NCBI RefSeq assembly: GCF_022179465.1
Contig: NZ_BPQV01000006.1
Coordinates: forward strand, 124,001 to 188,000
Origin: Methylobacterium organophilum
GTDB lineage: Bacteria > Pseudomonadota > Alphaproteobacteria > Rhizobiales > Beijerinckiaceae
Reading direction: 5' to 3'
DNA length: 64,000 nt
Positions 1 through 64,000 of the stretch are shown one piece after another (the stretch's first letter is position 1; every line of letters begins with the position of its first letter). A program made the position numbers and the translations under genes. The notes under the pieces were generated by a model. The model did not search any database. It saw only the letters and a program-made list of their open reading frames with translations, and was not told where the DNA came from.

Positions 1-157
1 ACCATGTGAGGGGCTGCTTCCGACCCGTTGCGGACCCTGGAAAGGTCCGCTTCGAGGCTGTTGATGAGATAGGGTCTTACGTCTGGGTGGGGTGGATTGC
101 CGCCCGTCCGGTTTCGGACGGCAGAGCATGGAAGCGGACATCGTCCGGCCGACGCTG

Positions 158-1087
158 CTACAATGCCGGGATGCCCTGTCCTGTCAGGCCCCAGGGAACG
201 AGACATTCGGCGATGGTGGTCGCGAGCACCGAGTAGGTCTCGTGTTTGGGAGAGGTGCTGCGCCAGGACATCGTCAGGTTCCTGACCGGTGCCCCGGACG
301 ACAGCGGCCGGGCGACGATCAGTGTCTCCCGCAATACGTCCGAGCGGACGTAGAGCGCCGGCAACAGGGTAAGGCCCTGGCCGGTCGTCACCATCAGACG
401 CAGCGTGTCCAGGGTCGTGCCCGCATAATCGCGGGCGTGGATCGCCCCGACCTGCTCGCAGAACGCGGCGATGGGGTCGTGGATGCGATGGCCTCGCTCC
501 ATCGTCAGGATGGTTTCCCCGGCGAGATCTTCGGGGTCGATGCGTTCACGCGCTGCGAGGCGGTGGTCGGACGGCAGCACGACGTGCAGCGGCTCCTGGA
601 GGAGCGTGACCGACGTGAAGTCGTGATGACGGGGCCGATCCGGCAGAAGCAGGACCTCGTAGGTGCCGTCAGCGAGCTTGGCGGGAAGGTTCTCCGCCCT
701 GTCCTCGCGGATGACGACACGGAGGTGCGGGAAGGCCGTCTTGAGGGTGGGCATCGCGACCGACAGGACGTAGGCGCCGACCGTCTGGACCACCCCGAAC
801 AGGAGCTTGCCCTGAAGCGCCTTGGGGTCGTCCTGCCGTGCGATCGTCCGGATGTCCTCGACCTCCGCGAGCACCGTTCTGGCTCGGCGGACGATCTCGG
901 TGCCGACCGGCGTGAGGATGACGCGCGCCCGTGTCCGTTCGATCAGCCGGATGCCCAGCCGATCCTCCATTTCCTTGATCTGCATGCTCAGCGTCGGCTG
1001 CGTGACGTGGCAGGCCTCGGCCGCCCGGCTGAAGTTCAGGGTGTCTGCGACGGCGATGAGGTACCGAAGTTGCTGGATGCTGGGCAT
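158..1087 (-). CDS. OxyR-like LysR-family regulator lacking the peroxidatic cysteine
   Basis: LysR-type transcriptional regulator of 309 residues. An N-terminal winged helix-turn-helix (about residues 5-65, with FSRAAEACHVTQPTLSMQI) is followed by a substrate-binding-like sensor domain. Overall layout and the stretch around residues 195-215 match OxyR. In E. coli OxyR this stretch carries Cys199 and Cys208. Here the first position is Arg201 (ERGHR) and only the second is Cys (Cys210), so disulfide sensing as in OxyR should not work. The gene is divergent from nhaA, with an ATAG-N7-CTAT palindrome just upstream of its start. It may have changed effector, or be a constitutive or accessory regulator. 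Family call is firm; function is uncertain. Confidence 0.88.
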   Translation of the reverse strand: MPSIQQLRYLIAVADTLNFSRAAEACHVTQPTLSMQIKEMEDRLGIRLIERTRARVILTPVGTEIVRRARTVLAEVEDIRTIARQDDPKALQGKLLFGVVQTVGAYVLSVAMPTLKTAFPHLRVVIREDRAENLPAKLADGTYEVLLLPDRPRHHDFTSVTLLQEPLHVVLPSDHRLAARERIDPEDLAGETILTMERGHRIHDPIAAFCEQVGAIHARDYAGTTLDTLRLMVTTGQGLTLLPALYVRSDVLRETLIVARPLSSGAPVRNLTMSWRSTSPKHETYSVLATTIAECLVPWGLTGQGIPAL

Positions 1088-1092
1088 CAGCC

Positions 1093-1113
1093 GCTTATAG
1101 ATGTTGTCTATAA
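1093..1113. promoter_or_regulatory. OxyR-type operator palindrome
   Basis: Perfect inverted repeat CTTATAGA-tgttg-TCTATAAG. It contains the ATAG-N7-CTAT half-operator typical of OxyR and fits the LysR T-N11-A rule. It lies 6 bp before the regulator start and about 55 bp before nhaA, a position suited to autoregulation and control of nhaA. Confidence 0.65.
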
Positions 1114-1168
1114 GGAAGGGCAGAATTTTCGATTTCCCCTTGGTGCAAAGGGCATCTAGGGGAGCCTC

Positions 1169-2386
1169 ATGTCAGACGTCGGAGCCATCTTAACGGCCGC
1201 GCGCAGGCCCTCGCTGCTCCGCTCCATCCTCGATCACAGCGCGTCGGGTGGTGTCGTGCTGATGCTCAGCGCCGCGCTGGCGCTGACCGTGGCCAACTCG
1301 CCGGCCGCCCCCACCTACTTTGCGGCCTTGCAGGCTGACATCGGCCCGTTGAGCGTCCTCCACTGGATCAACGACGCCCTCATGGCGCTGTTCTTCCTGC
1401 TGGTCGGCTTGGACATCAAACGGGAAGTCCTGGACGGTCGCCTGCGCACGTGGCCGGACCGCATTTTGCCGGGCCTCGCCGCCCTCGGTGGCATGGCCGC
1501 TCCGGCCCTGGTTTATCTCGCGGTCAATCGGCATTCGCCGGACACCCTGCGCGGCTGGGCGATCCCGGCCGCCACCGACATCGCCTTCGCCCTCGGTGTG
1601 CTGGCACTGCTCGGCTCCCGCGTACCGGTGGCGCTCAAGGTGTTCCTGACCGCCCTGGCGATCATCGACGACCTGGGCGCGGTGCTGATCATCGCCCTGT
1701 TCTACACGGCCGACCTGTCGCTCGCGGCACTGGGCGGGGCAGCCGTCGTGCTAGGGGCGTTGGTCGGACTCAACCGGTTCGGCATAACCCGGCTGTTGCC
1801 GTACCTGCTACTGGGCGGAGTGCTTTGGGTGCTCGTGCTGAACTCGGGCATCCACGCCACGCTGGCGGGGGTGTTGCTCGCGATGACGATCCCTCTCAAG
1901 GCAAGCCCCGGCCGCCCGGAGGACGTGACCTCGCCGCTGCACCGGCTGGAACACGGCCTTGCCCCGTGGTCGTCGTTCGTCGTGCTGCCGCTGTTCGGGT
2001 TCGCCAACGCTGGCGTATCGTTGTCTGGGTTCAAGGCGGAGATGCTGTTCGCGCCGGTCACGCTCAGCGTGGCACTCGGCCTGTTCGTCGGCAAGCAGGT
2101 CGGGGTGTTCGGGCTCACCTCTGCGGCAATCAAGCTCGGTCTGGCCCAGCGCCCTGCCCATACGAGTTGGTGGCAGCTCTACGGGCTGTCGCTGCTCTGC
2201 GGCGTGGGGTTCACCATGAGCCTGTTCATCGGCCTACTGGCGTTTGCCGAGCGCCCGGAGCTGGAGGCTGAGACCAAGATCGGGGTGCTGGTGGGGTCGC
2301 TGACCTGCATGGCACTCGGGGCGCTGGTGCTCTGGTTCAGCGGCGCACCGCGGAAGGCTTCGACGGGCCGGTCGGTGGCTCGGTAA
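1169..2386 (+). CDS. nhaA: Na+/H+ antiporter NhaA
   Basis: Inner-membrane Na+/H+ antiporter of 405 residues, about the usual NhaA length. It exchanges cytoplasmic Na+ (or Li+) for protons. Visible hallmarks are the early [22 protein letters not shown] segment, ATDIAFALG, and the IIDDLGAV segment whose two adjacent aspartates form the ion-binding site in E. coli NhaA. Many hydrophobic helices span the protein. It is transcribed away from the OxyR-like regulator and is followed by a fluoride riboswitch, a terminator and crcB. The start follows an AGGGGAGC-like ribosome-binding site. Na+/H+ exchange is known to accompany fluoride stress genes in some bacteria, so the pairing with crcB may be functional. 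Confidence 0.96.
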
Positions 2387-2396
2387 GCTTCCGCCC

Positions 2397-2451
2397 GTGG
2401 GATGGGAGTGGAGCTTCCCGACAACCGCCCGTGAGGGCTGACAGCTCCCGC
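2397..2451 (+). promoter_or_regulatory. fluoride riboswitch (crcB motif)
   Basis: The RNA can form the crcB fold. A first short stem is GGG 2399-2401 with CCC 2417-2419. An AACCGCCC...GGGCTGA stem has GCCC 2427-2430 with GGGC 2435-2438. The pseudoknot pairs GGGAG 2404-2408 with CTCCC 2445-2449. Order and conserved bases (GGGAUGG, AACCGCC, GGCUGA) match the fluoride aptamer. It sits directly upstream of crcB, and a Rho-independent terminator lies 50 nt downstream as a likely expression platform. The usual CUGAUG segment is CUGACA here, which lowers certainty slightly. Confidence 0.78.
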
Positions 2452-2498
2452 TGTGAGGGCCCACGGCGTCCGCTCGCGACAGGAGGCTACCCAGTGCG

Positions 2499-2522
2499 AG
2501 CCCGCCGCCCGGCGGGCTTTTT
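2499..2522 (+). terminator. Rho-independent terminator between nhaA and crcB
   Basis: An 8-bp perfect stem AGCCCGCC/GGCGGGCT with a four-base loop, followed by a T-run. It ends nhaA transcripts and is well placed to act as the off-state of the fluoride riboswitch, with crcB starting 35 bp later. Confidence 0.8.
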
Positions 2523-2557
2523 GCTGCCCTGACGTAGGATAGAGGAAAGGGCAGGCC

Positions 2558-2947
2558 GTGGGCTTCGTGATCGTATTTCTAGGGGGCGGGCTGGGATCGG
2601 CTGCCCGCTACGGGGTTGGGGTGCTGGCGTTACGGTTGGTCGGCAGCGAGTACCCATGGGGGACGTTGACCATCAACGTCGTCGGTTCCTTCGCGATGGG
2701 CGTCGTCGCGGAATACTTCGCCCTGAGGAGTGGCCTTTCGCAGCCGATGCGGCTGTTCCTGACCACCGGCATCATCGGGGGCTTCACCACCTTTTCGACC
2801 TACGCGCTGGAAACCGCCCTATTGCAGGAACGCGGCGAGATGGGTGCAGCACTGACCTACGCGCTCGGCTCCGTCGTGGTCGGCGTCGCGGCCCTGTTCG
2901 CCGGACTTGCTCTGGTTCGCGTCCTCGTCGTTGGAGGCGCTCCATGA
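2558..2947 (+). CDS. crcB: fluoride channel CrcB/Fluc
   Basis: Small membrane protein of 129 residues of the Fluc/CrcB family, which works as a dual-topology dimer exporting fluoride. Family marks visible are GGGLGSAARYG at the N terminus, the NVVGSFAMG helix and the GGFTTFSTYALET segment containing the fluoride-lining phenylalanine/serine/threonine track. Four hydrophobic helices are apparent. The start is GTG, preceded by AGGAAAGG about 8 bases upstream. The gene follows a fluoride riboswitch and terminator, so expression is expected to rise when fluoride is bound. Confidence 0.96.
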   Translation: MGFVIVFLGGGLGSAARYGVGVLALRLVGSEYPWGTLTINVVGSFAMGVVAEYFALRSGLSQPMRLFLTTGIIGGFTTFSTYALETALLQERGEMGAALTYALGSVVVGVAALFAGLALVRVLVVGGAP

Positions 2948-3082
2948 GCATCCGCTTCCGAGCTGGGCCTCAATACATGGCGGCCCTGGCGCCCGATGCG
3001 TAGGACCCGGCGCAGCATGGTCCGCGATGCGCCGGGGGCGACTTGGATTGCGCGAGGCGCGCTTTGTTGAGGTCAGGACGGC

Positions 3083-3460
3083 CTACCGCTCCACGTGACG
3101 CACCTGGATCTTCCGCCCGTCCGCGGTGCGCGCCGACACCACGACCTTGTCGCCCGAGGCGAGCGGCTTCATCAGCGCGCCGGCGAGCTTGGCCCCGCCG
3201 GCCGGGGCGAGGTCGACCGTCTCGGTCTTGCCGCCGGACAGGATGGTGGCCTTGCCGGTCGCGCCCTTCGCTGGGACCGGCTTGCCGTCCTCGTCGCTGA
3301 GGTGGAGCGCGATCTCGGTCGGGGTGTCGACGAACTCGGCGTGGCCGCCCGCGACGTCGATGAGTTCGCCGCCGTTCGGGCCCTTGTGCGAGTGCCCCTG
3401 GGCATGGCCGGCGGCCGGTAGCGCCAGGACGAGGGCGAGGGCGATGATGCTAGGCTTCAT
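3083..3460 (-). CDS. small exported protein of the leftward metal-efflux operon
   Basis: Protein of 125 residues with a clear signal peptide (MKPSIIALALVLALPAAGHAQ) followed by a His-containing GHSHKGPNGGELIDVAGGHAEF segment and a beta-rich remainder. It is the last gene of a leftward operon, 17 bp after the RND permease. Small periplasmic proteins of this type often accompany heavy-metal RND pumps; a role in periplasmic metal binding is inferred from the signal peptide, histidines and context. No enzymatic motif is visible. Confidence 0.8.
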   Translation of the reverse strand: MKPSIIALALVLALPAAGHAQGHSHKGPNGGELIDVAGGHAEFVDTPTEIALHLSDEDGKPVPAKGATGKATILSGGKTETVDLAPAGGAKLAGALMKPLASGDKVVVSARTADGRKIQVRHVER

Positions 3461-3477
3461 GGTGTCTCCTTCGAGGG

Positions 3478-6400
3478 TCAGTAGAGCTCGGCGGGCTTGA
3501 GCCCGCCCACCTGTCCCGCCCGGAGCCGCTCAAGCGCGCGCCGACCGAAGGCGAGGAACAGGATCGGGGTCAGGACGGCGTCGAGCAGCGTGGCGCTGAC
3601 GAGGCCGCCCAGGATGGTCACCGCGACGGGGTGCAGGATCTCGCGGCCCGGTTCGCCGGCGCCGAGCACCAGCGGCAGCAGGGCGAGCCCGGCCGAGAGC
3701 GCGGTCATCAGCACCGGCGTCAGCCGTTCCAGCGACCCGCGCACGACGAGCGCCGGCCCGAACGCCCCGCCCTCGTGGATGGCGAGGTTGAGGTAGTGGC
3801 TGATCTTGAGGATGCCGTTGCGGGCGGTGATGCCTGCGAGGGTCACGAAGCCGACCATCGAGGCGACCGAGAGCGGCTGCCCAGCGAGCCACAGGGCGGC
3901 GACCGAACCGACCAGCGCCAGCGGGATGCTGGCCATGATGATGCCGGCGAGCGCGAGCGAGCGGTAGCGCCCGTAGAGGACGGTGAGGATCAACGCGAGC
4001 GCCACCAGCGAGAGCAGGCCGATGCGGGTCGAGGCCTCCTCCTGGGCCTGGAATGAGCCCTCCAGCCCGGCCCGGTAGCCCGGCGGCCAGCGGGTCTCGT
4101 CGATGGCTCGCCGCACGTCGGCGACCACGGCGGCGAGGTCGCGCCGCTTGTCCGTGTTGCCGAATACCGCGATCCGCCGCTGGGCGTTCTCGCGCATGAC
4201 TTGGTTCGGGCCGTCGGTCTCGGTCACTTCGGCGACCCGGCGTAGCGGGATGCGCCCGGCCGGCGAGGCGATGAGCAGGTCGCCCAGCCCCGTGGTCGAG
4301 CGGTCCTCGTCCCCGAGGCGGATGACCACGTCGAAGCGGCGGTTGCCCTCGACGATCTGCGAGACCGTGCGCCCGTTGCTCAGCGTCGCCAGCGCGTCCG
4401 TCACCGCCGCCGGCGTCAGGCCGTACAGGGCGGCCCGCTCGTGGTCGACGTCCACCCGGAGCTGCGGGATGCGTACCTGCTTCTCGACCTGGAGGTCGGC
4501 CATGCCCGGGATCTTCGCCAGCCGGTCGCGCAGGCCCTCGGCGAGGCTTCGCAGGGTATCGAGGTCGTCGCCGTAGATCTTCACCGCGACCTCGGCCCGG
4601 ATGCCCGAGAGCATGTGGTCTAGCCGGTGCGAGATCGGCTGCCCGACGTTGAGCACCGCTGGCAACACGCCGAGCCGCTCACGGAGGTCGGCGAGGATGG
4701 CCTCCTTCGGCCGGCCGGGCTTCAGGTCGACGTCGATCTCGGAGGAGTGGACACCCTCGGCGTGCTCGTCCATCTCGGCACGGCCGGTGCGGCGCCCAAC
4801 CGAGGTCACCTCGGGCACCTCGCGGATGAGGCGCTCGGCCACCAGCCCAAGGCGGTGGCTCTCGGCGAGCGAGATGCCGGGGTTGTAGGCCAGACCAAGG
4901 GCGAGGCTGCCCTCGTTGAAGGGCGGCAGGAACGCCCGCGGCAGGTTCGCCGCGGCGAAGCCGGCCACGACCACGGCGGCGCCGGCCGAGCCCACGACGA
5001 GCCAGCGGTGCCCGAAGGCCCATTTCAGGAGGGCGGCGTTCCCGCGCTTCAGGAAGCGGACGAGCCGGGTGTCGCCGCGGTGCTGGTTTCCGTCGCGGGC
5101 GAGCAGGTAGGAGGCCAGGACCGGCGTCAGGGTGACCGACACCACGAGGCTCGCCAGGATGGAAACGATGTAGGCGACGCCCAGCGGGGCGAAGAGGCGG
5201 CCCTCGATGCCCGACAGCGCGAACAGCGGCACGAAGACGAGGCAGACGATCAGGGTCGCGTAGACGATGCCCGAGCGCACCTCCTGGCTCGCCGCCGCGA
5301 CCACCTCCAGCACCGGTCGCGGCTCGGGCCTCTCCCGGTTCTCATGCAGGCGCCGGATAATGTTCTCGACGTCCACCACAGCGTCGTCGACGAGCTCGCC
5401 GATAGCGATGGCGAGCCCGCCGAGCGTCATGGTGTTCACGGTCAGGCCGAGGGCCTGGAAGACCACGACGGTTACGAGCACCGAGACCGGAATCGCGGTG
5501 AGCGAGATCAGGGTCGCCCGGACGTTCACTAGGAATAGGACCAGCACCACCGCGACGACGGCGGCGGCCTCTAGGAGCACCCGCTTCACGTTGCCGATGG
5601 AGGTCTCGATGAAAGTCGCCTGACGGAACTGGATGTTGTCGGCCCTCACGCCGGCCGGCAGCGTCCTCTGGATGGAGGCGAGCGTCGCCTCGATGCGCCG
5701 CGTCAACTGGACCGTGTCGGCGCCGGGTTGCTTCTGGATCGAGACGATGACGGCCGAGCGCCCGTTGTAGCCTGCGTCGCCTCGCTTGTGCGCCGGGGCG
5801 AAGGCGACGTCGGCGACCTGCCGCAGCAGGACAGGCTGCCCCTGCCGGTAGGTCACGACCGTGCCGCGCAGGTCGTCGAGGCGCTTGGTCAGGCCGACGT
5901 TGCGGATGAGGTACTCGCGCCCGTGCTGGTCGACGAAGCCGCCGCCGGTGTTGGTGCCGAAGCGCGAGACGGCGGCCTCGACCTGCTCGGGGGTGACGTC
6001 GAGGGCCTGCATCGCGGCCGGGTTCGGGCTGACCCGGTACTGCCGGACCTCGCCGCCGATGGGGATGACCTGGGCGACGCCGGATAGGCTGAGGAGCTGC
6101 GGCCGGATGACGAAGTCGGCGAGCTCGCGCACCTCCATGGGCGGCAGCGCTTCCGAGGTGACGGCGACCAGCAGGATCTCGCCCATGATCGAGGTGACCG
6201 GCCCCATGTGCGGGACCACACCGCGTGGCAGGGTCTCGCGCACGATGGCGAGCTTCTCCGCCACCAACTGGCGGCTGCGGTAGACGTCGGTCGACCAGTC
6301 GAACTCGACGTAGACGATTGACAGGCCGACGCCGGAGACGGAGCGGACGCGGGTCACCCCCGGCATGCCGTTCATCGCGGCCTCGATGGGATAGGTGACG

Positions 6401-6591
6401 GTCTGCTCGACCTCCTGGGGCGCGAGCCCCTCGGCCTCGGTCATCAGCGTGACCATGGGCCGATTGAGGTCGGGCAGCACGTCGACCGGCAGCCGCGGCA
6501 GCACGAAGCTGCCGTAGGCGACGAGGAGCACGGCCGCGGCGAGGACGAAGAGCCGGTTGCGCAGGCTGGCGCGGACGAGGGTGCCGAACAT
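3478..6591 (-). CDS. heavy-metal efflux RND permease (CzcA/CusA family)
   Basis: Inner-membrane proton-driven RND pump subunit of 1037 residues. The frame is open 143 codons further upstream, but the start chosen is the ATG of MFGTLVRASLRNRLFV, 8 bp after the adaptor stop and at the normal RND N terminus. It shows the first transmembrane helix, LPVDVLPDLNRP, the large periplasmic loops, and TM4 with the motif GELVDDAVVDVENIIRRL, where acidic residues relay protons. This differs from the DFG-VDGAV-EN motif of the second permease in this window (12548-15832), so the two pumps probably differ in metal. Substrate is unassigned. No outer-membrane CzcC partner is visible nearby. Confidence 0.93.
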   Translation of the reverse strand: MFGTLVRASLRNRLFVLAAAVLLVAYGSFVLPRLPVDVLPDLNRPMVTLMTEAEGLAPQEVEQTVTYPIEAAMNGMPGVTRVRSVSGVGLSIVYVEFDWSTDVYRSRQLVAEKLAIVRETLPRGVVPHMGPVTSIMGEILLVAVTSEALPPMEVRELADFVIRPQLLSLSGVAQVIPIGGEVRQYRVSPNPAAMQALDVTPEQVEAAVSRFGTNTGGGFVDQHGREYLIRNVGLTKRLDDLRGTVVTYRQGQPVLLRQVADVAFAPAHKRGDAGYNGRSAVIVSIQKQPGADTVQLTRRIEATLASIQRTLPAGVRADNIQFRQATFIETSIGNVKRVLLEAAAVVAVVLVLFLVNVRATLISLTAIPVSVLVTVVVFQALGLTVNTMTLGGLAIAIGELVDDAVVDVENIIRRLHENRERPEPRPVLEVVAAASQEVRSGIVYATLIVCLVFVPLFALSGIEGRLFAPLGVAYIVSILASLVVSVTLTPVLASYLLARDGNQHRGDTRLVRFLKRGNAALLKWAFGHRWLVVGSAGAAVVVAGFAAANLPRAFLPPFNEGSLALGLAYNPGISLAESHRLGLVAERLIREVPEVTSVGRRTGRAEMDEHAEGVHSSEIDVDLKPGRPKEAILADLRERLGVLPAVLNVGQPISHRLDHMLSGIRAEVAVKIYGDDLDTLRSLAEGLRDRLAKIPGMADLQVEKQVRIPQLRVDVDHERAALYGLTPAAVTDALATLSNGRTVSQIVEGNRRFDVVIRLGDEDRSTTGLGDLLIASPAGRIPLRRVAEVTETDGPNQVMRENAQRRIAVFGNTDKRRDLAAVVADVRRAIDETRWPPGYRAGLEGSFQAQEEASTRIGLLSLVALALILTVLYGRYRSLALAGIIMASIPLALVGSVAALWLAGQPLSVASMVGFVTLAGITARNGILKISHYLNLAIHEGGAFGPALVVRGSLERLTPVLMTALSAGLALLPLVLGAGEPGREILHPVAVTILGGLVSATLLDAVLTPILFLAFGRRALERLRAGQVGGLKPAELY

Positions 6592-6599
6592 GGTTGCCC

Positions 6600-8321
6600 T
6601 CACCGGATCTGGTTGATGAGGTCGGCGCCGCGTACGACGACGCGCTCGCCCTCCTTCACGCCGGCGCGAACCACCACCCGCGTGGCATCGACGGGCTCGA
6701 CCCGGACCTGGCGCGGCTCGAACCGCTCGGGCGCGGCGTGGCGCCAGACCATGGCCTCCCCGCCGGTCCCGCGCACGACGGCGTTCCGGGGGAGCACGAT
6801 GCCGGTCGCGCTGATCCCGGTCGCGGCGAGCACCGTTACCGGCTGTCCCACCCGGAGGTTGTGCGGCGGGTCGACGACCGCGAACTGGAGGACGGTCGCC
6901 TGCTGCTGCAGGGCACGGCTGACGCCCTTGGGCTCCAGCTTCAGGGTCGCGCCGTCGACGGTTAGCGCCGTCGTCCCCGTGCCGGTCGGTGCGTCCTCGA
7001 AGGAGAGAGCCTCGACCCAAAGGCTGCCTGGATGGACGACCTGGAACAACACGTCCTGCGGCTGCACGACCTGGCCGGCGACGACGCGGGTCGAGGCGAT
7101 GACGCCGTCGGCCGGAGCCGTCAGGGTCTCAGGCGTGGTCCGGATGTCGCTCACGGCGGCCCGGCGCCGGCGCATGCCCTCTAGTTCGATCTCCAGGTCA
7201 GAGACGGAGATCGCGGTGCCGGCGCCGGAGGCGACGAGCTTCCGGGCGCGGGCGAGCTTCGCCTCGGCGAGGCCGATCTGCTGCTCGATCTCGCCGACCT
7301 TCTCGACCACGATGGCTTGGTCGGCCTGGATGATGGGCCGCTCGACCCGGGCGAGAACCTCTCCCTTGCGTACGGCCTGCCCGAGGCGGGGCATGCCGGC
7401 CTCGGGCGCGATGACGCGGCCACCGCCGATGCTCTGCACCAGACCGCCACGGTTCGGGTCCGGGATGACCTTGCCGATGAGGCGGGTCGCGCCTTCGACC
7501 TCGGTCGGCGTGGCGGTCGTGGTGCGCACCTCCAGGATGCGTTGCGAGGGTTTGGGGACGAAGACCGAGCCGTCGGGCAGGCGCTGCGGCGTGTTCGAGC
7601 CGGGCACCACGGTGGGCGCGTCGTGGTCGTGGTCCTCGCCGCCGTGGGCGAAGGCCGTGCCCGTCAGGGCAACGACGAGGACCGCGCCGGCCACGAAGGC
7701 GGCCGGCCGCATGCGGCGGCTGCGCAGTGCGAGCCCGAGGGCTAGCCCGACCGCGAAGACGGCGAGCGCCCAGGCCCGACCCGGCTCGGGCTGGCCAAGC
7801 CGTTCCTTCAGATGGGCGAGGAACGGAATGTCGGTGTGCGCATGGGCTCCGCCGGGACGGGCGGCCGCGCTGACCGCCTCGGCCACCACCAGGGCCCCGA
7901 TCAGCAGGTCCTCGCCGTCGGGGCCGGCGACCTGGATGACGAGGTCGTTCGAGCCGAGATCCGCCAGGTGCGGCGAGGAGACGGCGTAGGTCCCGTCGGC
8001 GTTCGCCGTGGCCGGCACGGCCTCGCCCTCGACGGTCACGGACACGGTCGCGCCGGTCACCGGCTCGTTGTCCTCGGACCGGTCGACGTAGAGCGTCAGG
8101 CGGTCGCCCTTGAGTGTGGCGACCACTTGGTAGAGGTCGGACTGCATGGCGACGCGGGGCGTGCCTTGCGCCGCCACGGCGGCCGGTGCCGGCCCGTGGC
8201 TGTGGTCGTCGCCCCCGCCGGCGATTGCGGGCGTGGCGAGGCAGATGGCCAGGATCATCATGGCCAGGCCGGCGGCACGGCCTCGCGGCCGCCCGGGGGC
8301 GTCGGTCTTGGGAAGGGTCAC
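6600..8321 (-). CDS. RND efflux periplasmic adaptor with extra N-terminal domain
   Basis: HlyD/CzcB-type membrane-fusion protein of 573 residues, much longer than the usual 380-420. The N terminus has a signal peptide, a DDHSHGP metal-binding-like stretch, and a beta-rich domain (about residues 55-145, resembling FixH/YtkA-like modules). Hydrophobic segments around residues 180-225 and a second HGGEDHDHD histidine cluster follow. The typical adaptor then begins: lipoyl-like halves flanking a coiled hairpin (EIEQQIGLAEAKLARARKL) and a beta-barrel. It precedes the RND permease by 8 bp. The N-terminal extension is probably metal-handling, but that is inferred from the histidines only. Confidence 0.88.
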   Translation of the reverse strand: MTLPKTDAPGRPRGRAAGLAMMILAICLATPAIAGGGDDHSHGPAPAAVAAQGTPRVAMQSDLYQVVATLKGDRLTLYVDRSEDNEPVTGATVSVTVEGEAVPATANADGTYAVSSPHLADLGSNDLVIQVAGPDGEDLLIGALVVAEAVSAAARPGGAHAHTDIPFLAHLKERLGQPEPGRAWALAVFAVGLALGLALRSRRMRPAAFVAGAVLVVALTGTAFAHGGEDHDHDAPTVVPGSNTPQRLPDGSVFVPKPSQRILEVRTTTATPTEVEGATRLIGKVIPDPNRGGLVQSIGGGRVIAPEAGMPRLGQAVRKGEVLARVERPIIQADQAIVVEKVGEIEQQIGLAEAKLARARKLVASGAGTAISVSDLEIELEGMRRRRAAVSDIRTTPETLTAPADGVIASTRVVAGQVVQPQDVLFQVVHPGSLWVEALSFEDAPTGTGTTALTVDGATLKLEPKGVSRALQQQATVLQFAVVDPPHNLRVGQPVTVLAATGISATGIVLPRNAVVRGTGGEAMVWRHAAPERFEPRQVRVEPVDATRVVVRAGVKEGERVVVRGADLINQIR

Positions 8322-8377
8322 GGTTCGGGGTCCTGTCGAACGGGCACGGCCTTGCGGCGCCCGTCAGGACGCCGCGC

Positions 8378-8842
8378 TCACGCGTTCGGAAGGGACCTTG
8401 GAGGTCGTCTCGGGCCGTTAGGGTCGACCCCGTGCGGATGCGTCGATTCCCGAGTGACGAGGATCGCGCCCGGCGACCCGTGCACGGGCGCCGTGGCATC
8501 GGCGGAGAGAAGCGCGACCGGATGGGCCAGGCCGCAGCAATCCGCCTTCTCGTGCTCGTGGTCCTGCGGGTCGTCGAGCGGCGGGAAATCCGGCCAGCCG
8601 CCGGCCTCGTCCGGGGTGACCTTGGAGACGGCATGCGAGTGCACGGTGCCGTCGCCGTGCACGTGGCTGTGCTCGGGCCCGGCGTATTCCAGTTGCTCGA
8701 CGGGAGCGAAGGCGCTCGCCGGCACCGCCGCGACGTTGACCGCGAGCGCCGCCATCGCCAGCAGCATCAGGCTGGTCGCGATCCGGCGCAAGATGGTCAG
8801 CGGCAGTCTCAAAAACGGGTCTCCCTGAGCGACACCTAGCAT
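8378..8842 (-). CDS. histidine-rich exported protein, first gene of the leftward metal operon
   Basis: Protein of 154 residues with a hydrophobic export segment (about residues 22-45, ending AVPASAFA) and a mature part rich in His, Asp and Cys (GPEHSHVHGDGTVHSHA, DHEHEKADCCGLAHP, STHPHGVD). It precedes the adaptor gene by 56 bp and is likely co-transcribed. A periplasmic metal-binding or sensing role is inferred from composition and context. The start could also be an internal codon nearer the hydrophobic segment. Confidence 0.72.
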   Translation of the reverse strand: MLGVAQGDPFLRLPLTILRRIATSLMLLAMAALAVNVAAVPASAFAPVEQLEYAGPEHSHVHGDGTVHSHAVSKVTPDEAGGWPDFPPLDDPQDHEHEKADCCGLAHPVALLSADATAPVHGSPGAILVTRESTHPHGVDPNGPRRPPRSLPNA

Positions 8843-8903
8843 CGATGCGTCGCCACGACCAAGGTCCGACGTTTGGCATCGTCCGCATGACCGGCCGATG
8901 AAC

Positions 8904-9212
8904 CTATCGCACCACCATCGGGAATCGTTGCTGGATCAGGTTGCAGGTGGTGTCTTCTCCGCGAAGCGAAGCCATCCGGTCGAACTCGGCTGCGCCGGTG
9001 TGCATCGCAGGCGCCCCGGCTTGCGCGCCCAGGCGGTCGTAGCACTGCCGCGCCATGTCCACGATCTCGGGATTGAACCGCTCGAACGCGCACCGTGCCT
9101 GCGCGCGCCGAAGCATGCCATGCATCCTCAGGAAGTCGGGGCACTCGAACGCCGGGGCCGGGCCGCAGGCGAAGGTCAGCGCGATCACGAACAGGCGTCG
9201 CGCCGGCTTCAT
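8904..9212 (-). CDS. small exported protein coupled to the MFS transporter
   Basis: Protein of 102 residues beginning MKPARRLFVIALTFACGPAPAF, a classic signal peptide with cleavage near AFE. The mature part carries three or four cysteines (FECPD, ARCAF, RQCYD, TTCNL) that could form two disulfides. Its ATG overlaps the MFS stop codon in an ATGA arrangement, implying translational coupling. No family recognised. It is probably a periplasmic accessory of the exporter. Confidence 0.7.
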   Translation of the reverse strand: MKPARRLFVIALTFACGPAPAFECPDFLRMHGMLRRAQARCAFERFNPEIVDMARQCYDRLGAQAGAPAMHTGAAEFDRMASLRGEDTTCNLIQQRFPMVVR

Positions 9213-10543
9213 CCGGGCCAGGCCGCAGGCCAGCGGTGGTGCAGGTCGTCGATGACGAAGGCATGCGCATGTCGGCGCGAACCGGTGCCTTCGAGATGGG
9301 GATGGTCCGCTCCCAGGTCGGGGTGCAGGTGCTCGACGACGTCCGGGTCCGAGGCCGGCCAGAGTATCGCCGCGGCGGCGATGGCAAACAGGTTGATCGC
9401 CCCCAGCACCGTCAGGGTGACCGGCATGCCCGCCTTGGCTCCGAGCCAGCCGGCCAGCGGGTAGGTCAGGAGCCAGGCCACGTGCGAGAGCGCGAACTGG
9501 GCGGCGAAGACGGCCGGGCGGTCCCCGGGCGTCGCCGAGCGCCGGAGCAGCCGCCCGGTGGGGGTCTGCGCGGCGGAGTAGCCGATCCCGAGCGCCAGCC
9601 AGGCGGCCAGCAGCATCGGCCAACCGATGACGCCGCCCCAGGTCGTGGCGGCGAAGCCGAGCAGCACGACGCCGAGGAAGGCCGCGGCGGGGAGCATGAC
9701 CGTGCGGTCGGGCAGCCGGTCGAGCACGCGCGGCAACAGAAGCGCCGCCAGCATCGAGCCGCCGCCGAACAGCCCGAGGGCCACCGCGACGTCGTTCTGG
9801 GGCCGCTGCAGGATGGCCTGCACGATCACCACCGTGTTGACGATGACCATCGAGCCGGCCGCCGACACCGCGAGGTTCAGAGCGAGGAGCCCGCGCAGCC
9901 TCGGCGTGGCAAGGTAGATGCGCAAGCCCCGCGTCGTGCGCTCGTAGATCCCGGCGCGGCGCTCGGGCGGCGTCGGGGACGGCAGCACCACCGAGACGAC
10001 CAGGGCGGCCGAGCACAGGAACCCGACGACCGTGCCCCCGAACAGCCAGTGGAAGTCGATGGCCGTCAGCAGGAGCGCCGCCAGCGTCGGGCTGAGCAGG
10101 TTCTCCAGGTCGTAGGCGAGGCGGGAGAGCGACAGGGCGCGGGTGTAGTCCTGTTCCTTCGGCAGGATGTCGGGGATGGTCGCCTGGAAGGTCGGGGTGA
10201 ACGCCGCCGAGCAGGACTGGAGCACGAAGACCAGCAGGTAGATCTGCCAGACCTGATCGACGAAGGGCAGGACCAGCGCGATGCCGGCCCTGACGAGGTC
10301 GGTGGCCACGAGGAAGGCTCGGCGCGGCAACTGCCCCGTGAAGGCATTCGCGACCGGCGCAACCAGCACGTAGGCGACCATTTTGATCGCGAGTGCCGTG
10401 CCCAGCACCGCCCCCGCCGCGTCCCCGGCCAGCCGGTAGGCGAGCAGGCCGAGGGCCACGGTGAGCAGACCGGTGCCGATGAGCGCGATGACCTGCGCGG
10501 CGAACAGGTGCCGGTAGGTCCGGTTCGCGAGAACGCTCAGCAT
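9209..10543 (-). CDS. NreB-like MFS exporter with histidine-rich C-terminal tail
   Basis: Major-facilitator transporter of 444 residues with about twelve hydrophobic helices (residues 1-395). Its C-terminal tail has many histidines (VVEHLHPDLGADHPHLE, RRHAHAF, DDLHHRW). A His-rich tail on an MFS protein beside an RcnR/DmeR-type repressor is the arrangement of nickel/cobalt exporters such as NreB, so Ni(II)/Co(II) export is the favoured role. It follows the repressor gene by 7 bp and overlaps the next gene by 4 bp. Substrate is inferred, not shown by the sequence. Confidence 0.85.
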   Translation of the reverse strand: MLSVLANRTYRHLFAAQVIALIGTGLLTVALGLLAYRLAGDAAGAVLGTALAIKMVAYVLVAPVANAFTGQLPRRAFLVATDLVRAGIALVLPFVDQVWQIYLLVFVLQSCSAAFTPTFQATIPDILPKEQDYTRALSLSRLAYDLENLLSPTLAALLLTAIDFHWLFGGTVVGFLCSAALVVSVVLPSPTPPERRAGIYERTTRGLRIYLATPRLRGLLALNLAVSAAGSMVIVNTVVIVQAILQRPQNDVAVALGLFGGGSMLAALLLPRVLDRLPDRTVMLPAAAFLGVVLLGFAATTWGGVIGWPMLLAAWLALGIGYSAAQTPTGRLLRRSATPGDRPAVFAAQFALSHVAWLLTYPLAGWLGAKAGMPVTLTVLGAINLFAIAAAAILWPASDPDVVEHLHPDLGADHPHLEGTGSRRHAHAFVIDDLHHRWPAAWPG

Positions 10544-10550
10544 CGTGACC

Positions 10551-10823
10551 TCACAGGTACTTCGCGAGCGCCTTGAATTCGGCCAGCGCCGCCTTGGCGG
10601 ACTTGCCGCCTTCCCCGACCCCGTCGCCGATGCAGTGCTCCATGTGGTCCTCGATAAGGACCCGCTTGGCGTTGGCGATGGCGCTTTCCACGGCGTGGAG
10701 CTGCTGGGCGAGGTCCACGCAGGCGCGGCCCTCCTCGATCATTGCGATGACGCCGGCGAGATGGCCGTGGGCGCGCTTGAGCCGCTTGACGATGTCGGGG
10801 TGGGAGGCGTGCGTGTGTTCCAT
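10551..10823 (-). CDS. RcnR/DmeR/FrmR-family metal-sensing repressor
   Basis: All-helical CsoR/RcnR-family repressor of 90 residues (DUF156). The family fingerprint is clear: IVKRLKRAHGHL, MIEEGRACVDLAQQLHAVE and AIANAKRVLIEDHMEHC. Candidate ligands are His3, Cys35, His60, His63 and Cys64. RcnR uses His3/Cys35/His60/His64 for Ni and Co, which supports a Ni/Co sensor over a Cu sensor. It heads the exporter operon. A palindrome with C/G tracts (10834-10852) immediately upstream is its likely operator and lies in the gap shared with the divergent RND locus. Confidence 0.9.
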   Translation of the reverse strand: MEHTHASHPDIVKRLKRAHGHLAGVIAMIEEGRACVDLAQQLHAVESAIANAKRVLIEDHMEHCIGDGVGEGGKSAKAALAEFKALAKYL

Positions 10824-10833
10824 GTTGACATGC

Positions 10834-10852
10834 TATCCCCCAGGAGGGGATA
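10834..10852. promoter_or_regulatory. G-tract operator for the RcnR/DmeR-like repressor
   Basis: Inverted repeat TATCCCC-cagga-GGGGATA. RcnR-family operators are G/C tracts flanked by short AT inverted repeats, which this matches. It lies 10 bp upstream of the repressor start and 57 bp before the rightward gene, so one site could control both operons. Confidence 0.68.
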
Positions 10853-10908
10853 AGGGAAGGGTGTTCGACGCGCCGAAGTGGCGGGCGCATATCGGGGGTG
10901 GGTGTCGG

Positions 10909-11241
10909 GTGTCGTTCGGGCGGCGTCTCATGACGGTGGCTATCGCGCTGCTACTGGCGGCGGTCACCGTGCTGCCGTTGCTCGCCGAAGTCCGGCACGA
11001 GGCGTCCGGTCCCGTCGCGAACGCCGTGTTGTCGGTGGCGGAACCGGGTCAGGGTGCAACCCATCAAGATGCCGACGACCTGATCCACCACGCGCAATCG
11101 CATGCGCAGGGCGTAATGCCAGTCGCCGCCAAGGCCCCCGCGACCGTGGCTCCGTCCGCGGGGCAGTCGTTCGCTCGTGCGGACGAGGCCTTCCGGGCCG
11201 GCGGTGGGCTGCAAGGACCGTTCGAGCCTCCAAGGGCCTGA
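10909..11241 (+). CDS. small exported protein, first gene of the rightward metal operon
   Basis: Protein of about 110 residues from GTG 10909; an in-frame ATG at 10930 is an alternative. The N terminus (FGRRLMTVAIALLLAAVTVLPLLA) is a typical signal peptide. The mature part includes QDADDLIHHAQSHAQG, a modest histidine cluster. It lies downstream of the repressor operator and about 70 bp before the adaptor gene. The layout mirrors the His-rich gene of the leftward operon, suggesting a periplasmic metal-related accessory. No family recognised. Confidence 0.6.
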   Translation: MSFGRRLMTVAIALLLAAVTVLPLLAEVRHEASGPVANAVLSVAEPGQGATHQDADDLIHHAQSHAQGVMPVAAKAPATVAPSAGQSFARADEAFRAGGGLQGPFEPPRA

Positions 11242-11314
11242 GGCTTTCCGCCTCGTCCCTTCCTCGAACGACGGCACCCGCGCAGGCGCGCGGCCGGCCG
11301 TCCATGGCACCGAC

Positions 11315-12544
11315 ATGTTCAGACGCCTCGTTCCCGTGCTGCTGGCCGTCGCCGGCGGCTTCCTGATTGCGACCTGGTGGCCCGGCGCGCCCGATACGGT
11401 CCGCACCCTTCTGGCGGGCGCCAGGGGTGGCGCCGCGCCCGCCAAGACCGAACCGCAGCCGGCGGCAGGTCCGGAGCCGGAGAAACCCAGCCTCGTCAGG
11501 CTGACGGACGACCAGGTCGCCAAGGCCGGCATCCGCACGGACAAGGTCGGTGGCGGGAGCCTCTCGCGCCACCTGCACGTGCCGGGCACCGTCGTCCCGA
11601 GCGCCAACCTGACCGCGCGGATCGCGGTGAAGACCACCGGCACCGTCGTCGAGCTGCGCAAGGGGCTCGGCGACGCGGTCGCCAAGGGCGAGGTCGTGGC
11701 GCTCCTCGACAGCCGCGAGATCGCCGAGACCAAGGGCGAGTACCTGGCAGCGCGGGTCTCGGCCGCCCTGCAGAAGACGCTCTACGAGCGCGACAAAGAG
11801 CTCTGGGACAAGCGCATCTCGTCGGAGCAGCAGTACCTGCGCTCGCAGGCGAGCTACCAGGACCTCAAGGTCAAGGAAGATGCGGCCCGACGCAAACTGA
11901 CGTTCCTCGGCCTGAGCCAGGCCGAGATCGAGGCCCTTCCGAAGCAGCCTGAGGCGCAGTTCGAGCGCCAGGAGATCCGCTCCCCGATTGCGGGCAAGGT
12001 CGTGGAGCGGCGCGTCGACCAGGGAGCCGCGGTCGGCCGGGACAACCTGGAGACCGAACTCTACAGCGTCGTCGACCTGTCGAAGGTGTGGGTCGACCTC
12101 GCGGTCAGCCCCGGCGACATGCCGCTGGTCCGCGAGGGCCAGGCCGTGACCGTTCGGGCCGAGGCGACCGGTGAGGCCGCGCGCGGCCGCATCGTCTTCA
12201 TCGTGCCCGTTCTCGACCAGACCACCCGCGCGGCCCGCGTCGTCGCCGAACTCGCCAACCCGGACGAGGCTTGGCGGCCCGGGTCGTTCGTGACCGCCGA
12301 GATCGTGATTTCCGACAAGCCGGTGCGGGTCCTTGTCCCGGCCTCGGCCATCCAGACCCTGGAGGGTCAGCCGAACGCCTTCGTGCGGGTCGCGGAGGGA
12401 TTCGAGGCGCGGCCGGTCAAGCTCGGACGGTCGGACGACGACGACGTGGAGGTCACGGAGGGGCTGGAGCCCGGGGAGGTCGTGGTGACGACCAATTCCT
12501 TCACGCTCAAGTCCGAGCTCGGCAAGGCCGCGGCGGAGGACTGA
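11315..12544 (+). CDS. czcB: CzcB-type RND periplasmic adaptor
   Basis: Membrane-fusion protein of 409 residues that links the RND permease to an outer-membrane channel. The start chosen is the ATG of MFRRLVPVLLAVAGGFLIA, a single N-terminal membrane anchor. A lipoyl/beta-barrel domain (VAVKTTGTVVELRKGLGDAVAKGEVVALLD), a coiled hairpin (about residues 150-200) and IRSPIAGKVVERRVDQGAAV follow. It is separated from the permease gene by 3 bp. It is of normal adaptor length, unlike the extended adaptor of the leftward operon. Confidence 0.9.
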   Translation: MFRRLVPVLLAVAGGFLIATWWPGAPDTVRTLLAGARGGAAPAKTEPQPAAGPEPEKPSLVRLTDDQVAKAGIRTDKVGGGSLSRHLHVPGTVVPSANLTARIAVKTTGTVVELRKGLGDAVAKGEVVALLDSREIAETKGEYLAARVSAALQKTLYERDKELWDKRISSEQQYLRSQASYQDLKVKEDAARRKLTFLGLSQAEIEALPKQPEAQFERQEIRSPIAGKVVERRVDQGAAVGRDNLETELYSVVDLSKVWVDLAVSPGDMPLVREGQAVTVRAEATGEAARGRIVFIVPVLDQTTRAARVVAELANPDEAWRPGSFVTAEIVISDKPVRVLVPASAIQTLEGQPNAFVRVAEGFEARPVKLGRSDDDDVEVTEGLEPGEVVVTTNSFTLKSELGKAAAED

Positions 12545-12547
12545 GCC

Positions 12548-15500
12548 ATGATCCGCCCGATCCTCGCCTTCTCCGTCGCCAACCGCTACGCGGTCATCCT
12601 GGCGACCCTGATCGCCGCCGCCTTCGGGGCTTGGTCGCTCGCGCGGCTGCCCATCGACGCGGTGCCCGACGTCACCAACAACCAGGTCCAGGTCAACGCC
12701 GTCGCCCCGGCGCTGACGCCGGTCGAGATCGAGAAGCAGGTCACGGTGCTGGTCGAGCGGGCGCTCGCCGGCACGCCGGGCCTTGAGAGCCTGCGCTCCT
12801 TCTCGCGCAACGGCTTCGCCCAGCTCACCGCCGTGTTCAGCGACAAGGTCGACGTCTACTTCGCCAGGCAACAGGTGAACGAACGCCTGACCGAGGTGCG
12901 CAGCACCCTGCCGCCCGGGGTCGAGGTCAAGCTCGGGCCGATCTCGACTGGGCTCGGTGAGATCTACTGGTGGGCGGTCGAGTACCGGGCCCCCGGCGAG
13001 GGTGCGCCCGTCCGGGATGGCTTGCCGGGCTGGCAGACCGACGGCAGCTACCTGACACCCGAGGGCGAGCGGCTGAAGTCCGACTTCGAGCGCACGGTCT
13101 ACCTGCGGACCGTACAGGACTGGATCATCCGGCCGCAGATGAAGAGCGTGCCGGGGGTGGCCGGGGCCGACGCCATCGGCGGCTTCGTCAAGGAGTACCA
13201 GGTCAAGCCCGACCCGATGAAGCTGGTCGGCTACGGCCTGGGCTTCGCCGACCTGACGCGGGCCATCGAGGCCAACAACGTGACCCGGGGCGCCAACTAC
13301 GTCGAGCGCAACGGCGAGGGCTACGTCGTCCGAGCGGGCGGCCTCATCGAGAACGTGGACCAGATCCGCGACATCGTCGTGGCGACCCGGGCCGGGGTTC
13401 CGATCTTGGTGAGGGACGTCGCCGAGGTCGGCGTCGGCCGCGAGCTCCGGACCGGCTCGGCCAGCGAGAACGGGCACGAGGTCGTGCTAGGCACCGCCCT
13501 CATGCTCATCGGCGAGAACAGCCGGACCGTCTCGGCGGCCGCGGACGCCAAGATCAAGGAGATCAACAAGCTCCTCCCGCCGGGCATCCAGGCCCGAACG
13601 CTGCTCAGCCGGACCGACCTCGTCGACGCCACCGTCAAGACGGTCTCCAAGAACCTCGCCGAGGGCGCGCTCCTGGTCATCGCGGTCCTGTTCCTGGCGC
13701 TCGGCAACATCCGGGCGGCCATCATCACGGCGCTGGTCATCCCGGTCGCCATGATGATGACCGCCACCGGAATGCTGGCCGGCCGCATCAGCGCGAACCT
13801 GATGAGCCTCGGCGCCCTCGACTTCGGGCTCATCGTCGACGGCGCGGTCATCATCGCCGAGAACAGCCTGCGGCACCTGGCCGAGCGGCAGCACGCGCTC
13901 GGGCGAAAGCTTGGTTTAGACGAGCGCCTGGAAACCGTGCGCGTCTCGGCCGAGGAGATGATCAAGCCCAGCGTCTACGGGCAGGCCATCATCATTCTGG
14001 TCTACGTGCCGCTGCTCACCTTCACGGGCGTCGAGGGTAAGACCTTCGCACCGATGGCCCTGACGGTGCTGATCGCGCTGGTGGCAGCCTTCGTGCTGTC
14101 GCTGACCTTCGTGCCGGCGATGGTCGCGACCTTCATCACCGGGCGGGTCAGCGAGGGCGACAACCTGCTGCTCCGGGCGCTCAAGGGAGCCTATCGACCG
14201 GTGCTGGGCGGGGCGGTCCGGACGCCGCTGGCCTTCATCGCCGGAGCGGTTGTCGTCCTCGGGCTTGCCGGGGCTTTGGCAACGCGGCTCGGCCAGGAGT
14301 TCACGCCGACGCTCGACGAGAAGAACATCGTGATGGAGGCCCGGCGCATCCCGTCGACCTCGATCACGCAGTCGCAGGCGATGCAGCTCGGCGTCGAGGA
14401 CGCCATGAGCAAGTTCCCGGAGGTGGCGTTCGTCTACTCGCGCTGCGGCACCCCCGACATCGCTGCTGACCCGATGCCGCCGAACGCCTGCGACGCCTAT
14501 CTCATCCTGAAGCCGCAGGACGCCTGGCCGGACCCGTCGGAAACGAAGGAATCTTTGATCGGGCGCATGGAGGCCGAGGCGAAGCTGATCCCCGGCACGC
14601 TGCTCGGGTTCTCCCAGCCGATCCAAATGCGCTTCAACGAGCTCATCGCGGGCGTGCGCGACGACTTGGCGGTGAAGGTGTTCGGCGAGGAGTTCGGGCC
14701 GATGGTCGAGGGTGCCCGCAAGATCGCGGGCATCCTGCGCGGCCTGGAGGGAGCTGCCGATGTGAAGGTCGAGGAGGCAGTCGGGCTGCCGTTCCTAGAG
14801 ATCAAGGTCGACCGGCGCGAGATCGCCCGGCGCGGCCTGAGCATGGCGGAGGTGCAGGACGTCATCGGCACGGCGGTCGGCGGCAAGGACGCCGGCCTCG
14901 TCTTCGAGGGTGACCGACGCTTCGCCATCGTCGTCAGGTTGGCCGACAACATCCGTGGCGACGTCGAAGCACTGAAGAACCTCCCCGTCCCGCTGCCGCC
15001 CGTGCAGGCGGCTCCGGCCCGGACGAGCACCGGCGTGCCGGCCGCGCCGGGAGCGACGGGCATGAGCGTGCCGCTCCGCCAACTGGCGAGTTTCACTTTC
15101 ACGGAGGGACCGAACCAGGTCAGCCGTGAGAATGGTCGCCGCCGCGTGGTGGTGACGGCGAACGTGCGTGGCCGGGACATCGGCTCGTTGGTGACCGAGG
15201 CGCAGGCACGCATCGCCGCCGAGATCCGGCTGCCGCCCGGCTACGAGGTGCGCTGGGGCGGCCAGTTCGAGAACCTGACGGCGGCCCGCCAGCGCCTGAT
15301 GGTGGTAGTGCCGGCCTGCTTCGTGCTGATCTTCATCCTGTTGCTCGGGGCGCTCGGCTCACCGCGGGACACGCTCATCGTGTTCAGTGCGGTGCCGATG
15401 GCACTGACCGGGGGCGTGGCGGCGCTGTGGCTGCGGGACATGCCGTTCTCGGTCTCGGCGGCGGTTGGGTTCATTGCGCTGTCGGGCGTAGCGGTTCTGA

Positions 15501-15832
15501 ACGGACTGGTCCTGCTCAACCACATCCGGACGTTGGTGGCGGAGGGGATGTCAGTCCCCCAGGCGGTGCGGGAGGGGGCCGTCACGCGCCTGCGGCCGGT
15601 CGTGATGACGGCGCTTGTGGCGGCCCTTGGCTTCGTGCCGATGGCGTTGGCGACCGGAACGGGTGCAGAGGTGCAGCGGCCGTTGGCGACGGTGGTCATC
15701 GGCGGCTTGGTGAGCGCGACGCTGCTCACCCTGCTCGTGTTACCTGCGCTCTACGCGCAATTCGGGAGGGCGAAGGTGTCGGCGCGGCAGGCGTCGGGTG
15801 AGGAGCGTACACGGTTGCAACCAGCGGAGTAG
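12548..15832 (+). CDS. czcA: CzcA-type heavy-metal RND permease
   Basis: Inner-membrane RND pump of 1094 residues, normal for the family. It has LPIDAVPDVTNNQVQVN after TM1, the porter-domain region, and TM4 with LDFGLIVDGAVIIAEN, the proton-relay signature of divalent-cation (Co/Zn/Cd or Ni) exporters. It runs directly after the adaptor gene and belongs to the operon facing the RcnR/DmeR-like operator, so Ni/Co/Zn/Cd export is likely. An insertion rich in Pro/Ala/Thr (VQAAPARTSTGVPAAPGA) sits in the second periplasmic half. No outer-membrane CzcC gene follows. Confidence 0.94.
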   Translation: MIRPILAFSVANRYAVILATLIAAAFGAWSLARLPIDAVPDVTNNQVQVNAVAPALTPVEIEKQVTVLVERALAGTPGLESLRSFSRNGFAQLTAVFSDKVDVYFARQQVNERLTEVRSTLPPGVEVKLGPISTGLGEIYWWAVEYRAPGEGAPVRDGLPGWQTDGSYLTPEGERLKSDFERTVYLRTVQDWIIRPQMKSVPGVAGADAIGGFVKEYQVKPDPMKLVGYGLGFADLTRAIEANNVTRGANYVERNGEGYVVRAGGLIENVDQIRDIVVATRAGVPILVRDVAEVGVGRELRTGSASENGHEVVLGTALMLIGENSRTVSAAADAKIKEINKLLPPGIQARTLLSRTDLVDATVKTVSKNLAEGALLVIAVLFLALGNIRAAIITALVIPVAMMMTATGMLAGRISANLMSLGALDFGLIVDGAVIIAENSLRHLAERQHALGRKLGLDERLETVRVSAEEMIKPSVYGQAIIILVYVPLLTFTGVEGKTFAPMALTVLIALVAAFVLSLTFVPAMVATFITGRVSEGDNLLLRALKGAYRPVLGGAVRTPLAFIAGAVVVLGLAGALATRLGQEFTPTLDEKNIVMEARRIPSTSITQSQAMQLGVEDAMSKFPEVAFVYSRCGTPDIAADPMPPNACDAYLILKPQDAWPDPSETKESLIGRMEAEAKLIPGTLLGFSQPIQMRFNELIAGVRDDLAVKVFGEEFGPMVEGARKIAGILRGLEGAADVKVEEAVGLPFLEIKVDRREIARRGLSMAEVQDVIGTAVGGKDAGLVFEGDRRFAIVVRLADNIRGDVEALKNLPVPLPPVQAAPARTSTGVPAAPGATGMSVPLRQLASFTFTEGPNQVSRENGRRRVVVTANVRGRDIGSLVTEAQARIAAEIRLPPGYEVRWGGQFENLTAARQRLMVVVPACFVLIFILLLGALGSPRDTLIVFSAVPMALTGGVAALWLRDMPFSVSAAVGFIALSGVAVLNGLVLLNHIRTLVAEGMSVPQAVREGAVTRLRPVVMTALVAALGFVPMALATGTGAEVQRPLATVVIGGLVSATLLTLLVLPALYAQFGRAKVSARQASGEERTRLQPAE

Positions 15833-16088
15833 CTGGCGCCGCCTTTTGGTGGCTTATTGCTCACATCCGCTTTCGGGTGTTCGTCCGGTCCTCGTGAACG
15901 ACTGGGTTGGGTCGGAGTCGGAACGTCCGCTTCAGGGTGACGGGCGAGGGTCGGCTCCCCACCCTCAGCAGCCCTTCATGCGGTCAAGCTGATTGGGTTT
16001 TGACCCTAGCCTGGACGATCCTCCATCGAACGACCGGCGCCTCCGGAGCGTCGCAGGAGGCGCAGGCATCAGCTGCGATCGGCGAGAC

Positions 16089-16769
16089 TCAAGCTTGGAC
16101 ACCGCCTCTGGTGGCCGTACCCGGCGGCGGGCCGGACGGCGCGTGGGGCGGGGGCGATGCCGAAGCCTGATCGGCCAGGACTCCGCTGTCGCGAGGACCG
16201 CCCTCCTTGCCTTCCGCGGATGCTTCCACAAGCCTCCAGTCCCACTTCCACCGCCTCAGGATCCCCTGCTTGTGGAGGTTGGAGAGTGCCGCTCGACGGG
16301 GCCCATACGCGATGCCCTTCGCATCCAGACGACGTTTGATGTCGGCGGCGGACGCTCCTTTGAGCCCACCCGCGCAAATCATGTCGAGAATGATACTCTC
16401 GACCTTGGTGAACTCGCCTTCCGGCATTGCGAGGGGTGCCGGTGCTCGGGCCGCCTTGAGCGAGGCCAGTTGTTCCTGGATTGCTTGAAGGGCAGCCGCG
16501 TGATCGGCCAAGGTCTTCTCGATCGTGGCCAGCGCGGGCGGTGCGACGGTGTCTTCCGCGGCTGTCGCATCGGCCGTCGGCCCTCGCGACGTGATCTGGA
16601 ACCCCAGCTTCCGAAGGTACGCCCGCAAGGCGGCCTCGACCAGGCTGCTCGCTGACGAGCCCTTCTCGGCGGCCGCAACCTTCAGGACGGCCCGCAACCC
16701 CGGTTCGAGGTAGACGGTGACTTGCTCGCCCTTCGGGCTCTTCTCTTTCTTCATACGCGGGTTGCCCAC
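16089..16769 (-). CDS. ribbon-helix-helix DNA-binding protein with C-terminal helical domain
   Basis: Protein of 226 residues. The N-terminal part (EQVTVYLEPGLRAVLKVAA, then SSASSLVEAALRAYLRKLGF) fits an RHH fold. A coiled-coil-like middle (IEKTLADHAAALQAIQEQLASL) and a winged-helix-like region (VESIILDMI...ADIKRRLDAKG...ALSNLHKQGILRRW) follow, with a Pro/Gly-rich tail. The non-coding DNA just upstream carries several TGACGTCATGAC-like repeats, its probable binding sites. It may be a plasmid-type partition or copy-control regulator or an island regulator. No closer family was recognised. Confidence 0.75.
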   Translation of the reverse strand: MGNPRMKKEKSPKGEQVTVYLEPGLRAVLKVAAAEKGSSASSLVEAALRAYLRKLGFQITSRGPTADATAAEDTVAPPALATIEKTLADHAAALQAIQEQLASLKAARAPAPLAMPEGEFTKVESIILDMICAGGLKGASAADIKRRLDAKGIAYGPRRAALSNLHKQGILRRWKWDWRLVEASAEGKEGGPRDSGVLADQASASPPPHAPSGPPPGTATRGGVQA

Positions 16770-16780
16770 GACGTCCCGCC

Positions 16781-16947
16781 TGCAGTCATGACGTCATGAC
16801 GTTAACAAACCAACGCGGTTCCGGATGAGGTTTTGACGTCATGACGTCTCGGAAGCCATCAGCCGACGGTGCAGTCTTGACTGCTTGACGTCAGAGGGCG
16901 GGGATTGGCAGGAGCAGTGGTCCGTGACTGCAAGACGTCATGACTGC
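16781..16947. repeat. TGACGTCATGAC operator/iteron array
   Basis: Four clusters of a short palindromic motif in 170 bp: TGACGTCATGAC at 16789-16800 and 16834-16845, AGACGTCATGAC at 16933-16944, and a TTGACTGCTTGACGTCA variant around 16877-16893. GCAGTC half-motifs flank three of them. The array begins about 10 bp upstream of the RHH gene start, as expected for an RHH operator or partition centromere. Confidence 0.7.
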
Positions 16948-17589
16948 CTGTTTACAGGCACAGAACACGTGCTCACCTCGTCCCGAATGAGATCGAGCGT
17001 GGCTTGGGGCCGTCCCGGCGCGGCCTTGCGAGAATTTTGAGATTTTGGGTTCCGAAACCCGCATTTCGGCGCTGTTTCAGCGCCGGTGGAGATTCGGCGG
17101 CAGACCAACGATCAGCGATCGGACATCCGATTTAAGCGAAGCAGATCAGTAACTTATCTGCCATCCGAAACTGCCTTCCGTGGGCATCGAAATAGTGCCC
17201 AGATGGCAATCAATGTTCCATCCCTAAACAATGGGCTCTAATGGCTTCAGTGCCTTAGCCGGATTTTTGAGGGAAACCTTGCGAGACGGTCCCTCGCATG
17301 CCTGGCCCTCGGGCCGGCGAACGGGAAACGACTACCGTCAACGTCCTTTATAGGCGATCCGAAGCCTGTTGTCATTCTTGCCGGAGGCAATCGGTTCGAG
17401 CAACGACCCAACCGCCGGGAGATCGCGGCCGGCATTCCCACCCGGCGTGTTGCCGGCCGGGTACGCGGCCACGCCGACCGCGGTGATACCCCTTCGCCAA
17501 GTCGAGCAGCCCGCGACGGTTCAAACACGTCCCACGCCTTGCCGAGGGCATGGCGGGGCTCGGGCGCCAGGGTCGGGAAGGGTTCTCAG
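16945..17589. other. non-coding region with hairpins before the Gabija-like operon
   Basis: No convincing gene. Three perfect short inverted repeats are visible: TGCCTG-ttta-CAGGCA (16945-16960), GGGTT/AACCC (17047-17060) and GGCGCTG-ttt-CAGCGCC (17068-17084). The remainder must hold the promoter of the downstream nuclease-helicase operon, but no clear -35/-10 pair stands out. Confidence 0.45.
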
Positions 17590-19407
17590 GTGCTAATCTC
17601 GAAAATCAGAATCCGGAATTTCGCGAACTTCGCCGACTTCGAGATCGAGACCGGCCAGAACGTCGTGGTGGTCGGGGAGAACAAGGTCGGGAAGAGCAAC
17701 CTGCTCTTCGCGCTGCAGCTGATCCTGGATCCGGGCCTGTCAGAGCGCGACCGCCGGCTCGGCCTAGAGCACTTCTGGGACGGGCTCGGGGACCACAAAC
17801 TCGGCGCGACCATCGAGATCTCCGTCGAGTTCACCGACTTCGATGCCGACACGCGCCTCATGGCGCACCTCGCCGATTGCCTGGTCGATCCCGGGCCGCC
17901 CATGGTCGCGCGTCTCACCTACCTCTTCCAGCCGAAGGCCTCGGTGGGAGGAACGCCGGCGAGCCTCGCCGACTACGAGTACGTCGTGTTCGGGGGAGAC
18001 GATCCGGATAACGCCGTCGGACCCGGCCTGCGCCGCATGTTGCCGCTGGACCTACTTCCGGCCTTGCGGGATGCCGAGAAGGATCTCGCCAACTGGCGCA
18101 GGTCGCCGTTGAGACCCCTAATCGAGAACCTCGCCGGCACGCTGGCCGAGGCCGACCGCGAGGCGATCCAGGCCGCGGTCGACGATGCCCAGCGGGCGCT
18201 GTCGGGACGTCCTGAGGTCGGCGGCGTGGCCCAAACCATCAGCGACCGCCTGGCAGGCATGGTGGGGCCCGCGCACGCCACGTCGGTCGCCCTTGGGCTG
18301 GCGCCGACGCGACTGGACGCGCTGCTGCGCGCCCTGCGCCTGCTCATCGACCAGGGCGCGCGCGGCGTCGCGGACGCGAGCCTGGGAACCGCCAACCTCG
18401 TCTTCCTCGCCCTCAAGAGCCTGGAGCTCGACCGGCTGATCGAGGAGGACGAGCGCGACTTCACCTTCCTGGCGGTCGAGGAGCCCGAGGCGCACCTGCA
18501 CCCGCATGTGCAGCGGCTGGTCTACCGGCACTTCCTCGATGCCGCCGAGACCGCCGCCAAGGCCGGTGGCGGCGAGCCGGGCCCCAAGGATGTCCCTTCG
18601 ACCGGTCGTCTTGTCACGATCCTGACGACCCACTCACCGCATATCGCGAGCATCGCCCCCCTGAGGTCGATCGTGCTGCTGCGCCGGCAGGCGGACGGCG
18701 GGACGCGCGGCGTGTCGACGGCCAAGATCGCGCTGGCCCCCGAGGAGGTGGACGATCTCCAGCGCTACATCGACGTCACGCGCGGCGAGCTGTTCTTTGC
18801 CCGCGGCGTGATCCTCGTCGAGGGCGACGCCGAACGGTTCCTGATCCCGGCCTTCGCCGAGGCGCTCGGCATCCGTCTCGACGAACTCGGGATCTCGGTC
18901 TGCTCGGTCAGCGGCACCAACTTCGCACCATACGTGAAGCTGCTGGGACAGGCCGGATTGAAGATCCCGTACGTCGTGCTGACCGACCGCGACGTGCTCA
19001 GCGACGGACGGGTGCTGGGGCAGGGTCGCGTGATCAGGCTTCTCAAGATCCTGCGACCGGGCTTCGATCCCGCCGGCATGGGCGACGCCGACCTGTTCCT
19101 GGAGGGGGAGCGGGAAGGCATCTACGTCAACGCCAACACCCTGGAACCAGAGCTGTTCGCAACGCCGATGCGCCACGAGATGGTCAGCGTGATCAAGGCG
19201 GAGCTGCCCGTCATCCCGGCCACGCTGGCGAAGCTCGACGCCTGGGAGGCCGATCCGTCAAAGCTGGAGGTCGGACCGCTCATCGCGTTAATCGAGCGCG
19301 TCGGCAAAGGACGCTTCGCGCAGCGGATCGCCCCCGCCGTCGACGCCGACCGGTGCCCCGCCTACATTCGCGCCGCCCTGGAGCGTATCCGCGATGCGAT
19401 CGCGTAG
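17590..19407 (+). CDS. gajA: Gabija GajA-like OLD-family ATPase/TOPRIM nuclease
   Basis: Protein of 605 residues with an N-terminal ABC-type ATPase (Walker A GENKVGKS at 29-36; Walker B-like AVEEPEAHLHPH near residue 300). A C-terminal TOPRIM nuclease follows (GVILVEGDAERFLIPAFAEAL, then VVLTDRDV). These are class-2 OLD nuclease marks. The next gene is a UvrD-like helicase, the arrangement of the Gabija anti-phage system, in which GajA nicks DNA when nucleotide levels fall. The start is GTG 17590, where the OLD N terminus (LISKIRIRNFANF) begins, with a GGGAAGGG ribosome site. A plain OLD-UvrD pair outside Gabija remains possible. Confidence 0.85.
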   Translation: MLISKIRIRNFANFADFEIETGQNVVVVGENKVGKSNLLFALQLILDPGLSERDRRLGLEHFWDGLGDHKLGATIEISVEFTDFDADTRLMAHLADCLVDPGPPMVARLTYLFQPKASVGGTPASLADYEYVVFGGDDPDNAVGPGLRRMLPLDLLPALRDAEKDLANWRRSPLRPLIENLAGTLAEADREAIQAAVDDAQRALSGRPEVGGVAQTISDRLAGMVGPAHATSVALGLAPTRLDALLRALRLLIDQGARGVADASLGTANLVFLALKSLELDRLIEEDERDFTFLAVEEPEAHLHPHVQRLVYRHFLDAAETAAKAGGGEPGPKDVPSTGRLVTILTTHSPHIASIAPLRSIVLLRRQADGGTRGVSTAKIALAPEEVDDLQRYIDVTRGELFFARGVILVEGDAERFLIPAFAEALGIRLDELGISVCSVSGTNFAPYVKLLGQAGLKIPYVVLTDRDVLSDGRVLGQGRVIRLLKILRPGFDPAGMGDADLFLEGEREGIYVNANTLEPELFATPMRHEMVSVIKAELPVIPATLAKLDAWEADPSKLEVGPLIALIERVGKGRFAQRIAPAVDADRCPAYIRAALERIRDAIA

Positions 19408-21214
19408 CACGAGCGCGGCCTACCTCCGGCACGTGGGGGACCTCGCCGGAAACCCGGGACAGCAGGCGGCCTACGATTCCGAAGGCCACTGCGTGGTCCT
19501 CGCCGGACCGGGCTCCGGCAAGACGAAGACGCTCGTCCTGAAGCTGGCGCGCATGCTCGCCGAGGACGTGCGCGCGCCGCAGGGCGTCGCCTGCATCACC
19601 TACAGCACGGAATGCGCCCGCGAGCTCAAGCGCCGCCTTGAGCGGCTCGGTCTCAGGGAAGCGCCGAACCTCTTTGTCGGGACGGTGCACGGGTTCTGCC
19701 TGCGCCACGTCCTGATGCCCTACGGCCGCCTCGCCGGCCTCGACCTTCCGCATCCCCTGGTCCTCGCCACGACGGGTCAGGTCAAGGACACCTTCAGGCG
19801 CGTGGCCGAGGCGCTCTTCGGCATCGGCCAGCCCTACAAGCTGGATGAGATGGGCAAGTACCGTCGTGTTCACCTTGACCGGGACGCCCCGGGGTGGAGC
19901 GCCGATCCCGACCTCGCCCGTCTATGCGAAGGGTACGAGGCCGCGCTGCGCCGGCAGGGCCTGATCGACTACGACGACATGGTCGTTTGCGCTAACCGCC
20001 TGATCGGCGCGCATGATTGGGTCCTGCCGGCGATCGCCGCCCGATGGCCGATCCTCGCCGTCGACGAGTACCAGGATCTCGGACTAGCCTTGCATCGCAT
20101 CGTGATGCGGCTCGCCTTCGAGGGAGGGGTCCGGCTGTTCGCCGTGGGCGACGCGGACCAGGCGGTCTACGGCTTCACCGGGACGGACGGCGGCCTGTTC
20201 CATCACTTGGCGGAGCGCCACGATGTCGAGACGGTTCGCCTGGAACTCAACTACCGGTCCGGCGGCCGCATCATCGAGGCCTCGGAATATGCGCTCGGCG
20301 AGGTGCGTGGCTACCGACCGCATGACACGGAGCGGCTCGCGACGGTGCGGTTCGTCGAGCGCCCTGGCGGCCTTGAGGATCAGGCCGCCCACATCGTCGA
20401 GACGCTGATCCCGGAGGCGCTGGCGGCGAAGCCGGGCCGCGTTCCCGGCGACATCGCGATCCTGTATCGCGCGGCCACGGTCGGAGACGTGTTCGCGGAC
20501 GCGCTCGCGGCGGCCGGCATGGACTTCGTCCGGATCGACACCGCGGCTCCCTACAAGAAGGTCGAGCTGACGAGCTGGGTCGAGGATTGCGCGGCCTGGT
20601 GCTCGGGCGGTTGGCGGAAAGCCCGGCCTCAACTGGGCGGCCTGCTGTCCCGCTGGATCGGCTTTCGCGCCGGACGCGCGAGCGAGCAGGAAGCGAACCG
20701 GACCAGGCGCGCGGTCACGGCCTTCCTGATGGCGCATCGCCGGGATGACGGTCCCGCCGCCCCGTTCATCGCGGCGATCCGTCAATCCCTGCTGGACCCG
20801 CTGGGACTGGCGGAGCCGAGCCTGGCGGACCAGATCGAGCAGGTCCAGCGGATGAGCGTGGCCGTCGCGCCCGGCGGCAAGCTCGAAGGACTGGATCTCG
20901 TCAGCCTCGGCGGACGGGACGGTTCGCCCTCGCACGTGAACTTGCTGACGCTGCACTCCTCGAAAGGCTGCGAGTACGACGTGGTCATCATGGTCGGGAT
21001 GGATCAGGGCATGATGCCCTGGGCGAAGGAGAAGGAGGCCGAACTCAAGGAAAGCCGCCGTCTCTTCTACGTCGGGCTCACGAGGGCTCGCGATGCCGTC
21101 CATCTCCTTTATTCCGGATGGTTTCGAGACCGTTATGGTCCGAGGTCGCTCGGCCGATCCACTTTCGTCAAGGAGTTGGAGGACCGTCTCGTGGCAGCCG
21201 AACAGGCTCGATAG
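19394..21214 (+). CDS. gajB: Gabija GajB-like UvrD/Rep helicase
   Basis: Superfamily-1 helicase of 606 residues. Motif I is LAGPGSGKTKT near residue 35, motif II is AVDEYQDL, motif III is VGDADQAVYGFTG, and later motifs include LHSSKGCEYDVV and LFYVGLTRARDAVHLL. Its ATG lies inside the end of the upstream nuclease gene (14-bp overlap), so the two are translationally coupled. In Gabija, GajB consumes nucleotides and partners GajA in phage defence; that role is inferred from pairing. Length and motif set are normal for GajB-like proteins. Confidence 0.86.
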   Translation: MRSRSTSAAYLRHVGDLAGNPGQQAAYDSEGHCVVLAGPGSGKTKTLVLKLARMLAEDVRAPQGVACITYSTECARELKRRLERLGLREAPNLFVGTVHGFCLRHVLMPYGRLAGLDLPHPLVLATTGQVKDTFRRVAEALFGIGQPYKLDEMGKYRRVHLDRDAPGWSADPDLARLCEGYEAALRRQGLIDYDDMVVCANRLIGAHDWVLPAIAARWPILAVDEYQDLGLALHRIVMRLAFEGGVRLFAVGDADQAVYGFTGTDGGLFHHLAERHDVETVRLELNYRSGGRIIEASEYALGEVRGYRPHDTERLATVRFVERPGGLEDQAAHIVETLIPEALAAKPGRVPGDIAILYRAATVGDVFADALAAAGMDFVRIDTAAPYKKVELTSWVEDCAAWCSGGWRKARPQLGGLLSRWIGFRAGRASEQEANRTRRAVTAFLMAHRRDDGPAAPFIAAIRQSLLDPLGLAEPSLADQIEQVQRMSVAVAPGGKLEGLDLVSLGGRDGSPSHVNLLTLHSSKGCEYDVVIMVGMDQGMMPWAKEKEAELKESRRLFYVGLTRARDAVHLLYSGWFRDRYGPRSLGRSTFVKELEDRLVAAEQAR

Positions 21215-21240
21215 AGGCAGGCCTACGGGCCTGGCGGCAA

Positions 21241-21266
21241 AAGGGCCGCCCCATAGGACGGCCCTT
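21241..21266. terminator. bidirectional hairpin terminator
   Basis: Perfect 8-bp stem AAGGGCCG/CGGCCCTT with a ten-base loop, between the convergent ends of the gajB-like gene and the integrase gene. Its A-rich left and T-ending right flanks suit termination from both sides. Confidence 0.7.
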
Positions 21267-21289
21267 CTCGCAGGCATCAGAAGCAAGCC

Positions 21290-22429
21290 CTAGGCGGCCA
21301 GCTTTTCATCGACCTCCTCGACCCCCGGGGCCATGCTGGCCTGGGCCTTGGCGACCAGGTCCCCGTGTGCCGCCTCCGCCGCCTTCATGGCGATCGAGAC
21401 GTCATCGGGCAGGATGTGGACGTAGTGCTTCATGGTGATCACCACGGTGGCGTGGCCGAGGAACTTGGACACGGCCGCGATATTCCCGGTGGCCCGGTAC
21501 ATCCGCGCCCCGGCCGACCGCCGCAGATCGTGGATCACGAGGTCCGCGATCCCGGCCCGCTCGGCCGCCGTCTTGAACGCCCCGTAGAAGCCGCTCGACG
21601 TGATCGGCTTCACCACGACCCCCTTCTTCGTCCTCTGCCGATAGGTGAAGACGAAGTCGGTCGGATTGTCGATGTTGGCCCGGATGATCCTGTCGATCGC
21701 CGGGGTGATCGGGAGCTCCAGAAGCTTCTTTTCCCCCTTGGCCTTCACCCACACCCTGATGCGTCCCTCCTCCAGAAACACCTCGCTCTTCCTGAGCAGC
21801 GCGCTCTCGCGCCGGAGGCCGGACCGGAGGATGAACTCCACCAGGCCCCGGTAGTCCCCGCACTCCGGCAGGAGCATGAGTTCCTCCCGGATCGACAGCT
21901 CCCGGGTCCGGGCGTAGGGCTCCCCAAAATACATCGAGATCTTCGGCATGTCCGGAAGCGGGATCTTCCAGACGTCGATGGCCCAGTTCCGGAGCGCGGA
22001 GAGGGGGCGGAGCACGCTCTGGGTAATCGTGCCCGCCCTGACCGGCCCGTACTTGGGATCGTCCCACCGGCACATCCGCCTCCGCTTCTCGACGACGGCG
22101 GCGATGGTGCCGGCATTGATCTCGCTCAGCTTGGTGTCGGGCCCGATCTGCTCGACGAGCCAGTCCAGGTCCCGGTCGCGATACGGGACGCGACCGTTCT
22201 GCTGGGCCTTCTCCTTCGTGAGGCGGTCGACCGCATCCAGCATGGTCATGTCGCGACCGCGCAGGGCGCCGTGCATGTCGACCTTTCTCTTCTCGGCGGC
22301 CTTCCAGCGCCTCTCGAAGGCGAGCGCGTCCCGCTCGTTCGTCAGCTTGGTCGGCCCGCTGAACCGCTGCCCCTTCACCACGAAGGAGCAGTAGTAGAAG
22401 GAGGAGTCCTTCGGCTTCCAGACGGTCAT
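21290..22429 (-). CDS. tyrosine site-specific integrase
   Basis: Phage-type integrase of 379 residues. An N-terminal arm/SAM-like part is followed by a catalytic domain with Arg in RSGLRRESALL, His/Arg in VIHDLRRSAG, GHATVVITMKHY and the nucleophilic Tyr in that last stretch. All catalytic positions are present, so it is probably active. It lies 1 bp after an excisionase-like HTH gene, forming an int-xis operon. It marks one edge of an integrated element that probably brought in the neighbouring defence genes. No attachment site could be recognised next to it. Confidence 0.92.
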   Translation of the reverse strand: MTVWKPKDSSFYYCSFVVKGQRFSGPTKLTNERDALAFERRWKAAEKRKVDMHGALRGRDMTMLDAVDRLTKEKAQQNGRVPYRDRDLDWLVEQIGPDTKLSEINAGTIAAVVEKRRRMCRWDDPKYGPVRAGTITQSVLRPLSALRNWAIDVWKIPLPDMPKISMYFGEPYARTRELSIREELMLLPECGDYRGLVEFILRSGLRRESALLRKSEVFLEEGRIRVWVKAKGEKKLLELPITPAIDRIIRANIDNPTDFVFTYRQRTKKGVVVKPITSSGFYGAFKTAAERAGIADLVIHDLRRSAGARMYRATGNIAAVSKFLGHATVVITMKHYVHILPDDVSIAMKAAEAAHGDLVAKAQASMAPGVEEVDEKLAA

Positions 22430-22430
22430 G

Positions 22431-22841
22431 TCAGCAGCCCCCCTTGCGCGCGAGGCGGGCGGCGCGGCGCTCCGCGTAGCCCGGGTTCGGCCCCGTGGTC
22501 GGCACCGCCCGCGTGACCGTCTTCAGCCGGGCGAACGCCGCGGCCGTGACCGCCGCCGTCTTCCGGCGGCGCACGAACCCTTCGAGGTCCCCCTCCAGGA
22601 CGCGGAGGTCCCGGCGCTCGTCGCCCCGGCCGACGTTGACGGCCACGAGGCTGCCGTCGTCGACATGGGCCTGCACCTGGCGCAGGGAGATGCCGAACAT
22701 CTCGGCGACCTCCTTCAGGTCGTAGACCTTGCCGAACCTCAGCTCGATCTCGGCCTCGTAGCCCAGGGCCTTCCGGCCGCCTTCGGCCATGACGTCTTGC
22801 TCGCGCGCCGTCTCCGGCGCGTCGTCCATGATTTCGTACAT
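22431..22841 (-). CDS. excisionase-like MerR/HTH_17 protein
   Basis: Protein of 136 residues with a central helix-turn-helix of excisionase type (about residues 38-95: VYDLKEVAEMFGISLRQVQAH followed by a wing and a basic stretch FVRRRK). The C terminus is basic. It is directly upstream of the integrase gene with only one base between stop and start, the normal arrangement for a recombination directionality factor. An integrase repressor is the alternative. Confidence 0.7.
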   Translation of the reverse strand: MYEIMDDAPETAREQDVMAEGGRKALGYEAEIELRFGKVYDLKEVAEMFGISLRQVQAHVDDGSLVAVNVGRGDERRDLRVLEGDLEGFVRRRKTAAVTAAAFARLKTVTRAVPTTGPNPGYAERRAARLARKGGC

Positions 22842-23202
22842 CGTGATGTCCTTGCCTGAACCCCGTCACGGGGCTTGTTTCGCCTCGGCCTCGGACGGGA
22901 TGCCCGATCGCCGCTTGGCCGCCCCGCACGCGTCGCTTCGCCGTGGCGCGCGGGGTGGCCTTGTCGTAGGGGTTGTCCCCAGGGCGACGGCCGTCACGTG
23001 GAAACCCGGATTGACCCGGATTCCGCGTTGGCCTAGCCTGTGCACGTCCTTCGATTGTTTCGCTGGATCATCCGGGTCGGCGGTCGCTTCGCAACCGTGC
23101 GCCTGCCCGTCAGCCGCTCGCGGCCGAAAGACCCTGTCGGGTGATGACCGACGGGGTTTTTTCTTGCGCGCCTGCCGGCCGCGTCCTGGTTCGATCACTT
23201 CC
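22842..23202. other. non-coding gap with hairpins
   Basis: No convincing gene is seen on either strand. A CCCCGT-c-ACGGGG hairpin lies at 22860-22872 upstream of the excisionase-like gene, and a strong terminator lies at 23132-23162. The gap presumably carries the promoter for the excisionase-integrase pair. Confidence 0.5.
23132..23162 (+). terminator. strong Rho-independent terminator on the plus strand
   Basis: Nine-pair stem CCCTGTCGG/CCGACGGGG (one G-U pair), seven-base loop, then six Ts on the plus strand. No plus-strand gene was identified upstream. The hairpin may also stop the leftward AAA+ operon, or it may end an unrecognised small RNA. Confidence 0.72.
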
Positions 23203-23448
23203 TCATCGCGCCTCCTTTTGACCTGGCCGCGTCCCCGATGTCTCGGTGCGGCCCACCCTTGCTAGCTGACACGGCTTGCCACGTGGAGTTATTTTCATCC
23301 CCGAGGTCTCGGGTTCTATTTGAGTAGATTCAGATTTTAGTTCAGCGTGTTGGGTAATAGGGGTTCTTCCTGGGGCGATCCATGCCCTGCTGTTCTCGAA
23401 AATATCCACATCTTCGAACCCTCGTGATCGCCAGGATCGCTCAGGCAT
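23203..23448 (-). CDS. small hypothetical protein at the end of the AAA+ protease operon
   Basis: Possible 81-residue protein (MPERSWRSRGFEDVDIF...), starting 8 bp inside the previous gene. It is polar, has no hydrophobic segment and no recognised domain. The region FEDVDIFENSRAWIAPGRTPI has gene-like composition, and the overlap with the upstream frame supports coupling. It could still be a chance frame. Confidence 0.4.
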   Translation of the reverse strand: MPERSWRSRGFEDVDIFENSRAWIAPGRTPITQHAELKSESTQIEPETSGMKITPRGKPCQLARVGRTETSGTRPGQKEAR

Positions 23449-23701
23449 CGCGGTCCTCCGGCCAGGGTTCGGGATCCCGTCGATCCGCGTAGGACGTGAC
23501 GCGAATGGACGACCGAGGCAGCGCCTGCCGATCCGCGAGGATCCGGGCCCGGTGCTCGGCCTCGCGGTGGGCCGCGACGCCGAGCGTCTGGAGGACGTCG
23601 CGCAGCGTCCGGTCGAGCGCCGTCTCGCCCAGCTCCAGCCGCATGATCGACAGACGGCGAAAGACCTCGCCGACGCGGGCATCGGTGTCATCGCGCATCA
23701 T
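23441..23701 (-). CDS. small helical protein coupled to the FtsH-like protease
   Basis: Protein of 86 residues (MMRDDTDARVGEVFRRLSIMRLELGE...), mostly charged and helical, with no recognised family. Its start lies 14 bp inside the 3' end of the AAA+ protease gene, indicating translational coupling. It could be an adaptor, substrate or inhibitor of the protease; this is inferred from linkage only. The frame is open further upstream, but that part has no protein-like character. Confidence 0.6.
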   Translation of the reverse strand: MMRDDTDARVGEVFRRLSIMRLELGETALDRTLRDVLQTLGVAAHREAEHRARILADRQALPRSSIRVTSYADRRDPEPWPEDRDA

Positions 23702-25715
23702 GGCCTCCCCGGATGGCGGGCAGGCCCCGCCGCTGATGGATCTGGATGAGCCGGGAGACCTCCTCCCCCGACAGGACACGCTGCTCCACGAGCCGGTCGG
23801 CGACGGCCTCGATGAGGGTCCGGTGTTCCCGCACGAAGGCCTGCGCCTTCGCGTAGAGCCGCTGCAGGTCCTGCTCCACGGTGCGGCGGAATGCCGCATC
23901 TTCCCGCAGGGCGCGGGCGATCTCCTCGGTGCTGCCGCCGCGATGGATCAGGGTTTCGCCCAGTCCTTGGGCGCCGTGCAGCACCGCCACCTGCGCGGTT
24001 GCGCGTGAGAGGTCGGACCCGTGCGGGCCGCCCGCCCCCGAGTTCGGTACGCCGCCGAGGGCATCCATCGCCCGGCCCGCGAGCGCCACGATCGTGAGCG
24101 CCTCCGATTGCGCCCGCGTCAGGATCGTCCGAGGGTGGAGGGCCGCCCGGGTCCTGCCGGCGCTGTCCCGCCCCATGGCGATCGTCACCGAGCGGACCTC
24201 ACCGGCACCGAGGACCTGAACGGCGACCGCGTGCGCCGCCTCATGGCATGCGCAGACGCGGACCTCCTCCGGCGTTCGGTCGTCCGGCGGAGCGATCTCA
24301 AGGACGAGGTCCGGCAGGATCATCCGCCGCCCCTCCGCCCTGGCCCGGGAGCGCGCTCCCTTCACCCAGGCCGCCACGTCCGCGCCGGTCGCACCGGCCG
24401 CGAGATGCGCGACCCCGGTGAGGTCATGCTCCGCGAGGTCCGGCCCGAGCTTCTCGCGGAAGATGCCGACGAGCTCCGCGGCGGTGGGCCGCTCGATCCG
24501 GACGACGGGATGCAGTCGGCCTGGCCGGATCAGGGCCGGGTCGAGGGCACCGAGGTGGTTCGTCGCGCCGATGACGATGAGCTTGGACGCGTACGGAGAG
24601 GAATTCGTCTCAAGTGCGGTTAGCATATATTCGATGATGGGGGGCCAAAAATCTCTAGCTCTATTGTCCAGAGTGACTCTACTTGGGATGGACTCGGTCT
24701 CGTCGATGAACAGGATGGCCGGTCCCTTCGCGAATGCGCGCTGGAAACTTTGCTCGGCTGCGCGAAGGGCCCCGCCGAGATACCCGTCGCTGCCCTGGAA
24801 CCAGCCGGCGACAGAGGTCGTGACCAGGGGCAGGCGCGCCGCCTTGGCGATCGCCCGCACGAGCGTGGTCTTGCCCAGGCCGGGTTCCGAATGGAGCATC
24901 AGCGCCCTGGGCACGTCCTCCCACTTGAGGGTATTCTGCCTCCATGCGTCGACGGCCCGGACGAGGGCCTGGGCGTGGGCCATCGCCTCTCCGAAGCCGT
25001 GAAGCTGCTCCAGGGCCGGGACGTCGGTGCCGAGCGCGTCCGTGCGGTCGAGCGCCGCTTCGGCGGCCCGGATTCGGGCGACGACGGCGCGCGGGGTGCT
25101 GCCGACCCTGATGCAGCTCGCCAGCGTGTCGAAATCGAGCGCGCCGGCGAGGCCCGGAGGCAGGCGCCGGGGCCGCTTGCCCGTGGCCTCCCGGATGGCT
25201 GCGGCCAGGACCCGGTTCGAGGGCGGTCCCAGCCTCACGTAGAGATCGGCCGCGGCGACGAGCGTCGCCGGAAGGTAACGCGTCGGCGCCTGGCTTACCC
25301 CTGCGACGCGCGCGCCCTCGCTCAGGAGCCTTCCGACCCGGTCGTTACCCTCTGTCGTCTTGTCTTGGCTCTTCGAAGCGCCGGTTCTGGTCCAGATAAA
25401 GGCCCATTCGGATAGCTCGCGAAGTGCCGCCTCAATGTGCGTAGCCCAATCTGGGCTGGGCACCTCGACGACGAGCGCGAAGCCGCCGCCCTCGCGCAGG
25501 CGGCGGAGGCCGGCCGCGCCGAGCGCCTCGGCGAGCGCCGCCCGCGGGAGCGTATGGCGGGCGGGGCGCAGGCCGCCGATGCATGCCGCCAGGAGGCTGT
25601 CGTCCGTCGCGGCGTAGGTCTGCCCGTCGAGGGGATCCAGGGGATCGAGGGGATCGATGTCGGGTGGCGGCCGGCGTCGGCCGACGAGGCGCTGCTTGGG
25701 GGTGTCCGTGGTCAT
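23688..25715 (-). CDS. FtsH-like AAA+ zinc metalloprotease without membrane anchor
   Basis: Protein of 675 residues. The N-terminal 260 residues are unassigned and carry a DPLDPLDPLDG repeat. The AAA+ module has Walker A EPGLGKTT (277-284), Walker B LFIDET (335-340) and ATNHLGALDPALIRPGR, as in FtsH. A peptidase M41 domain follows with HEAAH (491-495) and Asp568 in HGSDLSRAT as third zinc ligand. Both active sites look intact. Unlike FtsH it shows no N-terminal transmembrane helices, so it is probably soluble. The start chosen is MTTDTPKQR; eleven more codons upstream are possible. Its place in a mobile region suggests a conflict-related protease, with target unknown. Confidence 0.85.
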   Translation of the reverse strand: MTTDTPKQRLVGRRRPPPDIDPLDPLDPLDGQTYAATDDSLLAACIGGLRPARHTLPRAALAEALGAAGLRRLREGGGFALVVEVPSPDWATHIEAALRELSEWAFIWTRTGASKSQDKTTEGNDRVGRLLSEGARVAGVSQAPTRYLPATLVAAADLYVRLGPPSNRVLAAAIREATGKRPRRLPPGLAGALDFDTLASCIRVGSTPRAVVARIRAAEAALDRTDALGTDVPALEQLHGFGEAMAHAQALVRAVDAWRQNTLKWEDVPRALMLHSEPGLGKTTLVRAIAKAARLPLVTTSVAGWFQGSDGYLGGALRAAEQSFQRAFAKGPAILFIDETESIPSRVTLDNRARDFWPPIIEYMLTALETNSSPYASKLIVIGATNHLGALDPALIRPGRLHPVVRIERPTAAELVGIFREKLGPDLAEHDLTGVAHLAAGATGADVAAWVKGARSRARAEGRRMILPDLVLEIAPPDDRTPEEVRVCACHEAAHAVAVQVLGAGEVRSVTIAMGRDSAGRTRAALHPRTILTRAQSEALTIVALAGRAMDALGGVPNSGAGGPHGSDLSRATAQVAVLHGAQGLGETLIHRGGSTEEIARALREDAAFRRTVEQDLQRLYAKAQAFVREHRTLIEAVADRLVEQRVLSGEEVSRLIQIHQRRGLPAIRGGHDAR

Positions 25716-26395
25716 GGCTGCCTCCATGCGCGAGGCAGCCGGCCGCAAGCGCGGGCGGTCAGGCCTCGGAGGGGATCGGGTCGATGCGATGAGAGCGGCG
25801 CCGGACGGCTATGCCGACGGGGGCCGGGGGCGGGCAGGAACGCCGGCGTATCGCCCGTTTAGGGGTGCGCTGGTGCATCGGGAGGCCTCTGGGGCTGGGG
25901 ACCGCCCGAGCGTCAGCTACGAGGGCGGTGTAGGAACTCCGGCAGGTGGCGGGAGCGCTGAGAGCGCCGTCGAGGCGCAGGGAAACGGATACAGAACCCG
26001 TGGAATTCCCGTCAACCGCCGCGCAACACCGGGCCGCGGAAATTTCCCTGGGCGGTGGAAAGCGGGGACCACGGCGATACGGTTAATCGGGAGGTAACCA
26101 TTGGCGTGGCGCGCCCTCCGGCTTTCCGGAAAGCACGTATCGCCGCCCGTCACCCGCCCCCGCCTCCTGTCCGGAACCTGCGCCGAATTCGCATACGACC
26201 GATTCGGCGCCAGCCTGCCCCGCGACCTGCATCCTCGCCTTCCTGAGGCTGCCTCGCTCGGTGCCTGGCTTGGCCGATGGAGGAAGCCGCCACATTTCGC
26301 GGCAAACGCGGACTGCGTCCGGTCGCCCCGGTGGCGCGTACTGCAGGCGCAATCTAAGCTTTAGAAAAGGCGAAGGGCGGGCCAGCAGCGGATCC
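25716..26395. other. non-coding gap, nothing recognised
   Basis: 680 bp between the divergent AAA+ protease and SMC-like operons. Short frames on both strands have no protein-like character. Promoters for both directions must lie here, but no operator or riboswitch was recognised. Confidence 0.4.
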
Positions 26396-27028
26396 ATGGC
26401 GAAGGCGGATTACCATCGGAACGCGCTGCGCATCCTGTTCATCCTGACACGAGGCAGCCGGCCGGTCCCCGATGCCGGGGTGGAGGGGTTCGACCGCGTG
26501 TTCACCGGCGAGAGCCGGGTCCATGCCCTCGACTTCTGGATGCGCTACCCGGACTACCTCGCCGACGAGCTCCTGACCCTGTTCGAGGCGACGGGCGATC
26601 CGTCCTACCTCGACGAGGCACGTCGGATCTTCGACCAGGAAGAGCCGGACCTGCGCCGGGTGCCGATGCTGCGGTTCTACTTCGGCGCCTACGAGCCCCT
26701 GGACACGGTGCTGGGTATCCTCAAGTCGCGGGGTCTGGTCCTGCCGCGCTCGCGCGTCACCGCCATGGGCCGCAAGGGCCACGAGTTTCTCGTCTCGCCG
26801 AGAGCGGTGGAGTTGCTGGACCGCATGGTTGCCGAGTTGCCTCCTCTCGGCTGGTACGAGGACCGCGTCGCGCTGGTCCTGAAGGTCGCGGGAAGCCGGG
26901 GCGGCTTCACGCTCAAGACCCGCCAGCATGAGCGGCGGGAGTACCATGACACGAAGGTCGACGATCTCATCCCGACCACCGCCGGACGGGTCCGCCGTCG
27001 TCTCGAAACGATCCTGGAGAAGGCATGA
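26396..27028 (+). CDS. small first component of the SMC-like ATPase/nuclease operon
   Basis: Protein of 210 residues, no family recognised with certainty. It contains ALDFWMRYPDYLADELL, helical repeats, and a C-terminal winged-helix-like part ending in basic TTAGRVRRRLETILEKA. Its stop overlaps the next start (ATGA), so it is coupled to the ATPase gene. Position and size resemble the middle component of ABC three-component conflict systems or the small subunit of SMC complexes; this is an analogy. The start is ATG 26396 because upstream codons are not protein-like. Confidence 0.72.
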   Translation: MAKADYHRNALRILFILTRGSRPVPDAGVEGFDRVFTGESRVHALDFWMRYPDYLADELLTLFEATGDPSYLDEARRIFDQEEPDLRRVPMLRFYFGAYEPLDTVLGILKSRGLVLPRSRVTAMGRKGHEFLVSPRAVELLDRMVAELPPLGWYEDRVALVLKVAGSRGGFTLKTRQHERREYHDTKVDDLIPTTAGRVRRRLETILEKA

Positions 27029-28980
27029 TGTCGGGTGACGGCGCGCAGGACGGCCCGGACGCCTTGCTGGCCGCCATCGCGGGGAAATGCGGCCGCTCCG
27101 TCGAGGACACGCGCTCGGTGCTGACGCGCCACGGGGTGGGCATCACGCGAAGCCTCGCCGTTCCCAAGCGTCTTTGCCTGCGCTCGCTTCGGTTCTCCGG
27201 GGAGAAGAAGGGAGGGAAGGCCGCGGGCACGATCGCGTTCAACTGGCCCGAGATCGGCCCCGGGATCTGGGGCATCACCAGCGGACGCAACCTTCGCGGC
27301 AAGTCCACGGTGCTCGGGATCATCCGCTGGTGCCTGACCGGCAAGCGGAGCGGGATCCCGGCCGAGATGGCCGAGTGGTTCGCGGCGGTGCGCCTGACCT
27401 TCACGCTCGACAACGAACTGTACGAGGTCGAGATCGCGGACGCCGTCGCGGTGAGGGGCACCCTGTGGCGAGGCGTCGACGATGCCCGCCGGGCCCAGGC
27501 GACCTTCGGTTCCGAGGACGGCTTCAAGGCCGCGATGTCGGACCTGTTCATGATGCAGCTGGGGCTCTCGCCGCTCGTCACGCACACGGTCCGGCCGACC
27601 GGCGAGAGCCTGGACCAGCCCCACGACTGGGCGTTCTTCGCCGGGGCGATGTCGATCGATCCCAATCCGGAATATCTCTTCGGCACCGTCGCGATGTCGG
27701 CCCTGCCGACGCGGATGATGCAGATGTTCCTGGGTATCCCCTGGACGAGCACGAATGCCGACCTCGTCGCCGCCAAGGGGCGGCTCCGGAACCAGGCGAC
27801 GCAGAACCGCGCCTTCGCCAAGGGCGTCGCGGAGCGACGCAAGGACCGGATCGAGGCCTTGGGGAAAGCCGTTGCGGCTGCCGAGGCGGAGCTTCGTACG
27901 CTTCACACGCCGGCCGCGGACAGGGCGGCGCTTGCCGTCGCCAACCAGGCGTATGCCGAGCTTGAGGCGCGCCGTCGGGCGGCGGAGGCGAAGCTCGCCG
28001 CGGTTGAGGCCGATGTCGCAGCGGCCTCCGAGGCGGCGGCGCACGCGGGGCGGCTCCTGCAAGACTTCACCGACGACCGCGCCGCCGGCATGGTGTTCCG
28101 TGCCCTCGAACCGGTGTGCTGCCCGCGCTGCGACGAGGTGTTCGCCGAGGATCGGCGCGCGGCCACGCGGGACGAGCAAACCTGCGTGGTGTGCCGCACC
28201 GTGGAGGCGCCGGAGCAGGATCCGTCCGAGGCCGAGGAGAGGTTGCGGGCCGCTGCCGATCTTGCCGCGGGCGAACTGTCCTACCAGCGTACGCTGCTGC
28301 GGTTGGCGAGGGAGGCGTTGGGGAGCGCCGAGACGGCGAGCAAGGACGCCGAGAAGGTTTGCGCCGGGATCGAGGCTCGGCTTGCCGCGCCCTCGCGGCG
28401 AACCGAGCTGGAAGCGGAGCTCATCGGGAACAAGGCGCGCTTGGAGGAGCTGGACGCGGAGGGCGAGGTCTCGTCCGGGCAGGACGACGACGGCTCGGTC
28501 ATCGAGGCCGCGCTGGCCGTCGTCGAGGACGCCTTCAAGCCTCTTCAGGAGAGCGTGCTGAAGGAGGTCTCCGGCCTGATCCTCGAATACGCCGTGCTGT
28601 TCGGCGTCGAGAACCTGGAGGAGACGAAGCTGTCCGGGAACACCACCCTTCGGCTCGTCAAGGCCGGGGTGCGTACGTCCTTCGGGAGCCAGACGGCCGG
28701 CGAGAGGGCGCGATTGAAGATTGCGGCCACGCTTGCGATCATCACCGTGGCGGAGCGTCGTGGGGTCGGGCGCCATCCCGGCCTCCTGCTGATCGACTCC
28801 CCCGGGGCGAACGAGATGGTGGCTCAGGACTACGACAAGCTGGTCGCCGGCCTCGCTGGCCTCCCGGCGGAGTTCCGGCACCTCCAGGTGTTCGTCGCCG
28901 CGGTCGAGAGCCCGACCATCCGGGAGCACATCCCGGAGAGGCATCGGAAGCGCGCGGTCGGCGACGATTATCTCTGGTAG
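27025..28980 (+). CDS. SMC/ABC-type ATPase with zinc hook
   Basis: Protein of 651 residues with an SMC/Rad50-like plan. An N-terminal half-ATPase has Walker A GRNLRGKST (87-95). A coiled coil (about 265-350) leads to a zinc hook with Cys366-x2-Cys369 and Cys387-x2-Cys390. A second coiled coil (about 400-480) returns to a C-terminal half with a signature-like SQTAGERARLKIA (555-567) and Walker B LLLIDSPG (587-594). The arms are far shorter than in true SMC. It is coupled by ATGA to the upstream gene and followed 5 bp later by a nuclease gene. Lamassu (LmuB) and ABC three-component systems use similar ATPases. It probably senses DNA structure and controls the nuclease. Confidence 0.86.
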   Translation: MMSGDGAQDGPDALLAAIAGKCGRSVEDTRSVLTRHGVGITRSLAVPKRLCLRSLRFSGEKKGGKAAGTIAFNWPEIGPGIWGITSGRNLRGKSTVLGIIRWCLTGKRSGIPAEMAEWFAAVRLTFTLDNELYEVEIADAVAVRGTLWRGVDDARRAQATFGSEDGFKAAMSDLFMMQLGLSPLVTHTVRPTGESLDQPHDWAFFAGAMSIDPNPEYLFGTVAMSALPTRMMQMFLGIPWTSTNADLVAAKGRLRNQATQNRAFAKGVAERRKDRIEALGKAVAAAEAELRTLHTPAADRAALAVANQAYAELEARRRAAEAKLAAVEADVAAASEAAAHAGRLLQDFTDDRAAGMVFRALEPVCCPRCDEVFAEDRRAATRDEQTCVVCRTVEAPEQDPSEAEERLRAAADLAAGELSYQRTLLRLAREALGSAETASKDAEKVCAGIEARLAAPSRRTELEAELIGNKARLEELDAEGEVSSGQDDDGSVIEAALAVVEDAFKPLQESVLKEVSGLILEYAVLFGVENLEETKLSGNTTLRLVKAGVRTSFGSQTAGERARLKIAATLAIITVAERRGVGRHPGLLLIDSPGANEMVAQDYDKLVAGLAGLPAEFRHLQVFVAAVESPTIREHIPERHRKRAVGDDYLW

Positions 28981-28985
28981 CGGCC

Positions 28986-31208
28986 ATGCATGCCCTGGAA
29001 CGAGGCATGGCCGACCTCCTCTCGGCCGGCCGTCGACCGCGGCTCGCCGATTTCGGGGGCCTGGACGGGGTCGTCGCCGAGGCCGCGACGCTGTCCGGGT
29101 CGCCCTTCGCTCCCGACTTCCTTGCCGTCGTGCTCGATGGCGCCGACCGCGAGGATGCCGCGGCCTGGACGTTCGTGTCCGCCCTGGCGGCCCGCCCGCG
29201 CGACGACCTGGCCCTGAACGGCATGGTCGACGCGATCGCGGAGCGTGCCCCGCTAGCGGACGACGCGGAGCGCACCTGCTTCGCGTCGTGGCTCGACATC
29301 GCCCGCGACCGCGAGCGCCCGGCGAGCCTTCGGACGGCCGCCCTGCGCGGCGCGCTCCTGATGAAGGGGACGGATCCCCGCAGGGGGGCGAGGCTGGCCG
29401 GCGAGATCGCGGCGATCGAGCCGGATGACGAGGCCTCGTACATCGCCCACGCGGCGCGGATCGGCGGCCTGTTGCATGCCGAGGCCCCCAGTCCCGGCGT
29501 GACCGCCTTCCTCGAAGACGCGGCGAGGGTGGACGGCGCCGCGGACGAGGCCTCGTTCGAGCTCGGCATGATCGAGGTGCGGGAGATCTTCGCGGCCGCC
29601 GACCCGGGATCGGCGAGGGAGCGGATCCGGGCCGCCCGCGTCCGGTTCGAGCGTGCGATCTCCGAGAGGGGAGCCCGATCCGACGCCCACGTGCTCTCGC
29701 TGTCGCTCGGCCTCCTCGCCGACTTCGAGGAAGGGCATCCCGCCGGCCTGAGGGAGCGCCTGCGCGAGGTCGAGCGGGAGGCGTTCGCCCATGCGGAGTA
29801 CGCAGCCTACGAAGACGGCTTCCTGTCGGGAGCCCGGAAGACGGCGGTCGCAGCCTGGGCCTCCCTGGCGCTTCGTCTCGGGGCACTCACGGAGAGCCTG
29901 GAGGAGCCCTCCTGGAACGAGGCTCGTAGGGTCATCGAAGAGGAGCTTCTGGCGGTCTACTCGGCGAGCCGCTCCATCTTCAGGATGGGCGCGGACGGAG
30001 GCCTCGAATGGCTGGTCAGGCCCCGGATCGAACGCTTCGTCCGCACCACGGCAGGGCAACTCCACCATCTCCGGCGATGGCTTGCCGTTGCCGGCGAAGC
30101 CCGGCTCGGCGACGAGGCACGGAGGTTGATCGCACGGATCGACGAGGCCCTGACGGGGGTCCCGGCGCCGGACCCTCATGACGCGGCAGCCGCGAGCCCC
30201 TCGGTTGCCGCTTTCCTGGAGGGCGCGCGGATACCGCACGAGGTCAGCAGGCGCATCGCCGCGCAGTTCGTGAGCGACACGAACAGCGTCGAGCTGAACG
30301 AGATGTCCCCGAAGATCGAGGAGGCCCTCGCCCGGACGGAGTTCACCTTCGCGCAGATACCGGATTACGCGGAAGACCGACGGGTCCAGTGCATCCTGAG
30401 GGCAGTCATCTGGCAGACCTTCCTGTTCCTGGAGAGCCGGCTCGATGCCACCGTCGGGCAGGATCCGACGGTGGAGTACCTGTTCGCCATTCCGGGGCGG
30501 GACGATCCGGCCGAGAAGGACCTGCAACAGGATTACCTGCGACACCTGCAGACGAGGAAGCTGGGGTCGCTCGACGAGGTCAGGGGCGTGGGCGGCGGCC
30601 GATCCGACGTCTGGCACAGCCTGCAGGGCGTCCGCTTCATCACGGAGGTCAAGAAGGAGACCGAGGACGCGTCGTTCGAGGCCCTGCAAGCGGCTTACGG
30701 CGACCAGGCGAGCATGTACGGGACGACGAACGTTCCGATCGCCATCCTCCTGGTCCTGGACCTAACGACGCGGGAGGGACGCGCGGATCACCTGTCAAAG
30801 CTCTACCGACCGGTCACGGGCGATTTCTTTGGCGACGACACGCAACGGGGCTTGTTGATCATCCGTGTCCCGGCCCGTCGTATCGCCCCGAGCGCCCGAA
30901 CCGTTGCGGCCAAGCGAGCGAACCCCGTGCGGCGAACGGCGTCGAAGAAGAGGGGCCTCCGTCCCCGTCGTCCAAGGAAGGCCGGCTCGCCGTCAAGAGC
31001 GATGCAGCGGCAAGGGGAGGCAACCGGGGATCCGAAGCCGTCAGGGAGCCGGCGCAACCCCTCTCGGCCGGATGGTCCTGGCCTTGGGCCCGTGTCCCAC
31101 CCCTTAGGCGGAGAGGCGCGGCCCCCGACGCTGACCGCTGGCCCACGTGCCGTCTTGTCGACGCTCGATGAGCGCAAAATACGGACAGCGCGTCTCTGCC
31201 TCAGGTAG
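28986..31208 (+). CDS. large effector protein with C-terminal PD-(D/E)XK nuclease domain
   Basis: Protein of 740 residues. The N-terminal 450 residues are alpha-helical, alanine- and glutamate-rich, perhaps a repeat scaffold. The C-terminal domain shows a restriction-endonuclease-like pattern: Glu510 in AEKDLQQDY, Asp541 in GGGRSDVWH, and Glu554-x-Lys556 in FITEVKKE, followed by YGDQASMYG and a hydrophobic strand AILLVLDLT. After about residue 640 the protein becomes a basic low-complexity tail that overlaps the convergent gene by 105 bp, so translation may in effect end earlier in relatives. It lies 5 bp after the SMC-like ATPase and is its likely nuclease effector. Confidence 0.82.
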   Translation: MHALERGMADLLSAGRRPRLADFGGLDGVVAEAATLSGSPFAPDFLAVVLDGADREDAAAWTFVSALAARPRDDLALNGMVDAIAERAPLADDAERTCFASWLDIARDRERPASLRTAALRGALLMKGTDPRRGARLAGEIAAIEPDDEASYIAHAARIGGLLHAEAPSPGVTAFLEDAARVDGAADEASFELGMIEVREIFAAADPGSARERIRAARVRFERAISERGARSDAHVLSLSLGLLADFEEGHPAGLRERLREVEREAFAHAEYAAYEDGFLSGARKTAVAAWASLALRLGALTESLEEPSWNEARRVIEEELLAVYSASRSIFRMGADGGLEWLVRPRIERFVRTTAGQLHHLRRWLAVAGEARLGDEARRLIARIDEALTGVPAPDPHDAAAASPSVAAFLEGARIPHEVSRRIAAQFVSDTNSVELNEMSPKIEEALARTEFTFAQIPDYAEDRRVQCILRAVIWQTFLFLESRLDATVGQDPTVEYLFAIPGRDDPAEKDLQQDYLRHLQTRKLGSLDEVRGVGGGRSDVWHSLQGVRFITEVKKETEDASFEALQAAYGDQASMYGTTNVPIAILLVLDLTTREGRADHLSKLYRPVTGDFFGDDTQRGLLIIRVPARRIAPSARTVAAKRANPVRRTASKKRGLRPRRPRKAGSPSRAMQRQGEATGDPKPSGSRRNPSRPDGPGLGPVSHPLGGEARPPTLTAGPRAVLSTLDERKIRTARLCLR

Positions 31209-32315
31209 CTTGACGTTCAAACGGTCGAGGTACTTCGCCTGAAAAGAGGCCATGGAGCGCGCCCGGAAGCTCATGTTTTCAAGGGACGGCCCCGTAACGA
31301 GGTTCGCCGACCCCGAGAACACCTCGCATCCCGCCTCCGAGAGCCCGGCATAGACCTTAGCGTGGAAGCCCTGCTTGCGGATGTTGGCGCCGATGAGCTG
31401 GTTCCCGAGGCCGTATCTTGAGAGCTCGGCCTGATCGAGGCCTTCCACCTCCGCCAGCACCTTCCTGTAGTCGTTGAACGAGGCCCCTCGCGTCACGAAC
31501 ACCGATTTCCCCGGATCCAGGATCGAGAGGATCGCCTCCCAGGCATCCAGTTTCTGGGCCGGTTTGAGGTGCTGGTGCCCGACGAAAGGGACGGTCACGA
31601 GGATGCGGTCCATGGTGAGGTGCCACCGGATCGCGAGCTTGTGCAGGATGTCCAGCGCCTCCTTCTTCGTGAACAGCCCGTCGACGGTCTCGGGCAGGTC
31701 GGAGCCCGTGACGTCGGCGAGGAGGAACTCCTCGACGGGCTGGGGTTGTCCGTTCCAGGCGAACTTTGCGTAGAAGGTCGCTCGATGACCGTTGCCGCAG
31801 GAGCATGGGACGCCGACGTGGGCGACGACATGCTCGTACGGCGGCACCCGACCGGCTAGGCCATAGTTGATCGCGGCGCCGTAGGCGGACTGGATGCCGC
31901 CAGCTTCCGCTAACAGGGCCGCCTTGGCGGGTTGTTCAAGGTTCTGACCAGTGGCCGCGCAGACGTAGACCGGCACGGCATCGTAATCGAAGCAGTGACG
32001 GATTTCGTTCAACTTCAGATTATGCTGAATGATATCGGTGGCTAGGGCTGCCCTGTCACCCTCGTATCGACCGTCATGCCGCCCCGCGATGAAGTACCCT
32101 GCTCCTGATTCTCTCGGGTTGATCACCGGTATCACGAAGCGCTTCGAGCATGAGTGGCAGTCGAGTTCCCACCAACCCTCGTCATTCTCCGCGGTGAACC
32201 TCACCTCCGTGTAAGGGTGCGGGTGCCCGCAGTGCCGACACCTCGCGACCTTTTCGCGGCTGCTGTGGATCATGTCGCGATCTTCGTCCGATGCCGAGAA
32301 TCTGAAACATTCCAA
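31104..32315 (-). CDS. zinc-ribbon protein with phospholipase-D-like C-terminal domain
   Basis: Protein of 403 residues. The N-terminal part has two CxxC pairs (RCRHCGH and DCHSCSKRF) forming a zinc ribbon and a further CSCGNGH. The C-terminal part has FHAKVYAG followed by EVFSGSANLV, the HxK-(x)n-GSxN pattern of phospholipase-D-like nucleases. It is convergent with the SMC/nuclease operon, and the 3' ends overlap by 105 bp. PLD-like proteins with zinc ribbons often act in restriction or defence, so a nuclease role is plausible. Only one HxK half is visible, so a dimer would be needed for activity. Confidence 0.78.
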   Translation of the reverse strand: MECFRFSASDEDRDMIHSSREKVARCRHCGHPHPYTEVRFTAENDEGWWELDCHSCSKRFVIPVINPRESGAGYFIAGRHDGRYEGDRAALATDIIQHNLKLNEIRHCFDYDAVPVYVCAATGQNLEQPAKAALLAEAGGIQSAYGAAINYGLAGRVPPYEHVVAHVGVPCSCGNGHRATFYAKFAWNGQPQPVEEFLLADVTGSDLPETVDGLFTKKEALDILHKLAIRWHLTMDRILVTVPFVGHQHLKPAQKLDAWEAILSILDPGKSVFVTRGASFNDYRKVLAEVEGLDQAELSRYGLGNQLIGANIRKQGFHAKVYAGLSEAGCEVFSGSANLVTGPSLENMSFRARSMASFQAKYLDRLNVKLPEAETRCPYFALIERRQDGTWASGQRRGPRLSA

Positions 32316-32374
32316 ACCTCACGGTGTCGGCGGGTTCGGGCGTTCGAAACGAGGTGGCCGTCGAAGCGGGCGAT

Positions 32375-33181
32375 TCAAGGGGTGAGCACCTTGGCAGGAT
32401 CGAAGCCGGTGGCCTCGTCGGCGTGGCCGCGCGGGTTGCAGACGATGCGGGTTCGGCCGGCGCGGTAGTCGGCGGCCGTGTGGACGTGGCCGTGGACCCA
32501 GAGGTCGGGGCAGCGGGCGTGGATGAGGTCGCGCAGGTCGGAGGCGTCGCACCAGCGCAGGTGGCCGTGCGGGTCGGGAAGACTACCGGGGTGCGGCGCG
32601 TGATGGGTGACGACCACGGTCGGGCCGTCGTGCGGGGTGGCCAGGGTGGCGTCGAGGAAGGCGCGGGTGCGTCGGTGCAGCGCGAGGATGTCCTCCGGCT
32701 CGATGCGGTCGCGCGAGCGCGCCCCCGTGCGGATGCGGCGGTAGTCGATCATGCCCTCGCGTCCTTGTGCGGAGCGCATGCCTTGCGTCAGGCTGGTCGA
32801 GCCGAGGCGAAAATCGGTCCAGAGTGTGCCGCCGGCGAAGCGGGTGCCGCCGATCGTGACCGCGTCGTCCGTCAGGAGGTGGATGCCGTGGCGGGCGGCG
32901 AGCTCGCGGCCGCGGGCCGTCTGATCGGCGAGGGTGTAGCGCTCCTCGCCCCGGTCCCACCAGAAGTCGTGGTTGCCCGGCACATAGACGACGGGCACGC
33001 CCGGCAGGCGCTCGCCCAGCCAGCCGAGGGCCTCGGTGAGCGGCATGTGCACGTCGCCCGCGACGACCGCCACGTCGAAGCCGCCCGGCGGCGCGTGCGC
33101 GGCCGGGTCCCAGGCGTTCTCGGGCCAGTCCTGGTGCAGGTCGCTGAAGACCCAGAGCCGGCGGGCGGGCGATGCGGTCAT
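32375..33181 (-). CDS. calcineurin-like metallophosphoesterase
   Basis: Protein of 268 residues with metallophosphoesterase motifs in order: FSDLH (D-x-H), VVAGDVH (GD), VPGNHDFWWDRGEE (GNHD), VVTHHAPH (H) and HGHVH (GHxH). All metal ligands look present. The start MTASPARR lies in a TGATG overlap with the upstream phosphoesterase stop, implying coupling. Substrate unknown; such enzymes hydrolyse nucleotides, nucleic-acid ends or phosphoproteins. Neighbouring gene order suggests a pair working together. Confidence 0.88.
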   Translation of the reverse strand: MTASPARRLWVFSDLHQDWPENAWDPAAHAPPGGFDVAVVAGDVHMPLTEALGWLGERLPGVPVVYVPGNHDFWWDRGEERYTLADQTARGRELAARHGIHLLTDDAVTIGGTRFAGGTLWTDFRLGSTSLTQGMRSAQGREGMIDYRRIRTGARSRDRIEPEDILALHRRTRAFLDATLATPHDGPTVVVTHHAPHPGSLPDPHGHLRWCDASDLRDLIHARCPDLWVHGHVHTAADYRAGRTRIVCNPRGHADEATGFDPAKVLTP

Positions 33182-33729
33182 CACGCGCCTCCTTCGCGGG
33201 CGGCGTTCTTGGCGAGGCGGACGCGGATCTCGGCGAGGGTGACCGGTCGGAAATCGAAGCAGTCCACCCCGACGTCCGTGCTCGTCGCGGTGCCCGGCAG
33301 GCTGCCGTGCGAGTGGCCGTAGAGGTGCAGGTCGCCGCGGTGCTGGCCGGGCCAGACGCGGTGGGCGTAGTGGCTGCACCAGATGCCCTGCACGGTGCCG
33401 TCGGGTAGCGGGACGAGCACGCGGGCGACGTCGACGACCCCGTCCCAGGGCAGGCGCGACCCGATCTTGTCGTGGTTGCCTCGGACGAGGAACCGCCGGC
33501 GGCCGTTGAGGCGGGCGAAGATCTCCCGGGCCCTGGGCTCGGGGCAGCGGTAGCAGAAGTCGCCGAGATGCCAGACCGTGTCCTCGCGGCCGACGGCGGC
33601 GTTCCAGTTCGCGATGAGGGCCTCGTCGTGCTCCTCGATCGTGGCGAAGGGGCGGTTCAGGCCGAGGCGCAGGCCCAGCACGGCCTGGTGGGCCCAGTGC
33701 GTGTCGGCGACGAAGTGGGTCTTGGGCAT
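33181..33729 (-). CDS. small metallophosphoesterase
   Basis: Protein of 182 residues of the calcineurin-like superfamily. Motifs visible are VADTHWAH, HLGDFCYRC, VRGNHDKIG, WCSHYAHRVW and LYGHSHG. It is the first gene of a two-gene unit and overlaps the next phosphoesterase by one base. Its ribosome-binding site GGAGG lies in the 3' arm of a perfect 8-bp hairpin, so translation may be gated. Similar small enzymes occur in phages and plasmids; substrate unknown. Confidence 0.88.
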   Translation of the reverse strand: MPKTHFVADTHWAHQAVLGLRLGLNRPFATIEEHDEALIANWNAAVGREDTVWHLGDFCYRCPEPRAREIFARLNGRRRFLVRGNHDKIGSRLPWDGVVDVARVLVPLPDGTVQGIWCSHYAHRVWPGQHRGDLHLYGHSHGSLPGTATSTDVGVDCFDFRPVTLAEIRVRLAKNAAREGGA

Positions 33730-33731
33730 GG

Positions 33732-33753
33732 GAGCCTCCGGGTTGGGAGGCTC
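33732..33753 (-). promoter_or_regulatory. hairpin that can hide the ribosome-binding site of the small phosphoesterase
   Basis: On the minus strand GAGCCTCC-caaccc-GGAGGCTC is a perfect 8-bp stem whose 3' arm contains the Shine-Dalgarno GGAGG, five bases before the ATG. The structure would block initiation unless melted. Confidence 0.55.
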
Positions 33754-33891
33754 GCGGTCTCGCGGTCGAGCGCTCCGGGTATCAGCGGGGTCGGGGCGGA
33801 CACGCGCGTTTCATCGGAGGACCTTCTCGAAGGGGTGGGCTCGCGTCGGGAGCGGTCGCACGGGGATCCGCGCGCGACTCGGACGGGAGCA

Positions 33892-33924
33892 GGTAGCGGT
33901 AGCGCTACCGTCTGACCGCTACCG
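33892..33924. promoter_or_regulatory. GGTAGC/GCTACC palindromic operator
   Basis: Two GGTAGC units (33892, 33898) face two GCTACC units (33904, 33918). The centre CGGTAGCGCTACCG is a perfect 14-bp palindrome and the outer nine bases pair as well. It lies 66 bp before the KfrA-like gene and is its likely autoregulatory site. Confidence 0.65.
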
Positions 33925-33989
33925 TGAAAGATGGGTTTCCTTAACCGTGCCCGGGCGAGGGTGTCGGCCTTATCCCCAGGAAGTGCCGG

Positions 33990-34652
33990 ATGCCGACGCG
34001 GGAGCAGGTCGATTGGGCGGCCAGGAAGGTGCTGGCGGCAGGCGGACGGGTGTCGCTGCGGACGGTGATCGCCGCGCTGAAGGCGGGTCCGGCGCGCGGG
34101 GGCTCGTTCCGTGACGTGGGGCCGCTTCTCAGGGACTGGAAGGCGGAGCAGGCCTATAGGCCACGCCTGGTGCCGGCGGGGCTGCCGGAGCGCCTGCAGG
34201 GGGTCCTGGGCAAAGCGGCGGCCGAGATGTGGGCGGCCGCGCAGGCGGAGGCGGCCGAGGCCTTGCTGGTCGAGCGAGGGAACCTGGAGGCGCGGGCCCG
34301 GGCCGGCGACGATCTCCTGGAGGAAGCCCTGGGGCGGCTCGACATGGCGGACGCGGAGGCGGCCCGCTTGCGCGAGCGCGTCCAGCGGCTGGAGAACCGG
34401 CTGGAGCGGGTTCGCTCCGAGGAATTCTGGGACAGGGTGATGCAGGAGGTCTGGGAAATCCTGCCGGCCCAGGGGGCGATGACGCCGGAGGAGATCCTGC
34501 CGCGGATCAAGCGGCGGACGCTGCGGGGGGCCGCCCTGAACCAGGAGCCCCTGACGCCGGCGACGCTGCGCAAGAAGATGGAGGTGCGGGTGAACTTCGG
34601 CCACTACTTCGAGCCGGGGGAAAGGGACGGTTACACCCGCAAGGCCGGCTGA
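33990..34652 (+). CDS. KfrA-like DNA-binding protein
   Basis: Protein of 220 residues. The N terminus (PTREQVDWAARKVLAAGGRVSLRTVIAALKAG...SFRDVGPLLRDWK) is a KfrA-type helix-turn-helix, known from plasmid regulators. A coiled coil follows (about residues 75-140, EALGRLDMADAEAARLRERVQRLENRLERV), and a short basic C-terminal domain ends the protein. KfrA proteins autoregulate and support plasmid maintenance. A striking palindrome upstream fits autoregulation. It suggests plasmid-derived DNA in this part of the window. Confidence 0.8.
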   Translation: MPTREQVDWAARKVLAAGGRVSLRTVIAALKAGPARGGSFRDVGPLLRDWKAEQAYRPRLVPAGLPERLQGVLGKAAAEMWAAAQAEAAEALLVERGNLEARARAGDDLLEEALGRLDMADAEAARLRERVQRLENRLERVRSEEFWDRVMQEVWEILPAQGAMTPEEILPRIKRRTLRGAALNQEPLTPATLRKKMEVRVNFGHYFEPGERDGYTRKAG

Positions 34653-34764
34653 GCGCGCAGCCACGACGCAAGGCGTTCACGAGAGGGGCGAATGCCGGAA
34701 TGGGATTGCACCGGCTCGGATGTCGGAGGTGGGCTGCTCGATCGCATGACCCCGGATGCAGAAA

Positions 34765-34784
34765 GGGGAGGCCGAAGCCTCCCC
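34765..34784. terminator. hairpin after the KfrA-like gene
   Basis: Perfect 8-bp stem GGGGAGGC/GCCTCCCC with loop CGAA, 112 bp after the gene end. The T-run is short, so efficiency is unclear. The minus-strand side has CTTTC. Confidence 0.45.
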
Positions 34785-34823
34785 CTCGCGTCACCCGCTT
34801 CGTGACTTCCCAATACTCTCCCC

Positions 34824-35186
34824 TTAAGGGATCGACCTCGGGACACGGTACTTGCACGGACCTGTAGGGTTTTTACTGCTGGTCTGCACGCCCTGCGCGG
34901 CCAGCCTGTCGCGCAACTCGCGCAGGAAGAGTTCGGGCTGCGCCTCATCGAGGGAGAGGATCAGATCCGCATGCGCCTCGATCGCCGGCAGGCTGTCGCC
35001 GCCGTGGGTCGGTTTGGGGACGAACTGACACTGCTGCGCAAAACGATGAGACCAGCGGCTGGCGCTCGACACGCTCACCCCGAACCGCGCCGCCGCCCGA
35101 TGGAAGGAAGCGCCCCCGGCCACGGCCCCTACGACGCGTTCGCGCAGATCGACAGACAACGGTGAAGGCATCGCTGGCTCCTTCAC
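34824..35186 (-). pseudogene. IS630-family transposase N-terminal fragment
   Basis: The frame begins MKEPAMPSPLSVDLRERVVGA, then SFHRAAARFGVSVSSASRW, the standard N-terminal helix-turn-helix of IS630 transposases. Homology continues to about LRDRLAAQGVQTSS and then stops, and the DDE catalytic domain is missing. It is a remnant, about one third of a transposase. No matching inverted repeats were found. Confidence 0.8.
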
Positions 35187-35444
35187 CAGTCAACGCCCCA
35201 GCCGCCGTCCCGTCGCAACACCGCCGGGAACAGCTCTAGCGAGCGACAAACGCATCAAAGCCGACGTCGCCGCGACAACCGCTTTCGACCCAATCTGGGC
35301 CGACGGAACGCCCGCAGATGTTCTGAGCAGCCTTCGATGGTCTCAAGGTAGATGTCTGCTTTCAAAATCGCCACAATGGATGCAGAGTTATCGTCGCTGG
35401 TCGTGAGCGGCCGTCTGTGGTAAAGCCTCGCGTGCTTAGCGAAA

Positions 35445-36551
35445 ATGCTTGATTGGAATATCGCAGTGAGAAAGAGCCAGCATCTCTATTTTTATCTAAG
35501 TATGCTTTCGCTGTGGGCTTTTCACTCTTCAGCATCCGCTCAAACTGAAGAAAATTTCCGGGACAAATTGGCTCTCTGCGCCGCTGGTGCGAAAATGAAT
35601 GTGGCGCCGGAGATTATCGATAGCTTTTCCACTTTATATAAAGAGCGGTCAGCAAATGGCCCGTCCGTTATAACGCTCGGGGATTTCCTGTCAGTTATTC
35701 CTCCAAAACAGCAGATCCAGGCTCTTGATTTATATAACCAATGTGCAACAGGCCAAGGAGGCATCAAGAGACAAATTGTAGAATTACCCGCGAACCTCGT
35801 CACTGATGGTGCATCCTTTAAGGCCACAGCAAGCGATATTGTAGCTAATTCTTCAACAATTAGATCATTTTCGCGAGTATTCAGAGCCGAAGATGGCGCC
35901 AAAGGCCAGGATGGCAGCAACGGTCGCAACGGCGATAATGGTGCTGGCGGTCGCGGCGCAGACGGGAGTGCTGGACAACAAGGGGGGGAAGGGAGGTCAG
36001 GAGACTCTGCAAACTCAATCCAAATTGAGGGCGACAGTTTCGTTGGGCACCTTGTGATCGATAACTCCGGAGCAAATGGAGGCAATGGAGGCTCTGGTGG
36101 TCGCGGAGGCATTGGCGGCGCAGGTGGCCGCGGGAGCTCGGCTATAACTGGTGTCTTCGACTGTAGAAGCGGGCCGGGCAATGGAGGCGGCGGCGGCAAC
36201 GGAGGTAACGGAGGAGATGCCGGGCGGGGAGGCAACGGCGGAGATGGAGGCCCCGTTATTGTGAGGCTTAAATCGGTTGCCCCGGGCTCGACGATTTCGA
36301 TCGTTTCGAAAGGTGGAGTAGGTGGCGGCGCTGGTTCGCCGGGGCTGCCTGGAACTCCGGGTATAGGCGGCCCACCCGGCGAGACTAGAGGCCTTTGCAG
36401 CGGAGGAGGCAGAGGCGCAGGAGCAATAGGTGCTTCTGGGACGCAAGGACGGACTGCTGAAGCCGGGAAAGAAGGACGCGCAGGACAGATTGAAGTAACA
36501 ATCGACGGCAAGACAGTCTTAGCCACCGGGGAATACAGGCATGCTCCATAG
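35445..36551 (+). CDS. exported glycine-rich (collagen-like) repeat protein
   Basis: Protein of 368 residues with a signal peptide ending ASAQ near residue 33 and a globular part to about residue 145. A long glycine/asparagine/arginine-rich region (about 148-345) follows, with repeats such as GGNGG, GGRGG and PGLPGTPGIGGPPG, partly collagen-like. A short beta-rich end (GQIEVTIDGKTVLATGEY) closes it. The AT content is clearly higher than in neighbouring genes, a sign of transfer. It overlaps the next gene by 11 bp. A surface or secreted structural role is inferred; no family was recognised. Confidence 0.78.
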   Translation: MLDWNIAVRKSQHLYFYLSMLSLWAFHSSASAQTEENFRDKLALCAAGAKMNVAPEIIDSFSTLYKERSANGPSVITLGDFLSVIPPKQQIQALDLYNQCATGQGGIKRQIVELPANLVTDGASFKATASDIVANSSTIRSFSRVFRAEDGAKGQDGSNGRNGDNGAGGRGADGSAGQQGGEGRSGDSANSIQIEGDSFVGHLVIDNSGANGGNGGSGGRGGIGGAGGRGSSAITGVFDCRSGPGNGGGGGNGGNGGDAGRGGNGGDGGPVIVRLKSVAPGSTISIVSKGGVGGGAGSPGLPGTPGIGGPPGETRGLCSGGGRGAGAIGASGTQGRTAEAGKEGRAGQIEVTIDGKTVLATGEYRHAP

Positions 36552-37311
36552 ATCTCAAAAGCTGTTCAGGAGCGCATATACGCCCCGCATTTTTTTTGCC
36601 AATATTTGCATAAGGTGCGCGGCCCAGCCATCGAAAATTTTGCTATTGTACTTATGTGCCGCTGTGCCAGCGTTCGCGGTAGATAAAATGGAAAATTTCC
36701 AATATAACGGCGAGAGATACAGCGTCGATAATCAGGCATTGATCGGTTGGGTAGAAAAATGCATCCGGAGGGATGCAAATGCAAGAAAGCCCACTCTATC
36801 TGAAGAAAGTTTTTTGGAACTTAGCGCGAGCATTGACATCGCTAGGAGCAAGTCACGCATCGAGCGCTCTGATGCCAGGAAAAATTTGACGCTCGCCACT
36901 ATGATTTCAATTATGCTTGGTCTTATTTCTACGGTCTTGATTGGTATCAGTACTGCAGATATCTTCCAGGGTTCTAAGTCCAAAAATACACTCAAGGTTC
37001 TGGCAATTTTAGCTCCCGCGGTTGGAACTGCGACGGCTGCTGGAATTGCTTACTTTAAACCTCAGGATGTTTGGAGTCAGGCAAATTTTACATTGATTGC
37101 GCTCGATGGGCTATACAGAGACATGAGTATCGCCATCATCCGAATGCCATGCGTAACGGTGAAGGACGATCAGCCGAGTAGCGCTGAAATCGATTTGGCG
37201 CAAAAGGTCGAGATCTGGATTAGAAATTATAACGCCGCCTATACAAATAGTTCAAATTCTTCGGCGCAGCCCGGCGCTACTACAGCTGCTCCGGTTCAGC
37301 AAAAACAGTAG
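36541..37311 (+). CDS. two-helix membrane protein partnered with the glycine-rich protein
   Basis: Protein of 256 residues. A hydrophobic segment with AVPAFA near residue 40 may be a signal peptide. Two membrane helices follow (about residues 118-140, MISIMLGLISTVLIGI, and about 152-170, VLAILAPAVGTATAAGIAYF). The rest is polar, with a Ser/Thr/Ala-rich end. It starts within the end of the glycine-rich gene and shares its AT-rich composition, so the two entered together and probably act together. No family recognised. Confidence 0.7.
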   Translation: MLHRSQKLFRSAYTPRIFFANICIRCAAQPSKILLLYLCAAVPAFAVDKMENFQYNGERYSVDNQALIGWVEKCIRRDANARKPTLSEESFLELSASIDIARSKSRIERSDARKNLTLATMISIMLGLISTVLIGISTADIFQGSKSKNTLKVLAILAPAVGTATAAGIAYFKPQDVWSQANFTLIALDGLYRDMSIAIIRMPCVTVKDDQPSSAEIDLAQKVEIWIRNYNAAYTNSSNSSAQPGATTAAPVQQKQ

Positions 37312-37357
37312 CCTGATAATAAAAAGACGGACGTAAAACGCAATATCGGCTTTTGTG

Positions 37358-37612
37358 CAGCCCCTCATTTGGATCGTGCCGGTCCCTGGCACGACGCGGC
37401 TCGACCACCAAAAAGAGAACCTGGGGGCGGCGACCCTGCGCCTGACCGACGCCGAGATGGCCGAGATCCAGGCCGGGTTCGCTCGCATCGGGGTGCAGGG
37501 CGAGCGGTTCCCACCTGAGGTGCTGGGCCTGAGCGACACGGGAGCCGTGCTTGGAACGAGTTCGCTCGGCGGGCATGGCAAGTCACCGCTCCCGCCTGCG
37601 TCAGGTCGATGA
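37358..37612 (+). pseudogene. aldo/keto reductase C-terminal fragment
   Basis: The frame reads IWIVPVPGTTRLDHQKENLGAATLRLTDAEMAEI...GVQGERFPPE, matching the last segment of aldo/keto reductases, where PGTTK-ENLGA contacts NADPH. The barrel and catalytic residues are missing. It is a remnant left by insertion or deletion at the right edge of the AT-rich module; GC returns to genome level here. Confidence 0.7.
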
Positions 37613-37648
37613 CGCATCGGAGAGGGGCGCGGCCTTGACGCGCGACGC

Positions 37649-38092
37649 CTAGCTACCGGAGCAGCCGATCGTCTGGAGGGTGGGCAGGAGGTCGCCATAT
37701 CCCCAGACGGCCGTTCCCAGGGCGGCGAGGACGGGTAGGACGAAGGCCGGTTTGAAGAAGGACCAGACCGGCGCGCGCGCCCCGCTGAGATGGGCGGTAC
37801 CGGGATCGTGCCATTCGAGCGTTGCGTATGCCAGCGCTGCGGCTACCGTGATCACTGCCCCGCCGCGCTGGAAGTTGACCCCGCAGCGGGATGCCTCCGC
37901 CCAGTACCAGTGCGATCCGAGGACGGCGATCGAGACCCAGAACGCAGCCCGAGGCAGTAGATATTCGAGCGCCTTCAGCTTCATCCACGGGTAGGTGTCG
38001 TCGCGCGACCATTCTCGTATGACCTGCCAGGATTGCGCGAAGCCATACTCGCCCTCGTAGGACAGTTTCGGACGTCCACCCGGTTTCGTCAT
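37649..38092 (-). CDS. hypothetical membrane protein
   Basis: Protein of 147 residues starting MTKPGGRPKLSYEGEYGFA, preceded by a strong GGGGAGGAAG ribosome site. Three hydrophobic stretches are visible (about residues 48-64, 78-92 and 115-135). No family recognised. The longer open frame upstream has no protein-like character. It is single, with no clear operon partner. Confidence 0.65.
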   Translation of the reverse strand: MTKPGGRPKLSYEGEYGFAQSWQVIREWSRDDTYPWMKLKALEYLLPRAAFWVSIAVLGSHWYWAEASRCGVNFQRGGAVITVAAALAYATLEWHDPGTAHLSGARAPVWSFFKPAFVLPVLAALGTAVWGYGDLLPTLQTIGCSGS

Positions 38093-38394
38093 CTTCCTCC
38101 CCCGGCGCCTCCTGCCCTGGATAAGCCATACCGATCCCGTACGCACGCCACCGCCCCGACGGTATGGACCCGGCAACGGGTACGGCCAAGGTAGCGGCCC
38201 ACCGCGACATCGGGGAAAGCCCGACGCGGTCGCGGCCTGCCGGCAAGGACGTGGCGGGTGTTCCGGAGTTGCCGGCGTGTGTCCGGCGTCGGAACGGACG
38301 AAGTGGACCCTGCGCCGCGATCCGACCGCGTCGGGACGACAAGTCCCGGCCCCCCCTGTATCCATGGTGTCGAACGCCGCGGACGCCGGCTGGC

Positions 38395-39876
38395 CTAGCC
38401 AGCGGCGAGCCCCCCATCGGCCTCTCGAACGAGGATCTCCTCTTCCTCGCGATTCCTCTCAAGGTTTGCGTCATCGTACTCCCAGCGCAGGGCATGCCAG
38501 GCGTCCCGGAAAGATGCGATCAGCCCCTCCCCGAGTTCGACCGACCATTCCGCGAGCTCCGGGGTCAGGACCCGGTCGGGCCAGGGCCCTGGCCCGGCGC
38601 GTGGCTTCGCGACGTCTTCGAACTCGGCCAGGATCCGGGACGGCGACGACGGGACGGGGAAGATCTGCTCCTCGTCGCCCCTGACGTGGACGAGGGCGTG
38701 GCGGAGGCCGACGAGCCTGTTCAAGTCGTGCAGGCGCCGCCCCTCCCATTTCGGGCCGAACATGCCCCGTCCGACGACCCTCCAACGTTCATGGAGGGAC
38801 TTGTAGTGAAACTTGCGGCGGTCGGGCTTGTAGACGTAGGATGGGAACCGATCCTGCCAGCGCAACCGGCCGGATTGAGCCAGGAAGTAGCCGACCGCGT
38901 TGATGAACGCCTCCAAGCCGCAGGTGACCTGCAGCACGGCGGCGGAGGGACCTTCGGTCCCGGCCCGGTCGGCACGGGATACCGCCGACATCGCCCGCGC
39001 GGCCCGCATGGCCCTGCCACCCCAGTTGGGCAGCGTGACGATGCTGTGGCGACCGCCCTCGACCCTGAAACCGACCCAGCTCAGGCATTCGCCCTCCGGA
39101 CCAGGCCGCTCCATCATCATCTCGATGCCCGAAAGCTCGGCGCGCTGCCACGAGTTCCTGGGCGATCCGTTCCGATCGAGGGGCGTGAGAGGGATCCGGA
39201 CCTGAAACTCGGCCGGTTTCGCGTCGCCGCCGTCCTGGCAAGCGATGCAGCGCCCGGTTCCGCGGCACCGGCACGCCGCGGTCCGGCCCGTGGGCGGAGC
39301 CGCAGCGGCGACTTCGCCGATCCGCCCGAACAGGGTCGACAAGCGCTCCTGACCATGCGCGACCCGGGACGTCGCCATGACCGCGGCGGCCTTCGCCGCG
39401 ACGCCCGCGGCCCGGGCGACGAGGCCGGCCTCGGCATAAGCCGTTCCGGCGAGGAGAAGGACGTCCATGCGATAGGCGGGGTCGGACGACCGCTCGGTGA
39501 CGAACACCAGCTTTTCCGCGTAGGCGGCCGCGCGCGCGGTATCGCGACACCCGAGATGATGCTCGACCAGCGCTCGATAGTTCTCGGCACAAGCCGCCCA
39601 GTCGCCCGCCTCGCGCCGCAGCCTCGCCGCCTTCAGGTGGAGGCTCATCGCGCGTTCCGCTGCGCCCTCGTCCGTTTGCGCGATCAGCGTCTTCGCTCTT
39701 GCGCTCAGACTTGTCGCGCGCCCCAGCCATTCCGCGGCTACCGGCGACGGTGGACCGGACGGAGGCGTGACGAGGTCGAGCTCCGTGACCGCAAACCAAC
39801 GGTCCGCGGCCGTGTCCTCGGGGTCGACCCAGGAACGAGGGAGGGCCGGCCGGGGGAGATGCCGCGGGAGGGTCAT
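38395..39876 (-). CDS. hypothetical protein with TPR-like N terminus and HEPN-like motif
   Basis: Protein of 493 residues. Residues about 45-190 are alanine-rich helical repeats resembling TPR (LHLKAARLRREAGDWAACAENYRALVEHHLG). A Cys cluster CRCRGTGRCIAC follows near residue 207. The C-terminal half has LHDLNRLVGLRHALVHVRG, where RHALVH fits the R-x4-H motif of HEPN ribonucleases. HEPN effectors are common in defence and toxin systems, and the location suits this. The domain call rests on one motif and is tentative. Confidence 0.65.
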   Translation of the reverse strand: MTLPRHLPRPALPRSWVDPEDTAADRWFAVTELDLVTPPSGPPSPVAAEWLGRATSLSARAKTLIAQTDEGAAERAMSLHLKAARLRREAGDWAACAENYRALVEHHLGCRDTARAAAYAEKLVFVTERSSDPAYRMDVLLLAGTAYAEAGLVARAAGVAAKAAAVMATSRVAHGQERLSTLFGRIGEVAAAAPPTGRTAACRCRGTGRCIACQDGGDAKPAEFQVRIPLTPLDRNGSPRNSWQRAELSGIEMMMERPGPEGECLSWVGFRVEGGRHSIVTLPNWGGRAMRAARAMSAVSRADRAGTEGPSAAVLQVTCGLEAFINAVGYFLAQSGRLRWQDRFPSYVYKPDRRKFHYKSLHERWRVVGRGMFGPKWEGRRLHDLNRLVGLRHALVHVRGDEEQIFPVPSSPSRILAEFEDVAKPRAGPGPWPDRVLTPELAEWSVELGEGLIASFRDAWHALRWEYDDANLERNREEEEILVREADGGLAAG

Positions 39877-40138
39877 GGCGTGCTCGTGGCGTTTGCTGCC
39901 CGAACCATTTCCCGCCCTCCTCGACCGCGACGTCTCTCGCGATCAAGGAAGGCACCTCCTGTTACGAAACCTTGACGGCGGGCGATCCTGGGCCGCCCCG
40001 GATCCCTCGGGGTGCGACAACGGTTAAGCTTTCGTCTAGCCCTATGATCGGCGCTCTTTGCGGGCTCGACCCGAGCACGGCGTATGTCGTCGCCGGGCTT
40101 CTTGCCGGTTCACGACCCCGCGCCTGGCTTGGCCGCCT

Positions 40139-40996
40139 TCAGAAGCCGTGGGACGGACCGTCCACGTCGTCGGGCTCTTCCGCCTTCCCACCCCGATCGT
40201 CGAAGGCGGGATGGACGGGAGCCCCCATCACCACACGCCCCCGGCCCTCAATCTCGATCTCCCCCGTGTCGAAGTCGTAGGACTTGAAGCCTGGGATCAG
40301 GCTCAGCAAAGGGTGATCGGCGATCTCGTCATGATCCGGTTTCGGTTCGATCCCCTCGGCGGCGGGGTTGAAAAGGGTGACGGGGCCGCCCTCCGGATCG
40401 ACCGAGACGATCCGACGACCGAGCTTCTTCGCTAGCGCGAGCAGGTGGTCCTTGATCGGCGAGGCGTGATCGTCCGGGCCGACGATGATCTCTTTCGCGC
40501 CCCGATCCCTCCTCATCGTGAGCCTGACCCAACCGGCCTCTCGGATCGCCCTCCCGGCTTCCCGGTTCGGACGTCCCCAGGAAGGGTCGTCGGGATCGCT
40601 CCAGCGGTCGTGCGGCTTGCTGTCCTCGTCCATGCGCCCGCCGGCGGGGGCCCTGCCAAGCTTCTCCGCCTCGGTCGTGATCGCCGCGACAGCCTGGACC
40701 TGGGCCACCACGACGTGAGTCATCCCGGGCACGATGAGGAAGGCGTGGAAGCCCGTGCAGGGCCCGTTCGCGACCAAGCGTCCGTCCTGATGCAGCCATC
40801 CGCCGTTCTCGGAGAGGTTGCGCAGGACGTCGGCGTCCGTGATGCGACCGGCCATGGGAACCGCCCATCCGCGTCGCCGCGGGGCGTACAGGCTCAGACG
40901 CGTCGCAGATACCGCGGCCGCCGGGACGGGAGCGCCGTCGTCCCCTGCCGAACCGGCGGGCGGCGCGAGTTGTCCGAGATCTGAAAGGTCGGCCAT
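40139..40996 (-). CDS. hypothetical protein
   Basis: Protein of 285 residues from ATG 40996 (MADLSDLGQLAPP). It is polar with a mixed alpha/beta character, including GFHAFLIVPGMTHVVVAQVQAVAAI and KKLGRRIVSVDPEGGPVTLFNP. The C terminus is acidic (GKAEEPDDVDGP). No catalytic motif, membrane helix or family recognised. It runs the same way as the preceding HEPN-like gene with a 262-bp gap, so a shared operon is not certain. Confidence 0.6.
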   Translation of the reverse strand: MADLSDLGQLAPPAGSAGDDGAPVPAAAVSATRLSLYAPRRRGWAVPMAGRITDADVLRNLSENGGWLHQDGRLVANGPCTGFHAFLIVPGMTHVVVAQVQAVAAITTEAEKLGRAPAGGRMDEDSKPHDRWSDPDDPSWGRPNREAGRAIREAGWVRLTMRRDRGAKEIIVGPDDHASPIKDHLLALAKKLGRRIVSVDPEGGPVTLFNPAAEGIEPKPDHDEIADHPLLSLIPGFKSYDFDTGEIEIEGRGRVVMGAPVHPAFDDRGGKAEEPDDVDGPSHGF

Positions 40997-41469
40997 GGAG
41001 CGAATCCTCGCCGTGCGATGTACCGGCGGAGGGTGCGCTGCGCCCAGGCGTACCACCAGCGCCGCCCGTGGATCGGAGGGTGCGTGCCGCACGTCCGCCT
41101 ACGAACGCTGACCAGCCGCGGTTTCGGGCAAACCGCCTCGACCGCTGCCGCGGGCATGACGCTGGCCGGGTCGATCAGCGGGGATCCGCGATCACGGTGG
41201 TCTCGGCTGCCCCGGTGTCGCCGGCAGCACGCGGGCGTTCGAGTCGATCACGCCCGATGATGATTCGGGGGAAAAGGCCGGGGCCTGGCGTCATTCCCCC
41301 GGCGGCGGGCTATCCCACCCCGGGCACGCCCGGAACCCGGCGAAGGCAGCTCGCCGCCCGCCTGCGTCGCCGCCACCCTCCCGCACCGTTGAACCTCACG
41401 GAAACGAGCGATCGCTAGCATGGGTCGGCCGGTCGCCGTCGGGAGCGACCGGGTCAGCGAGCGCCGGCC
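40997..41469. other. non-coding gap, nothing recognised
   Basis: About 470 bp between divergent genes. Short frames lack protein-like composition. No repeat, terminator or operator was recognised. Confidence 0.4.
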
Positions 41470-42585
41470 GTGTCTGTCAGAAACTTCCGCCATCGTTACA
41501 CCCCCGCCGGACAAGGGACCGCCGGCCAGGATCCGCTCCAGCTGACGACGACCGAGATCGCGGACGCCGCAATCCGCGAGATCGTGCAGATCTCGCTCGG
41601 CAGCGCTCCGTTCGACCTCTTCCTCGACCAGCTCCTCGTCCCGAACGTTCGCCCGTTCCGCTGGGTCGCCCAGCTCGGGCAGATCCGGGAGACGCGGACG
41701 GCTCTCTCGGGCCTGTTCGGTCGGTTCGTCGCCCGAGCCTACCTAACGCGGTACTGCGGTCATCGCTACTTCGAACCCATCCGAGCCGATCTCCAGGCCC
41801 TGGGCGGATGGCCCCACTTCACGGTCCGGAAGAACCTGCCCGGCGACCTGCCCGACTGGATCGTGGCGACGGCGGCGGGAGCGAATGCATTCGCCGTCGC
41901 CGAGGCAAAGGGTTCCCATAACGGGTCGGGGCCCATGCCGTCGTTGTCGGCCGCGATGGCGCAGGCCCGCCGCATCGACATCATGGCGAACGGCAGCAAG
42001 CTCAAGGTGAAGCGCTACGCCATCGCCACCCGCTGGGCCGTGCAGGGCCACGCCCGGCTTCAGGACCCTTACCTCTGGGTGGACGACCCCGACGAGGGCG
42101 AGGTCGATCCGACCCCGAAGGACCTCCGGTACATCAGACGGAGCATCGCGCTCGGCCACTACGCCGCCTTCGCGGAAGGCTTCGGACTTCCCAAAACGGC
42201 GCAGGCCCTGCTGAGGGCGAAGCTGGAGCGGCCCGGTCGCCTAGACCTTCCTCGCCGGGACCAAACGTTCCTGTCCGTCGCTGGGGGCGAACCCTATCCG
42301 GCCATCGCGGCTGCCGTCGTGCCGAACGGCGTGATCCCGTTGCCTCGCGACGGCGACCTCGACACGTTCGGGCGCGCGCTGTCGACGCTGTTCGGCGAGC
42401 GGGTCGCGATCCTTGCCGTCCGCATCGACGCGATCCTCGCCGCCGATCGTCTCGAAGAGAGGGAAGGCGATGCTCTGCCGACGCCACCCGACCCATCCTT
42501 CTGGCGGCTTCGCCGCGAGCAGGGCGACGGCTCCGAGCAGGTCCCGCTCACCGAAGTCACGCTCCGGCCCCTACCGGTCGGCTGA
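41470..42585 (+). CDS. hypothetical protein with PD-(D/E)XK nuclease-like motif
   Basis: Protein of 371 residues starting at GTG. The segment DLPDWIVATAAGANAFAVAEAKGS places Asp129 and Glu145-x-Lys147 in the spacing of PD-(D/E)XK nucleases. Around it are helical stretches with many arginines. A DNA or RNA nuclease acting in genome conflict is a reasonable guess given the island context. The rest matches no family I recognise. It is followed by a hairpin and a tRNA-Ser-like fragment. Confidence 0.68.
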   Translation: MSVRNFRHRYTPAGQGTAGQDPLQLTTTEIADAAIREIVQISLGSAPFDLFLDQLLVPNVRPFRWVAQLGQIRETRTALSGLFGRFVARAYLTRYCGHRYFEPIRADLQALGGWPHFTVRKNLPGDLPDWIVATAAGANAFAVAEAKGSHNGSGPMPSLSAAMAQARRIDIMANGSKLKVKRYAIATRWAVQGHARLQDPYLWVDDPDEGEVDPTPKDLRYIRRSIALGHYAAFAEGFGLPKTAQALLRAKLERPGRLDLPRRDQTFLSVAGGEPYPAIAAAVVPNGVIPLPRDGDLDTFGRALSTLFGERVAILAVRIDAILAADRLEEREGDALPTPPDPSFWRLRREQGDGSEQVPLTEVTLRPLPVG

Positions 42586-42667
42586 TATCACTCCGGCTCG
42601 CACCAGTGGTGGATCGACGGACGTCGTGCTGGCGAGGGATACACGGCGGTGGTACACACGGATCACG

Positions 42668-42738
42668 AAAACGGGCGCCGCGAGCCCCGTTTCCCTAGGG
42701 AAAGTCCGAGCTGGGGTACAGTCCCCCCCTCTCCGCCA
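42668..42738 (+). other. tRNA-Ser-like 3' fragment, probable attachment site
   Basis: The stretch begins GAAAACGGGCG, like the 3' side of a tRNA-Ser anticodon arm. A palindrome TTTCCCTAGGGAAA (42690-42703) sits where a class-II variable arm would be. The stretch then ends GGGGTACAGTCCCC and CCCTCTCCGCCA, the usual 3' end of tRNA-Ser. No 5' half is visible. It lies 73 bp before an integrase gene, as attachment sites derived from tRNA genes do. Confidence 0.45.
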
Positions 42739-42810
42739 CATTATTTCCTAGAGCGTCGATCCGGCCGGTGAGCCGCCTCGCACCCGCGATGTACACGGGA
42801 TTGTACACGC

Positions 42811-44469
42811 GTGCGAAGCCGCCACCTGACCCGTAACGGGCGAACTTCCGTCTTTCAGATCCGGGTGCCCAAGGCGCTCGATCCCGCTTTGACCCTGGCG
42901 CCGATTCGGATCACCCTCGGGTGCGTGCCGAATTCGCGAGCCCGTCGCATGGCCGACGTGCTCGGCGGCTTGGCGCGCATCGAGTTCGCACGGATCGAGA
43001 ACACGCCCATGAACGATGCGACGCCTGCCGATGCAAGGCGGCAGGTCGAGGACCGGCTGACCCTCGCCCTGCCGACCCTCCTCGGGCTCGGCGTCCTCGG
43101 ACAGAGCAGGCTCTCGCACGAAATTGCGCCGGCCGCGATCGACGGCGTCTTCGACCTCCTGGCGGAGGTCGGGGTGAAGCGTCTCGCAGGCGACGACAAC
43201 GCAAGACGTCTGAGACCGGAAGTGCCGATCGTCGCGGCGCTGGCGGACGAGAATACGGCGCGCGGGATGCTGGGGCTTGCACCGATCACGCTTCCCCCGA
43301 AGCCCGATCCGATCATGGTCGAACTGGCCGCGATCCGGGAGATGATCGGCGGCCAGAAAGGGCCACAAGGTCCCTTGTTCAGTGTGGCTGCCGAGCGCTT
43401 CATCGCCGGCCGGATCGAGACCTACGGTGATCCCCGCCATCCGGAAATCGGCTACCTGCGTCACCGGTCTTCGGTGTTCCTTGCGCTCGTTGGCGACAAG
43501 CCCGTCGACGCCTATGACCGCACGGACCTGCAGCACTTCGCCAACGAGCTGTCGTGGCTGCCACCCAACATCTCGAAGCAGGAAGGCTACGATCTCGCCA
43601 GGGTCGCCGAGTACGTTGCGGCCAACAAGGAGGCCGAGGGACCTGGGTTAGCGGAAAAATCGATCCGCGAGACGTATCTGAGCCGGATCAAGACGATCCT
43701 GCGCGAGGCCTGCGCCGACGCCAAGGTGCCCGTCGCCTTCGAGGGCCGGATCGTGATCCCGAAGCGCGCCGCGCCTTCGAAGGCACGCATCGCACCCGAC
43801 CAAGACGAGTTCGGCAAGGTCGTCGCCGCGGGAGTCGCTTCCGGCATCCTCTCCGATGCCCTGCTGCCGGCCCTCGGCCAACTTACTGGACGGCGGCTGG
43901 GTCTGCTCGCCTTCATGCGACGCGAGAACATTCTGCGCTACAATGGGGTCTGGGTGTACCGCCCGCAATCGCACCAGATGCGGGACGGGCGCTGGGAGCC
44001 GGTGCCGTTCAAGACCGGCGAGTCGCTCGGCTTGTTCGTCCTGCACGACTTGTTTGCAGAGTGCGGCTTCATCGAATGGGCGCTTCGAGATGCGGGGCCA
44101 GTGTTCCCAATGCTGATGCGAACGGAAGATCCCGCCGACGCGGCACAGAAGCGCATGAAGCGCCTGTATGTGCGGTCGGGCGCTGATCCGCAGCGCTCCA
44201 GTACTTTCCATGGCTTGCGCGTCGGCAAGATCCGCAATGACCGTGATCTTGCGTTGCCCGCGCGGGCTGTGCGCCTGCAGGTTGGCCACGAGCTCACCGA
44301 CGTGCATGAGCGCTACGATGGGCAGATGACCGATGGAGAGCTCAAGGCGTTCGCGACCGCGCCTCTGCCGCCCGGCGTCAATTGGAGTCTGCTCAAGACG
44401 ATCGACTTCGGAGCATTCGCTGTGCGACAGCCGAAGGGCGGACGACCGCGCCAGTCGTCATTACAATGA
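42811..44469 (+). CDS. phage-type tyrosine integrase, large variant
   Basis: Protein of 552 residues, longer than typical integrases owing to an extended N-terminal region. The C-terminal catalytic domain shows Arg in LTGRRLGLLAFMRRENIL, His and Arg in FHGLRVGKIRND, GHELTDVHERYDG with the likely nucleophilic Tyr, and a basic C terminus. It resembles DUF6538-type or Rhizobiales island integrases, though I am not sure of the subfamily. A tRNA-Ser-like fragment directly upstream suggests site preference. It marks the left edge of the mobilisation region. Confidence 0.85.
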   Translation: MRSRHLTRNGRTSVFQIRVPKALDPALTLAPIRITLGCVPNSRARRMADVLGGLARIEFARIENTPMNDATPADARRQVEDRLTLALPTLLGLGVLGQSRLSHEIAPAAIDGVFDLLAEVGVKRLAGDDNARRLRPEVPIVAALADENTARGMLGLAPITLPPKPDPIMVELAAIREMIGGQKGPQGPLFSVAAERFIAGRIETYGDPRHPEIGYLRHRSSVFLALVGDKPVDAYDRTDLQHFANELSWLPPNISKQEGYDLARVAEYVAANKEAEGPGLAEKSIRETYLSRIKTILREACADAKVPVAFEGRIVIPKRAAPSKARIAPDQDEFGKVVAAGVASGILSDALLPALGQLTGRRLGLLAFMRRENILRYNGVWVYRPQSHQMRDGRWEPVPFKTGESLGLFVLHDLFAECGFIEWALRDAGPVFPMLMRTEDPADAAQKRMKRLYVRSGADPQRSSTFHGLRVGKIRNDRDLALPARAVRLQVGHELTDVHERYDGQMTDGELKAFATAPLPPGVNWSLLKTIDFGAFAVRQPKGGRPRQSSLQ

Positions 44470-44760
44470 CGACTGGCTGCCAGCCTGCCTCTGCGCAGGG
44501 CGGCCGGCGAGCTAATTTGGCTGGGGCGCCAGGATTCTCACCTAAGCGGCAGCCCGCGTAAGTCGTTGACTCAGCAGCACTAAACGGCGTTACAGCTGCG
44601 TTGTCATACATTGATGTGCGACAACGTGCAACTCGTCGTTGGCTCAATATTGCGGACGTCAGTTCGGCTTGGTCAGCATGTAATGAATGGCCGAATGTGG
44701 CCGGCTGAGGTTTGCCCTTCAAAGTCGAATTGGAGCTAACTATGAGGTGTAGTCAGAATT

Positions 44761-45619
44761 CTAGAGGGTGTTACGGACCTACGAGGGCACCAAATTGGCG
44801 GCGATGCAGTCCCGCCGTGCCTACCCCTCCGATGTCAGCGATGAAGAATGGGCGCTGGTCGCCCCCTACCTGACCTTGCTTCCCGAAACGGCCGCTCAGC
44901 GCGAGCACAGTCTGCGGGAGGTGTTCAACGGGCTGCGCTACGTCGTGCGCTACGGCGTGGCTTGGCGCGCGATGCCCCACGATCTGCCGCCCTGGCACGC
45001 CGTGTATGACCAGGCGCAACGCTGGCTGAAAGCGGGCTGCTTCGAGAGTTTGGTCCACGACCTGCGCGCCGTGCTGCGCTTGGCTTCGGACCGGACCGAG
45101 GAACCTTCGGCCGTGGTGCTCGACAGCCGGACGCTCCGCTCGACGCCCGAGAGTGGCGCTCGCGCCGCCTGGGACGGACACAAGCGCACCCGCGGTTCGA
45201 AGCTGCACGCGGCGGTCGATACGCTCGGCCAAGTGCTGGCGCTGCATGTCACACCCGCCGATGCCGATGACCGCGCCGCCGTGGCCGCGCTGGCTGATGC
45301 CGTGCAGGAGGCCACCGGCGACAGCGTGGATCTCGCCTATGTCGATCAGGGCTACACCGGCGAGCGCGCGGCGAAGGCGGCGGCTGATCACGGCATCGCC
45401 CTGGAAGTGGTGAAGCTGCCCGAAGCCAAGCGCGGCTTCGTCCTGTTGCCACGCCGGTGGGTGGTCGAGCGCGCCTTCGCCTGGATGGCCCGCTTCCGCC
45501 GCTTGGCCCGCGACTACGAACGCCTGCCGGCTACCCTGGCCGGGCTGCACCTCGTCGCCTTCAGCGTCCTACTGCTCCGCAGGGCTGCCGATTTCGCAGC
45601 AGTCCGTAACAGCCTCTAG
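44761..45619 (+). mobile_element. IS5-family insertion sequence
   Basis: Complete element with end repeats AGGGTGTTACGGAC (left) and AGGCTGTTACGGAC (right, reverse complement), bounded by CTAG on both sides (44761-44764 and 45616-45619). CTAG fits the YTAR target of the IS427 group. It encodes one intact transposase. Confidence 0.85.
44804..45619 (+). CDS. IS5-family transposase
   Basis: Transposase of 271 residues starting at ATG 44804, with an in-frame GTG 12 codons upstream as alternative. It has the N-terminal SDEEWALVAPYL, AVVLDSRTL (first Asp), AYVDQGYTGERAA (second Asp) and WVVERAFAWMARFRR (catalytic Glu region). All DDE positions look present, so it is probably functional. Its stop codon overlaps the right CTAG target duplication. 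Confidence 0.92.
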   Translation: MQSRRAYPSDVSDEEWALVAPYLTLLPETAAQREHSLREVFNGLRYVVRYGVAWRAMPHDLPPWHAVYDQAQRWLKAGCFESLVHDLRAVLRLASDRTEEPSAVVLDSRTLRSTPESGARAAWDGHKRTRGSKLHAAVDTLGQVLALHVTPADADDRAAVAALADAVQEATGDSVDLAYVDQGYTGERAAKAAADHGIALEVVKLPEAKRGFVLLPRRWVVERAFAWMARFRRLARDYERLPATLAGLHLVAFSVLLLRRAADFAAVRNSL

Positions 45620-46302
45620 GGCCCGAAGCGAAGTCTACTCAGGATCTCCTGTTCAGCATAACTACTGTTTTCCTCTAACGATGTTGTGAGTTCATCTAAA
45701 CGATCCCACCTTTTGGTTTGTTCTCTGAGGGCAGAAGACTGAGAGTGATGCGTGATTCTGTATAGCATCGGCATATCGCAGAACCGAATTACTCTATGTC
45801 CTTCTATAAGATTACCACTGCCCAATTTCTTGAGGATTGCGTGGTGTAGGGCGTATGCAAAATACCTTTCCGACCTAGTCGGAAATTTGGTTCCGTAATC
45901 CGCAAATAATCTCTCCGCAAACGGAACGCCGGAATCGATTCTGTTTGTGAGGGCTGGGTATATTTTTCCTGATGCTCTAACCATATCGGCAATCTTCATG
46001 AAATCGCCGTATGCGGTGTCGACATTAAAATCGCCAAAAATTGCCTTCTCCATGAATACTCCCGAAGCATGGATTAGGATTTGATTTTCAATTGAAATTT
46101 CTGAAGTATCAGAAGGAGAAGGGGCAAATATAGATCCTATGTTATAATCTTCATGTATCGCTATATAAGCTGTGCTTATACCTATGCGGCGGTATGCAAT
46201 CACATGCCCAATTTCATGCATGATTACACCCGATTTAGTCTGATGTTTTGCACTGAGTTCTTCGCGGCTCAACATCAGGAGATTTTTCTTGAAGATTTTC
46301 AT
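45616..46302 (-). CDS. HExxH metallopeptidase-like protein, AT-rich
   Basis: Protein of 228 residues with KSGVIMHEIGHVIAYRRIG near residue 28; HEIGH is a zinc-binding HExxH motif. The rest is helical and resembles M41-type peptidase domains in spacing, with an acidic candidate third ligand unresolved. No ATPase domain is attached. The sequence is much more AT-rich than its neighbours, indicating transfer. An IS5-family element has inserted exactly at its stop codon: the TAG belongs to the duplicated CTAG, so the product is unchanged. Confidence 0.7.
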   Translation of the reverse strand: MKIFKKNLLMLSREELSAKHQTKSGVIMHEIGHVIAYRRIGISTAYIAIHEDYNIGSIFAPSPSDTSEISIENQILIHASGVFMEKAIFGDFNVDTAYGDFMKIADMVRASGKIYPALTNRIDSGVPFAERLFADYGTKFPTRSERYFAYALHHAILKKLGSGNLIEGHRVIRFCDMPMLYRITHHSQSSALREQTKRWDRLDELTTSLEENSSYAEQEILSRLRFGP

Positions 46303-46477
46303 GGCTCAGACCTTCATTTTACTGTAGTTGACGACACTGCTAATAATTGTGCCATTATAATTCTAATGACAAACGTAGCATTTATCGCGAATTTGCAATT
46401 TTATAATAATATATTTATTGTGAATCGATATAATTCAGTTCAATAAGTTTTGCACGTCGTTCAATGTAAGTGCATCA

Positions 46478-48142
46478 TCAGCTTTGTCCGACCGGGGCTA
46501 CAGAGTTGATCAGACTTAAGAAGCGTGGGTCGGAATGAGCCACGGTTTTGTGCAAGCGGATCGGATGGCGCGGATAAGCGGCACTGTTGGCGAACACCAG
46601 AAGCTCTCGGCTCGGCATGCTGGTCAGGGCCTGAGCCGGGACCAACCGCGCGGCCTGCGGTGTCAGGGCAATGCTGCGCTGACCCTGCCCCTCGGCGGGC
46701 CGGGTCAGCGTCTCGACCCGGGCGGTGTAGTCGCCGAGCGCCCGCGACCAGCGCTCGCTCGCGTCGGGATCGACCGCCGGCACGTCGAACACAGTCACGA
46801 TCTCGGCGGTGTTGAGGATGGTGTCGGCCCCCGCCTGCCCGTAGAGGCCGACAATCTGCGAACGGTCCTGCCACAGAGTCCAGAGCGAGGCGCCGTAGCC
46901 CGGAAGCTCGGCAGATGCAGTCAGGATCTCGGAGAACCGCCCGAGGGCTGCGGCCTCGTCGATCATCACCAAGATGCGTTCGGCCGGCCGGTTGCGGCGC
47001 ACGCTCGTGAACAGATCGCTGAGGAACCAGCGCAGCAGCGGCGCCAGCAGATCTTTGTACTCGGGCGGCACCGCCACGAACAGATCGACCCGGCCGGTGG
47101 CGAGGTCGGCGAAGTCGAAGCTGGTGGCGCCGACGAGATGGCGTAGGCGCGCGTCGGCGAGCCATTGGAAGGCCTGGGCGCAGGTGGCGACGAGCGGGTC
47201 GCGGGTCTTCGGATCGGCCTTGAGGATCTCCAGGGCGCTCAGCGCGGCGGGGGCCGGTCGCAAATGTTCGAGTTGCGCGATCAAAGTATCAGGGTCGGCG
47301 ATCAGCGCCTGGACCTGTGCGACGCTGCGGGTGCCGCGCTTCAGGGTGACTAGGAGTGCACCGGTGATGAGATCGATCGCCCGGTTGCGGAAGTAGGCGG
47401 CAGCCTCGCCGTCGCCGCCCGGTTCGGGAAGGAGGGCGGCAGCGGTATGCTGAAGATAGAGCACATCCTCCGGATCGCGGTCAGCAAGGGGATTCCATCG
47501 GTCCGTGCCTCCCACGAGGTTCAGCGGATCGAGACAAATGACACGCCTGCCGATGGCGCGGCGCCGCTCGGCCGTAGCCCTGTAAAGTTCGCCCTTCGGA
47601 TCGAAGACGACCGCGGGCCCGGACCAGGCGTTCGGCTCGGGATAGGCCAGGTTCGGGATCAACGCGCCGGAGGTCTTGCCCTTGCGCGGTGGCGCGATGG
47701 TCGCGAGCGTGCCCTGGACGGCGACGCGCACCGCGCGCCCGGTCTCCGGGTCGAGGCCGAGTTCGAGGCCTCGACCCATCGCGGCGCGCTCGGCGGCGGT
47801 CGCGAAGCGCGCCCCCCCGAACAGGTCGGAGGCGTCGCGCCGGGGCGCGGCCTTCGATCCGGCGAAGCGCCAGCCGATCATCAAGGCAATCGGTGCGAGC
47901 ACCGCCATCAGCGTCCAGAAGCCGCTCGCGAACGCCGGCGCGCGGCCGATGAGCATCGCCCAGTACAGTTCCACGATCGCATCGAGCTGCCCGGTGCGCC
48001 AGAGCGCGAACCACATGCCCGGGCGCATGGCCTCACTCGGCCAGAGGGTTGGATCGAGCCCGTGCACGACGAGCGCCGCAGTGGGGTAGCCAAGAAGCAG
48101 GATCGCGATCGTCAGGACGACGATCTTCAATGCGAAGGACAT
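46478..48142 (-). CDS. TraG/VirD4-type conjugative coupling protein
   Basis: Type IV coupling protein of 554 residues that brings the relaxase-DNA complex to a secretion channel. Two N-terminal transmembrane helices precede Walker A PPRKGKTSG (near residue 151) and VVFDPKGELYR. Walker B RILVMIDEAAALG and TLWQDRSQIVGLYG follow. It is transcribed toward the IS5 element, after genes for a small membrane protein, a ParA-like ATPase and a MobC-like protein. No other secretion-system genes are visible. Confidence 0.92.
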   Translation of the reverse strand: MSFALKIVVLTIAILLLGYPTAALVVHGLDPTLWPSEAMRPGMWFALWRTGQLDAIVELYWAMLIGRAPAFASGFWTLMAVLAPIALMIGWRFAGSKAAPRRDASDLFGGARFATAAERAAMGRGLELGLDPETGRAVRVAVQGTLATIAPPRKGKTSGALIPNLAYPEPNAWSGPAVVFDPKGELYRATAERRRAIGRRVICLDPLNLVGGTDRWNPLADRDPEDVLYLQHTAAALLPEPGGDGEAAAYFRNRAIDLITGALLVTLKRGTRSVAQVQALIADPDTLIAQLEHLRPAPAALSALEILKADPKTRDPLVATCAQAFQWLADARLRHLVGATSFDFADLATGRVDLFVAVPPEYKDLLAPLLRWFLSDLFTSVRRNRPAERILVMIDEAAALGRFSEILTASAELPGYGASLWTLWQDRSQIVGLYGQAGADTILNTAEIVTVFDVPAVDPDASERWSRALGDYTARVETLTRPAEGQGQRSIALTPQAARLVPAQALTSMPSRELLVFANSAAYPRHPIRLHKTVAHSDPRFLSLINSVAPVGQS

Positions 48143-48196
48143 CGATGGTGGATTCCGTCGATCAGCGGTTTGAGCGCAGGCGAGAGGTCATTCAGC

Positions 48197-48829
48197 TCAG
48201 GGGGCTGTGGCGAGGAGGCTCAAGGGCACGCGCGCCTCCGCGTAGCCGGACTGCGCCACCCAGCTTCGCAGCACACCGTCCGCGCCATCACGGCGCCAAA
48301 GCAGTGCGCGGGAACCAGGATCGAGCCGGCCCGCGACGCGCATGCCGTCCGGCATACGCCAGCCGATCGGCTGCGGCTCCGCACCCCGCAGGGTGACCCA
48401 TCGCTCTGGCGTGCGGTACCAAGCGACTAGTGCCAAGCCGAAAAGCAGTAAGGCACTGCCCAGGCCGAGACCGATTGGCACGAGGCGGTAGGGCAGCCGA
48501 GAGCGCCAGATCGCGAGCCGGCTCGCCGTCCCGGCTCGGATCGGCCGATGCGAGGCCTCCGCATTCCGCAGCGAGTCCAACAGCGCCAGGCGGTCTTCCG
48601 GCGTGAGTACGGATTCCGCCTCGGCGAGGGCGGCAAAGCGCGCATCGGGTCGCGCCTTTAAAAGCCCGTCAAGCCGACGCTTGCTTACCCGCGCCACCTC
48701 CGTCGCCTCGGCCTCGGCCGCCTTAGTGGCGGCAGCGAGGTTGTCCCGCACCGTCTTCGCCGTCGGTGATCCCGAGGCAGATGGAGCCGAGGCGGGCGGG
48801 CCCGCGGGGCGCTTCGGTGGAATGGCCAC
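48197..48829 (-). CDS. hypothetical membrane protein of the mobilisation operon
   Basis: Protein of 210 residues. The N terminus is Pro/Ala-rich, a helical region (about residues 25-95) follows, then one membrane helix near residue 115-138 (LVPIGLGLGSALLLFGLALVAWY) and a C-terminal beta-rich part with many Trp residues. It lies between the ParA-like and coupling-protein genes and is likely co-transcribed. No family recognised; a role in transfer is inferred from position. Confidence 0.7.
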   Translation of the reverse strand: MAIPPKRPAGPPASAPSASGSPTAKTVRDNLAAATKAAEAEATEVARVSKRRLDGLLKARPDARFAALAEAESVLTPEDRLALLDSLRNAEASHRPIRAGTASRLAIWRSRLPYRLVPIGLGLGSALLLFGLALVAWYRTPERWVTLRGAEPQPIGWRMPDGMRVAGRLDPGSRALLWRRDGADGVLRSWVAQSGYAEARVPLSLLATAP

Positions 48830-48834
48830 GAGGC

Positions 48835-49581
48835 TCAGCCCTCGACTAGCCAGAGAGCCGCGGGCTTGACCGCTTCCATCACCGCGAGGCGGAAGGCGGT
48901 CAGGTCGCGCAGCATCCGCCCGGCCTGGGCCGGCGAGGTCTCCTTAGCGAGCCTGGCGCGGTCGAGCTTCGGGATGCCGCGGAGCTGCCCCGCCGTGAGC
49001 ACCTCGCGGGTGGCGTCCTCTAGCTCGAACGCGCGCAAATGGCTCAGCGTCGCCGCACCTGCGACCCGCTTCAGAATGACGGGATCGATCGCGCCGCGCA
49101 GCGCGTTCGCCACCACGAAGCTTGCCGCCGCCCAGTCCTTGGCCGCCTGAAGCAGCTTGCCCGCATCCGCCAGCGACCCTGCCTCGGCCGCGACCACCAC
49201 GACGAGGCCGAGCTCGATCCCGGCCTCACGCAGCGACGCCGCCTCGTCCTTGAGCACGCCGAGCAGGCTCGCCGAGGAATTGGCCCCGAGATCGACCAGC
49301 GTCGGACCGGTCACGCTGTAGAGCGCGTTGACGACCGGGTCGAACTCGGCGCGCGCTGCCTTGCCGCCCGAGGCCTCGATCGCCTCGCGGCTGGCGCGCA
49401 CCGAGAAGTGGCGCACGCTTCCCGGCTCGTTGTCGGCCTTCGCGGTCTTGAACTCCGTAAGGCGCGGGGTCGATTCGACTTCGAGTATCGGCACGTCGGT
49501 GACCGCCTCGGCCAGCCCGCGGGTGATCGTGCTCTTGCCGATGCCGCCGGTTTCCTGAGCGACGATAAGAACGCGGGCCAT
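48835..49581 (-). CDS. ParA/MinD-like P-loop ATPase (mobilisation)
   Basis: Protein of 248 residues with a deviant Walker A near the N terminus, ETGGIGKST, and a ParA-like core. TLVDLGAN stands in place of the usual Walker B aspartates. It sits beside MobC- and coupling-protein-like genes, as do ParA-like proteins (such as MobD) in mobilisable elements. The start taken is ATG 49581, overlapping the previous stop by one base (TGATG); GTG 49584 is an alternative. Confidence 0.78.
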   Translation of the reverse strand: MARVLIVAQETGGIGKSTITRGLAEAVTDVPILEVESTPRLTEFKTAKADNEPGSVRHFSVRASREAIEASGGKAARAEFDPVVNALYSVTGPTLVDLGANSSASLLGVLKDEAASLREAGIELGLVVVVAAEAGSLADAGKLLQAAKDWAAASFVVANALRGAIDPVILKRVAGAATLSHLRAFELEDATREVLTAGQLRGIPKLDRARLAKETSPAQAGRMLRDLTAFRLAVMEAVKPAALWLVEG

Positions 49582-50108
49582 CACTCGGGGTCCTTCCTGA
49601 ACAGGTGCTTGTGCTTGGTGACGTGATGATCGCGGATTTCGGCCTCGCTCATGGGCGGCTCGCCGGATTCCGGAGGCGAACCGGCCGTGAGCTCGGGGGC
49701 GAGCCGGGCTCGCCGTGCGCCGGCATCGGAGGGCGAAGCCGGCGCGGGCCGGCGCGGTGGCAGTGGAGCCGCGGCGAGATCGGGCCGCATGTCGCGCAGA
49801 GCCGCCCGCGCGGCCCGGCGGCGGGCCTGCCGGCGCACGCTAGAAATCACGCCGGTCAGCTGCGTGTCGGTGAGCGGGCGCCCGTCGGCGGTGGCGTAAC
49901 CCTGTGCGGTCAGGCCGGCGGCAATCTCCTTCCAGGTGCTGCCGGAGGCCTTCAGGGCGAGCAGCGCGTCGAGGTTGTCGCGCACCATCGCCATCAGCCC
50001 TGTGGCCGCCCGCCCGCCCGGGGCGAGCGTCATGCCGTCGCGCGCCTTGGCGGAGGCGGCGAGGTCGCGCTTGAGGCGGCTGAGGTCGAGGCGGGACTGC
50101 ATCGGCAT
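49581..50108 (-). CDS. MobC-like mobilisation accessory protein
   Basis: Protein of 175 residues, basic. Residues about 35-100 (ATGLMAMVRDNLDALLALKASGSTWKEIAAGL...TQLTGVISSVRRQARRR) look like a DNA-binding helical domain common in plasmid mobilisation proteins. The C terminus is proline-rich and ends in HHVTKHKHLFRKDPE. It is the first gene leftward from the candidate oriT gap and couples to the ParA-like gene. Family assignment is tentative. Confidence 0.65.
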   Translation of the reverse strand: MPMQSRLDLSRLKRDLAASAKARDGMTLAPGGRAATGLMAMVRDNLDALLALKASGSTWKEIAAGLTAQGYATADGRPLTDTQLTGVISSVRRQARRRAARAALRDMRPDLAAAPLPPRRPAPASPSDAGARRARLAPELTAGSPPESGEPPMSEAEIRDHHVTKHKHLFRKDPE

Positions 50109-50171
50109 GTACGCCGACCTATCAGGCGGTCCCTTGTCGGCCGGTGTGGTGGGGCCGGCAAATGCCAGGGA

Positions 50172-50297
50172 TCACGGCAAGGAATCGTTAGCGCGCGGCT
50201 GCATACGGCAGGTAACGGTTGCATCGCGGCTGGACGCGGCAGCAATACGGCAACCCACGGCCAAGTACGGCAGCGATTACGGCTGGGCCACGGTAGC
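50172..50297. repeat. phased ACGG repeat array, candidate oriT
   Basis: Variants of ATACGGCAG recur through the gap between the divergent mobilisation genes. ACGG cores start at 50174, 50205, 50215, 50247, 50257, 50267, 50279 and 50290. The last five are 10-12 bp apart, one helical turn, suiting cooperative binding by the adjacent RHH protein. The whole gap 50109-50422 holds no gene. Confidence 0.55.
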
Positions 50298-50422
50298 AGA
50301 AGGGATATCACACCACACGCACTGAAGTGGCCCGGCGTTAACCGCGCGGCCGTGTCGGCCTCGCCCAACCGCCTCGTCCGTGCCAAGCCTGCCGTCTCGA
50401 TCCGCGCGCAGCAGGTACGCCG

Positions 50423-50719
50423 ATGGCCCAGGAGGTCAAGCTCACCGTGACCCTGGAAGCGGCGCTCGCCGCCCGGTTGCGAGCCGCCGCGGCCGAGCGC
50501 GGCTGGTCCGCCGAGAGCTTGGCCGTCGAGTGCATCGTCCAGCACCTGGAAGTGGCGATCCGTCACCGCGTCCTAGTCGAGCGGATGGAGCAGATCGACG
50601 GCGCCATCCTCGAGATGGCCCAGGCGGTCGGCGAACTCGGTGCGCCGTCGGCCGGCATCGACCTGTCCAAGGTCTGCCGCCTGCACAAGGGCGACGGCGT
50701 CGCCGATCCGGCGCCGTGA
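50423..50719 (+). CDS. ribbon-helix-helix relaxosome accessory protein
   Basis: Protein of 98 residues. The N-terminal VKLTVTLEAALAARLRAAAAERGWSAESLAVECI fits an RHH fold, and a helical tail follows. Its stop overlaps the relaxase GTG start in GTGA, so the two are coupled. Such proteins bind oriT and help the relaxase nick DNA. The phased repeats just upstream are the likely target. Confidence 0.8.
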   Translation: MAQEVKLTVTLEAALAARLRAAAAERGWSAESLAVECIVQHLEVAIRHRVLVERMEQIDGAILEMAQAVGELGAPSAGIDLSKVCRLHKGDGVADPAP

Positions 50720-53661
50720 CCGCCTCGCTGCACCGGCTCGGTGCCGGTTCGCCGGCAGCGTCGTACTACACCCACGACAGCCAGCGCGAAGCCAAACCCG
50801 ACAAGCGGGACGAGTACTACCTCTCGGACGGCGGCGGGGTCTGGTGGAGCAGCGGCGAGACGATCGTGCGCCACGGCGCGGCGATCGATGCAGCCTCGTT
50901 TCGCGACCTGTGTGCGGGGATCCACCCAGGCACGGGCAAGCCGCTGGTGCGCGGTGCCGGCCCGGGTCACTGGGCGGGCGTCGACTGCACTATGACCCCC
51001 GGGAAGAGTGTGTCCGTGCTTTGGATGGCCGGCACGCCCGAGCAACGCGCTGCGATCGAGGCCGCCCATCGCGCCGCCGTCGAGCGGGCGCTGAGTTTTG
51101 TCACCGCGGAGGGCCTCGTCACTGTCCGGACCGGCGCCGGCGGTACCGACCAGCATCGCCCGCGCGACCTGATCGTCGGCCGGTTCGATCACTATACAAC
51201 TCGTGAGGGTGACCCGAATATTCACACGCACTGCGTGTTCATCAATGTCGCTGGTACGCCTGCAAATGCCGGTGCTGGTCGATACAAGTCCCGGACGCAT
51301 CTAACCATTGAGCCTGAGCGATTATATGCCGCCCAGCTCGGAGTGGGAGCGGCGTACAGGGCGGCCCTCGCCGAAGGGCTGCGCGAGCGGTTCGGCCTGC
51401 AGTATCGCGAGGCCGGACGCGGGCAGTGGGAGGTCGCCGGCCTGCCGGAGACGTTACTCGCGGCCTTTTCCAAGCGCTCGCAGCAGATCCTAGCCTATGC
51501 GGGCACGGGCGCCAGCAGCGCCCAGCGCGAGATCGCCGCCTTGGCGACCCGCCGGGGCAAGGAGGAGTTGCCGACCGGGCCGGAGCTGGAGGCACGCTGG
51601 CGCGCGGAACTCGCCGCCTGCGTGATCGATCCGTGGCTGGCCGCGCGTCACCTTGAGCGCGACTCCGCCCTCGTGCTGACCGCCGAGCGCGATCGGGAGC
51701 GGGAGACCCCGTTCGAGCCGCCCGAGATCCCCGGCGACGGTGCGGTGGCACGCGCCGCCTCGGCCTTGTTCCGGCACGAGAGCGTCGTGGCGCGCAAGGA
51801 TCTGCTCCAGCGCGCCCTGGAGGTCGCGGGCCTCGCCGGCGTCGGGGTCGACGCCGTGGAGGCGGAGCTCGCCCAGCTCGAACGGGATGGCGCGCTGCTG
51901 CCGCTGGCCGACGCCGCGATGGTCCCGGGTGCCAGCGCGTGCTGGACCAGCCCGGGCATCGCCGCTTGCGAGGCGGCGATGCTGCGCGCGGCCGATCGTC
52001 CCCTGGAGCGGACCTGGATTACGCCCGAGGCGGTCGAGGATGCGCTGGAGCATGCGCCTCACCTCAGCGCCGAGCAGGGCGAAGCCGTGCGCCACGCCGC
52101 CGGTCGGGACGGGGTGTCGCTGCTGCAGGCCGGTGCGGGGACCGGCAAGACCACGACGGCGGCCGCCCTGGTGGCCGCCGCCCGCGGCTCCGGTCTCCGG
52201 GTGATCGGCCTCGCCCCGTCGTGGGTGGCCGCCGACGAGCTCGGGCGCTCGACCGGGATCCCGGCGCAGGCGATCGCGCGCTGGCGCCAGGACCGGACGC
52301 TGACAGCAGGTCCGGATACCGCCAACCGCCCCGACCGGCCGGCGCTGCTCGACGCCGGTACCCTGGTGCTGGTCGATGAGGCGGGGATGGTCGCGACCCG
52401 CGACATGGAGGCCGTGCTGAGCGCGGCCCGGTCGGCCGGGGCGAAGGTGGTTCTGATCGGCGATCGGCGCCAGCTCGCCTCGGTCGGGGGCGCGAGCGCT
52501 CTGCGGGCGGTCGCCGATGTGGTCGGGCGCTCTGTGGTGCTCGAACAGGTCCGCCGGCAGACGGTGGAGTGGCAGCGCGCGGCCTCGGTGCTGATGGCGC
52601 GCGGCGAGGTCGAGGCGGGCTTGCGCGCCTACTCGGCCCGGGACCAGATCGAGCTGGTCGCCGGCGCCGAGGCTGCGCAGGCGCGCGTGCTCGCGATCTG
52701 GACCGAACAGCGCGCGGCGCAGGGCGAGGACGTGCTGATCGTGACCCGGCGCAACGCCGACGCTGCAGCGCTGAATATCCGGGCGCGGGCCGTGCTGCGG
52801 ACAGAGGGACACCTCGGTCCCGATGTGGTCACCCTGCCGGCGCGCGACCGTGACGACAGGCCAGTGCCGCTCGCTCTCGCTGTCGGCGATAGCCTTCGCA
52901 TCGGCGAGAGCCTGCCGCATCTCGGGTTGCGCAACGGCAATCGCGCCCGGGTCGAGGGGATCACAGTCGAGCCGGAGGGAGGAGCACGCCTGCGCCTGGC
53001 GCTGGAGGATGGTCGCGCGCTGGAGGTGGCGTGGTCGGATCTGGCGCAACAGCCGCGGTTCGGCCGGAAGCGGCCGCAGCCCAGGATCGTGCATGCCTAT
53101 GCGGGCACGGCCTACGCGGCGCAAGGCCGGACCTCGTCCGCGGCGGTGATGTATGTCGGGGCGGCGACCGACGCGCGCGAGCTCTATGTCGGCCTGACCC
53201 GGCACCGGCACGAGGCCAGGGTGGTGGTCGAGCGCGACCGGCTCGACGCCCTGTGCCGGCAACGTCAGGCGGATGCGTGGATGCCGGCCACCGACGCGAT
53301 GGTGCTGGAGCGCCTGTTCCGTGAGGCGCGGAACTACAGCGAGAAGGCCAACGTAGTCGATCACGCCGCCGACCGGGTGGCTTTCGTGCGGGATGGATCG
53401 CTGGAAACGCGCGAGCCCATCGGCCAAGGGGTCGACGTGCCGCGCGTGATGCGCGCGGCGCGGCTTTTACGTGAGGCGATGTCGTGGCTTGGCGTCGAGC
53501 CGCTCATCGTGCCGACGTGGCGGCTGGTGGATGCCTACGGGCGTCGTCTGACGCAGGCACCGGCCCGGGCGACGCGCGCTTTGGTCGACGAGCTCGCCCG
53601 CCGCCTCGATCGCCCCGATCCGCTACTCGACCGTGAGCGGGGTCGCCACATCGAGCGATGA
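50716..53661 (+). CDS. MOBF-family relaxase-helicase (TrwC/TraI-like)
   Basis: Protein of 981 residues starting at GTG 50716. The relaxase domain has tyrosines at 17-18 and 34-35 and the histidine cluster around His159, His170 and His172 (NIHTH). A C-terminal superfamily-1 helicase has Walker A GAGTGKTT (473-480), LVDEAGMV and LVLIGDRRQLASVGG-like motifs. It should nick at oriT, stay covalently bound and unwind DNA for transfer. Size and domain order are typical of MOBF relaxases. It points right, away from the coupling protein genes, with oriT between them. Confidence 0.92.
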   Translation: MTASLHRLGAGSPAASYYTHDSQREAKPDKRDEYYLSDGGGVWWSSGETIVRHGAAIDAASFRDLCAGIHPGTGKPLVRGAGPGHWAGVDCTMTPGKSVSVLWMAGTPEQRAAIEAAHRAAVERALSFVTAEGLVTVRTGAGGTDQHRPRDLIVGRFDHYTTREGDPNIHTHCVFINVAGTPANAGAGRYKSRTHLTIEPERLYAAQLGVGAAYRAALAEGLRERFGLQYREAGRGQWEVAGLPETLLAAFSKRSQQILAYAGTGASSAQREIAALATRRGKEELPTGPELEARWRAELAACVIDPWLAARHLERDSALVLTAERDRERETPFEPPEIPGDGAVARAASALFRHESVVARKDLLQRALEVAGLAGVGVDAVEAELAQLERDGALLPLADAAMVPGASACWTSPGIAACEAAMLRAADRPLERTWITPEAVEDALEHAPHLSAEQGEAVRHAAGRDGVSLLQAGAGTGKTTTAAALVAAARGSGLRVIGLAPSWVAADELGRSTGIPAQAIARWRQDRTLTAGPDTANRPDRPALLDAGTLVLVDEAGMVATRDMEAVLSAARSAGAKVVLIGDRRQLASVGGASALRAVADVVGRSVVLEQVRRQTVEWQRAASVLMARGEVEAGLRAYSARDQIELVAGAEAAQARVLAIWTEQRAAQGEDVLIVTRRNADAAALNIRARAVLRTEGHLGPDVVTLPARDRDDRPVPLALAVGDSLRIGESLPHLGLRNGNRARVEGITVEPEGGARLRLALEDGRALEVAWSDLAQQPRFGRKRPQPRIVHAYAGTAYAAQGRTSSAAVMYVGAATDARELYVGLTRHRHEARVVVERDRLDALCRQRQADAWMPATDAMVLERLFREARNYSEKANVVDHAADRVAFVRDGSLETREPIGQGVDVPRVMRAARLLREAMSWLGVEPLIVPTWRLVDAYGRRLTQAPARATRALVDELARRLDRPDPLLDRERGRHIER

Positions 53662-53694
53662 TAAGGCTGAATGCAGAGTGCAAAAAACGATTTC

Positions 53695-53715
53695 GTTGCC
53701 AGCAGTGCTAGCAAC
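53695..53715. promoter_or_regulatory. inverted-repeat operator upstream of the FitA-like gene
   Basis: GTTGCCAGC-agt-GCTAGCAAC is a 9-bp inverted repeat with one mismatch, ending 15 bp before the antitoxin ATG. FitA-type antitoxins bind such repeats to autoregulate. Confidence 0.5.
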
Positions 53716-53730
53716 GCCTACGATCGGAGC

Positions 53731-54024
53731 ATGGCCGTTTCCCACGCACCCAGCGCGACGATCACGATCGGTAATCTTGACGGGCGGGTGAAGAAGCGGC
53801 TTCGCGGGCGCGCTGCTATGAATGGCCGATCAATGGAAGCCGAGGTGCGTTCAATCTTCTCGGACACGCTCGGCACCGAGGCAGTCGAGTCGGTGAATTT
53901 GGCGGAAGCGATCCGCCGGCGGGTCGCGCCGCTTCGTGGCATTGAGCTTGAAGATCATCCAGCCATCTCGCTCGGTGAGCCGCTCGGATGGTGCTCTAAG
54001 ATTACAGTTGCATCCTTCTTCTGA
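53731..54024 (+). CDS. FitA-like antitoxin, 3' end altered by IS insertion
   Basis: Protein of 97 residues from ATG 53731. The RHH region (SATITIGNLDGRVKKRLRGRAAMNGRSMEAEVRSI) is typical of FitA/VapB-like antitoxins. The expected FitB toxin gene is absent. Joining the flanks of the nested IS block (...GGTGCTC to TAATTGA at 60776) gives an original end GWCSN and TGA. The present frame runs into the IS and ends CSKITVASFF instead. Only the last residue is altered and eight extra residues are added, so DNA binding may persist. Confidence 0.75.
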   Translation: MAVSHAPSATITIGNLDGRVKKRLRGRAAMNGRSMEAEVRSIFSDTLGTEAVESVNLAEAIRRRVAPLRGIELEDHPAISLGEPLGWCSKITVASFF

Positions 54025-55402
54025 GATGCGCCTGTCGAGCGGCAGCTTGGTGGGCGCGCCGCCAGGCTGACCAGGCGAGCACGAGGGCGGGCTCAATGCG
54101 CCGCTGCGCCAGCCGCATCGCCACGCGCCGGATCTCTTGGATGGACCACGGCACCGGCGAGCTTGGCGATGAGCGTCGTTTTTGGGGGCGGACTGTTGGC
54201 CAAGTGGCGCACCCGCGCCAGCATCGCGAAGGCCAGCATCACCAAGCTGACGTGCCGGTGCCAGCCGTGCCACGAGCGGCTCTCGTTGTGGGCCAATCCG
54301 AGTTCCGTCTTGGCGGTCTGGAACGCGTCCTCGATCGCCCAGCGCCGGCCTTCCACCATCACCAGCTTCTCGACCGGCGTGCCGGCCGGGCACCAGGTGG
54401 TGAAGTACGCGAGCGCCCCGTCCGACAGGCTGCGCCGCACCAGCAGGCCGCGCGTCCACAAGCTCTGATCGAGCGCGGCGTCGAGCGCGTCGGCCCGGAG
54501 CGTGGCCAGCGGCAGATAGGCCCAGTCAAACAGGCGTGGTCCCTTGATTCCGGCTCCGGCCGAGAGGCGCAGCCAGTCCTGGTCGGGGATGCCCTTGGCG
54601 ATCTCCGCGGCGGTGCCCGCGACGTCGAGGTGTGCGTTCCAGGACCAGAAGTGATGCTGACCGGTAACGCCCAGCACGTAGCCCTTGTAGGCGCGCCGCA
54701 GAGCCAGCTCGATCTCGCCCACGCCGTAGATGCTGTCGACCGCCATCCAGGCAAACGGCACCTCTGCCTGGATGGCCCGCTCGATCATGGTCTGCGCCAG
54801 CTGCGGCTTGGTGGCGAACGTGATCGCCTCGGGCACATGCGCTGCTTGCCTTCGGGCTGGATCGCCGGTCCAGGCTTTGGGCAGGTACAGGCGACGGTCG
54901 ATGAAGGCATGGCCCTGATCCGAGACGTAAGCGGCAAACACCCCGGTCTGGCAGTTGGTGATCTTACCGGCCGAGCCTGTGTACTGCCGGCCCACACCGC
55001 ATGAGGCTTTGCCCTGTTTGAGAAAACCGGTCTCGTCGATCACGAGAACCGCGTCGGGTGCGGCAAGCGTCTCGACGACGTAGTCACGCACGACATCGCG
55101 CAACGCCTCCGCATCCCAGTGCGTGCGACCGAGGATGGCCTGCTGGCGCCAGGGACCCGGGTCCCCGGCAGCCTCAGCCCGCATCCAGCCGGTTTTGCGC
55201 CGCTCACCCCCGAGCAGGCCGTCCAAGAAAGCGTTAACCGAGGCGGCGACACTCGGGGCGGCGAACAAGGGGCGGATGCGCTGTTTGGCCTGTCGTAGCG
55301 TCCTGGACCAGAGCTCCAGCGTGGATTGGAGCGAGGCTTAGGACATCGCGCTCTCCCATCCGAAACCTCTCAGATAGGAGCCTTTCCCTTCAACTGTAAT
55401 GC
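54000..55402 (-). mobile_element. IS701-family insertion sequence
   Basis: Element with end repeats starting ATTACAGTTG (54001-54010; inverted at 55392-55401) and CTAA target duplications at 53996-53999 and 55403-55406. It lies directly beside the left end of the IS5-family element and carries one intact transposase. Confidence 0.82.
54093..55268 (-). CDS. IS701-family transposase
   Basis: Transposase of 391 residues, normal for the family. DDE motifs: VLVIDETGFLKQGKASCGVGRQYTG (first Asp), FAWMAVDSIYG (second Asp) and RWAIEDAFQTAKTELG (Glu). It has the family's typical N terminus (VNAFLDGLLGGERRKTGWM). It appears intact and possibly active. Confidence 0.9.
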   Translation of the reverse strand: MFAAPSVAASVNAFLDGLLGGERRKTGWMRAEAAGDPGPWRQQAILGRTHWDAEALRDVVRDYVVETLAAPDAVLVIDETGFLKQGKASCGVGRQYTGSAGKITNCQTGVFAAYVSDQGHAFIDRRLYLPKAWTGDPARRQAAHVPEAITFATKPQLAQTMIERAIQAEVPFAWMAVDSIYGVGEIELALRRAYKGYVLGVTGQHHFWSWNAHLDVAGTAAEIAKGIPDQDWLRLSAGAGIKGPRLFDWAYLPLATLRADALDAALDQSLWTRGLLVRRSLSDGALAYFTTWCPAGTPVEKLVMVEGRRWAIEDAFQTAKTELGLAHNESRSWHGWHRHVSLVMLAFAMLARVRHLANSPPPKTTLIAKLAGAVVHPRDPARGDAAGAAAH

Positions 55403-55600
55403 TAAAAGCGTGGGACAAAACTGGTGTGAGTGGGTTGGGAGCGTATGGACGCTCTCGTTCCCGACGACCTGTGGGCAGTGATCGAGCCGCTTCTGCCGTT
55501 TGAGCCTGAGAAGCCGAAAGGCGGTCGACCGCGCACCTCGGATCGGGCGGCGCTGGCTGGCATCATCCTGGTTCTGCGCACGGGCATGCAGTGGAAGCTG

Positions 55601-57371
55601 TCAGCGGGCGTTGAATACTGGTTCTTCCGCACTTCGTGCGGCGCGGAACGACAGGTCAGATCGCTATGAGGGCGCGCTGGCGCAACAGCGCGAAGCCCGC
55701 GCGGCCGAACATCGTGCGCTTGAGCATCTTCTGCCTACCGATCTGCCCCTCCACCGGACTCGTCGACCAGGGCGTCGTGATCGTGCCGCGTAACGCGTCC
55801 CTGTCGCCCTCGAGGCCGACGGCGAACTTCGCCAGCGGCGTCGCAGCCGCCGCCGCGAACCAAGCCTCCAGGCTCTCGCCCGAGCGCCGTCGCACGAGGT
55901 CGGCAAAGCGCGTCGCGACGGCCACGCTCTTCGCCAGATCGGGTGCCTCTACCCGTAAGCGATCGAGGAAGCGGCGATCGTCCGCAACGAGCGTGCTCGG
56001 GTCCGCCTGCAGAAGCCACGCCGTCCGGTTGATCGACGGGGGCCGCCATGGCGGCGCGCTCGTCGAGCCGGGCGTGGCGTCCATCACGTCCGTGCTCGCG
56101 CGACGCCGCCGCATCGCCCAATCCCGCACCATACGCGGACGGATGTCGGCGCCCGCGTGGATCAGCCCGCGGGCGAGTTCGGCGGCGTTGCGGCAGCCGG
56201 CCTGCCAGCGCGCCTCGAGATGATCGCGGTAGGGGTCGAGGATCGTCGGCACGATGCGGCGTCGCTGCCAGGAGGGCGGTGCGTCCTGGCGCAGCCAGAC
56301 CCGCACCGTCTTGCGATCGAGATCCAGAGCGCGAGCCATGCCGGCCACCGAGGCGCCGGCCTCGGACAGCCGCTTGAGCTCGGAGTGCCGAGCCCGACGC
56401 GGCGCGTGCGTCGCCTGCTTCCGAACCTCGATCGCCGTCGGCGGCCGCGCGGCTCCCGCCACAGCCCGCGCCGCCTCGACCTCGTAATCGACGCGCGCAC
56501 GACCGACGGCGCGGATCACGCCATGATGATGGGCAACGATCGCATGCAGGGCGACGCTAAGGTTACGCAGCAGGTGAAAACGATCGAGCACGTGCTGGGC
56601 TTGCGGCGCGCCCGCGCGGGCGCCCTCGGCGAAGACGTCGGCGCGGTCGCGAGCGATGACCTCGATGCCCGGATGGGCGCGCAGCCACGCGGCGACGCTC
56701 CCGGCGTCCCGGTCGGGCAGGAGATCGAGGACGGTGTGACGTTCGAGGTCGACGACCATAGTGCCGTAGCTGCGCCCGCGCCGCCAAGCCCACTCGTCGA
56801 TGCCGACGACGCGCGGCTCGGGTTGCGTCGGCAGTGGCGCCGCACGCACGAGGCGCACGAGGGTATCGCCACTCACCGGCATCGCGAGACGATGCGCCAT
56901 ACGGGCGGCGGGCGCACCACCGAGGGCGAGACCGAGATGGCGCTGGAGCACGCGCAGCCGCTCGGACCGGCGGGCGTGAGAGACGGCGACGTCACCAACG
57001 CTCTCGCTGAAGGTCCGCCGCGGACAGGCTGGGTTCGCACAGCGGAAGCGTTGCAGCCGGAGGCGCAGGCGGACGGACCGGCCCTGCTAGGGAAAATCGG
57101 CGAGGGTGCGCTCGCAATGACCGTGCTTGCGCCCTGCTGACGATCGACAGGTGGGACAGCGCGTCGGGCTCGGGCGGGGTACAACGCGCACGATGAGCGG
57201 GTCGGTCGCCGGCTCGATGCCGACGACGTTCAAGCCATCGGGCACGAGGGGCAGGATACGGCGGGGCATGGCGTCCTCCGGAAAGCCGATCTCCGGAGAT
57301 GGGGCACGTCACGCCGGCCGGCACACTTCGCCACACGAAGTGCGGAAGAACCAGACTTCGGTGCCCGTTGA
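55601..57371 (-). mobile_element. ISL3-family insertion sequence
   Basis: Ends contain the inverted repeat CTGGTTCTTCCGCACTTCGTG (left at 55618-55638, inverted copy ending at 57354), with looser similarity extending outward to TCAGCGGGC/GCCCGTTGA. No exact target duplication remains. It lies in the first quarter of the IS5-family transposase gene. Confidence 0.72.
55656..57269 (-). pseudogene. ISL3-family transposase with an amber codon
   Basis: The frame runs from MPRRILPLVPDGLNVVGIEP through the zinc-finger CPTCRSSAGRKHGHCERTLADFP. It then meets a TAG at 57087-57089 where relatives usually have Trp, and continues in the same frame as QGRSVRLRLRLQRFRCANPACP and a complete C-terminal domain (VVGIDEWAWRRGRSYG, DRFHLLRNL). 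About 537 codons in all. A single TGG-to-TAG change disables it, unless read through. The downstream 431-codon frame could start internally. Confidence 0.78.
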
Positions 57372-57554
57372 TAGAAGCACCTGCCGCGTTTTGAGGTGGG
57401 CTGCAGCGGCAAAACGAGTTGGCGGCGGCTCGGCACGTGGCAGGCAGCCGGTGTTTGGGCCGCCCTGCACCGCGTGATGATGGAGCAGCTTCAGGACGCC
57501 GATGCGCTCAACTGGTCGCGCGCGGCCCTCGACAGTAGGAGCCTGCCGGCAAAA

Positions 57555-58908
57555 CGTATGGCCCGCCCCGTCCGCAAGTGGCTCTGGATCCGCTGGTCTG
57601 AGCAGTCTGCATAAACGTATCCGGCCTTCGGGCGAGCCCTTGGCCAAGATGGAGATCCGCGCGTCCTGGGCCTCATAAAGGGGTCGGCGTCGAGCGCCAT
57701 TTTTGCCGGGAGGCTTCCAGAACACCGATCTACTGTCAGGCCATCTTCCTCTCACCGCTCGCAGACATCGGAAGGCCGGCGCGCGCCGCGCCAGCCAAAC
57801 TCGGATCAGGCGGCCACGGCCGTCGCCTCGTAGACGCGCCCGTGGCGCAGCAGCGCCCAGACGATGCGCGCCATCTTCGCCGCCAGCGCCACTACCGCCG
57901 TGTTGGCATGCGCCCGCGCCAGAAGCCCGCGCAGCCACTGCCCGAGCCGCGTATCACTTTGCCGGAGCGTCGGCATCGCCGCCCGGGCACCCTGGATGAG
58001 CGTTTTGCGCAGGTACTTGCTGCCGCGCTTGGTGATGCCGACCAGCCGGGGCTTCCCGCCGGTCGTCACCTGCCGCGGTACGAGGCCGAGCCAGGCGGCG
58101 AGGTCGCGTCCGCGGGCGAAGCTTGCCACGTCGCCGATGGCCGCAATCAGCGCGGTCGCATTGAGCGCGCCGATGCCTGGGATGGTGGTCAGCCGACGCG
58201 CGTTCTCGTCCGTGCGCGCCTGCTCGGCGAACTCAGCATCGAGCGCGGCGATACGCCGGTCGAGGCCCTGCCAACGCTCGCGCACCTCAGCCACGAGGGT
58301 GCGCATGCGCGGTGTGAGCGAGGAGCCCGCTCTTGTGTCGAGTAACGCAGCCAGACAGGCGGCCAGCTTGGCCCGCCCTTGCGCGACGACATGGCCGCGC
58401 TCCAGAAGGATGGCGCGGACTTGGTTCATCAGCGCCGTGCGCTCGCCCACGAGCTGGTCCCGGACCCGGTGCAGGGTTTGCACGTCGAGCTGCGCCTCGG
58501 ACTTGAGCGCCACGAACCGCATCGTCGGGCGGGTGGCCGCCTCGGCGATGGCTTCGGCATCGCGGTCGTCGTTCTTCTGCGCCTTGACGTACGGGCGCAC
58601 GTATTCCGGCGACATCAGCCGGACCGTGTGTCCCTGCTCTACGAGGGCGCGGCCCATGTGGTGCGCACCGCAGCACGCTTCCATGGCCACGACGCACCCC
58701 GGCAGCTTCGCGCCGAAGGCGATCACCGTCTCGCGCCGCATCTGGCGGCGCAGCACGACCCGCCCGCTCGCATCCAGCCCGACAAGGCTGCAGCTGTTCT
58801 TGCCCAGATCGATCCCCAGCACCGCGATCGTCATCGTTCCGCTCCATCCCTCATCTCGGCCGCGCTGCAAGCCTAGCAGTGCAGCCCGGTGAGGGGCGGG
58901 CCATCCAT
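57555..58908 (-). mobile_element. IS110-family insertion sequence (IS1111-like)
   Basis: Inserted in the second gap of the IS5-family transposase. A perfect 12-bp inverted repeat ATGGCCCGCCCC lies near each end (57558-57569 and 58893-58904), as in IS1111-type members with subterminal repeats. It contains one intact transposase. Confidence 0.75.
57806..58834 (-). CDS. IS110-family transposase A
   Basis: Protein of 342 residues from ATG 58834 (MTIAVLGIDLGKNSC). It has the N-terminal RuvC-like DEDD domain (IDLGKN; VAMEACCGAHHMGR; KNDDRDAEAIAEAA) and the C-terminal transposase_20 region (RLTTIPGIGALNATALIAAIGD, LAAWLGLVPRQVTTGGK, KRGSKYLRKTLIQGA) with the conserved Ser. It appears intact. Confidence 0.9.
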   Translation of the reverse strand: MTIAVLGIDLGKNSCSLVGLDASGRVVLRRQMRRETVIAFGAKLPGCVVAMEACCGAHHMGRALVEQGHTVRLMSPEYVRPYVKAQKNDDRDAEAIAEAATRPTMRFVALKSEAQLDVQTLHRVRDQLVGERTALMNQVRAILLERGHVVAQGRAKLAACLAALLDTRAGSSLTPRMRTLVAEVRERWQGLDRRIAALDAEFAEQARTDENARRLTTIPGIGALNATALIAAIGDVASFARGRDLAAWLGLVPRQVTTGGKPRLVGITKRGSKYLRKTLIQGARAAMPTLRQSDTRLGQWLRGLLARAHANTAVVALAAKMARIVWALLRHGRVYEATAVAA

Positions 58909-59246
58909 AAAGGGGGCTCCGCGACGGGCCCGAACCCGACGGACCGGGGCAAGCCGGGGACGAAGCGCCACCTCGTCGTGGACGCCAACGGCACGCCGCT
59001 CGGCCTGACGCTGACCGGGGCCAACTGCAACGACAGCCGTATGCTTGCGGCTACCCTCGACGCGGTGCCGGGCGTGCGCACGGGCCGCCGGGGCCGTCCG
59101 CGGCGCAGACCGGACAAGCTGCACGCCGACAAAGGCTACGATCATCGTCGCTGCCGGCACGAGTGCCGGGCACGCGGGATCGTGCCACGGATCGCTCGGC
59201 GTGGGGTGGAGAGCCGCGAGCGGCTCGGGCGCTATCGCTGGGTCGT

Positions 59247-60631
59247 TGTTTGATCGCGTTGCAGGCGTCAAGTTGGACGAGAGCGGTCGCCGCCGGATCG
59301 TGGTTGTTTCCGCGGTCGGCCCCTCTGACCGCCGCACCATGCGTCTCGAAGCGAGGCTCACCATGTCGAACGCGCGGTCCGGCTCGACACCGGCCGCAAG
59401 ACCCGACCCCGGGATGGCCCTGCTCGCGTCCCGGCGGGGACGCCCTTGTCCGCCTCACGCTGGCGGAACTCGATGAACGGTACCCGTGCGTGCGTTCAGT
59501 ACGTGCCTCACGCGGCAGCCGGCGGCCACGGCTGGAACGGTGTTCCCGCTCGCCACATCGCGTGCAACACGACCGCGAGTTTGCGCGCCACCGCGACGGC
59601 GGCGTGCTTGAAGCCCATGCGCTCGGCCAGTGCCCGTCCCCAAGTCTTCAGGGCCGAGTCCTGCCGCACGCGCACCAACAGGCTGGCCGCCGCCTCGAAC
59701 AGGTAGCTTCGCATCAGCCGGTCGCCGCGACGCGAGATCCCGCCCGTCCGGTCGATCTCGCCGGACTGACGGCGGACCGGCGTCAGCCCGAGATAGGCCC
59801 CAACGGAGCGTGAGTGGCGGAAGTGCTCGGGCGCCTCGATGGCGGCCGCAAAGCTCGTGGCGACGATGACCCCAACGCCGGGGCAAGTCATCAGCAGGCG
59901 GCAGGTCGCATCGCCCCTGGCCAAGGTGATGAGCCGTCGATCCAGGACACCGATCTGGCCGCGCACGGCGCGCCATGCCGCCAAGAGCGGCTCGACGATG
60001 ACGGCGACGGTCGGACGGGACGCGATGAGGTCTTGCACCCGGATCTCGAAGGCCCGCCCCGCTCCCTTGCCGGCCATCAAACCGAACGTCTTGAGCGTGC
60101 TGCGGATCTGATTGGACAGGTCAACCGCTACGCCCATGAGCTGGGCGCGGGCGCCGATGAGGTGGCGCACGGCATGGGCGGCGTAGCTTTTGACGCGGGC
60201 CTCGCGGTACCAACCCATGCGTACGAGTTGCGCCAGCGTCTCTGCATCGCGCGCGTCGGTCTTGTTCCGCTGCAGGGCCGTGGCGGCTCGCGCATGCCTC
60301 GCATCCAGGCAGACGATGGGCAGGCCGAGCGCCTTGCAGGTGTGGTAGATCCAAGGGGTCAGCGGCCCCGTCTCCAGGCCGACGCGCAGGAGATCGGGGG
60401 CGTGACTCCGCAAAGTCGTGGTGAGCACATCCGGATCGCTGGCGCGTTTGCCGCGCCAGACCGTGGCTCCGGTCTCGTCGATAACGTGGATGGCGGTCTC
60501 TTCGTTGGAGACATCGAGGGCGCCGTATTGGGGCATGGAGGCGCTCCGATGCAGGTAAGGACGCGGCCATCAGACCGCATCGCGTCACCCTCAGCAGCCT
60601 TCAATTCCGGCTCGGGTCGCGATCAGCGCAT
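59247..60631 (-). mobile_element. IS110-family insertion sequence, second copy type
   Basis: Inserted in the third gap of the IS5-family transposase, between codons for RYRWV and VERAFAW. No terminal inverted repeats, as is usual for the IS110 group. It carries one transposase unlike the first IS110 copy. Confidence 0.7.
59508..60536 (-). CDS. IS110-family transposase B
   Basis: Protein of 342 residues. It begins MPQYGALDVSNEETAIHVID, then RVGLETGPLTPWIYH and RNKTDARDAETLAQL (DEDD residues). The C-terminal region has LMTCPGVGVIVATSFAAAI, VGAYLGLTPVRRQSG and ISRRGDRLMRSYLFEAA. It appears intact. It is clearly distinct from transposase A, so two different IS110 elements entered the same host element. 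Confidence 0.9.
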   Translation of the reverse strand: MPQYGALDVSNEETAIHVIDETGATVWRGKRASDPDVLTTTLRSHAPDLLRVGLETGPLTPWIYHTCKALGLPIVCLDARHARAATALQRNKTDARDAETLAQLVRMGWYREARVKSYAAHAVRHLIGARAQLMGVAVDLSNQIRSTLKTFGLMAGKGAGRAFEIRVQDLIASRPTVAVIVEPLLAAWRAVRGQIGVLDRRLITLARGDATCRLLMTCPGVGVIVATSFAAAIEAPEHFRHSRSVGAYLGLTPVRRQSGEIDRTGGISRRGDRLMRSYLFEAAASLLVRVRQDSALKTWGRALAERMGFKHAAVAVARKLAVVLHAMWRAGTPFQPWPPAAA

Positions 60632-60840
60632 GTCGAGCGCGCCTTCGCCTGGATGGCCCGCTTCCGCCGGCGGGCCATCCGCTACGAACGGCGCGCCGAC
60701 CTCCATCTCGCCTTTACCACCGTCACCTGCGCCCTCATCTGCCGCAAACAGGTCAAACGGTTTTGTCCCTGACTTTAATTGACCAAGAGCGCGAGACGGT
60801 TCAAACTATGAATTGCTAGGATTTTAGGCAGTGATCAGAC

Positions 60841-61098
60841 ATGTTGTGTCGATGGTTGCTGATTTTGTTGGCGTCGAGCGTCTCTGCCGAAGCGCACCCC
60901 AGCGCTTCGCAAGGTGACGTGGGCACACCGCAGACGCTCACCGAACCCGTGTACGTCAGGCCTATCTATGGCGCCTATCGCCGGTGCGGAGGCGCCTGCC
61001 TCAAGAGCGGGTTGCTGACGTGGTTCTGTGGGACAAAGACGATCTGCATTCTCAACTGCGCGACTGGCCCCCCCGCCAGGCGCTGCGCGTCACGTTGA
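60841..61098 (+). CDS. small exported cysteine-rich protein
   Basis: Protein of 85 residues with an N-terminal signal peptide (MLCRWLLILLASSVSAEAHP). The mature part has five cysteines (RCGGACLKSG, WFCGTKTIC, LNCATG and a near-terminal Cys). No family recognised. It is the first gene to the right of the IS block. Composition is ordinary, so it may be a real chromosomal gene, but it is short. Confidence 0.5.
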   Translation: MLCRWLLILLASSVSAEAHPSASQGDVGTPQTLTEPVYVRPIYGAYRRCGGACLKSGLLTWFCGTKTICILNCATGPPARRCASR

Positions 61099-61277
61099 GC
61101 CGCTTCGACGCTCTACTGAAAAGAAGTGCGTGACCCGCGGGAGCGAAATATCCTGAAATTAAAAAATGACAGCCTGGAGTAGCTTGCGCCACTAACCCCA
61201 ACCAGAAAAGTCTCTTAAACTCCAAGGTCAACACGGCCATCCGGTCGGCTTCGATCCTGTTCGAAATCATGTCGGCT

Positions 61278-62849
61278 TCAGAACTGTGCACGCAGCCGTG
61301 TCCCGAAGATAAAGGCCGGCCCACGATCCCGATTGTATCCGGGGCTTACTACGATCTGACTGTCGAACGTCAGTCGTATAGAAGGCGCCAGCGGCAAGCT
61401 GTAGTAAGCTTCGACGATCCTCTCGGCCCCAGGGTGGGGCAATCGACCGTCCCCGACGAGGATGCCGAGTCCTCCGGCATCGAAGTAGGCTTGATGCGGG
61501 CGGGTGATACCGTTGATGACGCCGGCTAATCCCACGGTGTCCGATGGGCGTCCCCAACGCTCACCCGCGATCGACAATCCCGCTGCCAAGGTTCTATCGA
61601 CGTCGGTGAACTCGTACGGCTCAACATTTCCGTCGGCCAAGCCGCATCGGACGAACATACCGACGTCGGGCAAGATCTGCTGTTCGAGGTTGAAGCTGAG
61701 CCCTGGGCGGCTGCGGTAGCGGCGGACGGTCGCCACATCCGCGGGCCCGCCCGTCACCATTGCCAGACGAACCGCGTCGTCGAAGCGACCCATGCGGCCG
61801 CGACTGAGAAAGCCGGTGACCTTGATCTTGCCGGGTCGTCCCCAAAGTTCATGCCTCCGTTCGATCTCGAGAACGGCTTGATTTTGATTGAAACCTGGGT
61901 CCAGATCCTTGCTGTTGGGGACAATAGAGAGGTCGAAAAAGCCCGCGCGGAACACCCAGGCGTCCTGGTACCACTCTGCTGCGGCGCCGACCGTATAGCC
62001 CCACGCATTCGCAGCGTAATCGAATGTGCCGGTGTCAATAAGGGCCCAGTTGAGGAAGTCGGTTCGTGGGTCGTGGGCGTACCTGTTGGTGTCGAAGACA
62101 TCAGCGACGCTGAACTTCCCTAACGTCAGCACGATCCTGTCGGCCTGCCGCGACCCGCCGAGCTGGTTCAGATCTGGATCGACCCTCTCGGTTTCGCCTC
62201 CCAAGCCGATTATCTGGCGGATGAAAGCGCGGTGAAGCTTCACGTAGGGGGTGATGCTGCCGACCTTGTAAGCTTCCCCGTTTGGGAAACCAGCGACACC
62301 AAGCGTGGTACTGAGACCAAAACCCTGATCGACCTCCGGGTTTAACCAAATCTCTGCCCCGGGCCACAGCCGCATACCCGCGTAGAGCGTGAAATCGAAG
62401 GTCTCCTTAATCTGCCCTTTGGCGTTGAGGCTGTTCGGCCCACGGTAGGGCGAGCGAAACCGAGAATTGCCCTGTGTGACGAAGGTGGTCTGGGCGCGAA
62501 TGGCCCAGTCTTCTTCGACGAAAGCATCTGACACCGGAGCGTCCGAAGAGGGCGAACGCGACGTATCCTTCATCTCCGATCCGGCAGAATTCCAAACCGC
62601 GTCGCCGGTCCGAAAGATCGGGATGCTGGGTCCGCTGCCCGTGGTCAGCTTGAAGTCGGAGCCGCTGTCGGAAGCGTCAGCGCCGCCCTTTGCGTTGAGA
62701 TGGTCGCCGAACCAATCGACGAAGGTCGGCCTCGACGGCATCGAGCGACCGAGCGGGAGGTCAGCCGTTCGACCGAACTCAACCGACATCAGCAACAGGG
62801 TCAGCGCACCCATAGCGGCTGCAGGGAGGGCGCAACACCGGGTAGGCAT
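61278..62849 (-). CDS. OprB-type carbohydrate porin
   Basis: Outer-membrane beta-barrel porin of 523 residues from MPTRCCALPAAAMGALTLLL, whose signal peptide ends near FGRTAD. Alternating beta-strand patterns continue to a C-terminal phenylalanine (FIFGTRLRAQF), required for barrel assembly. Typical OprB phrases include WLNPEVDQGFGLSTTLGVAGF, FFDLSIVPNS and GLAGVINGITRPHQAYFDAGG. It likely imports sugars. The open frame extends further upstream without a signal peptide. It is convergent with nothing and probably belongs to the chromosomal backbone. Confidence 0.88.
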   Translation of the reverse strand: MPTRCCALPAAAMGALTLLLMSVEFGRTADLPLGRSMPSRPTFVDWFGDHLNAKGGADASDSGSDFKLTTGSGPSIPIFRTGDAVWNSAGSEMKDTSRSPSSDAPVSDAFVEEDWAIRAQTTFVTQGNSRFRSPYRGPNSLNAKGQIKETFDFTLYAGMRLWPGAEIWLNPEVDQGFGLSTTLGVAGFPNGEAYKVGSITPYVKLHRAFIRQIIGLGGETERVDPDLNQLGGSRQADRIVLTLGKFSVADVFDTNRYAHDPRTDFLNWALIDTGTFDYAANAWGYTVGAAAEWYQDAWVFRAGFFDLSIVPNSKDLDPGFNQNQAVLEIERRHELWGRPGKIKVTGFLSRGRMGRFDDAVRLAMVTGGPADVATVRRYRSRPGLSFNLEQQILPDVGMFVRCGLADGNVEPYEFTDVDRTLAAGLSIAGERWGRPSDTVGLAGVINGITRPHQAYFDAGGLGILVGDGRLPHPGAERIVEAYYSLPLAPSIRLTFDSQIVVSPGYNRDRGPAFIFGTRLRAQF

Positions 62850-62919
62850 CGTGAATGCGGGCCCGAATTGATTAGCTGTTGCTATACCGTAAGCGGTGTG
62901 CTCAGGCCACGAGGAATGC

Positions 62920-63411
62920 TCAATCCGCTGCAGCAACTGCAGTGTCCTGCTGGTGCCCGACCTCAAGCCGGATGCTCCGGCTTGCCATAAGGATTTCGCA
63001 CAGGAAGCCTGCAATGGCGGCGATCGTGAAGGCCAGAGCCAGTCCAAAACAACCGTAGAGCACCGTCTCCGTTGTCGCGTTCCTCAACTCGCCGATGAAA
63101 AGCACCATGGCTGCGATGCCCGTCAGGAACCCCGCCAAAGCCACGAGGCACACAGCTCCGTCGAGCAGGAGGGATCTCCGCTGCAATTGCGACAGCTGAC
63201 GCGCCAGCCTTTTGGTCTCGCGGGAAGGCCCCTTCTTAAGATCCTGGGAGAGGTCACGGACTTGGTCCCCGATCCGGCCGTGGCGCGTTGCGAAAACGTT
63301 GAGCAAGGTCGCCAGGGCCGAGAGTAGAAAGATCGGGGTCAAGGCGACTTGGATGATGTGAGACAGATTGTCGAGGGCAACAGCAGTCGGATTTGGCATG
63401 CCGAGGCTCAT
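62920..63411 (-). CDS. DUF2721 family membrane protein
   Basis: Protein of 163 residues with the DUF2721 layout: LSHIIQVALTPIFLLSALATLLNVF, a basic loop (RIGDQVRDLSQDL), LLLDGAVCLVALAGFLTGIAAMVLF and a third membrane helix. Function is unknown. The start is ATG 63411 (MSLGMPNPTAV). It precedes the porin gene by 71 bp and runs in the same direction. Confidence 0.8.
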   Translation of the reverse strand: MSLGMPNPTAVALDNLSHIIQVALTPIFLLSALATLLNVFATRHGRIGDQVRDLSQDLKKGPSRETKRLARQLSQLQRRSLLLDGAVCLVALAGFLTGIAAMVLFIGELRNATTETVLYGCFGLALAFTIAAIAGFLCEILMASRSIRLEVGHQQDTAVAAAD

Positions 63412-63621
63412 AGGCAAAGCAGGCCTTGGATACCAGGGCCGATCGCGGGCGGTTTGACGCTTCGCCACGTGCAGCCCTGCAGAGCGCGGTCGCGACGCCA
63501 TCCACTGAACCAACGCGCCGTGATTAACCGGCCATTAACCGCAATCCCTAACCCTTCCTTCAGGATTTTGCGAGTCGCGCCGGCATCGATCGTCCGCTCG
63601 CCGGATCAGGGGAGAGAACAG

Positions 63622-64000
63622 ATGGCCGGGAGCGAGGGCGTCTCTGGATCCGCCATTGCGGCGGCAGGCCTGCGGGTGCAGCAGGGCCGCCTGCGCGTCA
63701 TGACCGAGAACCTCGCCAACGCAAACAGCACCGCGAGCACGCCCGGCGGCGACCCCTACCGGCGCAAGATCGCGGTGTTCGAGCCGGTCGGGGCCGATGC
63801 CGAGCCGACCGGTCGCGTCGTGCGCGACACCAGCCCGTTCCGCTCAATCTCCAGCCCCGGGCACCCCGCTGCCGACGCGCAGGGCATTCTGAAGCTGCCC
63901 AACGTCAATCCTGCCACCGAGATGGCCGGGTTGCGCGCGGCGATGGGCGCCTACGAATCCAATCTGAAGGTGATCGCGACGCTCGACGACCTCAACAGGC
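63622..64000 (+). CDS. flgC: flagellar basal-body rod protein FlgC (partial, runs off the window)
   Basis: The first 126 codons of FlgC, a proximal rod component of the flagellar basal body. The N terminus SGSAIAAAGLRVQQGRLRVMTENLANANST is the typical rod/hook signature, and YRRKIAVFEP and LPNVNPATEMAGLRAAMGAYESNL are FlgC-specific. A GGAGAGAACAG ribosome site precedes the ATG. It marks the return to chromosomal backbone. Other flagellar genes probably follow outside the window. Confidence 0.93.
   Translation, partial: MAGSEGVSGSAIAAAGLRVQQGRLRVMTENLANANSTASTPGGDPYRRKIAVFEPVGADAEPTGRVVRDTSPFRSISSPGHPAADAQGILKLPNVNPATEMAGLRAAMGAYESNLKVIATLDDLNR

Follow-up and report, generated by a model that had tools for sequence, protein, structure and literature searches.

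On sequence evidence, a three-gene operon of Methylobacterium organophilum belongs to a divergent clade of Lamassu (ABC-3C) in the order lmuC-lmuB-lmuA, and it fairly likely carries a programmed -1 frameshift signal, C_CCU followed by a hairpin, at the scaffold/nuclease boundary of lmuA, from which two forms of LmuA would be made. The operon lies in the window, that is, the whole stretch of 64,000 nt that was analysed (GCF_022179465.1, contig NZ_BPQV01000006.1, positions 124,001 to 188,000, forward strand). Its features, numbered within the window, are as follows.

26396..27028, + strand: gene 1, lmuC, 210 aa; PADLOC LmuC PDLC03872, 8.9e-85
27025..28980, + strand: gene 2, lmuB, SMC/Rad50-like ATPase, 651 aa; PADLOC LmuB PDLC03864, 2.2e-182
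27271..27306, + strand: LmuB Walker A region, GITSGRNLRGKS, with K93 in 22 of 22 covering rows
28120..28194, + strand: LmuB four-cysteine motif between the coiled-coil halves, C366PRC369...C387VVC390, each Cys in 23 of 23 rows
28699..28800, + strand: LmuB ABC signature G559-E560 to Walker B D591-S592
28986..31208, + strand: gene 3, lmuA, 740 aa, with helical scaffold, linker, predicted PD-(D/E)XK nuclease and poorly conserved tail (structure model); PADLOC LmuA PDLC03853, 6.9e-166, residues 1-639
28986..30167, + strand: LmuA all-helical scaffold, residues 1-394; only helices in the model, block pLDDT 82-98 up to residue 390
30173..30176, + strand: C_CCT, proposed -1 slip site at Pro397
30183..30211, + strand: hairpin with stem arms 30183-30192 and 30202-30211, placed 6 nt downstream of the slip codon; covariation in sets of 26 and 34 rows
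30312..30905, + strand: LmuA nuclease domain, about residues 443-640, from conserved residues and modelled secondary structure
30606-30608, 30645-30647 and 30651-30653, + strand: codons of the putative LmuA catalytic core, D541, E554 and K556, from conservation
30906..31205, + strand: LmuA C-terminal tail, poorly conserved

Gene content and assignment of the operon

The PADLOC models match all three proteins strongly, and the components that define Lamassu are present: a LmuB homologue, a LmuA effector homologue beside lmuB and, as in type II, the third component LmuC. Genes 1 and 2 overlap by 4 nt (ATGA) and gene 3 follows gene 2 after 5 nt; of 20 relatives measured, 16 retain the 4-nt overlap when start codons are chosen by script. 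Among the best 80 of 111 loci, the order C-B-A occurs in 78, the remaining two stopping at a contig edge, and a gene-3 relative lies directly after gene 2 in all 80. As the PADLOC matches cover most of each length and the same trio recurs in the same order in these 78 loci, the three ORFs are considered real genes and not chance. The original prediction had described the tight coupling and a resemblance to Lamassu and ABC three-component systems, both of which hold, but its statement that the operon matches no known system is not supported, given the Lamassu models for all three proteins. It had proposed an HMM comparison with Lamassu families and had named a clear assignment of all three genes as counting against it; such an assignment is what the comparison gave, and an unknown system was accordingly rejected. 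The survey of conserved neighbours, likewise proposed there, yielded the C-B-A order reported above.

The AlphaFold model of LmuC (pLDDT 91.3) gave weak winged-helix-like matches in a fold search, the best to 3elk, a putative transcriptional regulator (E 0.033), followed by PadR-family chains; none had E <= 0.001, and LmuC has no Pfam match above cut-off. In LmuB, the PADLOC match spans residues 12-651, and the best hit in sequence searches against solved structures was a weak match of its profile to Rad50 chain 3aux (E 0.0017), other low matches being mostly coiled coils or chance. Matches to GH127, DksA and AAA_23 fell below cut-offs and were rejected. At the Walker B position where a catalytic Glu is expected, LmuB has Ser (S592) in 22 of 22 covering rows; its presence in the 80 loci is not counted as evidence, because the search pattern that yielded them itself contained this Ser. 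The four-cysteine motif is presumed to bind zinc. A Rad50-like zinc hook had been predicted, of which the SMC/Rad50-like ATPase with a coiled-coil cysteine motif stands, whereas the single hook was imprecise and is rejected, each chain carrying two CxxC.

Relatives of the operon occur in 7 of 398 genomes of the phylum, the window's own included, in 36 of 72,556 plasmid records and on three IMG/VR contigs. No LmuB match was found in 50,697 phage records, and carriage by phages was therefore rejected. Genes near the operon include one of GajB type and one of the integrase family. A role in defence, which had been thought likely, is supported as a predicted role. According to the relevant part of PMC8565338, E. 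coli carrying a type II system, with its third gene, showed reduced plaquing by at least one phage. That the operon instead serves DNA repair or plasmid maintenance as an SMC system is very improbable. The weak likeness of LmuB to Rad50 and the relatives on plasmids would fit such a role, but the strength of the Lamassu models for all three proteins, the patchy presence within the phylum and the company of the two neighbouring genes argue against it.

Domain architecture of LmuA

In a fold search LmuA resembled generic helical repeats, and the all-helical scaffold had no match at E <= 0.001. In the C-terminal domain, E510, E531, G538, R539, D541, E554, K556, Q574 and Y578 are conserved without exception in all 58 rows of an alignment made up of the window and 57 of the 74 unsplit gene-3 rows, and D541, E554 and K556 also in 23 of 23 rows of a smaller alignment. 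Subsets of the 23-row alignment held 16 of 23, 18 of 23 and 15 of 21 rows, near copies and broken genes being omitted. The model predicts the order helix-strand-strand-strand-helix-strand. With both the D...(D/E)xK residues and an alpha-beta core, the domain is, as judged from conservation and the predicted fold, a PD-(D/E)XK nuclease, even though it has no Pfam match at all and no fold match at E <= 0.001. The nuclease core on a helical scaffold that had been predicted (D541/E554-x-K556) is thus borne out, and loss of its residues in homologues, which had been set against the prediction, was not seen in any of the 58 rows. The tail (residues ~641-740) lies beyond the PADLOC match, which ends at 639, and model pLDDT is <50 from residue 670 on, so that most of it is probably disordered; the LmuA of Methylobacterium aquaticum has a different C-terminal ending.

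Slip motifs, hairpin and split genes at the domain boundary

The slip site and hairpin at the LmuA domain boundary were absent from the original prediction. In the window, the linker holds the tetramer C_CCT only, and the -1 reading CCC TCA TGA reaches a stop at 30179-30181, giving a predicted product of 398 aa. Among 102 distinct unsplit relatives, 32 carry a V_VVA_AAR heptamer in the linker, compared with 3.25 expected under synonymous codon shuffling and a maximum of 10 across 1000 shuffles; outside the linker, only 9 such heptamers occur in 62,948 codons. These 102 genes derive from 115 gene-3 loci after omission of seven redundant genes, five split genes and L067, in which the frame ends beyond the linker; the window is not among them. 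A slightly stricter redundancy filter, applied for C_CCT, left 101 loci (32 with a heptamer and 69 without), and the counts of stops and clusters add the window to reach 102. Of the 69 heptamer-free relatives, 38 have C_CCT in the linker, while elsewhere in those genes a C-preceded CCT accounts for 73 of 1670 Pro codons. Counting the window, 39 genes have C_CCT, and 17 of them show a stop in the -1 frame within two codons of the site, where 2.26 would be expected; for the 32 heptamer genes the count is 5, with 1.44 expected. Stops in the +1 frame near the site are not enriched (three C_CCT genes, with 2.31 expected, and no heptamer gene, with 1.35 expected), and a +1 frameshift was rejected on this ground. 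When the genes are clustered at 40% identity, 17 of the 20 clusters contain linker signals; neither motif occurs in 31 of 102 genes, including 18 of 19 in one large cluster, and related rows in all these family counts are not independent.

According to the sections of PMC4066793 that concern these motifs, V_VV.A_AA.R belongs to the most efficient classes of -1 motifs in E. coli, and C_CC.U is one of six tetramers clearly above E. coli background with a stimulator; with a pseudoknot the six gave 0.26% to 5.6%, C_CC.U lying near the low end. By this measure, C_CCU is a weak slip motif when no heptamer accompanies it.

Taken alone, the hairpin of the window stands out only moderately: its fold has z -2.44 relative to dinucleotide shuffles (of 200, three were as low), z -1.08 (p 0.136) relative to synonymous shuffles, and rank 29 of 589 windows. 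The frameshift reading for the window consequently draws mainly on family conservation. Compared with synonymous shuffles, z is < -1.64 for 30 of the 38 C_CCT genes, and 29 of the 38 fall in the lowest 5% of their own gene's windows; the corresponding counts for the 32 heptamer genes are 18 and 23. In all 34 distinct C_CCT rows (38 genes reduced to 33 distinct sequences, plus the window), 54 double-change cells were counted compared with 18.0 after shuffling, a value that none of 500 shuffles reached, and the covariation score was 0.383 compared with 0.181 shuffled and at most 0.186 in slid controls. Two of the five covariation measures were matched by some shuffles, namely by 1 and 14 of 500 in the 26-row set (26 of the 34 rows, gap-free over the hairpin and picked by eye) and by 7 and 0 of 500 in the 34-row set. 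A group of eight heptamer genes (8 of 31 distinct heptamer rows) showed zero double changes. As judged from these alignments, a downstream structure of the kind associated with -1 frameshifting is present at the family level.

It is possible, though rather unlikely, that the operon is an ordinary Lamassu making a single LmuA protein, with the hairpin and C_CCT arising from coding constraint, GC-rich codon bias, descent or another use, e.g. a translation pause for folding of the scaffold. The weakness of the window's hairpin against synonymous shuffles, the genes that lack both motifs and the modest nature of C_CCU as a slip motif are consistent with such an account, and codons may stay alike simply by descent. 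However, it does not readily accommodate the excess of linker heptamers over synonymous shuffling, the covariation beyond both shuffles and slid controls, the enrichment of -1 but not +1 stops beside the site, or the occurrence of differing slip motifs at the same place, where the nuclease is out of frame in five relatives.

In these five, among the best 80 of 111 relatives, lmuA is split at the scaffold/nuclease boundary and the nuclease lies in the -1 frame. Their heptamers are G_GGA_AAA, G_GGA_AAG, C_CCA_AAA/A_AAA_AAA, C_CCA_AAA/A_AAA_AAG and A_AAA_AAG, located 0-9 codons before the 0-frame stop, and no other such heptamers occur in those 0-frame ORFs. The 42 nt after the site rank from 0 of 83 to 10 of 194 in stability among the same gene's windows, and the downstream folds of four of the five genes are no stronger than dinucleotide shuffles.

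The five genes could also reflect sequencing errors or decay, the slippery runs being merely where errors fall, which is unlikely. Indels favour homopolymer runs, L084 has two additional frame breaks, L076 stops near a contig end and has Glu at the D541 position, and gene 2 is itself broken in 4 of the 80 loci (best 80 of 111). Because three of those four gene 2 breaks are also -1, break direction was dropped as evidence. Searching the relatives of two genomes with split genes, 199 for one and 201 for the other, revealed no further split gene. On the other hand, L072, L075 and L092, from separate organisms, have a single break each at the same boundary and retain G-R-x-D and E-x-K in the -1 ORF; two of the sites are G_GGA_AAR and not long homopolymers; the same kind of heptamer is kept in unsplit genes; and a quick LmuB tree, which carried long-branch warnings, places four of the five in a single group (SH-aLRT 100).

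Finally, it appears quite improbable that the two LmuA forms would stem from transcriptional slippage or internal re-initiation instead of ribosomal frameshifting. The A_AAA_AAG and C_CCA_AAA sites do hold runs of 4-7 A, and TTG, GTG or ATG codons lie downstream in the split genes. Polymerase slippage, however, usually needs longer runs than G_GGA_AAR or C_CCU offer, and a slip site with a hairpin 6 nt downstream is typical of ribosomal frameshifting.

Proposed mechanism and comparison with known systems

From the conserved motifs we infer that ribosomes slip at the lmuA linker, and the ratio of the two forms, the role of the short one, sensing and killing are proposed here as one scheme. In resting cells, LmuB, with its four-cysteine coiled-coil tip, and LmuC would keep LmuA inactive. 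By analogy with other Lamassu systems, LmuB may sense abnormal DNA, such as ends or hairpins from phage or plasmid replication; LmuA would then be released and assemble via its helical scaffold, and its C-terminal PD-(D/E)XK domain would cut DNA, so that infection is stopped or the cell is killed. Release of LmuA and tetramer formation upon activation are described for other Lamassu in the pertinent part of PMC12409362. Most ribosomes would pass the slip site and make full LmuA, while the slipping fraction would read Ser and stop, leaving a nuclease-free 398-aa scaffold. Both forms may mix in one complex, as DnaX tau and gamma do, so that the amount of nuclease would be limited or early assembly capped until activation. 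For the clade as a whole, we lean towards the view that its DNA-cutting effector is controlled by programmed -1 frameshifting with interchangeable slip signals and in both polarities (the long form in frame, or obtained only through the shift), and that nuclease-free LmuA would act as a partner setting dose and assembly of the nuclease-bearing form.

In its section on this point, a review describes the restraint of Lamassu effectors in healthy cells as unclear (PMC10586767); a nuclease-free LmuA, genetically encoded and made in constant proportion, would restrain them in a simple way. It would be an immune counterpart of DnaX tau/gamma, and infection-altered translation could tip the ratio. 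Moreover, gene callers may split or mis-call genes like the five described above, and such systems may be missed or taken as broken. The operon alone, without the slip signal, would be an ordinary addition to a known family. Within the literature covered, 'Lamassu' and 'frameshift' occur together only for frameshift mutations and a frameshifted transposon, most subscription papers and at least one 2025 Lamassu structure paper lying outside that scope.

Like type II Lamassu and DdmABC, the operon combines an SMC-like LmuB, an effector LmuA and a small LmuC. It differs in that the nuclease is C-terminal, following the scaffold, whereas the LmuA effector domain is N-terminal according to the generalisation made in a section of the review (PMC10586767); the PADLOC LmuA model nevertheless matches along its positions 1-653 of 655 and should share the C-terminal-nuclease layout. 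LmuC lacks a Pfam match, in contrast to DdmB with its DUF6521 (PMC12409362, in the part concerned). The Walker B Glu is replaced in both cases, by Ser here and by Gln in the LmuB treated in that portion of the review (PMC10586767).

As in Rad50/SbcC, ABC ATPase halves flank a coiled coil with a cysteine motif. Whereas the Rad50 hook has a single CxxC per chain, LmuB has two and could bind zinc within one chain; it further differs in its Walker B Ser, and there is no Mre11-type gene among the three. Wadjet (JetABCD) likewise pairs an SMC-like ATPase with a nuclease, and was rejected in the absence of any Wadjet model among PADLOC matches at E up to 1.

With -1 frameshifting in E. coli dnaX, and with the bacterial -1 motifs treated in part of PMC4066793, the proposed signal shares a slip motif, a short spacer, a hairpin and predicted long and short products, and A_AAA_AAG itself is found in two lmuA relatives. 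It differs in residing in an immune effector gene, in the C_CCU slip site of the window and in its polarity, the 0 frame encoding the long form in most signal-bearing relatives and the -1 frame in five.

The Lamassu operon and its relatives

The three-gene operon is identified by its protein sequences as a Lamassu system, because PADLOC models name all three products:

26396-27028, + strand: gene 1, lmuC (PADLOC LmuC, 8.9e-85)
27025-28980, + strand: gene 2, lmuB (PADLOC LmuB, 2.2e-182)
28986-31208, + strand: gene 3, lmuA (PADLOC LmuA, 6.9e-166)

Genes 1 and 2 overlap by 4 nt and genes 2 and 3 are separated by 5 nt, and with these coordinates, this spacing and the three model matches the operon described in the original prediction is confirmed. 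Its interpretation was borne out for the PD-(D/E)XK residues and the likeness to Lamassu, but not for an unnamed system, since PADLOC names every component; Pfam and NCBIfam gave no match above cut-offs for the three proteins. Within this known family the operon is a new member, and its C-terminal nuclease, four-Cys motif and Ser-containing Walker B mark it as a distinct Lamassu variant.

In LmuB the Walker A lysine is K93, the ABC signature is at G559-E560 and Walker B is at D591-S592; S592 occupies the expected catalytic Glu position in all 22 covering rows. A review describes a Glu-to-Gln change in LmuB, from which slow hydrolysis was inferred (PMC10586767); the residue is Ser here and Gln there, which by analogy suggests slow hydrolysis in this LmuB likewise. 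Two Cys pairs, C366xxC369 and C387xxC390, lie between the coiled-coil halves (23/23 rows), and four ligands are therefore available within a single chain. The predicted structure of LmuA comprises a long, all-helical scaffold (residues 1-394), a low-confidence linker (395-405, pLDDT <50), a C-terminal domain whose alpha/beta core places D541, E554, K556 and Q574 at PD-(D/E)XK core positions, and a tail that is disordered for the most part. Across 58 rows there is no change at E510, E531, G538, R539, D541, E554, K556, Q574 or Y578. The LmuC model, of good confidence (pLDDT 91.3), looks winged-helix-like; a fold search returned no significant match.

The presence of GajB-type and integrase-family genes upstream places the operon near other defence and mobile genes:

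19394-21214, + strand: Gabija GajB-type UvrD helicase (PADLOC 3.8e-225)
21290-22429, - strand: phage-integrase-family protein, upstream of the Lamassu operon
23688-25748, - strand: AAA+ protein whose C-terminus resembles an FtsH-type M41 peptidase (just below the Pfam cut-off)
31104-32315, - strand: protein of 403 aa, convergent with lmuA and carrying several CxxC-type motifs

An ORF at 17539-19407 directly precedes GajB, where GajA would be expected. The AAA+ protein is partly similar to IetA/TRIP13 models (2.8e-14 at best), and the 403-aa protein a weak ZacB match (1.2e-05), with none in a Pfam search at E <=0.001.

The host assembly (5.06 Mb) contains a single LmuB match; of the relatives found, the nearest lies on a megaplasmid of Methylobacterium aquaticum (identity 96.3% for LmuB, 92.6% for LmuA). 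Seven of 398 genomes of the phylum, the window's own among them, have an LmuB match, as do 36 of 72,556 plasmid records, of which 25 are from Streptomyces. Among the best 80 of 111 loci, retained from a profile search of genome contigs, gene 3 follows gene 2 in all 80 and the complete C-B-A order is found in 78, both loci lacking gene 1 being at contig ends; their hosts include Alpha-, Beta- and Gammaproteobacteria, Actinomycetota, Acidobacteriota and one Verrucomicrobiota MAG. On Roseovarius (L011) and Phaeobacter (L015) plasmids, typed conjugative and mobilizable, the operon adjoins type IV secretion genes, and L011 LmuB is frame-broken. Three viral-collection contigs (IMG/VR; L111-L113) hold the operon, which may therefore be carried on prophages; L111 lmuC has an in-frame stop. 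A Streptomyces longwoodensis plasmid (L140, 4947-8900) encodes an LmuB-like protein of >1300 residues whose last ~730 residues match neither gene-2 nor gene-3 models; a short LmuC-like gene precedes it. On a Streptomyces sp. NBC_01445 plasmid (L136, 3465-5606) the LmuA match is confined to the nuclease domain, and no LmuB match was found within the stretch fetched.

Slip motifs in the LmuA linker

Five of the best 80 of 111 loci have a frame break in gene 3 where scaffold meets nuclease, and their nuclease ORF lies in the -1 frame:

L072: Rhodopseudomonas MAG
L075: Massilia kyonggiensis
L076: a MAG
L084: Pseudovibrio denitrificans
L092: Pelagibius MAG

In all five, the 0-frame ORF stops 0-9 codons past its sole X_XXY_YYZ heptamer(s): G_GGA_AAA TAG; G_GGA_AAG CAC TAG; C_CCA_AAA with A_AAA_AAA; C_CCA_AAA with A_AAA_AAG, then CAC TAG; and A_AAA_AAG CTC TGA. 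According to an E. coli study, C_CC.A_AA.G, G_GG.A_AA.G and A_AA.A_AA.G are the most efficient -1 motifs, and V_VV.A_AA.R is among the efficient classes (PMC4066793). The fold 3' of the site exceeds dinucleotide shuffles in strength in L076 (z -2.7) and not in the other four; ranked among own-gene windows, the five stand at 10/194, 2/187, 1/180, 0/83 and 5/188. In a quick LmuB tree (77 rows, long-branch warnings), four split loci form one group (SH-aLRT 100) and the fifth is separate on a long branch. Three points weaken the evidence from the split genes: L084 has two additional frame breaks, L076 ends close to a contig end and has Glu at the D541 position, and frame breaks in gene 2 are also mostly -1 (3/4).

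An in-frame V_VVA_AAR heptamer, mostly G_GGA_AAA with some C_CCA_AAA, is present in the linker of 32 of 102 distinct unsplit genes, as against a mean of 3.25 (maximum 10 in 1000 trials) under within-gene synonymous codon shuffling; beyond the linker such heptamers number 9 per 62,948 codons. In these genes the 0 frame stays open through to the nuclease; a ribosome slipping to -1 would reach a stop after 1-24 codons, within two codons in 5/32 (1.44 expected).

The linkers of 38 of the 69 unsplit genes without this heptamer contain C_CCT (within A_AAC_CCT in 11/38), while elsewhere in those 69 genes CCT is preceded by C at 73 of 1670 Pro codons. The window belongs to this type:

30173-30176, + strand: C_CCT, candidate -1 slip site
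30183-30192 with 30202-30211, + strand: 10-bp stem, starting six nt past the slip codon

The -1 reading in the window is CCC TCA TGA. A -1 stop lies within two codons in 17/39 C_CCT genes, including the window (2.26 expected from those genes), and a +1 stop in 3/39 (2.31 expected). In E. coli with a pseudoknot stimulator, six tetramers, C_CC.U included, slipped clearly more than background, at 0.26-5.6%, but C_CC.U stood towards the bottom of this range (PMC4066793).

The downstream hairpin and the spread of the signal

Taken alone, the window hairpin is moderately strong against dinucleotide shuffles (z -2.44); against synonymous shuffles it gives z -1.08 (p 0.136), ranking 29 of 589 gene windows. 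At the family level, the predicted hairpin is clear. Among C_CCT genes, z against synonymous shuffles is below -1.64 in 30/38 (mean -2.18), and the fold is in the lowest 5% of own-gene windows in 29/38; for heptamer genes the figures are 18/32 (mean -1.55) and 23/32. Covariation was assessed in 26 gap-free rows picked by eye and in all 34 rows, against shuffles, which do not remove relatedness, and slid controls, which retain it.

Covariation in the hairpin (shuffled values in brackets)
Measure: 26 rows; 34 rows
Cells paired: 90.7%; 83.3%
Double changes: 37 (8.3); 54 (18.0)
Covariation score: 0.321 (0.134); 0.383 (0.181)
Score, slid controls: <=0.112; <=0.186
Shuffles matching paired fraction, double changes or score: 0/500; 0/500
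Shuffles equalling pairs changed on both sides: 1/500; 7/500
Shuffles equalling further pair types: 14/500; 0/500

RNAalifold recovered the stem unprompted from the 26 rows. In eight heptamer genes a conserved stem folds with zero double changes.

When the 102 genes, including the window, were grouped into 20 clusters at 40% identity, 13 clusters wholly bore the signal, 4 were mixed and 3, all single genes, were without it. Judged from these sequences, the signal is widespread, since 17 of 20 clusters bear it, yet not universal, since one 19-gene cluster (the eight members listed are all Streptomyces) has C_CCT in just one gene.

Proposed mechanism and comparison with known systems

Sequence analysis yielded homology, conserved residues, conserved slip motifs with a hairpin, and an out-of-frame nuclease in five relatives. 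We propose that ribosomes slip -1 at the LmuA scaffold/nuclease boundary, and that cells would therefore contain LmuA both with and without the nuclease, the default product being the short form in the split group and the long form in other relatives. In other Lamassu systems, as described in one report, LmuA is freed on activation and forms a tetramer (PMC12409362); because of this, nuclease-free LmuA, if it takes places in the resting complex or tetramer, could set a threshold. The remaining steps, DNA-structure sensing by LmuB and abortive infection, are presumed by analogy with other Lamassu, as described in the review (PMC10586767).

We found no description of a programmed frameshift in Lamassu among the matches listed from the literature searched, which was mostly open-access and included the 2025 structure papers incompletely, nor in the accessible parts of the papers holding both Lamassu and frameshift. 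The Lamassu assignment is by itself ordinary; the linker signal, if working, would be out of the ordinary. The comparison case for the proposed lmuA frameshift is dnaX.
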